Source: an uncultured Pelagibacteraceae bacterium (GTDB lineage Bacteria; Pseudomonadota; Alphaproteobacteria; Pelagibacterales; Pelagibacteraceae). From it: DNA of 40,699 nt. The stretch lies in assembly GCA_902592285.1 (NCBI GenBank), contig CACJED010000006.1, positions 1-40,699 of the forward strand, in the 5' to 3' direction. The notes under the pieces are model-generated. The model searched no databases and was not told the DNA's origin. It saw nothing but the letters and a program-made list of their open reading frames with translations. The position numbers and the translations under genes are program-made. Each line of letters opens with the position of its first letter. Position 1 is the stretch's first letter. This document shows positions 1-40,699 of the stretch, piece by piece.

Positions 1-1044
1 GAATCTAGCTGCGATGAAACAGCTGCATCAATCGTAACGGAAAATGAGCGAGGAATACCAGTGATTTTATCAAATATTGTATCTAGCCAAGTAGAAGTTC
101 ACAAAGAGTTTGGTGGTGTGGTGCCAGAATTAGCAGCTAGAGCTCATATAGAAAAAATTGATTGGATTGTTCAAAAAGCAATTGATAACAGTGGTTTGAA
201 ATCCGAGGAAATTAATGCTGTAGCATCTACAGCTGGACCTGGACTAATTGTTTGTTTATCCGTCGGACTAAGTTTTGGTAAATCATTTGCCTCAGCAATG
301 AATATTCCTTTTATTTCTGTAAATCATTTAGAGGGTCATGCATTAAGCCCTAAATTAAATTCAAAACTAAATTATCCATATTTATTGTTATTAATTTCAG
401 GAGGTCATACTCAATATTTGTCAGTAAAAGAACTTGGTGTTTATAAAAGATTAGGGACAACAATTGACGATGCGTTAGGTGAAGCATTTGATAAAACTGC
501 CAAATTATTAGGAATTGAATTTCCAGGTGGTCCAGAAATTGAGAATCTTGCTAAAAAAGGAGATCCAAATAAATATCAATTTCCGAAGCCAATTTTCAAT
601 AAAGGTGGGTGTAATCTTTCTTTTGCAGGATTAAAAACAGCAGTATTAAAAATTAGTAAAAATATTAAAAATGAACAAGATAAGTATGACATTGCGGCAT
701 CTTTTCAAAAAACTATTGAGGAAATTCTTTATAAAAAAACAAAAAATGCTTTTAATGAATACGAAGAGATTAATAATGCAGTTAATAAAATATTTGTTGT
801 TGCAGGAGGTGTTGCCGCTAATAAAAAAATTAGATCTTCGCTAATGAAACTTTGTGATGAAAATAATTACAAATATATCTTTCCACCAATTGATTTATGT
901 GGAGATAATGCTGCAATGATTGCAATGGTAGGATTAGAAAAATATAAAAAGAAAAAATTTAATGATTTAGATTTTCCTGCAAAACCTAGATGGTCTTTAG
1001 ATGAAAATGCTGCTTTTCTGAAAGGCTCAGGAATAAAATATTAG
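1..1044 (+). CDS. tsaD: tRNA N6-adenosine threonylcarbamoyltransferase TsaD (5' end cut by window edge)
   Basis: Reading frame is open from position 1 (ESSCDETAASIV...), upstream of the ORF-track start at 61. TsaD/Gcp motifs: GGVVPELAARAHIE, STAGPGL, NHLEGHALSP, LISGGHTQ, DDALGEAFDK. Confidence 0.97.
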   Translation, partial: ESSCDETAASIVTENERGIPVILSNIVSSQVEVHKEFGGVVPELAARAHIEKIDWIVQKAIDNSGLKSEEINAVASTAGPGLIVCLSVGLSFGKSFASAMNIPFISVNHLEGHALSPKLNSKLNYPYLLLLISGGHTQYLSVKELGVYKRLGTTIDDALGEAFDKTAKLLGIEFPGGPEIENLAKKGDPNKYQFPKPIFNKGGCNLSFAGLKTAVLKISKNIKNEQDKYDIAASFQKTIEEILYKKTKNAFNEYEEINNAVNKIFVVAGGVAANKKIRSSLMKLCDENNYKYIFPPIDLCGDNAAMIAMVGLEKYKKKKFNDLDFPAKPRWSLDENAAFLKGSGIKY

Positions 1045-2177
1045 TTCTTTAATATTTTTTCTAATTCAAGAAAATATCTAAATTTTGTAAAATTTTTAAC
1101 TTCTTTTTTTGCACGGATTAATTTCTTTTTGATTTCAGAATTTCCATCATTTAAAAATCTTTCAAACACTTTAACTGCAGAATTAATGTCATTTGTTTTA
1201 AATATATAACCACGGTAGTTATCCTCTATAAATTCTTTTCTTCCACTTTTACAATCACTACAAATTATAGGAACATTTAAAAATGCCGAATCTAACATTG
1301 CAAGATCTGGTCCTTCCCATAATGACGTTGAAAAATAACAAATAGAATTGTCTAAATATTTATATATATTTTTTTGAAAACCCTCTAATTTAACATATTC
1401 CTTTATTCCTAACGAATTAATTTTTTTTTCTATCAGTTTTCTTTCCTCACCTTCACCAACTATAATCAATCTTAAATTATTTTTGATAGCTAATATTTTA
1501 GAAAAAACTTCTAATAGAAAAATATAATTTTTTTGTTTTGTAAGACGACCAATAGCAAGGATATTATGATTTAATTTTTTTCCATAAGCTCTATCTTTCA
1601 TTCTGATTATATGACTAGGACTTATATGTGGATCTTTGATGACTTTAAGTTTTTTTTTATCGAAAATATTTTTTTCAATTAATAAATTTTGAGTTTCTAT
1701 TGATGGACAAATTATTTTAAAAATATATTTTTGATTATTTTTCCAGAAGTGAGACCTTAAAAAAGTTAATTTTGGAAATCCAGAGATATGAAGTATTATT
1801 TTTAATTTACTTTTAAAAAATCTTGCTAAAAAAATTGGTAAAAATGTAATCAAATGAATAAAGAAAAAGTCATAATTTTTTTTTCTCAAAAGATTAATTA
1901 ATGGAAAAAAACTTATTATAATGATTAAAAATGTAAAAAATCTACTTCTAATAAAACCATTTTTTTTTATCTTTTTTAGAAAATAAAAATCCAAAAATGA
2001 AATTTTATTCACTTTTTTACTACTGAATTCGTAATCGTCCCATTCTCCAAAGACATTAATCAAATCAATTGAATCTAAATCTTCATTAGAATACTTTGTC
2101 ATCGCGTTAATTAAATTATAAACGTTTGAAGTAGTGCCAACTTTTTGTAAAAAAGGTGACCAAATAAGAATATTCAT
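1041..2177 (-). CDS. Glycosyltransferase family 4 / GT1-like protein
   Basis: C-terminal GT-B signature: AIGRLTKQKNYIFLLEVFSKI, IVGEGEERKLIEKKI, SLWEGPDLAMLDSAFLNVPIICSD. Confidence 0.85.
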   Translation of the reverse strand: MNILIWSPFLQKVGTTSNVYNLINAMTKYSNEDLDSIDLINVFGEWDDYEFSSKKVNKISFLDFYFLKKIKKNGFIRSRFFTFLIIIISFFPLINLLRKKNYDFFFIHLITFLPIFLARFFKSKLKIILHISGFPKLTFLRSHFWKNNQKYIFKIICPSIETQNLLIEKNIFDKKKLKVIKDPHISPSHIIRMKDRAYGKKLNHNILAIGRLTKQKNYIFLLEVFSKILAIKNNLRLIIVGEGEERKLIEKKINSLGIKEYVKLEGFQKNIYKYLDNSICYFSTSLWEGPDLAMLDSAFLNVPIICSDCKSGRKEFIEDNYRGYIFKTNDINSAVKVFERFLNDGNSEIKKKLIRAKKEVKNFTKFRYFLELEKILKN

Positions 2178-2233
2178 TTATGAATTATATATAAGTTTTT
2201 ATACAATATATTTTAAAAAATAGATTAACTTAA

Positions 2234-3055
2234 ATGAAAATTTTAATAATAGGAAAAAACAGCAGGATAACACAATTTTTAAAAGAATATCTTGATAAAG
2301 ATTTTTCAATTTTAGTAAAAAATTATTCTGAATTAATAAATAAGAATTCATCATATTTTGAGAAATTCAAATTCATAATAAATTGCACTTCAAATAAAAA
2401 ATATGTTAACTCCCCATATGATGTATCAAATGATAATGATTATAAAATTGCCAAGAAGATTATCAAACTTAATACGTCTTATATATTTCTAAGTACCAGA
2501 AAAGTTTATAAACCTAGAGAAAATTGTAAAGAGACAGATAAGCTTAAACCTTTATGTAATTATTCAAAAAATAAACTAATAACTGAAAATAAGTTAAAAA
2601 AAATTATAAAAAATAGATTATTAATACTTAGAATTTCCAATGTCATTGGAATAACGAAAAAAAAATCTAAAAAGAAACTTCATGAAACATTTATAGATGT
2701 ATTTTTTAAAAATATAAAAAGAGGTATTATTATTAAAAATCATAAAATTTTTAAAGATTTCGTCTCTTCAAAAAACCTTGGCCAATTAGTATCAAAATTA
2801 ATTAAAGTCAATGCAAGAGGAACTTATAATTTGTCAATAGGAAAAAAAATTTATTTAGACCAAGTTGTGCAATGGTTAAATTTTTATAACCCCAACTCAT
2901 ATAAGATAATAAGCAGTAATAAATTTAATTTAAATAAAGACTCGTTTTTTTTAAATAACAACAAGATTTTAAAAAAAACTAAAATTAAATTATCAATTTT
3001 GAATTTAAGATTGGAGTGCAAAAAGATAAGTAAAAAATATTTTTTAACCAAATAA
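2234..3055 (+). CDS. NAD-dependent epimerase/dehydratase (RmlD-like SDR)
   Basis: N-terminal MKILIIGKNSRI Rossmann start, internal FLSTRKVYKPREN...NYSKNKLITEN (S/YxxxK-type) and ILRISNVIG. Confidence 0.7.
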   Translation: MKILIIGKNSRITQFLKEYLDKDFSILVKNYSELINKNSSYFEKFKFIINCTSNKKYVNSPYDVSNDNDYKIAKKIIKLNTSYIFLSTRKVYKPRENCKETDKLKPLCNYSKNKLITENKLKKIIKNRLLILRISNVIGITKKKSKKKLHETFIDVFFKNIKRGIIIKNHKIFKDFVSSKNLGQLVSKLIKVNARGTYNLSIGKKIYLDQVVQWLNFYNPNSYKIISSNKFNLNKDSFFLNNNKILKKTKIKLSILNLRLECKKISKKYFLTK

Positions 3056-3060
3056 CAAAA

Positions 3061-3474
3061 ATGAATTACTGGCTAATCAAATCAGAACCAAATGTTTGGT
3101 CAATTGATCAACAAAAAAAAATGGGTAAAAAAGGTGCGCCATGGGATGGGGTAAGAAATTACCAGGCTGCAAAAAATTTAAAATCTATGAAAAAGGGTGA
3201 TTATTGTTTTTTTTATCATTCAAATATTGGGAAAGAAATTGTTGGTATTGTAGAAGTTATAGAAGAAGCGTATCAAGATAAAACAGATAAAACTAGTAAG
3301 TTTGTTGCTGTTACTGTAAGATTTGTTAAAAAACTTGAAAAACCTGTAAGCCTGATTGAGATTAAAAAAGTTAAGGAATTAAGCCATTTATCTTTAATAA
3401 AACAAAGCAGATTGTCGGTGATGGAAATAGACTCTAAAAGCTGGAAAATTTTAAATAAGATGGGTAGAATTTAG
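3061..3474 (+). CDS. EVE domain-containing protein
   Basis: [45 protein letters not shown]; characteristic EVE/PUA-like family sequence. Confidence 0.93.
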
Positions 3475-3490
3475 ATATAAAATATATTTT

Positions 3491-5575
3491 ATGCCAAAAA
3501 AAAAGAAGAAATATAAGGTAAAAAAAAAGAGTAAGAAAATATCTAAGAGAAAAAAAAAAGTTTCTAAAAAAAAAAGAAAAAAAGCTTTTAAGTTAAAGAA
3601 TAAAGTTTCTAAAAAAAAAATAGATAAATCTAACAGTCCAACAGAGTTAATTATTAAAACAAAACCTGAGTGGGTTAAAACTAGCCTAGCAAATAAGTCT
3701 AATTATCAAAAAAAATATAGTGAATCTATTAAAAATAATAATGATTTTTGGAAGAAAGAGGGAAAAAGAATATCCTGGATTAAACCTTATAAAAAAATTA
3801 AAGATGTAAAATATAGTACAAAAGAAGTTAAAATTAAATGGTTTGAAGATGGTACTCTTAATGCATCAGCTAATTGTATTGATCGACACTTAAAAGACAA
3901 AAAAGATAAAACTGCGATTATCTGGGTAGGAGATGACCCAAAAGAAAATCAAAAAATTTCATATAAACAACTACATCAAAAAGTATCTAAAGCTGCAAAT
4001 GGTTTAAAAAAACTTGGAATTCAAAAAGGTGATCGAGTAACAATTTATTTAACCATGATACCCGAACTTGCGATTTTAATGTTAGCTTGTGCAAGAATTG
4101 GTGCTATCCATTCAATAATTTTTGGAGGATTTTCTGCAGACTCAATTTCAGGCAGAGTCAATGACTGTGAGTCTGAATATATCATTACTGCAGATGAAGG
4201 AATTAGAGGTGGAAAGACCATTCCTTTAAAAGCAACAACAGACGAAGCATTATTAAGTTGTCCAAATATAAAAAAATGTATTGTTGTTAAAAGAACTGGA
4301 AATGAAATTAGCTGGAATGAAGATAGAGATGTTTGGTATCACGATTTAATCAAAGATGTTACTTCTCATTGTGAGCCTCAAGAAATGAATGCTGAAGATC
4401 CTCTATTTATTCTCTATACATCGGGATCAACAGGAAAACCTAAAGGTGTGTTACATACGACAGGTGGTTATATGGTTTACGCATCAATGACTCATCAATA
4501 TATTTTTAATTATAAACCGAAAGATATTTACTGGTGTACAGCTGATATTGGTTGGGTAACAGGGCATAGTTACATAATTTATGGTCCGCTTGCTAATGGA
4601 GCTACAACTATAATGTTTGAGGGAATACCAAATTATCCAGACAGTTCTCGATGGTGGCAAATAGTTGATAAATTTAAAGTTAACACATTTTATACTGCAC
4701 CAACTGCCATCAGAGCATTAATGAGAGAGGGAGAGGGGCCTGTTAAAAAAACTTCCAGAAAATCATTAAAACTTCTTGGTACTGTGGGTGAGCCTATCAA
4801 TCCAGAGGCTTGGATGTGGTATTACAAAACAGTAGGTAATTCTAAATGTCCAATAGTTGATACTTGGTGGCAAACAGAAACCGGTGGAATAATGATAGCG
4901 CCTCAAACCGGTGCGATACCTCTTAAACCTGGTTCTGCTACAAAACCTTTTTATGGAATTAAGCCTGCATTATTAGATAAAGATGGAAAAGAAATTAAAG
5001 GTGCTGGTGAAGGAAGACTTTGCATAGCACAATCATGGCCGGGACAAATGAGAACGGTTTATGGAGATCATCAAAGATTTATAGACACATACTTTTCTCA
5101 GTTTGAAGGAAAATATTTCACAGGAGACGGATGTAGACGGGATAAAGATGGTTATTACTGGATTACAGGAAGAGTTGATGATGTGATAATTGTATCAGGA
5201 CATAATCTCGGTACTGCAGAAATTGAAAGCGCGTTTGTTGCTCATCCAAAAGTTGCAGAAGCCGCAGTAGTAGGTTTTCCACATGACATTAAGGGTAACG
5301 GATTATATGTATATGTAACTTTAAATTTAAGTGAAAAAGAAGATGGAGATCTGGAACGAGAATTAAAAAATCATGTAGCTAGAACATTAGGTCCCATATA
5401 CAGACCAGACTTAATACATTTTACTCCAGGCTTACCAAAGACTAGATCTGGAAAAATTATGAGAAGGATTTTAAGAAAAATTGCAGCAAATGAACATGAT
5501 CAATTAGGAGATACTACTACATTAGCAGATCCGAGTGTAGTTGAAAGTTTAGTTGAAAATAGAAAAAATATTTAA
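3491..5575 (+). CDS. acs: Acetyl-CoA synthetase with Lys-rich N-terminal extension
   Basis: [71 protein letters not shown] motifs. Residues 1-48 are almost entirely K/R/S. Confidence 0.97.
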
Positions 5576-6195
5576 AATTCAATTCTATCTTGAAATTCTT
5601 TTTTAATAACATCCCATTTTAAGATTACAGAATTTAAAACAATTTTTCTATCTAGATTTTTTAATTCATCTGCAATTGGTGCCCATTCAAATAAAGAAAG
5701 GGCACTTGGATTAAAAGGAAGATCATTATAATAAATGTCCCATTTTATTGAATTAAATCTTTCTTCAAATTTTTTTTTTGCATCTTCAATAATTTCTAAA
5801 GGCATATTATTGCTAGTTTCATCATCTAAAATATTAATAAAAATTTCTCTAGCTTTATTCATTTCATGAAAATTAGAATTTACTTTCAAATAAGAAAACA
5901 CAAAAAAACTAAGGTCTTGTAATGCTACAGCATAAATATTCCACTTTGCTTTATCTACAGATTTCATAAATTCGTCATTATCGAAGTGAAGAACATATCT
6001 TGTGCCCATTCTAGTTTTTAAATAATTATAAAGTGTTACTTGTGAAACCCAAGCTGACTTAGTTTGGATAAAATTTTCTAAATCGTCTAAATTTTTAATT
6101 TTTTTTTTTGGAATAAATGCCTTAAAAAGTGAAAAAAAATAAACTTTAAAATCATTTAAGGATAAGTCTCTCCAAGTAAACTTTTTTTTAGTCAT
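5572..6195 (-). CDS. Conserved hypothetical protein adjacent to acs
   Basis: 207-aa ORF with ATG, full use of the space between acs and the symporter operon; no motif recognised. Confidence 0.7.
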
Positions 6196-6317
6196 AAAAT
6201 TCTATTTTTAGTAGAAAATATGGGAAAAATTAACCTAATATGCACATTTTTTACACTTTTATTCTATCTCAGAATGGTTATGGTTTTGCAAGTTATAACT
6301 TAAAGAGAGAGGTATAC

Positions 6318-6578
6318 ATGGCAAAAAATGCACAACACTGGGAAAAGACCAAAGGTTTGCTAATAATTACATTAGTACTTTGGGCTATATTCTCAATGGG
6401 TATATTCCTTTTTGGCGCTGAAATGAATACAGTTACTGGTCCTTTTGGATATCCATTAACTTATTGGTTCACTTGTCAGGGTTCACTTGGCTTCTTTGTA
6501 ATTCTTATTTTCTGGTTTGCAGGTAGACAAGAGAAAATTGATGAAGAGTTCGGCTTCAGTGAAAAAGGAGATAATTAA
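6318..6578 (+). CDS. DUF4212 family membrane protein (Na+/solute symporter small subunit)
   Basis: ORF track starts at 6240, but the internal ATG at 6318 (MAKNAQHWEKTKGLL) is preceded by AAGAGAGAGG. Two TM segments; overlaps the symporter start. Confidence 0.85.
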   Translation: MAKNAQHWEKTKGLLIITLVLWAIFSMGIFLFGAEMNTVTGPFGYPLTYWFTCQGSLGFFVILIFWFAGRQEKIDEEFGFSEKGDN

Positions 6579-8389
6579 TGATTAAAGGTAATTTTATAGA
6601 CAACTTGCCTAAAATTTATGGAATCTATACGGGTGGTTTTATAGCTTTCATAATTATTATGGCAATAGGTGAGCAAATGGGTATGTCGGCTAAAGCAATT
6701 GGAATTGCTTTTGTTGGTTTCACAATATTCATTTACGCACTAATTGGTTGGCTATCCCGAACGGCTCAAGCAAGTAACTACTACGTAGCAGGAAGGTCGG
6801 TTCCAACTGTTTTCAACGGAATGGCTACAGCAGCTGACTGGATGTCAGGTGCTTCATTCGTTGCAATGGCAGGAGGAATTTATTTTAAAGGTTACGGATA
6901 TATGGCTTTGCTTGTAGGTTGGACAGGTGGTTATGTGTTAGTTGCAACTTTATTAGCACCATACCTAAGAAAATTTGGCTGTTATACAGTTCCAGATTTC
7001 GTTGGTACAAGATACGGTGGTAATACAGCAAGATTAATGGCAGTAATAGTTTTAACTGTTGCTTCATTTACTTATGTGACTGCACAAATTAATGCTACAG
7101 GTACAATTGCATCTGTTGCACTTGATATCCCATTCCAATATGCAGTTTATGTTGGATTAGTTAGTATCTTACTATGTTCGATGCTAGGAGGAATGAGAGG
7201 GGTAACTTGGACACAGGTTGCACAATATATCGTGCTAATTATAGCTTACTTACTTCCAGTATTCTGGATAAGTAATAACATTGGTGCTGGTTTCTTCCCA
7301 CACTTCATGTTAGCTGATGAAGTAGCTAGAATTGGTGAATTAGAACAGCAGTTTGGTTTTGTAAAAAACTCAGCTGAAGATCTAAAACTTGTACCTAAAG
7401 GGTTAGCAGGTATTACAAAAGCTCACTCTGAAGTGAACGCAACACCTTGGGCTTTCATCTCATTAGCACTAGCTATGATGATGGGAACAGCTTCATTACC
7501 TCACGTAATGATGAGGTTCTTTACAACTCCAAGTGTGAAAGCAGCTAGAAAATCAGTAGGTTGGTCAGTATTCTTTATCTTCCTACTTTATTCTTCTGCG
7601 CCAATGTTAGCGACGCTTTCTAAACTTGCTCTAATTGATCCATCATTACCAACAGGTATTATTGGTAAATCAATTGCAGAAGTTCAAGCGATCGATTGGT
7701 ACCAAAACTGGAACCAAGCTAATCTGATGTTTGTAAGCGACTTTAACGGCAATGGAACTGTTGAATTAAACGAGTTCTTTATGGCTGGTAAAGCTGTTGT
7801 GTTAGCAACACCAGAAGTAGCAGGATTACCTTATGTAATCTCAGGACTAGTTGCTGCTGGAGGTATGGCTGCTGCCATGTCTACTGCAGATGGTTTGATC
7901 CTAGCAATCGCTAATGCAATCTCTCACGATGTTTATTATAAAATGATAGACCCGAAAGCAGAGACTGCAAAAAGACTATTAGTTGCAAGGGTGTTACTTG
8001 TGATTATTGGTTTTGCTGGTGCAACTATAGCAGCGATGGAGATCCAAGGTATCTTAGGTTCAGTAATATGGGCTTTTGACTTTGCGATGTCTGGTTTGTT
8101 CTGGCCGCTAGTACTTGGTGTATGGTGGAAGAGAGCTAATAAAGAAGGTGCTATAGCTGGTATGGTCTTAGGACTAGTTTCTGGTTTTGCGTATCTAATT
8201 TGGGTACGTAGTGGCGGAAGTGGATTCCTAGGAATTACTCAGTTAACTTTTGGTATCTTCGGATCAACTGTGAGTTTAGTAGCTATGGTTGTTGTTAGTT
8301 TAATGACTTCAGAACCAAGCTCTGCAACTCAGAAAATGGTTGATGATGCTAGAGTGCCTGCAGGACAACAAGTAATAAGCCAAAGATAA
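6578..8389 (+). CDS. Sodium:solute symporter family protein (VC_2705/ActP-like), probable acetate/monocarboxylate uptake
   Basis: Multi-TM SSS protein: YYVAGRSVPTVFNGMATAADWMSGASFV, GGMRGVTWTQVAQYIVL, GGMAAAMSTADGLILAIANAISHD; directly follows DUF4212. Confidence 0.92.
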   Translation: MIKGNFIDNLPKIYGIYTGGFIAFIIIMAIGEQMGMSAKAIGIAFVGFTIFIYALIGWLSRTAQASNYYVAGRSVPTVFNGMATAADWMSGASFVAMAGGIYFKGYGYMALLVGWTGGYVLVATLLAPYLRKFGCYTVPDFVGTRYGGNTARLMAVIVLTVASFTYVTAQINATGTIASVALDIPFQYAVYVGLVSILLCSMLGGMRGVTWTQVAQYIVLIIAYLLPVFWISNNIGAGFFPHFMLADEVARIGELEQQFGFVKNSAEDLKLVPKGLAGITKAHSEVNATPWAFISLALAMMMGTASLPHVMMRFFTTPSVKAARKSVGWSVFFIFLLYSSAPMLATLSKLALIDPSLPTGIIGKSIAEVQAIDWYQNWNQANLMFVSDFNGNGTVELNEFFMAGKAVVLATPEVAGLPYVISGLVAAGGMAAAMSTADGLILAIANAISHDVYYKMIDPKAETAKRLLVARVLLVIIGFAGATIAAMEIQGILGSVIWAFDFAMSGLFWPLVLGVWWKRANKEGAIAGMVLGLVSGFAYLIWVRSGGSGFLGITQLTFGIFGSTVSLVAMVVVSLMTSEPSSATQKMVDDARVPAGQQVISQR

Positions 8390-8396
8390 AATATTT

Positions 8397-8436
8397 AATA
8401 AAAGGGGCGAGAGCGATTAATTTCGCCCCTTTTATT
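8397..8436 (+). terminator. Strong intrinsic terminator after the symporter gene
   Basis: 14-bp perfect inverted repeat AATAAAAGGGGCGA (8397-8410) / TCGCCCCTTTTATT (8423-8436), 12-nt loop, T-rich 3' arm and tail. Confidence 0.9.
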
Positions 8437-8468
8437 TTACTTCATTTTCAAATATAAATTTCTTTTAA

Positions 8469-8825
8469 ATGTCAGCAAATTTTCACCCATTTGTTTATAT
8501 TATTGATTACATATTGGGGATAATAATGTGGACCTTAGTTGGTAGAGTAGCTATGAATATCTTTCAAAGAGAGGACTCTCAATTCTTTTTTATGAGAGTT
8601 TTTGTAAAGTTTACCAATCCTCTACTAACTATATTTAAGCCTATAACGCCATCTTTTATCATTCAACCATTAATACCACTTTATGTCGCCTGGTTTTTTT
8701 TTATGATTAGATTTTATCTAATGCCCTTAATTTTGGGTTACTCAGTAATGGGAATGCTTTCTTTTCCACTTGAAAGTGAGATATCAAGACAACTTTATCA
8801 ATTTTATAATTCAATAAAGTTTTAA
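8469..8825 (+). CDS. YggT-like small membrane protein
   Basis: 118 aa, several TM segments; RVFVKFTNPLLTIFKPITPSFIIQPLIPLYVAWFFFMIRF resembles YggT repeats. Confidence 0.55.
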   Translation: MSANFHPFVYIIDYILGIIMWTLVGRVAMNIFQREDSQFFFMRVFVKFTNPLLTIFKPITPSFIIQPLIPLYVAWFFFMIRFYLMPLILGYSVMGMLSFPLESEISRQLYQFYNSIKF

Positions 8826-8852
8826 AATTGATAATAATTGATTTATTTTCAA

Positions 8853-9512
8853 ATGAAAAAAATAAAAATTTCTCCATCAATTTTATCTGCTGATTTTAGT
8901 CAGCTTGGTAATGAAATAAAAAGACTAGAGGAAGCAGGAGCGGATTTAATTCATGTAGATGTTATGGATGGACACTTTGTTCCCAACCTAACAATTGGCC
9001 CACCAGTAATTAAAGCATTGAAAAAAAATTGTTCAATAAAATTTGATGTACATTTAATGATATCACCAGTCCACAAATATATTGATGCTTATTCAGATGC
9101 AGGTGCAGATATTATAACTATTCACCCTGAGGCAACAGAGGATTTAACAGCTTCAATAAAAAAAATAAAAAATTTAGGAAAAACAGTAGGCGTATCTTTA
9201 AATCCAGAAACTAAAGTTAGTGTTATTAAAGATTATTTAGATCAAATTGATTTAGTTTTAATTATGAGCGTGAATCCTGGTTTTGGTGGTCAAAAATTTA
9301 TGCCTGAAATTTTAGATAAAATAAAAGAGTTAAAAAATATTCAAAAAAAGCAAAATATTGATTTTGATATTGAAATTGATGGAGGAATTAATTTTGAAAA
9401 CTCAAAAATTGCGATTGAAGCAGGTGCTAATATTCTAGTCTCAGGAACTACAATATTTAAAAGTAATAATGGAGACATAAAAAAAAATATTGATTTACTT
9501 AAATCAAAATGA
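8853..9512 (+). CDS. rpe: Ribulose-phosphate 3-epimerase
   Basis: ISPSILSADFSQLG, HVDVMDGHFVPNLTIGPPVI, MSVNPGFGGQKF, EIDGGIN. Start set at the internal ATG 8853 (MKKIKISPSILSADF). Confidence 0.97.
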   Translation: MKKIKISPSILSADFSQLGNEIKRLEEAGADLIHVDVMDGHFVPNLTIGPPVIKALKKNCSIKFDVHLMISPVHKYIDAYSDAGADIITIHPEATEDLTASIKKIKNLGKTVGVSLNPETKVSVIKDYLDQIDLVLIMSVNPGFGGQKFMPEILDKIKELKNIQKKQNIDFDIEIDGGINFENSKIAIEAGANILVSGTTIFKSNNGDIKKNIDLLKSK

Positions 9513-9516
9513 CTAA

Positions 9517-11148
9517 ATGATTTTAAGGAACCTCTTAAATTTCATTAATCAATTTTCAGATAATATAAATTCGCACATTAGAAGTTTTTATTTAAACTCA
9601 AGTTTATATGAAAAAAAAATCTCTAAAATTTTTAATAAAGAATTAATTTATAAACCAAGCCCTCATATACTTTCATCATTAATCAAATATCAAACAAAGA
9701 AGGTAAATATTAATAGTATTATGTCTGAAAATTTATGGAATAATGAAAATGTCAGTGATAAAAATTTTAAAAAATTAAATAACTTTTATTGGTTTTTTAC
9801 TTTGGATTTAAAATCATCAAAAAATGATGCTCAAAAAATTATATCTGATTGGATAAATAAAAATTTCAAATATAACTCTAAAAGCTGGGAGTTTGATATA
9901 ACTTCTAAAAGAATTATAGCTTGGCTTTCTAATCATAGTTTAACAATTGAAAATGCTGATGAAGATTACTTAAATTTATTTAATATAATGGTTCAAAAAC
10001 AAACTAATCATTTGATGAGTGAAATAAATTATTCAAAAAATATTAACAATAAAATGATTGGTTGTGCAGCAATTATCTTGGTTGGACTTAGTTATAAAGA
10101 TGAAAAAAAATATCTTTCTTATGGATTAAATTTGTTAAAAAAAATATCTAATTCAACATTCGATAATCATGGATTTACAAAATCAAGAAGTTTTAAACAA
10201 TTAATATTTTATCTTAAATATTTCATCTTGATTAGAGAATGGTTTAAAGAAGCACGAATTGAAGTTCCAGATCTTATTGATGAATCCATATTTTATTTAG
10301 GTCAAGGATATGCTTTTATATGGCAAAATATTAATTCTGATGTCTTAATGAATGGAAATAATATCTCAAATAACATTGAATTTGATAATTATTTAAAAAG
10401 GTTCAGCTATAAGTTCAAAAATGAAAATAAAGAGTTTGGTGGATATGCAATATTACATGATAACAAAATGTCAATTGCAATGGATGTTGGTGATCCCCCA
10501 CCTTCGAATTTTTCCTCAGAGTATCAATCAGGTTCGCTTTCATTTGAAATTATTTCAAATGGAAAAAAATTAATTAGTAACTGTGGTTATTATGAAGGTA
10601 AAAATGAAAAACTTGTTCAACTATCGAAATCAACAGCGGCACAAAGTACGCTAGTAATTGATGACAATTCCTCATGTAAGTTTAAAAAATATAAAAAAAA
10701 TTATTTAATAAAAGATGGATTAAAAATTTTAAAAAAAAATATCGTTTTTGAAAAGAATTATTGGAAAATAAGTGCTTCTCATGACGGATATAATAAAAAA
10801 TACAACACAATTCATGAGAGAGAGATTGAATATTATCCAGAACAATCTAAATTTGTAGGAACAGATAAAATTTTAATTAAAAGATCAAATTCAAATATTA
10901 AGTTTGATATAAGGTTTCACCTAGAACCAAATATAAAATTAATGAAAACACAAGATAGTAAAACAATTCTAATAGAACTAGAAGATGAAGGGTGGAAATT
11001 TACATGTGATAATTTCAATATAAATATTGATAATGGTTTATATTTCGGTAATAGAAATTCTTATATACAAAACCAAAATATTTTTATTTCAGGAATAACT
11101 AGTAACAATAATGAGAATATTAATTGGCAATTGAACAAAATTTCATGA
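9517..11148 (+). CDS. Heparinase II/III family protein
   Basis: N-terminal alpha/alpha-toroid-like region plus HDNKMSIAMDVGDPPP...YQSGSLSFEIISNGKKLISNCGYYEG, typical of the alphaproteobacterial heparinase II/III protein upstream of purH. Confidence 0.85.
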   Translation: MILRNLLNFINQFSDNINSHIRSFYLNSSLYEKKISKIFNKELIYKPSPHILSSLIKYQTKKVNINSIMSENLWNNENVSDKNFKKLNNFYWFFTLDLKSSKNDAQKIISDWINKNFKYNSKSWEFDITSKRIIAWLSNHSLTIENADEDYLNLFNIMVQKQTNHLMSEINYSKNINNKMIGCAAIILVGLSYKDEKKYLSYGLNLLKKISNSTFDNHGFTKSRSFKQLIFYLKYFILIREWFKEARIEVPDLIDESIFYLGQGYAFIWQNINSDVLMNGNNISNNIEFDNYLKRFSYKFKNENKEFGGYAILHDNKMSIAMDVGDPPPSNFSSEYQSGSLSFEIISNGKKLISNCGYYEGKNEKLVQLSKSTAAQSTLVIDDNSSCKFKKYKKNYLIKDGLKILKKNIVFEKNYWKISASHDGYNKKYNTIHEREIEYYPEQSKFVGTDKILIKRSNSNIKFDIRFHLEPNIKLMKTQDSKTILIELEDEGWKFTCDNFNINIDNGLYFGNRNSYIQNQNIFISGITSNNNENINWQLNKIS

Positions 11149-12680
11149 AAAAAATTAAGAGAGCTTTGATTTCAGTATATGATAAGGAAAATCTTAAACC
11201 TTTATTAAATTCGTTAAAAAAATTTAAAATTGAAATCATTAGTTCTGGTGGTACTTATAAAGAAATTAGAAGGTTAAACTATGCTTGCAAAGAAATTTCA
11301 GATTATACTGGATCAAAAGAAATTTTAGGTGGAAGAGTTAAAACATTGCATCCTAAGATTCATGCAGGTATTCTTTATAAAAGAAATGATAAATCTCACC
11401 ACCAAGATTTGATTAAAAATAATTTTGAAAATATTGATTTAGTAGTCGTCAACTTTTATCCTTTTGAGAAAATTTTAAAAAAAACCTCCAATCATAAAAA
11501 AATAATTGAAAATATTGATATTGGTGGACCAACTATGGTTAGAGCTGCTGCAAAAAATTATAATGATGTAACAGTTATTACTTCTAGTTCTCAATATGAT
11601 GATCTAATTAAAGAATTAGTCAAATTTAATGGATCAACATCTCAAAATTTTAGACAAAAAATGTCTCAAATAGCTTTTTCAGAAACAGCTTATTATGATG
11701 CCTTAATTTCAAATTATTTTAACAAAATTAAAAATGATAATTTTCCAAAGAAAAAAATTATTTACGGAAATTTAATTGAAAAGTTAAGATATGGAGAAAA
11801 TCCACATCAAGAAAGTGCTATTTATTCTCAAAATAAATTTTTAAATATCAAACAATTACATGGAAAACAATTAAGTTATAATAATTTTAATGATATTTTT
11901 ACAGCATTAACAATCTCAAAATCTCTACCAAACAAAACTGGGGTTGTAATAATTAAACATGCAAATCCGTGTGGTGTATCTGCTTTAAAAGATCCTATTG
12001 AAAGTTATAAATCAGCTCTTGCATGTGATCCCATAAGCGCTTTTGGAGGAATAGTTTCTTGTAACTTTAAAATAAAAAAAAATTTAGCGTCAGAACTAAG
12101 TAAATTATTTCTTGAAGTCATAATAGGAAATAACTTTGATTCTGATGCTTTAAAAATTTTAAAAAAAAAGAAAAATTTAAGATTAATTGATGCGTCAAAT
12201 TTCAATACTAATAATATTTTGACTTTTTCATCTGCTAATGAAAATATATTAATTCAATCAGAGGATAAAAACTTATTTACAAGAAAAAATTTTAAAGTTG
12301 TATCTAAAAAGAAACCCACCAAATCTCAGTTTGAAGACCTAATATTTGCTCTTAATGTTTGCAAATATGTAAAATCAAATGCGATTGTTTTAGCATCAAA
12401 TAAATCTACTATTGGTATTGGTTCAGGTCAACCAAGTAGATTCGATAGCTGTCAGATTGCAATTGATAAAATGAAAAAATTCAAAATTTCATCTTCAGAA
12501 ACCGTTGCAGCTTCAGATGCTTTTTTTCCATTTGTAGATGGAATTGAAAAACTAATTCAATCGGGCGTTAAAGCTGTAATACAACCCTCTGGATCTATTG
12601 CAGATAAAGAAATTATAAAGTTTGCAAATGAAACTAATACAGTTTTAATTTTTTCAAAAACTAGACATTTCAAACATTAA
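11145..12680 (+). CDS. purH: Bifunctional AICAR transformylase/IMP cyclohydrolase
   Basis: RALISVYDKENL, SSGGTYKEI, GGRVKTLHPKIHAGIL, LRYGENPHQESA, KHANPCGVS, GSGQPSR. ATG at 11145 overlaps the upstream stop (ATGA). Confidence 0.97.
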   Translation: MKKIKRALISVYDKENLKPLLNSLKKFKIEIISSGGTYKEIRRLNYACKEISDYTGSKEILGGRVKTLHPKIHAGILYKRNDKSHHQDLIKNNFENIDLVVVNFYPFEKILKKTSNHKKIIENIDIGGPTMVRAAAKNYNDVTVITSSSQYDDLIKELVKFNGSTSQNFRQKMSQIAFSETAYYDALISNYFNKIKNDNFPKKKIIYGNLIEKLRYGENPHQESAIYSQNKFLNIKQLHGKQLSYNNFNDIFTALTISKSLPNKTGVVIIKHANPCGVSALKDPIESYKSALACDPISAFGGIVSCNFKIKKNLASELSKLFLEVIIGNNFDSDALKILKKKKNLRLIDASNFNTNNILTFSSANENILIQSEDKNLFTRKNFKVVSKKKPTKSQFEDLIFALNVCKYVKSNAIVLASNKSTIGIGSGQPSRFDSCQIAIDKMKKFKISSSETVAASDAFFPFVDGIEKLIQSGVKAVIQPSGSIADKEIIKFANETNTVLIFSKTRHFKH

Positions 12681-13014
12681 GAATTTGATCAATTTTAGCT
12701 GCTAAAATGAAATCATTTTCAGACAAACCCTCAATGGCATGAGTAGTTATATTTATTTTTGCATATCCCCAACCAAAATAAATATCTGGATGATGCCCTT
12801 CTTCCTCAGAAATTTCTCCGACTTTGTTTACAAATTCTTGACTCTTTATAAAATTTTTAAATTTAAATTTTTTTTCTAAAAAGTGTGCATCTTTATCATT
12901 TTTTTTGATATCCCAGCCGTCTACTTTTTTTTGATATTCATGAATCCTAGATATATCAAAAGGAATTGCACCTCCTTCACACGGTAAACATTTTTTTTTT
13001 AATAAGTCTTCCAT
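12670..13014 (-). CDS. phhB: 4a-hydroxytetrahydrobiopterin (pterin-4a-carbinolamine) dehydratase
   Basis: KKKCLPCEGGAIPF, EEGHHPDIYFGWGYAKINITTHAIEGLSENDFILAAKID. Confidence 0.93.
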   Translation of the reverse strand: MEDLLKKKCLPCEGGAIPFDISRIHEYQKKVDGWDIKKNDKDAHFLEKKFKFKNFIKSQEFVNKVGEISEEEGHHPDIYFGWGYAKINITTHAIEGLSENDFILAAKIDQILNV

Positions 13015-13021
13015 AAATTCT

Positions 13022-13096
13022 TGGAGCGGGCAAAGGGGTTCGAACCCTCGACCTTCTCGTTGGCAACGAGACGCTCTACCACTGAGCTATGCCCGC
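13022..13096 (-). tRNA. tRNA-Gly (anticodon GCC), encoded CCA
   Basis: Reverse complement GCGGGCATAGCTCAGTGGTAGAGCGTCTCGTTGCCAACGAGAAGGTCGAGGGTTCGAACCCCTTTGCCCGCTCCA folds as a cloverleaf: acceptor GCGGGC/GCCCGC, anticodon stem TCTCG-TTGCCAA-CGAGA, T-loop GGTTCGAACCC. Confidence 0.97.
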
Positions 13097-13104
13097 ATAA
13101 AAAC

Positions 13105-13133
13105 ACTATAGTGAGTTAATTTTTCCAATTCAA
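13105..13133 (-). promoter_or_regulatory. sigma70-type promoter for tRNA-Gly
   Basis: On the minus strand: TTGAAT (13128-13133), 17-nt spacer, TATAGT (13105-13110), ending 8 nt before the mature tRNA 5' end. Confidence 0.7.
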
Positions 13134-13161
13134 GCAATATTAAATATGATATGTTTTTAAT

Positions 13162-13809
13162 ATGAAAAAAGAAGAATTGCCAAATATCATTCCTATATTT
13201 CCACTAAGTAATTTCATAATATTTCCTAAAACAACTGTTCCCCTTAACATATTTGAACCACGTTACATAGAAATGATTAATAATAGCATGAGAACTAATA
13301 AATTTATTGGAATGATACAACCAAAATCAATTAATGATGAAAAATCAATAATTCCATCACTGCATAAAATTGGTTGTTTGGGAAAAATTACAAGCTTTAA
13401 AGAAATTGATGGAGGGAGATACTTAATTGATCTAAAGGGAATTATTAGATTCAAGATTTTGGATGAAAAAAAAACTAATAAACCTTATAGAAATTGTCAG
13501 GTAAATTATGATGATTATTTAAATGATTTAAGCGAAAAAAAAGAAAACTTAAAATTTTCAGATCTTGAATTAATTTTTAAAGATTTAAAACAATTATTTG
13601 AAAAAAGAGGATTTATTATTAATTGGCAAGCACTAGAAAAACAAAGCTTAGATGAAACAATTAATGCTCTAGCTATGGCTTCTCCATTTAGTTTAGAGGA
13701 AAAACAAGTACTATTAGAAGCAATAAATTTGGATTTGAGAAAAAATAAAATAGCAGAAATATTATCTACATATACATTTGATGAATATAACAATACCACC
13801 CTCCAGTAA
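13162..13809 (+). CDS. Lon N-terminal-domain (LON substrate-binding) protein
   Basis: IIPIFPLSNFIIFPKTTVPLNIFEPRYIEMINNSM, GMIQP, GCLGKITSFKEIDGGRYLIDLKGI; no protease domain. Confidence 0.92.
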   Translation: MKKEELPNIIPIFPLSNFIIFPKTTVPLNIFEPRYIEMINNSMRTNKFIGMIQPKSINDEKSIIPSLHKIGCLGKITSFKEIDGGRYLIDLKGIIRFKILDEKKTNKPYRNCQVNYDDYLNDLSEKKENLKFSDLELIFKDLKQLFEKRGFIINWQALEKQSLDETINALAMASPFSLEEKQVLLEAINLDLRKNKIAEILSTYTFDEYNNTTLQ

Positions 13810-13812
13810 TTT

Positions 13813-14883
13813 TTAATACCTAAAGCCAGTATCGGCAAATTTTTTAAGAAATGTGTTAACGACTGAATTATTTCCAATAAAATTAATTGACTTATTTAAT
13901 AAACTTGAATTGATACTATTTTCAAAATTAAATAATTCATAAACCCAGTCAATGCCAGATAAGAAAATAAAATTTTTATCTTGAGATCTTCTTTGAAATT
14001 CATGACATATAGAAGAGTCTAAATCTAATCCTAAATTGATCTTTTCATCAATTAATTCTGATAATAGCTTAATATCGCGCAAAGACATATTAAAACCTTG
14101 TCCAGCTAGAGGATGTATTTTGTGAATTAAATCTCCAAAGGCTAGAATATTATCTTTGTAATAATTTCTAAGAGTTGAGGATCTTAATTTAAAACTGTTC
14201 CAATTATTTATTTTTTTTATAAAATAAATTGGATTGTATCTTTTGATTAGATTATTCATTTCAAAGTTATTTTTTTTATAAATTGATTTAAAAGAATAAA
14301 CAATAGAAGTTTCTGATTCAGAAATTGGCAAAAAAGCTATTGGACCATTCTTTGTAAAATTTTGATATGCTGTATTATTTTTAATTTTTTTATGAAAAAT
14401 TGTAGTTGTATATGCATAGCTATTATAATTTTTTTCGATTTTTTTCGAAAAATGCCTTTTCAAATTTGGAAAATGTGGATCTGAATTAATTATCAATTTA
14501 TATTTTTCGTCATCAATATTTAAATTTTTCTTCAAATTAAAAAATTTACTTTTCTTTAATTTTATAAGTAATAGTTTTTGTAATTGATAATTTCGAATTA
14601 TAGAAAAAACTTCTTTATTTTTATTATCAAATTTTAACAACTCTTCTTTAGAGTTTTTTTCCGTATAAATTTTAATATTTTGAATCTTCCATAAAATTTT
14701 TCTTATATTTATAATTTCATTATTGAAATAATCTGTATTTGATTTTGAAATTCCTAATGTTCTTGATTTATCGTATAAATTTTTTTTTTTTGGCTTATAA
14801 ATATCTACAAATAGCTTTTTTTTGATTAAAACATTAGCTAGAGTCAAACTCACTAATCCATCACCAATGATACAAACTTTCAT
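13813..14883 (-). CDS. UbiH/UbiF-family FAD-dependent monooxygenase (ubiquinone biosynthesis-like)
   Basis: N-terminal FAD site MKVCIIGDGLVSLTLANVL and C-terminal AFGDLIHKIHPLAGQGFNMSLRDIKLLSELI. Confidence 0.85.
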   Translation of the reverse strand: MKVCIIGDGLVSLTLANVLIKKKLFVDIYKPKKKNLYDKSRTLGISKSNTDYFNNEIINIRKILWKIQNIKIYTEKNSKEELLKFDNKNKEVFSIIRNYQLQKLLLIKLKKSKFFNLKKNLNIDDEKYKLIINSDPHFPNLKRHFSKKIEKNYNSYAYTTTIFHKKIKNNTAYQNFTKNGPIAFLPISESETSIVYSFKSIYKKNNFEMNNLIKRYNPIYFIKKINNWNSFKLRSSTLRNYYKDNILAFGDLIHKIHPLAGQGFNMSLRDIKLLSELIDEKINLGLDLDSSICHEFQRRSQDKNFIFLSGIDWVYELFNFENSINSSLLNKSINFIGNNSVVNTFLKKFADTGFRY

Positions 14884-14944
14884 AACAAATTAATTTTAAC
14901 AATAAAAATTAGATGATACAAAGTGATATATTTGATTCATTAAA

Positions 14945-17035
14945 ATGAACATAAAAAAAATAGCTAGTACTACTCTTCAATTTTTAATCAATAGATTAAT
15001 TGAGATTATTGGTGCAACAACTGCTTTACTTGGAATTTTGCTTTTAGCGGCCCTTGTCTCTTATTCTCCAAGTGACCCTAACTTTATATTCCCAGACAAT
15101 ACAATAATTAAAAATATTCTAGGAGTTCAGGGCAGTTATATTTCTGATTTATTTTTTCAGTCTATAGGAATTATTGCATATCTATTGTCATTTACTTATC
15201 TAGTGACTGGAATTAATATTTTTAGAAACAAAAATTTGTTTATAATTATCGAAAATACTTTTTTTTCAATTATCTATTGTATTTTTGGTTCTATATTTTT
15301 CGATTTTTTTTATAAAAATACTTTTGAATTACATATTAATGGAAATGGTGGATTTATTGGACAATATCTAAATCAAACTTTTGTGGGTGATATTTTAAAA
15401 TTACAAACATCTTTTTCATATTATACTTTAGTAATTTTTATTTTTATCTTTTTTTTAATGAGCATCAATTTCAGCCCTAAAAAATTTTTGGACTTTATAA
15501 AAAAATTAATTAATTATATAAATAAAAGTAAGAATAAACCTTATACTGATAAAAGTGAGATAATAAGTGAATATATACCACAAGAAGAAATTAAAAATTT
15601 AATTCAAGAAGATCTTCCATTCATCAAAGCTGAAAAGCTTAAAGAAATTGAAAAAAATAAATTTAAACTTCCAAGTTTAGATTTGTTGAAAATTTCATCC
15701 AAAAAAGACAAACAAAATCAAGATAAAGATGAAATTATTGATCCTACATCTCTAGAAAAAATTCTATTAGATTTTGGTGTAAACGGTAAGATAAAAAAAG
15801 TAAGTCGTGGACCTGTTGTTACTTTAAATGAATTTGAGCCTGCCGCTGGTGTAAAGGTTTCAAAAATAATAAATTTATCAGATGATATTGCAAGGAATAC
15901 TAGTTCTGAATCCGCTCGAATTTCAACAATACCTGGAAGTAATACTATTGGAATTGAATTACCGAATTATACAAGAGAAAATGTTTTTTTAAGTGAAATA
16001 TTAGATAAAACAGATTTTAAAAAGAAGGATATAAAATTACCTATTGCGCTAGGAAAAAATATTTCAGGTGCTCCTATTATCAGTGACCTAGCTTCTATGC
16101 CTCACCTGTTAATAGCAGGCACTACTGGTTCAGGTAAATCAGTATGTATTAATACAATCATTTTATCTCTTCTTTACAGACATACTCCAGAAAAATGTAA
16201 ATTTATTTTAATAGATCCTAAAATGTTAGAGTTATCTACCTATGAAGGAATTCCTCACCTATTATGTCCTGTCATAACAGAAGCAAAAAAAGCTGCTTCT
16301 GTTTTGGGCTGGGTAGTTAAAGAAATGGAAAGTAGATATCGATTGATGACTAAAGAGGGAGTTAGAAACATCGATAGTTATAATGCAAAACATAAATTAC
16401 CGATGCCTTATATAGTTGTTGTTGTAGATGAAATGTCCGATTTGATGCTTGTTGCAGGCAAAGAAATTGAAAATTACATTCAAAAATTATCTCAGATGGC
16501 TAGGGCAGCTGGTATTCACATAATAATGGCTACTCAGAGACCAAGTGTAGATGTGATAACTGGTACAATTAAGGCAAATTTTCCAACCCGAATATCTTTT
16601 CAGGTCACTTCCAAAATTGACAGTAGAACAATTTTAGGAGAACAGGGTGCTGAACAGCTTCTTGGTAAGGGGGACATGCTTTATATGTCATCAGCTAATA
16701 AAATTTTAAGAATTCACGCGCCTTTCGTATCTGATACTGAAATAGAAAAAATCAATAATTTTTTGAGATCGCAGGCAGAACCAGATTATGTAGATGAAAT
16801 TTTAAATTTCGCAGATGAAAAGGAACTTGGTGATGGAATTAAAAACAATGGTGATAAAGATGAACTTTTCCAAACTGCTGTCGAAATTATTAAATCTGAA
16901 GGTAAAGCCTCAACTTCATTTTTGCAGAGAAAACTACAAATTGGATATAATAGAGCAGCTAGAATTATTGATATGATGGAAGATGAGGGTATTGTTAGTA
17001 AAGCAAATCATGTGGGCAAAAGAGATGTTCTTTAA
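14945..17035 (+). CDS. ftsK: DNA translocase FtsK
   Basis: N-terminal TM segments, Walker A AGTTGSGKSVCIN, VVVDEMSDLMLVAGKE, ATQRPSVDVITGTIKANFPTRISF, C-terminal gamma winged helix SFLQRKLQIGYNRAARIIDMMEDEGIV. Confidence 0.98.
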   Translation: MNIKKIASTTLQFLINRLIEIIGATTALLGILLLAALVSYSPSDPNFIFPDNTIIKNILGVQGSYISDLFFQSIGIIAYLLSFTYLVTGINIFRNKNLFIIIENTFFSIIYCIFGSIFFDFFYKNTFELHINGNGGFIGQYLNQTFVGDILKLQTSFSYYTLVIFIFIFFLMSINFSPKKFLDFIKKLINYINKSKNKPYTDKSEIISEYIPQEEIKNLIQEDLPFIKAEKLKEIEKNKFKLPSLDLLKISSKKDKQNQDKDEIIDPTSLEKILLDFGVNGKIKKVSRGPVVTLNEFEPAAGVKVSKIINLSDDIARNTSSESARISTIPGSNTIGIELPNYTRENVFLSEILDKTDFKKKDIKLPIALGKNISGAPIISDLASMPHLLIAGTTGSGKSVCINTIILSLLYRHTPEKCKFILIDPKMLELSTYEGIPHLLCPVITEAKKAASVLGWVVKEMESRYRLMTKEGVRNIDSYNAKHKLPMPYIVVVVDEMSDLMLVAGKEIENYIQKLSQMARAAGIHIIMATQRPSVDVITGTIKANFPTRISFQVTSKIDSRTILGEQGAEQLLGKGDMLYMSSANKILRIHAPFVSDTEIEKINNFLRSQAEPDYVDEILNFADEKELGDGIKNNGDKDELFQTAVEIIKSEGKASTSFLQRKLQIGYNRAARIIDMMEDEGIVSKANHVGKRDVL

Positions 17036-17586
17036 TGAAAAAAATTTTTTTATTTTTTGTTATCATAAATTTAAATAACTTTGCATTTAGTGCAATAAAA
17101 GAAAACATAATTAAAAATTTAAATTATATAAATAATATAAGTTTTAAATTTGAACAAAATATTAATGGTAAAATTGAGACAGGAAATTGTATCATTGAAT
17201 ACCCAAAAAAAATTTTTTGTAAATACGATAGTAAAAATAATAAAATTTTAGTTTCAAATGGAAAATCTTTAGTTATCAAAACTAAAAGTGGTAGTTACTA
17301 TCGATACCGAATTGAGAGAACACCATTAAATTATATTTTAGATAAAGATTTTATAATTAATGAAATCCAAACTCTGAAAGGAAGAATAATTGATGATAAG
17401 TTCTTAAACTTTAAAATTATAAAAGATGGAAATGAAATAAATATCTTTTTTGATAAGAAAGATTTTTTTCTTATTGGTTGGCAAACTTTAGATATTTATC
17501 AGAATTTAAATATAACTTTTATTCATTCTTTAAAGATTAACCAAAAATTAAAAAAAAATACTTTCAAACTTCCTGGTTCTGATTAA
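17035..17586 (+). CDS. lolA: Outer-membrane lipoprotein carrier LolA-like protein
   Basis: Signal peptide, INNISFKFEQNINGKIETGNCIIEYPKKIFCKYD; position right after ftsK. Confidence 0.82.
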   Translation: MKKIFLFFVIINLNNFAFSAIKENIIKNLNYINNISFKFEQNINGKIETGNCIIEYPKKIFCKYDSKNNKILVSNGKSLVIKTKSGSYYRYRIERTPLNYILDKDFIINEIQTLKGRIIDDKFLNFKIIKDGNEINIFFDKKDFFLIGWQTLDIYQNLNITFIHSLKINQKLKKNTFKLPGSD

Positions 17587-18083
17587 ACCTCTATAGTCTC
17601 TTTTTTATAAATTTTCATTCCTCTTGCTAAATAATTTTTTAACGCATTTTTATGATCAAGAGAGCATGTATGGGCCCAAACTCTTTTTATATTTTTATTT
17701 AAAAATGATTTTTTAATTGCTTCAGAAAGTAGGAAGCCTCCAAGTTTTTTATTGTGATATTCCTCTAACAAACCAAAATAAGCTATTTCAATTTCTTGTG
17801 AATGTATTATTAACTCAAAATAACCAGCAAAATCATTTTTTAATTTTAAAATATAAGTTTGAACTTTTGGATTTGAGACGTATTTTATCCAATCATCTTC
17901 GGACCAAGTCAGTCGATCTGTCCATCTATGTTTTTTTCCTACATTTTTATAAAAAAATTTATTAACTTGAAAATCAACAATTTTTTCTAAATAAATTGAG
18001 GAATCTATTTTAGTAAGACCATTTTCAATTAAATCATTAATAGATTTAATTTCTAAATAATTTCTATCAATAATTTTTGTCAC
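17583..18083 (-). CDS. GNAT family N-acetyltransferase
   Basis: IEIAYFGLLEEYHNKKLGGFLLSEAIKKSF...VWAHTCSLDHKNALKNYLARGMKIYKKE acetyl-CoA fold motifs. Confidence 0.85.
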   Translation of the reverse strand: MTKIIDRNYLEIKSINDLIENGLTKIDSSIYLEKIVDFQVNKFFYKNVGKKHRWTDRLTWSEDDWIKYVSNPKVQTYILKLKNDFAGYFELIIHSQEIEIAYFGLLEEYHNKKLGGFLLSEAIKKSFLNKNIKRVWAHTCSLDHKNALKNYLARGMKIYKKETIEV

Positions 18084-18445
18084 TCGACCATTTTTCCGAC
18101 TTTTTCGCCACCAAATAAATGAAAATGTAAGTGAGGAACCTCTTGGCCTCCATGCTCACTTATATTGGCTAAAGCTCTATAACCTTGACCTGCTTCTGTG
18201 GAAATACCTAGCTTTTTAGCAACTATATTAATACCTTTTAACAATCCAACCATCTCATCCGTTGAAGCATTCAAACTAAAATCATCTAAATCAATGTATT
18301 TCCCTTTAGGAATAACTAAAGCATGAATCTTTTTTTGAGGATTAATATCGTGAAATGACAAAACAAAATCATCTTCATAAATTTTATTACATGGAATCTC
18401 TCCACGTAAAATTTTAGCAAAGATGTTATTATCGTCGTAGGCCAT
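18080..18445 (-). CDS. HIT family (histidine triad) protein
   Basis: NIFAKILRGEIPCNKIYEDD, HDINPQKKIHALVIPK, GGQEVPHLHFHLFGGEK (HxHxH motif). Confidence 0.97.
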   Translation of the reverse strand: MAYDDNNIFAKILRGEIPCNKIYEDDFVLSFHDINPQKKIHALVIPKGKYIDLDDFSLNASTDEMVGLLKGINIVAKKLGISTEAGQGYRALANISEHGGQEVPHLHFHLFGGEKVGKMVE

Positions 18446-18528
18446 TAATAATTTTAAATTAATTATATCTTATTTTTTATTTTTTATTGTAAACCCATGC
18501 GCCTCTAATTGTCTAATTAAATTTTTTT

Positions 18529-18801
18529 TTATTTTCTTCTACTATTTAATTCTTCCATCACATCTTCAATTTTAATTTCACTTTTTTCAAGATACATAAT
18601 TAAGTGATAAAGAACATCTGCTGCTTCATGGATTTTATTTGTATCTTGCTCTACGGCTTCAATTAACTCATTAATTTCCTCTAAAACCTTTTCTTTTGCT
18701 AAAGATTTACCTACTAACAGTTTGTTTGTATATGAGCCTTCGACTGGATTACTTTTTCGCTCTCTTGCAAGGGTTACCAAATCTTCTAAAATTTTTAACA
18801 T
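18529..18801 (-). CDS. hisE: Phosphoribosyl-ATP pyrophosphatase
   Basis: MLKILEDLVTLARERK, SYTNKLLVGKSLAKEKVLEEINELIEAV, EAADVLYHLIMYL. ORF-track start (18906) lies inside hisF; ATG at 18801 is the likely start. Confidence 0.95.
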   Translation of the reverse strand: MLKILEDLVTLARERKSNPVEGSYTNKLLVGKSLAKEKVLEEINELIEAVEQDTNKIHEAADVLYHLIMYLEKSEIKIEDVMEELNSRRK

Positions 18802-18802
18802 A

Positions 18803-19555
18803 TTAAATCCTAACAGGTATATCTTTTGAAGCCAAATATTGCTTAGCATCATTAATAGAATAAGTTCCATAGTGAAATATAGATGCAGCCAAAACAGCAC
18901 TGGCACCTGATTTTATTCCATCTACTAAGTGATCTAATGTCCCAACCCCACCAGATGCAATCACCGGAATATTTACACTGGATGATATTTTTTTCATCAG
19001 TTTAATATCATATCCTGATTGAGTTCCATCTTTATCCATAGAGGTAACCAATAGCTCACCAGCTCCACACTTCTCCATTTTAGAAGCAAATTCCAAAGCA
19101 TTTATACCTGTAGGATTTCTTCCCCCATGAGTAAAAATTTCCCATCCACCTTCGTTTCTCTTTGCATCAATTGCAACCACAATACATTGTGAACCAAACT
19201 TTCTTGAACTATCTTCTACCACTTTTACATTTTGTACTGCAGCCGTATTTATAGATACTTTATCTGCACCACAATTGAGTAATTTGTTAATATCATCAAC
19301 ACTTCTAACACCTCCACCTACTGTTAATGGAACAAAACATTTCTTAGATGTTTTCTCTACCACTTCGTAAATAGTATCTCTATTTTCATTTGATGCTGTA
19401 ATATCTAAAAAACAAATTTCATCTGCTCCACCATCAGAATAAATTTTGGCTTGTTCGACAGGATCTCCTGCATCTTGCAAATCAACAAAGTTAATTCCTT
19501 TTACAACACGACCATTTTTAACGTCTAAACAAGGTATTATTCTATTTTTAAGCAT
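18803..19555 (-). CDS. hisF: Imidazole glycerol phosphate synthase cyclase subunit
   Basis: [60 protein letters not shown]. Confidence 0.98.
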
Positions 19556-20267
19556 CTAGTTCCTTAACTAGTTCATCCAGTTTAATATCACCATCATAAA
19601 TAGCTTTTCCAACTATTATACCTTCAACATTTTTTAAATTCTTTGCTTTTTTAATATCATCTATTGAAGAAACACCACCAGATATAATCACAGGACAACT
19701 TGATATCTCTGCAACTTTTGATGTCTCATCAAAATTAGGACTTTGTTTCATTCCATCTCTATTAATATCAGTATAAATCAATCTACTTGCACCATAATTA
19801 TTAACTTCTTTCAAATAATCTAAAGTCAATTGATTGGAATTTTCTTTCCAGCCAGATACTGATAAATATCCATCTTTAGCGTCTAAGCCTAAGGCAATTT
19901 TATTTGGAAATTTTTCGCAAGCCTTCTTTAAAAAATTTTTATCTTTAATAGCGGCACTTCCTAAAATAACTTTTTCAGCACCAGCATCGGTATATTTCTG
20001 AATACTTTCAATGTTTCTGATACCTCCACCAATTTCGATCTTAAGATCAAATTTTTTTACTATTTGTTGAATAATATCTAAATTAACTGTTTCTCCAGTT
20101 AAAGCTCCATCTAAATCAACTATATGTAAGTTTTTAAAACCAAAATCTTTGTATTTACCAGCTTGTTCAACTGGCGATATTTCATATTCAGTTTTGTTGT
20201 CAAAGTCTCCTTTAACTAACCTCACACACTTTTTATCTTTAATATCTATCGCAGGAAATATTTTCAT
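19548..20267 (-). CDS. hisA: ProFAR isomerase (HisA)
   Basis: [53 protein letters not shown]. Confidence 0.98.
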
Positions 20268-20894
20268 TTATAAACTTATAAAATTATCAATTATTTTGAG
20301 CCCAAACTTGTCACTCTTTTCTGGGTGAAACTGAGTTCCAAAAATATTTTCTTTTTCAACAGAGCAAACAATATTTGATGAATAATCCGTTGTAGCTGAA
20401 ATTACATTTGTATCTTTTGGAATAAATTCATAGCTGTGTACAAAATACATATGAGAATTGTTTTCTATATTTTTAAAAATTTTACTTTCTTTAATAATAT
20501 TAATTTGGTTCCAGCCAATATGAGGAAGTTTATACTTTCCATTTTGATTATCTATTTTTGAAACTTTACCAGAAATCCACCCTAAACCTTTTGTTTCAGT
20601 TTCTTCATAACCAATATCTGCAAACATTTGTAAGCCAACACAAATTCCAAGAAGAGGTTTTTTATGCGTTATTGCAAATTCATTTAAAGTTTCTTCTAAA
20701 CCATTAATTTTATTTAAAGCTTCAACGCAACTTTTAAATGATCCCTGCCCTGGTAAAACTACTTTATCACTTAATTTAATCTTATTTAAATTCGAAGTAA
20801 CATCAAGATTCACTTTATCTTTAGCTACTTCTTTAAAAGAATTTATTACCGAGCTTATATTGCCCGAATTATAATCAACAATTGTAACATTCAT
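20268..20894 (-). CDS. hisH: Imidazole glycerol phosphate synthase glutaminase subunit
   Basis: VDYNSGNISSV, VLPGQGSF, PLLGICVGLQMFAD, FGTQFHPEKSDKFG. Confidence 0.98.
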   Translation of the reverse strand: MNVTIVDYNSGNISSVINSFKEVAKDKVNLDVTSNLNKIKLSDKVVLPGQGSFKSCVEALNKINGLEETLNEFAITHKKPLLGICVGLQMFADIGYEETETKGLGWISGKVSKIDNQNGKYKLPHIGWNQINIIKESKIFKNIENNSHMYFVHSYEFIPKDTNVISATTDYSSNIVCSVEKENIFGTQFHPEKSDKFGLKIIDNFISL

Positions 20895-20899
20895 TAAAC

Positions 20900-21490
20900 T
20901 TATAATGAGCCTTTGGTGGAAGGAATACTCTTCTTATTCCTAGGATCCATTTCTAATGCAGCTCTTAATGATCTTGCAAGGCCCTTATAACAAGATTCAA
21001 TAATATGATGACTATTATCACCATAAATATTTTCAATATGTAAAGTAATTCCAGCTGATTGTGAGAAAGCCTGAAACCACTCCTTAAATAGTTCAGTATC
21101 CATCTCTCCAAGTTTCTCAACCTTTAATTTTACCTTCCATATAAGATATGGTCTGTTGGAAACATCCACTGCTACACGTGATAATGTTTCATCCATTGGT
21201 ATCATCGCGTGTGCATATCTTTTAATACCAACAAATTTTTTAGCCGCTTTTTTTAAAGCTTCACCAATTGCAATTCCTGTATCCTCTGTAGTGTGATGAA
21301 GGTCAATATGTGTATCTCCTTTTGCTTTAACCTTTAGATCAATAAGTGAATGCTTTGAAAGCTGCTCGAGCATATGATCTAAGAAACCTATGCCAGTGTC
21401 AATTTGATAATTACCTTTACCATCAATATTTACTTCAACACTAATGCTTGTTTCTTTAGTTTTACGGGATACTTTTCCTTTTCTAGCCAT
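20900..21490 (-). CDS. hisB: Imidazoleglycerol-phosphate dehydratase
   Basis: [51 protein letters not shown]. Confidence 0.98.
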
Positions 21491-21500
21491 ATATTTTAAT

Positions 21501-21529
21501 GGTATACATACATAATCACTCTATATCAA
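21501..21529 (-). promoter_or_regulatory. Candidate sigma70 promoter for the hisBHAFE operon
   Basis: Minus strand TTGATA (21524-21529), 17-nt spacer, TATACC (21501-21506), upstream of the hisB ATG. Confidence 0.4.
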
Positions 21530-21543
21530 TATTAGTCTAAACA

Positions 21544-21572
21544 CTTGAAGTATCAAAAATAGTTACCATTTA
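21544..21572 (+). promoter_or_regulatory. Candidate RpoH (sigma32) promoter for hslVU
   Basis: CTTGAA (21544-21549), 14-nt spacer, TACCATTTA (21564-21572), similar to sigma32 CTTGAA / CCCCATNTA; sits directly upstream of hslV, a classic heat-shock gene. Confidence 0.5.
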
Positions 21573-21578
21573 TTAAGA

Positions 21579-22094
21579 ATGACAACAATTGTGTTAGTAA
21601 GAAAAAACAATGAAGTAGTCGTTGCAGGTGATGGACAAGTTAGTATGGGAAATACTGTTGTCAAAAGCACGGCTTCAAAAGTTAGAAAAATTGAAAAAAG
21701 AGATGTGGTTGCCGGTTTTGCTGGATCAACTGCTGATGCATTAACATTATTTGAAAGACTAGAGGGAAAATTAGAAAAACACGCTGGTAATCTATCAAGA
21801 GCTGCTGTTGAATTAGCAAAAGATTGGCGTACTGATAAATATTTAAGAAGACTGGAAGCTTTAATGGCCGTTGGAGATAAAAATAATAGTTACATAATTT
21901 CTGGAACTGGGGATGTTTTAGAACCAGAGGGAGATGTAATAGGGATAGGATCAGGTGGAAATTATGCCTTAGCTGCTGGAAAAGTTTTAATGGAAGGTAA
22001 CATGTCTGCAGAGGAAGTAGCAAAAAAAGCAATTAAAGTAGCAGCTGATATTTGTGTATTTACAAATGATAACGTTAAAATTGAGAAAATATAA
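21579..22094 (+). CDS. hslV: ATP-dependent protease peptidase subunit HslV
   Basis: [38 protein letters not shown] with catalytic Thr; [15 protein letters not shown]. Confidence 0.98.
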
Positions 22095-23467
22095 TGGATA
22101 ATTCAAACGTAACACCATTGCATCCTAATAGTAAAAATGAAAAAGAAGAAACATCTTTGGTAAGTTCTTTATCTCCAAGAGAAATAGTATCAGAACTTGA
22201 TAGATTTGTTGTTGGACAAAATAAAGCCAAAAAAGCAGTTGCAGTCGCATTAAGAAATAGATGGAGAAGACAAGCTCTTAAAGGTGAAATGAAAAATGAG
22301 GTTTTACCAAAAAATATTTTAATGATTGGTCCAACAGGTGTTGGGAAAACAGAAATCTCACGAAGACTTTCAAAACTTGCTGAAGCACCTTTTGTAAAAG
22401 TTGAAGCAACTAGATTTACAGAAGTTGGATACGTAGGGAGAGATGTAGAGCAGATTGTCAGGGACCTCATTGAAATTGCTATCTCAATGGAAAAAGTAAA
22501 AAAAAGGAAAGAAGTTTTTGCTAAAGCTCAAAAAGCTGCTGAGGAAAAGGTTTTAGACGCATTAGTTGGTAAAAAAGCAAGTTTGGCTACAAGAGAGAGT
22601 TTCAGAAAAAGATTAAGAAATGGAGACTTGGACGATAATGAAATTGAAATTGCAGTGAGCGACTCAGGGTCAAGTGGTACATCGTTTGAAATTCCTGGTA
22701 TGCCGGGAGCTAATGTTGGAATGATTAATATTGGTGAGATTATGGGTAAGTCTATGGGTGTTAAAGAAAAGAAAAAGAAAATGACAGTAAAGGAGTCCCA
22801 TGAAATTTTAATCAATGATGAGTCAGATAAATTAATTGAGCAAGATAAAATTGTAAAAGCCGCAAAACTATCCACTGAAAATAATGGTATAGTATTTCTT
22901 GATGAAATTGACAAAATTTCAGCAAGAACAGATAGAGTTGGTGGTGATGTATCCAGAGAAGGAGTTCAAAGAGATTTATTACCTCTTATTGAGGGAACAA
23001 CAGTAAACACAAAACATGGTCCAATTAAAACTGATCACATTCTATTCATTGCTTCAGGAGCATTCCAGCTTGCAAAACCATCTGACCTATTACCTGAACT
23101 TCAAGGAAGACTGCCTATAAGAGTTGAACTTGAAGCTTTAACGAGTGATGATTTTAAGAGAATTTTAAAAGAACCTGATTATAGTTTAATCAAACAATAC
23201 GTGGCTCTGTTAAAAACTGAAAATGTTGACTTAGAATTTTCAGATGATGGAATAGATACTATTGCTAAAATAGCCTCTGAAGTAAATGCTACTGTCGAAA
23301 ATATTGGAGCTAGAAGGCTACATACTATCATAGAAAAAATTTTAGATGATATAAGTTTTACAGCAACAGACAGATCAGGTGAAAAAATAATTATCAATAA
23401 AGAATATATAAATAAGAATTTAGATAGTTTGATTAAAGATAATGATCTTTCAAAATTTATTTTATAA
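22094..23467 (+). CDS. hslU: HslUV protease ATPase subunit HslU
   Basis: [90 protein letters not shown]. Confidence 0.98.
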
Positions 23468-23875
23468 TTTTTTTTTTAAAAATATATAAAAAGCTCCTGA
23501 TCCACCATCTTTAATTTCTGCTTGTTTTATTTCAGTAATTTTTTTCATTAACTCTGAATTATTTTCTATATGATCACGTACAGAATATTTTAGTATACTA
23601 AAATCTTTAGAAACATAAGGGTCTTTTTCGGTATTTGAATGAAGACCTTTACCAGTTACCACCACAATTTTTGAAACATTATTTTCAAACGAGCCATTAA
23701 TGAATTGCTGAATTTTTATGTTTGCTTGCTCTAATGTAAGACCGTGAAGATCTATATGTTTAGTTTTTAAAATTTGTTTTTTTTTTATTTCAAAATCTTT
23801 ATTAGGTAATTTTTCATCATTAGATAAAAAATTTTCCCAATCTTTCTTGTCTTTATTTGAAATTTTATCGTCCAA
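23462..23875 (-). CDS. Smr/MutS2 C-terminal domain protein
   Basis: [42 protein letters not shown]. Confidence 0.92.
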
Positions 23876-24472
23876 TTACGTTAAAGTATCTACTAATTGC
23901 CAATTAGGATTGGTAGATCTAATGTCTCTAGAGAAAACCCAAGTATCATAAATTTTTTTAATCTTTTCAGGGTCACCTGAAATAATTTTTTTATCTTTAT
24001 CTTTGATACAAGTTATTACTTCACTTACAAAATCGACAGTTACATTTAATATTTCATTAATTTTTTTATGTTCTTTAATTTTGGCAGAGTTAACGCCTAT
24101 AAAAGTAATTTCAGCATAATGTCCCCTTTTACTTCTTTCTTTTAAAGCTTCCTCGAATTGATCTTTTATTTTTTTACTAAGCAAAGGTTTGCTGGCTACT
24201 AATTTATTATCATTATCACTAAAGTCAGTTATTATTGTTTCATAAGCAATTTTTGCTCCATTAATAAATTCTTTTTGAGCTTCATCGTCAAAATTTTGTT
24301 TAGAAGTAGGTTTTTTCTCTGATTGAATATTATTTAATACTTTTTCAAACTGTGATGGGGCTTTGCCCTCAAAACCAGTTCTTTTACCAAGAATTCCTCT
24401 TAATCTTAAAATGATAAATCCGGCAATCATTGCAAGAAGTATTATATCAATATATTCGAAACTATAATTCAT
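23876..24472 (-). CDS. Tim44-like domain protein
   Basis: N-terminal TM, LRGILGKRTGFEG, then EFINGAKIAYETIITDFSDNDNKLVASKPLLSKKIKDQFEEAL and C-terminal WVFSRDIRSTNPNWQLVDT. ATG at 24472 preferred over GTG at 24475. Confidence 0.9.
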   Translation of the reverse strand: MNYSFEYIDIILLAMIAGFIILRLRGILGKRTGFEGKAPSQFEKVLNNIQSEKKPTSKQNFDDEAQKEFINGAKIAYETIITDFSDNDNKLVASKPLLSKKIKDQFEEALKERSKRGHYAEITFIGVNSAKIKEHKKINEILNVTVDFVSEVITCIKDKDKKIISGDPEKIKKIYDTWVFSRDIRSTNPNWQLVDTLT

Positions 24473-24478
24473 CACCTA

Positions 24479-24521
24479 AATGTAATTACTATGTTGATTA
24501 ATTTCAACTAACAATTACATT
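24479..24521. promoter_or_regulatory. Nested dyad in the divergent Tim44-like/fxsA intergenic region
   Basis: Outer arms AATGTAATT (24479-24487)/AATTACATT (24513-24521); inner arms GTTGA (24493-24497)/TCAAC (24504-24508); both share the centre near 24500. Confidence 0.6.
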
Positions 24522-24529
24522 AAAGACAA

Positions 24530-24955
24530 ATGAACTCAGTACTATTAGCAATAATTTTAATTCCAATTATAGAAATTTACCTATTTATAAAAATTGGCTC
24601 TCAAATTGGAGCATTTAATACAATTTTATTGATATTTTTTACTGCAATAATCGGTGTTTATTATGCAAAGTATGAAGGATTAAACACCATAAGGTCTGGT
24701 TTTATGCAAATAGTTAAAAATCAAACCCCTGCTTATGAAATAATTTCTGGTGCCGCAATAGCTTTTGCAGCAATACTTTTAATTATTCCAGGTTTCGCGA
24801 CTGATTTTTTAGGTTTTTTACTAATCTTGCCAATAACAAGAAAATTAATTTTTGGAAATCTTTCAAACAAATTTAAAAAACAAGAGTATAAAAAAAATAA
24901 TTTTATAGATGGAGAGTACGAGGATATTGACGATAACAATGACAGAAAAATTTAA
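24530..24955 (+). CDS. fxsA: FxsA family membrane protein
   Basis: IPIIEIYLFIKIGSQIGAFNTILLIFFTAIIGVYYAKYEGLNTI, LLIIPGFATDFLGFLLILPITRKL. Confidence 0.93.
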   Translation: MNSVLLAIILIPIIEIYLFIKIGSQIGAFNTILLIFFTAIIGVYYAKYEGLNTIRSGFMQIVKNQTPAYEIISGAAIAFAAILLIIPGFATDFLGFLLILPITRKLIFGNLSNKFKKQEYKKNNFIDGEYEDIDDNNDRKI

Positions 24956-25361
24956 AATTCTAGCAAAATATATTAAAGATATGTCGAGTGAAACGGCTGA
25001 TGTGGAGACATTTTTATTTGTTAAGGAAAATATTTCTAAATATCAATTGAATATAGATATCACGTCCAAAGCTTTAAAGAATAAATTAATCGAAGTTAAT
25101 ACAACTTTAAAATTTGAAGATAAAGAACCTAATGAAAAAAAATCATTTTATGAAATTGTTTACGCAACAATTATAAAAGTCGATGATGAAATAAAAGAAA
25201 AGAAAGATCTTGAAAAAATTATTTTATGTGATGTTCCTACAAAAATTTATCCAGATCTAGAAAATTGTTTTCTCAATCTAGTTCATAATTCTGGACATCC
25301 TCTTATTAAACTGGAAAAAAAAATTGATTTCAATAAACTTTACAACGAAAGATTTAATTAA
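24939..25361 (+). CDS. secB: Protein-export chaperone SecB
   Basis: AKYIKDMSSETADVETFLF, FYEIVYATIIKV, LENCFLNLVHNSGHPLIKLEKKIDFNKLY. Start at ATG 24939 (MTEKFKILAKY), overlapping fxsA by 17 bp. Confidence 0.9.
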   Translation: MTEKFKILAKYIKDMSSETADVETFLFVKENISKYQLNIDITSKALKNKLIEVNTTLKFEDKEPNEKKSFYEIVYATIIKVDDEIKEKKDLEKIILCDVPTKIYPDLENCFLNLVHNSGHPLIKLEKKIDFNKLYNERFN

Positions 25362-26019
25362 AATAATTTTTTTTCAAATTCTTATTTAAAAAATCTTTGT
25401 GTTTTTTTAATTCTTCTTCTGTAATTTTAACTATCTTTTTAAAATATAAAATTTTTCCCTTAGTTAAAACAGGAGTATTTTCATCTTGTTTATGGAAATC
25501 TAAGGTTGGTTCTTTTTGATCAATTAGATTTATATATACCTTCGCTAACAAATCACAATCTATCAATGCCGTGTGTTGAACTCTTTTAGAGTTATCTATT
25601 CGATATCTTTTACATAAAGCATCTAGACTTATTGAAGAGCCTGGAAACTTGTTTCTAGACAAAATAAGTGTATCAACTATCTCATTATTTATTTTATCTT
25701 TTCCAAGGATTTCTAGTTCATGATTAATGTGAGCTAAGTCGAAATTTGCATTATGAATTATTAATTTTTTACCATCAATAAAATTTAAAAATTCATCAAC
25801 AATCTCTTTAAATTTTTTTTGTTTAGACAAGAAATCATCAGTATATCCATGAATCTCAAAAGCTTTTTCAGAGACTTTTCTTTCTGGATTTAGGTAACAA
25901 TGAAATTTGTTTTTTGTTGGAATTAAATTTTCTAGCTCTACACAACCAATTTCAACAATTCTATGTCCTTCTTTGACAGATATGCCTGTTGTTTCAGTAT
26001 CTAAAACTACCTCTTTCAT
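25354..26019 (-). CDS. dnaQ: DNA polymerase III epsilon subunit
   Basis: MKEVVLDTETTGISVKEGHRIVEIGCVEL, IHNANFDLAHINHEL, ALCKRYRIDNSKRVQHTALIDCDLLAKVYINL. Confidence 0.97.
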   Translation of the reverse strand: MKEVVLDTETTGISVKEGHRIVEIGCVELENLIPTKNKFHCYLNPERKVSEKAFEIHGYTDDFLSKQKKFKEIVDEFLNFIDGKKLIIHNANFDLAHINHELEILGKDKINNEIVDTLILSRNKFPGSSISLDALCKRYRIDNSKRVQHTALIDCDLLAKVYINLIDQKEPTLDFHKQDENTPVLTKGKILYFKKIVKITEEELKKHKDFLNKNLKKNYFN

Positions 26020-26588
26020 CTCAATACTCTGTTTAATATATCCTTAACACTTTTACGAGCTAAATTTAATTTAAAATTATTTTTTATCACAAAATGTGAT
26101 TTTTTTTTTTTATAACTCAAGGGTAATTGAAGTTTTTTTAGTTTAGTAAGAACCAATTTATTAAAATTTTTTCTTTTTTTTACTCTTTTTGATATTTCTT
26201 TTCTTGAGGATTGAATAAAAACTATAACATCTTTTTTTCTATTTAATTTTTTTTCTAAATACAATGGAATATCTAAAACAACTGCTTCTTTATGATTATT
26301 TTTTTTTATAAATTTTTGTAATTCTCTGTTTACTTTTGGATGAACAATTTCTGAAATTATTTTGATATTTTTGTCGTTAGAAATAATTGCATTTATTAAT
26401 TCTTTTTTTTTTATTGGAAAACGAGTAAAAAAATTAGGTAATTTTTTTTTTAAAAGTAAATTAACATTTCTATTTTTAGAATAAATTTTAGCAACAATCT
26501 TATCTGCATTAAATACAGGAAGCTTAAATAATTTTGAAATGAAGGTTTTTCCTGATCCTATATCACCAACTAGAGCTATTCTAATCAT
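26016..26588 (-). CDS. coaE: Dephospho-CoA kinase
   Basis: IALVGDIGSGKTFISKLFKLPVFNADKIVAKIY, IVHPKVNRELQKFI, VVLDIPLYLEKKLNRKKDVIVFIQSSRKEISKRVKKR. Confidence 0.92.
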   Translation of the reverse strand: MIRIALVGDIGSGKTFISKLFKLPVFNADKIVAKIYSKNRNVNLLLKKKLPNFFTRFPIKKKELINAIISNDKNIKIISEIVHPKVNRELQKFIKKNNHKEAVVLDIPLYLEKKLNRKKDVIVFIQSSRKEISKRVKKRKNFNKLVLTKLKKLQLPLSYKKKKSHFVIKNNFKLNLARKSVKDILNRVLR

Positions 26589-27378
26589 TATATAAGTATT
26601 CTATTAATTTTTGATTTACATCAGGTAATAAATTATGCCATAATTCGAATGCTTTTTGGGCTTGATATAAAAACATATCTCTACCATTTATAATTTTGTG
26701 ACCATTCTTTTCAGCTACTGATAAAAAAGATGTTTTGGGTGGATTGTATATAACGTCGTAAAAAATCTTTTTCTTTTCTAAATTATTAAAATCTAATCCA
26801 AGATTATCATCTTCTTTTAAGCCAACAGAAGTTGAGTTGATATACAAATCACAATTTTCAGTTTTTCCCCAATCAATGATTTCTATAAAATTAAATTTTT
26901 TTTTCAAAGATTCAGCCTTTTCAAATGTTCTATTTGAAACAAAAATTTTTTGTACCTTCAAATTTATCAAAGCAGAAATTATAGAGGGCACAACCCCGCC
27001 TGCACCAAAAATTAAAACTGATTTTCCTTCTAAGCTTACATTGTTGTTTATTATGGATTTTTCAAAACCATAAACATCTGTATTATCCCCATGAATTTTG
27101 CCATTCTTATTATAAATAGTATTTACAGAATTTGTTTTAGAAACAATATCTGACTGAGTTTCTAAAAAAGGTATAACAGCCTGTTTAAAAGGCACAGTAA
27201 TATTCATACCAAAGATTTCTTTGTTCTTAATTTTTGTTATTATATTTTCTATTTCACTTTTGTTTAAAGAAATTTTTTCATAGTTACCATTGATATTATT
27301 TTCTTTAAACCAGTAATTATGAAGTTTTGGTGATAAAGAATGTGAAATAGGATTTCCAATAATTAAATGGCTTTTCAT
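26581..27378 (-). CDS. aroE: Shikimate dehydrogenase
   Basis: IGNPISHSLSPKLHNYWF, GMNITVPFKQAVIPFLE, NTDVYGFEKSI, IFGAGGVVPSIISALI, YDVIYNPPKTSFLSVAEKNGHKIINGRDMFLYQA. Confidence 0.97.
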   Translation of the reverse strand: MKSHLIIGNPISHSLSPKLHNYWFKENNINGNYEKISLNKSEIENIITKIKNKEIFGMNITVPFKQAVIPFLETQSDIVSKTNSVNTIYNKNGKIHGDNTDVYGFEKSIINNNVSLEGKSVLIFGAGGVVPSIISALINLKVQKIFVSNRTFEKAESLKKKFNFIEIIDWGKTENCDLYINSTSVGLKEDDNLGLDFNNLEKKKIFYDVIYNPPKTSFLSVAEKNGHKIINGRDMFLYQAQKAFELWHNLLPDVNQKLIEYLYND

Positions 27379-27963
27379 CTAACTAAAATTTTTTAAATAT
27401 TCTTTTATTTTTTTAATCGGCAGACCCATAATAGTATCGTTGTCTCCCACAATTTCGGAAAACAAAGTTTTTCCTAAACCTTCTATTTGATAAACATTAT
27501 AAGCAAATAATTTTTCGTCACTTAATTTTGAGAGATAATCTTCTAATTCTTCTAATTTAAAGTTTTTCATAACGAGTTGTGCTTTATCTGTATAATTCCA
27601 AATCATATTACCACCTTTTGATATACAAACAGAACTTATTAAGTAATGAGATTTTCCATTAAGTAATTTCAAAATTTCTAGTGCCTCATTTCTATTGGTT
27701 GGCTTTGAGATAATTTTACCCTCCAAATCAATTACACTATCTGCACCAATCACTAATTTATCAATAAATTTTGAGCTAACTTTATTTGCCTTTAATTCCG
27801 CTAAATTTTTAGAAATTATTTCTGGCGAAGCATTTATTTTAGATAATGATGTTTTAACACTATCTTCATCAATATTTGATGGAATAACATCACAATTAAT
27901 TTTATTTTGACTTAAAATTTCTTTTCTAACTTTACTTTGAGAAGCTAAAATAATTTTATTCAT
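27379..27963 (-). CDS. maf: Maf family nucleotide pyrophosphatase
   Basis: MNKIILASQSKVRKEIL, VIGADSVIDLEGKIISKP, YNVYQIEGLGKTLFSEIVGDNDTIMGLPI. Start trimmed to ATG 27963; overlaps the ppsR stop. Confidence 0.95.
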   Translation of the reverse strand: MNKIILASQSKVRKEILSQNKINCDVIPSNIDEDSVKTSLSKINASPEIISKNLAELKANKVSSKFIDKLVIGADSVIDLEGKIISKPTNRNEALEILKLLNGKSHYLISSVCISKGGNMIWNYTDKAQLVMKNFKLEELEDYLSKLSDEKLFAYNVYQIEGLGKTLFSEIVGDNDTIMGLPIKKIKEYLKNFS

Positions 27964-28783
27964 TTTTCTGACTGTAAATTTCAAAAATTTTAATAACTGA
28001 AGCAGCTGTTTCTTCAACTGATTTTCTTGTAACATCAATGCTTGGCCATCCATATTTTTTAAATGTTTTTTTTGCTGTATCAATTTCTTTTTTAATATTC
28101 TCAATATTTGTATATCTTTTATTGTCTGTTTCTTTTAAAGAGTTCATCCGGTTTTTTCTTATATCTACCAACCTTTCAGCTTCTGTATTTAAACCAATAA
28201 CACAAGCAATCTTAGGATTTTCTTGTAAAATTTTTGGTATTGAGTTTTCATCTATTAATGGAATATTCGAAGTTTTGTAACCTTTGTTTGCTAAATAAAT
28301 TGAAGTTGGTGTTTTGCTTGTTCTACTAACACCCAATAATACTATATCTGATTTTCCAGCTTCTTTTGCTAAATTACCATCATCATGATTCATCGTGAAC
28401 TGTATAGCTTCAATTCTTTGATAATATTCTTCATTTAAGACATGTTGTCCACTTGGTTCATGAGAAGCTTTTTGATTCAATAATTTAGAAAAACTTAAAA
28501 TTAAATTACCAAGTACTCCAAAACAAGGCAGGCCTTTGTCTTCACTCTGATTAGCTAAAAATTTTGCAAGACTATTATCTACAATAGTATAAAGGATAAT
28601 TGAATTTTCTGTTTTTCTTGCCATCTCTAAAATTTTAGAAATTTGATTTTCAGTTCTTGTAAAAGAATATGAATGTACCTTGTAATCAATATTTTTAAAT
28701 TGAGCTTTAAGTGCTAAAAAAATTCTATCTAAAGTTTCGCCTGTTGAGTCTGAAATAAGATATATTTGATAAGTATTACTCAT
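27956..28783 (-). CDS. ppsR: Pyruvate,phosphate dikinase regulatory protein (bifunctional kinase/phosphorylase, DUF299)
   Basis: YLISDSTGETLDRIFLALKAQF, SDIVLLGVSRTSKTPTSIYLANKGYKTSNIPLI, WPSIDVTRKSVEETAASVIKI. Confidence 0.95.
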   Translation of the reverse strand: MSNTYQIYLISDSTGETLDRIFLALKAQFKNIDYKVHSYSFTRTENQISKILEMARKTENSIILYTIVDNSLAKFLANQSEDKGLPCFGVLGNLILSFSKLLNQKASHEPSGQHVLNEEYYQRIEAIQFTMNHDDGNLAKEAGKSDIVLLGVSRTSKTPTSIYLANKGYKTSNIPLIDENSIPKILQENPKIACVIGLNTEAERLVDIRKNRMNSLKETDNKRYTNIENIKKEIDTAKKTFKKYGWPSIDVTRKSVEETAASVIKIFEIYSQKNE

Positions 28784-28867
28784 GTATAAAATGTTGATAA
28801 TTTTGTATTTTATTTAGAATATTTAATCCTCACAAATATATTAAAATTTTTTTGTAAATATCTTTAG

Positions 28868-28876
28868 TTATTCACA
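28868..28876 (+). promoter_or_regulatory. DnaA box TTATTCACA
   Basis: Exact match to TTATNCACA. Near-matches: TGTTGATAA at 28792-28800 and TGTGTAAAA at 28994-29002 (one mismatch each to TGTGNATAA). Confidence 0.6.
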
Positions 28877-29002
28877 ATATTAAACATGTTAATAAAATTA
28901 TACATATTTCTTAATAATTAATAATTGCCAGTATTATTATTAAATAACAATATTTTTACATATATAAGTAATTTATAATCAGTTTATAAGATGTGTGTAA
29001 AA

Positions 29003-29021
29003 GTTAATTATCGCAATTAAC
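29003..29021. promoter_or_regulatory. Inverted repeat GTTAATT-ATCGC-AATTAAC upstream of hemE -10 (TATAAT 29026-29031)
   Basis: Perfect 7-bp arms, 5-nt centre, ending 4 bp before a consensus TATAAT. Confidence 0.5.
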
Positions 29022-29059
29022 AGGATATAATACTATTACAAACATATATTATTAATTAT

Positions 29060-30064
29060 ATGACTCCTATTGAAAAAGTAATAAGGAAAAATGATACAAA
29101 CGTAAATCCAATATGGATTATGAGGCAAGCAGGTAGGTATTTACCTGAATTTAGAGAAATAAGATCTAAAAATAATGATTTTATTAAACTGTGTCTCAAT
29201 GAAAATTTATCTTCTGAAATAACATTACAGCCCCTAAAAAGATTTAATTTAGACGCTGCAATAATATTTTCTGATATTTTAATTTTACCTTATGGGTTAG
29301 GACAAAAAGTAAAATTTGAAAAAAATTTTGGGCCCAAATTAGATAAATTAAATTTAAATGAAATGGTTAAAGTTGATGAAATAGATTTTATCGAAAGAGT
29401 ACATCGTGTTTATAAAGCTATAAACAAAGTAAGTTCAAATATTATTTTAAAAGAAAAAAATACAATTGGTTTTGTTGGTGCTCCATGGACACTTTTGGTT
29501 TATATGATTAACCAACAATCACCAAAAAAAGAATTAAAAAAAGATTTTTTTAAAGATAATTTTTTAATAAATAGAATTTTACAAATTATAGAAAAATTTT
29601 TAAAAATTCATATTAAACATCAAATTGATAACGGTGCAAATATAATTCAAATTTTTGATAGTTGGGCTGGTCTATTAAACGAAAAAGATCTACCAAATTA
29701 TATATATACTCCTACTCTAAATCTTGTTAATTATGTTAAATCTTTAAATATACCTGTAGTATGTTTCCCTAGAGAAATAAAAAATTATAAAGAGTTCTGT
29801 GAAATTGTAAATCCAGATGTAATTAATATTGACTATAATGTAGACCCCAAAGAAATAGTTAAGAATATTAAAATACCGATCCAAGGGGGATTAGATCCTA
29901 AAATTTTATTGACAGATATAAATAATGTAAAGAAAGAAACTACAAGATATTTAGAAATTTTTAAAGATCATCCATATATATTTAATCTTGGACATGGCGT
30001 ATTGCCTGAAACTAATCCAGAGATGGTAAAAAATTTGGTTCAAACAGTTAAAGAATATAAATGA
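29060..30064 (+). CDS. hemE: Uroporphyrinogen decarboxylase
   Basis: NPIWIMRQAGRYLPEFREIR, AAIIFSDILILPYGLGQ, GFVGAPWTLLVYMI, FDSWAGLL, FNLGHGVLPETNPEMV. Confidence 0.98.
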   Translation: MTPIEKVIRKNDTNVNPIWIMRQAGRYLPEFREIRSKNNDFIKLCLNENLSSEITLQPLKRFNLDAAIIFSDILILPYGLGQKVKFEKNFGPKLDKLNLNEMVKVDEIDFIERVHRVYKAINKVSSNIILKEKNTIGFVGAPWTLLVYMINQQSPKKELKKDFFKDNFLINRILQIIEKFLKIHIKHQIDNGANIIQIFDSWAGLLNEKDLPNYIYTPTLNLVNYVKSLNIPVVCFPREIKNYKEFCEIVNPDVINIDYNVDPKEIVKNIKIPIQGGLDPKILLTDINNVKKETTRYLEIFKDHPYIFNLGHGVLPETNPEMVKNLVQTVKEYK

Positions 30065-31095
30065 AAAAAGCTGTAATTTTATTTAATCTAGGTGGCCCAG
30101 ATAAATTGGAAAATGTTGAGCCTTTTTTATTTAATTTATTTAATGATCCAGCAATTTTAAATTTACCAAGTTTAATTAGATTCCCATTAGCAAAATTAAT
30201 AGCGAATAGAAGAGCCCCAACAGCAAAAAAAATTTACCAAGAATTGGGTGGATCCTCTCCTATTTTAAAATTAACTAAAGAACAAGCCTTCTCTTTAGAG
30301 ACAAAACTAAATCAAGATGATGAATTGAATAATTATAAATGTTTTATTGTTATGAGATGCTGGCACCCAAGAGCAAAAAATGTAGTAAGAGAAGTGTTTA
30401 ATTATAATCCAGATGAGGTAATATTGATGCCACTGTATCCACAATATTCTGCTGCAACATCTGGTTCATCTTTTAAAGAATGGAATGATATTTGTAAAAA
30501 AAACAATTTTAAAGTCAAAACCAGCACAATTTGCTGTTATCCAACTGATGAAAATTTTGTTGAAGCACACAAAAATGAAATAATAAAAAAAATAAAAAGT
30601 TTAAATAATTTTAAATTAATATTTTCTGCTCATGGGTTGCCTGAAAAAAATATTAAAAAAGGTGATCCTTACCAATGGCAAGTAGAACAATCAGTTGATA
30701 AAATTACCAAATCTTTAAACATTAAAAATTTAGATTGGATATTAAGTTACCAAAGTCGAGTTGGACCATTGAAGTGGATTGGACCATCCACTGAAGATAC
30801 AATTATAGAAAATTCAAAATTAGGCAAACATATCGTTTTAGTACCAATTGCATTTGTATCTGAGCACTCAGAAACTCTAGTTGAGCTAGATATAGAATAT
30901 AAAGAATTAGCTGATAAATATGGTTGTAAAAATTATTCTAGAGTACCAGCACTTGGAATCAACAAAGATTATATACGAGCAATGGCAAATTTAATAATTA
31001 ACAAACAAAATTATAATTTTAATGGAAAGCTTTACCCACCAAAGATACAATGTCCTAATCAGTTTAAAAAATGTCCTTGTTTAAGTTATGAATAG
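30061..31095 (+). CDS. hemH: Ferrochelatase
   Basis: VILFNLGGPDKLENVEPFLFNLFNDPAI, LMPLYPQYSAATSGSS, LIFSAHGLPEKNIKKGDPY, YQSRVGPLKWIGPSTEDTI, FVSEHSETLVELDIEY. Confidence 0.98.
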   Translation: MKKAVILFNLGGPDKLENVEPFLFNLFNDPAILNLPSLIRFPLAKLIANRRAPTAKKIYQELGGSSPILKLTKEQAFSLETKLNQDDELNNYKCFIVMRCWHPRAKNVVREVFNYNPDEVILMPLYPQYSAATSGSSFKEWNDICKKNNFKVKTSTICCYPTDENFVEAHKNEIIKKIKSLNNFKLIFSAHGLPEKNIKKGDPYQWQVEQSVDKITKSLNIKNLDWILSYQSRVGPLKWIGPSTEDTIIENSKLGKHIVLVPIAFVSEHSETLVELDIEYKELADKYGCKNYSRVPALGINKDYIRAMANLIINKQNYNFNGKLYPPKIQCPNQFKKCPCLSYE

Positions 31096-31522
31096 TTATT
31101 TATTATTTAAAAGCTTACACTTAATAGCGGTTATTTCTTGGATGGCTGGTCTTTTATATCTTCCTAGAATTTTCGTTTATCATTCTCAAAATAATGACGA
31201 GCCATTGATTTCAGATGTATTTAAAATTATGGAGAAAAAACTTTTTTTTTTCATAATGACTCCTGCAATGATTTTATCTTGGATATTTGGATTCTTACTA
31301 ATACATGAAATAGGTTTTGAACAATTGGGGCAAAAGTGGATGATTTTAAAACTAGTTTTTGTCGTTATTTTAACCTTGTATCATTTTTATCTTGGAAGAA
31401 TACTTGGACAATTCAAATTAGATATCAATAAGCATTCTCATAAGTATTACAGATTAGTTAATGAAATTCCCACATTATTGCTTATTTTGATCATATTTGT
31501 TGTAATATTTAAGCCTATCTAG
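31088..31522 (+). CDS. hemJ: Protoporphyrinogen oxidase HemJ
   Basis: SYLLFKSLHLIAVISWMAGLLYLPRIFVYH, WMILKLVFVVILTLYHFYLG, RLVNEIPTLLLILIIFVVIFKP; next to hemH. Confidence 0.93.
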   Translation: MNSYLLFKSLHLIAVISWMAGLLYLPRIFVYHSQNNDEPLISDVFKIMEKKLFFFIMTPAMILSWIFGFLLIHEIGFEQLGQKWMILKLVFVVILTLYHFYLGRILGQFKLDINKHSHKYYRLVNEIPTLLLILIIFVVIFKPI

Positions 31523-31558
31523 GGTTGAATAATTTAAATTAGTATATATATTCTAAGT

Positions 31559-31578
31559 ATTATTAAGTCCTTAATAAT
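31559..31578. promoter_or_regulatory. Palindrome ATTATTAAG-TC-CTTAATAAT just upstream of rho
   Basis: Perfect 9-bp arms, 2-nt centre, 7 nt before the rho ATG (31586). Confidence 0.5.
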
Positions 31579-31585
31579 TTAAATC

Positions 31586-32854
31586 ATGAACATTCAAGAA
31601 TTAAAACTAAAATCATCTGAACAGCTTATTACACAAGCAGAAGAACTTGGTATTGAGAATGCCAGTACGTTAAGAAAACAGGAAATACTTTTTGCTATTT
31701 TAAAAAAAGTAGCCGAAAAAGAGGAAATAACTGGTGCTGGTGTTTTACAATTACTCCAGGATGGATTTGGTTTTTTAAGAGCAATGGAATCTAATTATTT
31801 ACCTGGACCAGATGATATTTATGTAAGTCCAAGTCAAATAAGAAAATTTGGTTTAAGAACCGGTGATACTGTTGAGGGACCAGTTAGAGCTCCCAAGGAG
31901 GGTGAAAGATATTTTGCATTATTACAAGTTAGTAAAATTAACTTTGAGGAACCAGACAAATCGAGACATAAAATTGCGTTTGATAACCTAACACCGCTTT
32001 ATCCAGATAAGCAATTAGTGATGGAGGTAGAGACAACAAAGATCGAGAAAAAACCAGATCTTACTCCTAGATTAATTGACTTAGTGAGCCCAATTGGAAA
32101 AGGACAACGTTCAATTATTATTTCACCTCCTAAGGCGGGGAAGACTATGATTTTACAAAGTATTGCTAACTCAATAGCAAAAAATTATCCAGAATGTTAC
32201 TTGATTGTTCTCTTAATTGATGAAAGACCTGAAGAAGTAACTGATATGCAAAGAACTGTAAAGGGTGAGGTTATTAGTTCAACATTCGATGAACCAGCGC
32301 AGAGGCACGTGGCTGTAGCGGAAATGGTAATTGAAAAAGCAAAAAGATTAACAGAACATAAAAAAGATGTGGTGATACTTTTAGATTCTATAACTAGACT
32401 CGGAAGAGCTTATAATGCTGTAATACCAAGTTCTGGTAAAGTTTTAACAGGAGGAGTTGATGCTAATGCATTACAAAGACCAAAAAGATTTTTTGGAGCA
32501 GCCAGAAATATTGAGGAAGGTGGATCTTTAACTATCATTTCCACAGCATTAATTGATACTGGTAGCAGAATGGATGAAGTGATTTTTGAAGAATTTAAAG
32601 GAACAGGAAATAGCGAAACAGTGCTTGATAGAAAAATTGCTGATAAAAGAATTTATCCAGCAATAGATATCACAAAATCAGGAACTAGAAGGGAAGAGCT
32701 ATTATTTGATAAAAATGACCTGCAAAAAATGAACGTATTAAGAAGAATTATAGCCCCAATGGGAACGATGGATGCTATAGAATTCATTAGTTCAAAATTA
32801 AAAGATACTAAAAATAATTCTGAATTTTTTAACTCAATGAATAAACCTTCTTAA
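31586..32854 (+). CDS. rho: Transcription termination factor Rho
   Basis: [107 protein letters not shown]. Confidence 0.99.
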
Positions 32855-32883
32855 GAAGAAAGTTGTGTTAAACTACTATTTAT

Positions 32884-34467
32884 ATGAATTTAGTAGATAA
32901 AATTAAAGTTCTAAATAACTATTTACAGACAAAAAATTTCAATAAAGTTATAGAAGGTGGAAAAAAAATTTTAAAAAAAATTCCAAACAACGACTACCTT
33001 TTAAACTTAATTGGGATGGCGTATCAAGGCAAATCTCAATACTTAAATTCAATTAGGTTTTTTGAAGAATCTTTAAAACAAAACCCAAACAACATTGCGG
33101 CAATGAATAATTGTGCTAACTCTTTTAAAGCTTTTGGTGCTTTTGAAAGAGCAAAAGAATTATACGAAAAAATTATTAATAAGGATCCAAATTATATAAG
33201 AGCCTACAATAATTTAGCAAATCTTAAAACATCTTATAACGATTATAATGGAGCAATTGAATTATATAAAAAGGCCATAGACTTATCAAAAAAAAATAAA
33301 CAAGTACCCACATCGACTACTTTAGATTTTATGTTTTCATTAGCTGTTGCGTATCAAGGCTTTAATAAAATTGAAAAATCAAAAGAAGTTATTGAGGAAA
33401 TATTATCCTTAGATTTCTCCCACGCTGGAGCACACAAGTTAAAAAGTTCGATGATAAAATATTCTAATGAAAACAAGGAGTCTATTGATCATTTAAAAAA
33501 GATGGAATTATTAAATGATAATGAGAAATTAACTGATAATAAAAAAATTGATTTATTTTTCTCTTTAGGAAAGGCTTATGAAGATATCAAAAGTTTTGAT
33601 AAATCTTTTTATTATTTGAATGCAGCCAACAAACTAAGACATGAAAAGTATGGATCAAATATAGACAATGAAAAAAAATTATTTGAGCACATAATTAAAA
33701 TTTTTGAAAAAATAAATTTAGAGGAAAACCACTCAGATATACCCTCAAAAAAGATAATTTTCATTTGTGGTATGCCTAGATCTGGCACAACATTAACAGA
33801 GCAAATTGTATCAGCTCATAATGATGTTTATGGTGCAGGTGAATTAGTTTATTTACAAAGAGTGATACAAAAGAATTTTTATCACGATTCTAAACTTGAT
33901 AAACAAAGAATTAAACAAATTAAAGATATCTCTAAAAATATAATATCTACTGAATATTTAGAACATTTTAATATATATAATATTAACCAAAATGTGATTA
34001 CTGATAAAGCTCCTCAAAATTTTAGATGGCTTGGCTTTGTTAAACTTTTTTTTCCAAATAGCAAAATACTACATTGTAGTAGAAATTCGAAAGATAATTG
34101 TTTATCTCTTTTTAAAAATAGCTTTGCATCAGCAATGATGAATTGGTCTAATAATCCGAGTGATATAGCAAAGTATTATAATATTTATGAGGAATTAATG
34201 AAATTTTGGAAAAGTAAAATTCCTGAATTTATTTTCGATGTTGAATATGAAAAGCTTGTAACTAACAAAAATGATGAAATTAAAAAGATACTAAAATTTT
34301 GTGACCTTACATGGGATGAAAAATGCTTGAATCATGAAAAAAATAGTAAGACACCAATTAAAACTGTTAGTGCTGCACAAGCAAGGAGACCTATTTATAG
34401 TAGTTCTTTAAATAGCAATATTAATTTTGATAAACACTTAGATGAAATGTTTAAGATATTGAAATAA
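32884..34467 (+). CDS. TPR-repeat sulfotransferase family protein
   Basis: N-terminal TPR repeats (IAAMNNCANSFKAFGAFERAKELYEKIINKDPNYIRAYNNLANLKTSY); C-terminal IIFICGMPRSGTTLTEQIVSAHNDVYGAGEL (PAPS 5'-phosphosulfate-binding loop) and ILHCSRNSKDNCLSLF. Confidence 0.92.
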   Translation: MNLVDKIKVLNNYLQTKNFNKVIEGGKKILKKIPNNDYLLNLIGMAYQGKSQYLNSIRFFEESLKQNPNNIAAMNNCANSFKAFGAFERAKELYEKIINKDPNYIRAYNNLANLKTSYNDYNGAIELYKKAIDLSKKNKQVPTSTTLDFMFSLAVAYQGFNKIEKSKEVIEEILSLDFSHAGAHKLKSSMIKYSNENKESIDHLKKMELLNDNEKLTDNKKIDLFFSLGKAYEDIKSFDKSFYYLNAANKLRHEKYGSNIDNEKKLFEHIIKIFEKINLEENHSDIPSKKIIFICGMPRSGTTLTEQIVSAHNDVYGAGELVYLQRVIQKNFYHDSKLDKQRIKQIKDISKNIISTEYLEHFNIYNINQNVITDKAPQNFRWLGFVKLFFPNSKILHCSRNSKDNCLSLFKNSFASAMMNWSNNPSDIAKYYNIYEELMKFWKSKIPEFIFDVEYEKLVTNKNDEIKKILKFCDLTWDEKCLNHEKNSKTPIKTVSAAQARRPIYSSSLNSNINFDKHLDEMFKILK

Positions 34468-34509
34468 ATTTTTAAATCTAACATTAATCGTGTATCATTA
34501 GTTTATAAT

Positions 34510-35841
34510 ATGACTATTTACGCTTTATCATCGGGCCCGGGTGTATCTGGAGTAGCAATAATTAGAATTTCAGGACCAGAAGCTTCAAAAGTGATTAAAT
34601 CTCTCACAGGAAAAGAAATTCCGCATCCTAGAGTGGCCACCCTTCGAAAAATAAACAATATCAACACTTCTGAGCTTATCGATCAAGGCGTTATAATATG
34701 GTTTCCAGGCCCTCAGAGCTACACAGGCGAGGATATTGCCGAAATCCATGTGCACGGAGGAAAAGCTGTAGTTTTAGCTGTTCAAAACGAGATTTCAAAA
34801 ATTAAAAATTGTAGATTAGCTGAGCCTGGAGAATTCACAAAGCTTGCATTTCAAAATGGGAAAATAAATTTGCTTAAAGCCGAGAGTATAGCGGACTTGA
34901 TATCTGCTGAAACTGAAATTCAAAGATTACAAGCTGTTAAAATCATGAGAGGAAAATCTTCAGAGAAATTTAATGAGTTACGAGAAAAATTATTGAAAAT
35001 TTTATCTTTTGTTGAGGCGAAAATAGATTTTCCTGAAGAAGATCTACCAGAAGATAATTTAAAAAAAATAAAACAAGAGTCTGCAAATGTATTAAATGAG
35101 ATTAATAAAATATTAAATGATCAAAAAGTTGGAGAGATAATTCGTGAAGGTTTTAAAATTGCAATCGTAGGACCAACTAATGCAGGTAAATCAAGTTTAT
35201 TAAATAATTTATCTAACAGAGAGGTTGCTATAGTTTCTGAGATAGCTGGCACAACGAGAGATGTTGTTGAAACGCATTTAAATATAGATGGGTATCCTGT
35301 TATTATTTCTGACACAGCGGGTATAAGAGAGTCAAAAGATGAAATCGAAAAAAAGGGAATAAGATTATCTCTAAAAAAAGCTGAAAATGCTGACCTAAAA
35401 TTAGTAGTAGTTGATGCTAAAAGTATTGATTTAAGCGGTTTTTTGAATGATTTGTTAAAAAATGATGCAATTCTTGTTGTTAATAAATCTGATTTAATAA
35501 AAGATAAGTTAGACCCAGAAATTCTTAAACTTAATCACGTTTTAATTTCATTAAAAGACAACTCAAACATTGATGAGTTGATCAAAAAAATTAAAAACTA
35601 TTTAAGAGATAAATTCATAACTGAGGAGGATATTTTAATCACTCGAGAAAGACATAGACAACATTTGATTCAGTGCGTAGATCATTTGAAAAACTTTTCA
35701 AATAAAAATGACAAAAAAGATTTTGACAAAGCAGCTGAGGATTTGAGGTTAGCAACTAGACATTTGGGAATGATCGTTGGTAAAGTCGATGTAGAAGAGA
35801 TATTAGGTAGTATTTTCAACGATTTTTGCATTGGGAAATAA
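34510..35841 (+). CDS. mnmE: tRNA uridine-5-carboxymethylaminomethyl GTPase MnmE
   Basis: IYALSSGPGVSGVAIIRISG, GPTNAGKSSLLNNLSNREVAIVSEIAGTTRDVVE, C-terminal FNDFCIGK. Confidence 0.99.
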   Translation: MTIYALSSGPGVSGVAIIRISGPEASKVIKSLTGKEIPHPRVATLRKINNINTSELIDQGVIIWFPGPQSYTGEDIAEIHVHGGKAVVLAVQNEISKIKNCRLAEPGEFTKLAFQNGKINLLKAESIADLISAETEIQRLQAVKIMRGKSSEKFNELREKLLKILSFVEAKIDFPEEDLPEDNLKKIKQESANVLNEINKILNDQKVGEIIREGFKIAIVGPTNAGKSSLLNNLSNREVAIVSEIAGTTRDVVETHLNIDGYPVIISDTAGIRESKDEIEKKGIRLSLKKAENADLKLVVVDAKSIDLSGFLNDLLKNDAILVVNKSDLIKDKLDPEILKLNHVLISLKDNSNIDELIKKIKNYLRDKFITEEDILITRERHRQHLIQCVDHLKNFSNKNDKKDFDKAAEDLRLATRHLGMIVGKVDVEEILGSIFNDFCIGK

Positions 35842-35957
35842 AAGCAATTTTGCTGTATTTTTAGGCCTTTTTTTTCGATTTTCATTGATAAATATAGCTT
35901 ATTTAAGAAAAAAAACTGAAATCTTGTAAATATTCTAATCGAATATAAATTTAGATC

Positions 35958-37829
35958 ATGAAAAAAGATTTATCATATGATGTGGTAGTAATTGGTGGGG
36001 GTCACGCGGGATGTGAGGCAGCAGCAGCATCAGCTCGACTTGGAATTAACACTGCCCTATTCACTCACAATAAAAATACCATAGGAGAAATGTCATGTAA
36101 TCCTGCTATTGGCGGTTTAGGTAAAGGTCATTTGGTAAGAGAAATTGATGCTTTAGATGGGGTTATGGGTGATGTTGCCGATAAGTCTGGAATACAGTTT
36201 AGACTGTTAAATAGAAGTAGAGGTCCAGCAGTAAGAGGACCAAGAACTCAATCTGATAGATCGTTATATCGAAAATTTATGCAAGAAAAACTTGTAAACT
36301 ATTGTAATTTAAGCATTTTTTCTGATCCTGTAATTAAGTTTATTTTTAATAATAATGAAATAAGTGGATTTATAACATTAAAGGGTAATAAAGTAAGTTG
36401 TAACAAGTTAATACTTACAACGGGCACATTTTTAAACGGCTTGATACATATTGGTGATGAAAGAACTCCTGCTGGTAGATTTAATGAAAAACCAAGCACT
36501 GGTTTAAGTGAACAGTTAGAGAAATATAATTTTAAAATAGGTAGACTAAAAACTGGGACACCACCAAGGTTAGATTCTAGAAGTATTAATTTTGAAAAAT
36601 TGGAAAAACAATTTGCAGATGATGATCCTTATTTTTTTTCTTTCTTAACAAAAAAAAATCTAAACAAACAAGTATCGTGCTCTATGACCTATACCAATGA
36701 AAAGGTTCATAAGATTATAGAAAAGAATTTATCTAAAAGTGCAATGTACTCTGGTAGCATTCAAGGTGTTGGTCCAAGATATTGTCCCTCAATAGAAGAT
36801 AAGATAGTAAAATTTGCGGATAAGACCAGACATCAGATATTTTTAGAGCCAGAGGGCCTGAATGATAATACAATCTACCCAAATGGCATATCAACATCTC
36901 TACCCGAGGTTGTGCAATGCGAAATACTCAATAATATCAATGGTTTAGAAAATGTTAAAGTGATTAGGCCAGGATATGCTATAGAATATGATTACGTAGA
37001 CCCTAGAGAACTCTTTTTAACATTGGAGACTAAGAAAATAAAAAACCTATATCTTGCAGGTCAAATTAATGGAACCACAGGATACGAAGAGGCTGCAGCC
37101 CAAGGTCTTATAGCCGGGATTAATGCTGCTCTCTCACTTAAAAAAATGGAGCCTTTTATCCTTGATAGATCAGATGCTTATATTGGAGTAATGATCGATG
37201 ATTTAGTAACCAAGGGTGTTGCTGAGCCCTATAGAATGTTTACATCTAGAGCTGAATATAGATTAAGTCTTAGATCAGACAACGCTGACTTAAGACTTAC
37301 ACACAAAGGAATTAACATTGGTTTAATTTCAAATAATAGAAAAGAGATATTTGAGGATAAATTTCAAAAATTGAGCAAAATATCATTGCAGATGTCTAAT
37401 TTGAATATTTCTCCCTCTAAAGCCTCAAAATTTGGAATTAAAATTGCTAAAGATGGTGTTTTTAGAACAGCTGAAGAAATATTAACTCAAAAAGACGTTA
37501 ATATGAGTAAAATTAGAGATATTTGGCCTGAAATTCTTAATCATGGTGCTGAAATTGATGAACAGATAGAGATTAACTCCCATTACAGAGGATATTTGAA
37601 AAAGCAGAAGGCTGATATTCTAGCATTTAAAAGAGATGAAAATTTATCTATTCCTGATAATATTGATTATGACCAATTTTCAGGTCTTTCTAACGAAGTT
37701 AAGGCAAAATTTAAGGAAATAAGGCCCAAAACTATGGGGCAAGCTCTAAGAATAGATGGTATCACTCCTGCAGCTGTATATATTTTGTTGTCACACGTCA
37801 AAAGAAAGTCTATTAAGCATATAGCTTAA
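35958..37829 (+). CDS. mnmG: tRNA uridine-5-carboxymethylaminomethyl modification protein MnmG
   Basis: [65 protein letters not shown]-type [37 protein letters not shown]. Confidence 0.99.
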
Positions 37830-38473
37830 TGGAACAAGAAATTTTAAATTCTTACTCAAGACTCAATGATTTGAATGTTTCACGTGAAACATTTTTAGAC
37901 TTCGAAAATTATATATCTATGATTTTAGAAAAAAATAAAAAAATTAATATAATTAGCCAAAAAACAGCATCAAAAAAGACTATAATTGATCGTCATATAA
38001 TAGATTCTGCACAAATTATTGATTTTGTTGATTTAAATAGCAATACAACTACAGATTTAGGCTCTGGTGGAGGTATGCCAGGTATCATTGTAGCTATTAT
38101 ACTTAAAAACATGAAAAATAATATGAATGTGCACCTTTATGAAAAAAGCTATCATAAAAGCCATTTTTTAAAAGAAGTTTCAGATAAATTAAATTTAAAT
38201 ACAAAAGTTTTTCAAAAAAATATTTTTGAAATTAAAAATTTAGAAACAGGAACGATTATGTCAAGAGCATTCAAACCAATGCCAGTAATCTTGGATTTAG
38301 TATATGGAAATTTTTCTAAATATAAAAATTTAATTTTTTTTATGGGCAAGAGTGGAAAAAAAGTTTTTGAAAATTCTAAAAAAAATTGGGAGCTTGAATA
38401 CGTAGAAAAAAAAAGTTTAACAAACAAAGATTCTTTCTTGATAAATATTAAAAAAATTAAAAAAAAAAATTAA
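37829..38473 (+). CDS. rsmG: 16S rRNA (guanine527-N7)-methyltransferase RsmG
   Basis: LNVSRETFLDFENY, KINIISQKT, TTDLGSGGGMPGIIVAI; position mnmG-rsmG-parA-parB. Confidence 0.97.
   Translation: MEQEILNSYSRLNDLNVSRETFLDFENYISMILEKNKKINIISQKTASKKTIIDRHIIDSAQIIDFVDLNSNTTTDLGSGGGMPGIIVAIILKNMKNNMNVHLYEKSYHKSHFLKEVSDKLNLNTKVFQKNIFEIKNLETGTIMSRAFKPMPVILDLVYGNFSKYKNLIFFMGKSGKKVFENSKKNWELEYVEKKSLTNKDSFLINIKKIKKKN
37876..37891. promoter_or_regulatory. parS centromere site TGTTTCACGTGAAACA
   Basis: Perfect 16-bp palindrome identical to consensus parS, inside rsmG (codes NVSRET), just upstream of parAB. Confidence 0.95.
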
Positions 38474-39268
38474 ATGCAAATTATTTCTGTCATTAATCAA
38501 AAGGGAGGGGTAGGGAAAACAACTACCGTGATAAATCTGGCAGCTGGATTGTCTCAACAAAATAAAAAAATATTAGTAATTGACCTTGATCCACAAGGAA
38601 ATGCAACAACAGGTCTAGGACTATCTAATATGGATAACTCAAGTGATACTATCTATGGAGTATTAAATGGAGCTAAAGAAATAAAAGATGTAATAAAAAA
38701 AACACAGTTTGAAAATTTGGATATTATTACCTCTAATGTTGATTTATCTGGTTTGGAGGTTGAAACCGCTGACGATAGTAATAGGGCATTTATATTAAAG
38801 GTCAAATTAACCGCATATTTAAACAATTCTAGAGGAATTTATGATTATGTACTGATTGATTGCCCTCCTTCCTTAAGTTTATTAACGGTGATGGCTCTTG
38901 TAGGTTCAAATTCATTATTAGTACCACTTCAGACAGAATTTTTTGCTCTTGAGGGGCTGACACAATTAATAAAAACAATTGAAAGAATTAAAGTAAGCTT
39001 GAATCCTGATTTAAAAATCAGAGGTATACTTTTAACAATGTATGACAAAAGAAATAAGCTATCTTCGCAAGTTGAGAAAGAAGCTAGGGATTATTTTAGT
39101 GAAAAAGTATATTCAACAGTCATCCCAAGGAATGTTAGATTATCAGAAGCTCCATCACATGGAATGCCAGTTTTAGTTTATGACAAATCCTGCCCTGGCA
39201 GTAAATCTTACTTCAATTTTACCGACGAATTTTTAAATCAAGAGGCAACAATAGGAAGTGCAGCGTAA
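38474..39268 (+). CDS. parA: Chromosome partitioning ATPase ParA/Soj
   Basis: IISVINQKGGVGKTTTVINLAAGLS, VIDLDPQGNATTGLG, YDYVLIDCPPSLSLLTVMAL. Confidence 0.99.
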   Translation: MQIISVINQKGGVGKTTTVINLAAGLSQQNKKILVIDLDPQGNATTGLGLSNMDNSSDTIYGVLNGAKEIKDVIKKTQFENLDIITSNVDLSGLEVETADDSNRAFILKVKLTAYLNNSRGIYDYVLIDCPPSLSLLTVMALVGSNSLLVPLQTEFFALEGLTQLIKTIERIKVSLNPDLKIRGILLTMYDKRNKLSSQVEKEARDYFSEKVYSTVIPRNVRLSEAPSHGMPVLVYDKSCPGSKSYFNFTDEFLNQEATIGSAA

Positions 39269-40110
39269 TGGACAAAATAAAAAAAGGATTAGGAAGAGGC
39301 CTTTCATCTTTGATTGGTGAAACTAAAGTTGAGTCACAAAAAAATCTTTTACCAATTAGTGATTTAATGCCTAACAAATATCAGCCTAGGAAAATTTTTG
39401 ATGAAGCTAGTTTAGAAGATTTAACTAATTCAATAAAAGAAAGAGGCATGATACAACCCATCATAGTTAGAAAATCAAATCAAGACAAATCAAGATTTGA
39501 AATAATTGCTGGGGAGAGAAGATGGTTAGCAGCTCAAAGAGTTGGTCTCCATGATGTTCCAGTCGTAATAACCGAGGCTGATGATTTAAAATCCTTAGAA
39601 TTTGCGATCGTTGAAAATGTTCAAAGACATGATTTAAATCCTCTTGAGGAGGCACAGGGATACAAAAAATTAATAAATGAATTCTCTTATGACCAAGAAA
39701 AAGTATCAAAATTTATAGGAAAAAGTAGAAGCTATATTGCAAATTCCTTAAGACTTTTAACTTTGCCTGAGGATGTAATAAAATTAATTGAAAACCAAAA
39801 ATTAAGTGCAGGCCATGCTAAAGTTTTAGTTGGTCTTGAAAACGCAAGCTTTGTAGCAACCAAAATTGTAGAAAAAAAACTTTCAGTAAGACAAGCTGAA
39901 AACTTTGTAAAAATCTTTAAAACAAAAAAAAATAAACTAAAAGACCAAAAAGACCCAAATATTAGAGAATTAGAAAATTCGTTGTCTGAAAAAATAGGCA
40001 TTAATGTATTAATTAAAAATAATAAAAGAAATAAAGGAACTATAACTTTTTCATATAAAGAAATTGATCAATTAAATAAAATTATCGAAATAATTAAGTC
40101 AAACTATTAG
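39268..40110 (+). CDS. parB: Chromosome partitioning protein ParB/Spo0J
   Basis: KGLGRGLSSLIGE, NKYQPRKIFDEASLEDLTNSIKERGMIQPIIVR, FEIIAGERRWLAAQ, ENVQRHDLNPLEEAQGY. Confidence 0.99.
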   Translation: MDKIKKGLGRGLSSLIGETKVESQKNLLPISDLMPNKYQPRKIFDEASLEDLTNSIKERGMIQPIIVRKSNQDKSRFEIIAGERRWLAAQRVGLHDVPVVITEADDLKSLEFAIVENVQRHDLNPLEEAQGYKKLINEFSYDQEKVSKFIGKSRSYIANSLRLLTLPEDVIKLIENQKLSAGHAKVLVGLENASFVATKIVEKKLSVRQAENFVKIFKTKKNKLKDQKDPNIRELENSLSEKIGINVLIKNNKRNKGTITFSYKEIDQLNKIIEIIKSNY

Positions 40111-40699
40111 GATGTCCTATTGTCTCTAATATAAAATTATTAGTGATTTCATTTGAAAGTGTTGAATTTTTCTTTATCAAAAGTTCAAGATTGTTAATTT
40201 TTTTAATTAAGTTAACAATATCATCTATTGATAAAATATTTAATTGTCTTTTTATTATTTCTTTATCTTTCCAAAAAATTGGAGGCTTGTAGGATGATAT
40301 AACTTTGTCTTGGTTTGTATCTTTTTCAATTTGTGTTTTTAGTTTTTTGAGTCTTTTTAGCTTATACAATAAAGATTTTATTATTAAAATATTGTCTTCA
40401 AAGGAAGAGTTATTTTCATTCAGAATATTAATAGTTTTTTTTTTATTTTTCAGCAAACAATAATCTGTTAATTCCGATATAGCAAATTCTTCTGTTGAAC
40501 TAGTAAGTTTAAGAATTTCACTTAATTCAATTGGTATGTTTTTTTTATTAAAATTTTTAATTTTATTAAGTTCATTATTTAAATTTACTCGGTTTCCTTT
40601 TGACTTTTCAACTATGTAGTTTGTATTTTGTGATGAAATTTTAATGTTATTTTTTTTAAAAAAATCTAACGCAAGTGATAATAAGGATTGAGTAGTGTC
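40094..40699 (-). CDS. holA: DNA polymerase III delta subunit (HolA), N-terminal part beyond window edge
   Basis: Frame runs through the ORF-track start (a TTG at 40456) to the window end: STEEFAISELTDYCLLKNKKKTINILNEN...PPIFWKDKEIIKRQLN. Position after parB matches alphaproteobacterial holA. Confidence 0.8.
   Translation of the reverse strand, partial: DTTQSLLSLALDFFKKNNIKISSQNTNYIVEKSKGNRVNLNNELNKIKNFNKKNIPIELSEILKLTSSTEEFAISELTDYCLLKNKKKTINILNENNSSFEDNILIIKSLLYKLKRLKKLKTQIEKDTNQDKVISSYKPPIFWKDKEIIKRQLNILSIDDIVNLIKKINNLELLIKKNSTLSNEITNNFILETIGHPNSLT

Follow-up and report, generated by a model that had tools for sequence, protein, structure and literature searches.

Origin candidate and its gene context

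Does replication of a SAR11 chromosome start in the short divergent gap upstream of hemE? Few bacterial groups in the ocean are as abundant as SAR11. We analyzed a window of 40.7 kb, which is contig C6 of a MAG from SAR11 (Pelagibacterales); this MAG totals 882 kb over 49 contigs and has a completeness of 69.7%. A first-pass annotation, based on the letters of this window, had proposed its largest non-coding gap as a candidate oriC. We consider it very likely that this gap is the chromosomal oriC of the bacterium, and that it represents a streamlined counterpart of the Caulobacter origin, Cori. Our analysis covered the location of the gap, the clustering and conservation of its DnaA boxes, the periodicity of a DnaA-trio element, the proximity of parS, and the persistence of the architecture after boundary genes were replaced. 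The gap and its boundary genes are:

28784..29059, no strand: proposed oriC, the divergent ppsR-hemE intergenic gap; 276 bp, 14.9% GC
27956..28783, minus strand: ppsR (Kinase-PPPase, PF03618 = DUF299/COG1806), left boundary gene
29060..30064, plus strand: hemE (URO-D), right boundary gene

The gap had been described as highly AT-rich and directly upstream of hemE, and it is: its GC content compares with 28.1% in the whole window. Its resemblance to the Caulobacter context was also borne out, as ppsR and hemE are the boundary genes of the Cori of Caulobacter crescentus, which was mapped experimentally between hemE and CC0001 (COG1806-DUF299) (PMC1914354). The divergent gap was present in all SAR11 loci analyzed (111/111), with lengths from 261 to 285 bp. 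The same flanking by hemE and COG1806/DUF299 was found in 27 of 30 other alphaproteobacterial loci; their gaps span 378-730 bp, against which the SAR11 gaps are short.

To the right of hemE, the gene order in the window is hemH, a UPF0093 gene, rho, gidA, gidB, parA and parB. Between rho and trmE we observed an ORF of 527 aa (32884-34467); since its best match in G012, a complete congeneric genome, is far away (42.8-44.3 kb, 37% identity), it looks as if it was inserted into the operon in the lineage of the window. Gene directions had initially been taken as consistent with bidirectional replication. This description is right locally, but many rightward genes lie further left (at 1-17.5 kb and 21.6-25.3 kb), so that gene direction inside the window is weak evidence for an origin.

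A long conserved non-coding gap could also harbor a small RNA or a structured RNA. However, an Rfam search of the region gave no match up to E=1, a terminator scan revealed no terminator-like site, and conservation is concentrated in the 9-mer boxes and the trio element described below. We therefore regard an RNA as extremely improbable.

Position of the gap on a complete chromosome

Because the window's own MAG is fragmented, the genome test was performed in G012, a complete single-contig genome of 1,343,202 bp (1.34 Mb) from the same genus. No dnaA was detected in the window's MAG at its 69.7% completeness. The hemE-ppsR gap of G012 is located at 1,261,949-1,262,209. The cumulative GC skew of this genome has a minimum plateau at 1225-1300 kb, which contains the gap (at 1262 kb), and a maximum at 616 kb. 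Once gene strand is corrected for, the skew at third positions flips at 1270 kb, no more than 8 kb from the gap, and the fraction of genes on the leading strand peaks at 1235-1260 kb. The third-position AT skew was uninformative (best split at 1340 kb / 417 kb). The check by cumulative GC skew suggested in the first-pass annotation thus placed the gap inside the minimum, but with a wide bootstrap interval (-117 to +33 kb from the gap) that includes dnaA, at -63 kb. Skew alone, therefore, cannot pick the gap.

This leaves room for a different interpretation, in which replication starts at another point in the region of the skew minimum, for example beside dnaA, with the gap serving for DnaA titration or regulation. 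The dnaA gene, 63 kb off, is inside the intervals of both skew and gene orientation. However, the 598-bp intergenic region beside G012 dnaA contains no TTATymACA or TTWTNCACA box, whereas the gap is the sole site in the genome with 3 TTATymACA per 300 bp, and likewise with 2 TTATyCACA per 300 bp, forming the tightest DnaA-box cluster of the genome. The clustering of DnaA boxes discriminates the position of the origin better than skew. The strand-corrected switch near the gap, the single parS and the gene order conserved across the class also argue against an origin elsewhere, which we judge to be very unlikely.

The parS site of the window is:

37876..37891, no strand: perfect parS TGTTTCACGTGAAACA, at the start of gidB, near the gidA-gidB junction, upstream of parA-parB

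It lies 9 kb from the gap and is predicted from its sequence to be the ParB centromere near the origin. In G012, a search allowing up to 2 mismatches identified one parS only, with one mismatch, 7.3 kb from the gap. The change points of skew and gene orientation, the unique box cluster and this single parS some 7 kb off all support the initial reading of the gap as oriC. Near the terminus of G012 we found no convincing match to a dif consensus. SAR11 metagenome coverage is reported to show one origin and one terminus (PMC9589681).

An array of mostly weak DnaA boxes

We derived the anatomy of the boxes from aligned columns of 108 distinct SAR11 gaps (111 loci). The sequences are related, so counts across the 108 gaps do not amount to independent events. 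The boxes in the window are:

28792..28800, minus strand: DnaA box S1; TTATCAACA in the window, TTATTAACA in 56/108
28868..28876, plus strand: DnaA box S2; TTATTCACA in the window, TTATTAACA in 70/108
28887..28895, minus strand: weak DnaA box S3; TTATTAACA, poorly conserved beyond near relatives
28981..28989, minus strand: weak DnaA box S4; TTATAAACT in the window, ATATTCACA or TTATnAACA in relatives
28992..29000, minus strand: DnaA box S5; TTACACACA in the window, TTATAAACA or TTATTAACA in relatives, 11 bp from S4
29014..29022, plus strand: unwinding-proximal DnaA box S6; TTATTCACA in 78/108 relatives, decayed to CAATTAACA in the window

The conserved boxes are mostly of the weak forms TTATTAACA or TTATAAACA, constituting an array that is supplemented by one or two near-consensus boxes. 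S5 and S6 are 22 bp apart. S6 is the best conserved box among SAR11 gaps; in the sublineage of the window it has decayed, to TAATTCACA, TAATTAACA or CAATTAACA. S1 and S2 are nearer to the consensus in the window and in some close relatives.

Three of these positions touch on boxes reported previously. The S1 box, given as a one-mismatch box, is indeed one mismatch from TTATCCACA. The site at S2 is real, although it had been called a consensus box and its sequence is one mismatch from TTATCCACA. The third box, at 28994-29002 (minus strand), reads TTTTACACA and has two mismatches from TTATCCACA instead of one, yet it fits TTWTNCACA; S5, a conserved site that overlaps it, is the better reading. 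Conservation across the 108 gaps, which had been proposed as a check, was found for the S1 and S2 sites, with the S5 reading replacing the third. The weak boxes S3, S4 and S5, the decayed S6, the trio element and parS come in addition to what had been noted. The description of the origin as box-poor and minimal holds for its length, which is shorter than in the other alphaproteobacteria sampled, but not for its content, with about four to five conserved degenerate boxes and a trio-like element.

The gap is strongly enriched in boxes. In the whole 40.7-kb window, two of the three matches to TTWTNCACA and three of the four matches to TTATymACA fall inside these 276 bp. Across SAR11 gaps, TTATyCACA averages 0.89 copies per gap, compared with 0.014 in dinucleotide shuffles, and TTATnnACA 3.61, compared with 0.38. 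Domain IV of SAR11 DnaA has kept the DHTT recognition motif, and canonical boxes are therefore expected to be bound by it.

A putative DnaA-trio element next to hemE

DnaA-trios are repeats of 3'-GAT-5', i.e. 5'-CTA-3' on the complementary strand (PMC8287927, PMC8235120), along which the DnaA filament extends from the box in the 3' to 5' direction (PMC6669920). Two features at the hemE end of the gap are relevant here:

29027..29041, minus strand: putative DnaA-trios; top strand ATA ATA CTA TTA CAA = bottom 3'-TAT TAT GAT AAT-5'
29030..29059, no strand: candidate first-opened AT-rich segment adjoining hemE; on average the least stable duplex across the gaps of relatives

The period-3 element ATA-ATA-CTA-TTA (29027-29038) is located 20-33 bp before hemE, beside S6. 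Among SAR11 gaps it starts 4 nt after S6, and the A at every third base is conserved in 97-99%; the T preceding it is conserved in 92-94% in three of the four units and in 52% in the remaining one, with hardly any G in the element. At the exact offset after S6, 40 of the 108 gaps carry four strict NTA units in a row, while runs of four such units occur in less than 1% of 30-nt windows elsewhere in the gaps. About half of the relatives have just two consecutive strict NTA trios. The window, with ATA-ATA-CTA-TTA, has at least three consecutive trios with the conserved middle base (NTN on the top strand).

We also ran a strict scan for a basal unwinding system (BUS), defined by a DnaA box with up to 2 mismatches within 16 bp of trios and by at least 3 NTA trios. 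It was positive in 89 of 111 SAR11 gaps. The scan gave no match in the gap of the window, where the nearest box has 3 or more mismatches, and none in the other alphaproteobacterial gaps under the same settings (2 mismatches, 3 NTA trios). By eye, runs of CTAC-rich trinucleotides that lead into AT-rich DNA were seen near the hemE end of many of the latter gaps (L209-L238), suggesting that DnaA-trios may exist class-wide in alphaproteobacteria, a lead that the strict scan does not score.

The layout of box and trios in SAR11 matches the published direction of the filament. In the sister family, the same place is occupied by ATTCACAGG-TACAA-CTACTACTACTA-TTC-TATATATA and similar elements, with a box-GG-CTACTACTACTA-TATATATA pattern; CTACTACTACTA trios are present in loci L191 and L194. 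This textbook form in the sister family supports the trio reading in SAR11, and we find it probable that the period-3 element works as a DnaA-trios unwinding mechanism. The element resembles the BUS of Bacillus subtilis (DnaA-boxes 6/7 and DnaA-trios, incC) in its succession of a box, a short spacer, trinucleotides complementing 3'-GAT-5' and AT-rich DNA, a likeness that is clearest in the sister family and that concerns the succession of parts. Unlike the BUS, it is not beside dnaA (63 kb away in G012), the trios of the SAR11 genus are degenerate (ATA/CTA/TTA) with the GC-rich spacer mostly lost, and in the window the proximal box has decayed. The segment at 29030-29059 is the probable site of first opening; the stability minimum near hemE is a mean over 108 gaps, and the least stable 30-mer of the gap in the window itself starts at 28950.

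Persistence of the architecture after replacement of boundary genes

Divergent genes need promoters, and the gap could simply be the promoter region shared by ppsR and hemE, with its motifs being promoter or regulator sites and TATAAT at 29026-29031, 29 bp before hemE, being the hemE -10 element. Promoter-like matches are indeed present; however, their number (10 vs 7.3 in shuffles, sd 2.7) shows no clear excess, and a -10 element leaves the four period-3 TA units, the CTACTACTACTA form and the enrichment in DnaA boxes unexplained.

Natural swaps of the boundary genes bear on this directly. We did not find a match to ppsR (PF03618) in the ten sister-family genomes searched, which belong to the same order. 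In the sister-family loci (L191-L208) the origin gap lies between maf, as left neighbour, and hemE, and measures 271-281 bp, with a single exception that probably reflects a mis-called start. G143, a complete genome from another genus of the window's own family, carries hemE-hemH at a different chromosomal location, and its gap is found between ppsR and rho (L275 6330-6682; 353 bp, 17% GC). Its TTATAAACA boxes, at 6(-), 175(-) and 218(+), have the order and orientation of S1, S5 and S6. The architecture thus survives the loss of ppsR and the replacement of hemE by rho, which speaks against a promoter region and nothing more; we give this explanation very little credence. The short origin gap looks like a trait of the order, with the sister family similarly short and G143 in between.

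A model of initiation in SAR11

Taking the gap as oriC, we infer that DnaA binds it, that it contains the unwinding site and the place of helicase loading, and that control is exerted mainly by DnaA, with no CtrA or methylation sites at the origin. DnaA would bind the array of mostly weak boxes (S1, S2, S4 and S5, and S6 in relatives), and its filament would extend from the hemE-side boxes onto the bottom strand of the trios at 29027-29041. The adjacent AT-rich DNA at the start of hemE would then open, the helicase would load and replication would proceed bidirectionally, while ParAB would segregate the sister origins at parS, 9 kb away.

Our literature search found no prior description of the SAR11 box array and trio element, nor of a SAR11 origin at this level; DoriC location predictions may exist. 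With a base-level map of the origin, peak-to-trough growth estimates from metagenomes gain a fixed anchor, and replication timing in a bacterium with few regulators can be tested on a concrete target. The boundary-gene swaps across the order provide a clean comparative definition of a minimal origin.

CtrA, methylation and IHF sites

Within the known alphaproteobacterial oriC class, we place the SAR11 origin as a reduced member that is poor in CtrA sites. Caulobacter Cori shares with it the divergent boundary genes, the AT-rich gap and the DnaA boxes, but spans 404 bp and carries five sites each for DnaA and CtrA and a single IHF site (PMC1914354). In contrast, the SAR11 gaps, at 261-285 bp, have mostly weak boxes, CtrA sites that are not clearly enriched, depleted GANTC and no clear IHF site. 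The oriC of Rickettsia prowazekii (hemE / RP001) is alike in its boundary genes and very high AT content, the likeness covering these two features, and is longer than the SAR11 gaps (383-396 bp) (PMC1914354).

As the first-pass annotation had reported, the gap of the window contains no TTAA-N7-TTAA CtrA site; across SAR11 gaps there are 0.45 per gap vs 0.30 in shuffles. GANTC is depleted (0.019 vs 0.119 per gap) and the IHF motif WATCANNNNTTR occurs 0.23 vs 0.18 times per gap, with neither found in the gap of the window. None of the four OmpR-type regulators of G012 was recognised as a CtrA orthologue at the cut-off of the model, which was built for Rhodobacterales. CtrA sites are also missing from other predicted origins of the class, such as those of Ehrlichia ruminantium and one Wolbachia (PMC1914354), which points to these sites being a Caulobacter trait and not a class requirement.

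Tentatively, SAR11 origins may have dropped CtrA and methylation control to run on a weak-box array, with S6 decaying and the trios being kept in the sublineage of the window, where DnaA would be delivered to the trios from the distant S1, S2 and S5. This would be a working origin without a strong adjacent box; we hold the scenario to be possible but rather doubtful, and control of SAR11 replication by weak boxes is speculative. Most genomes searched yielded a GcrA, and all of them a CcrM-type methylase-family (PF01555) protein; both are kept in G012 and relatives, although no CtrA was recognised. Genome-wide, GANTC occurs in these genomes at about half of the expectation from base composition.
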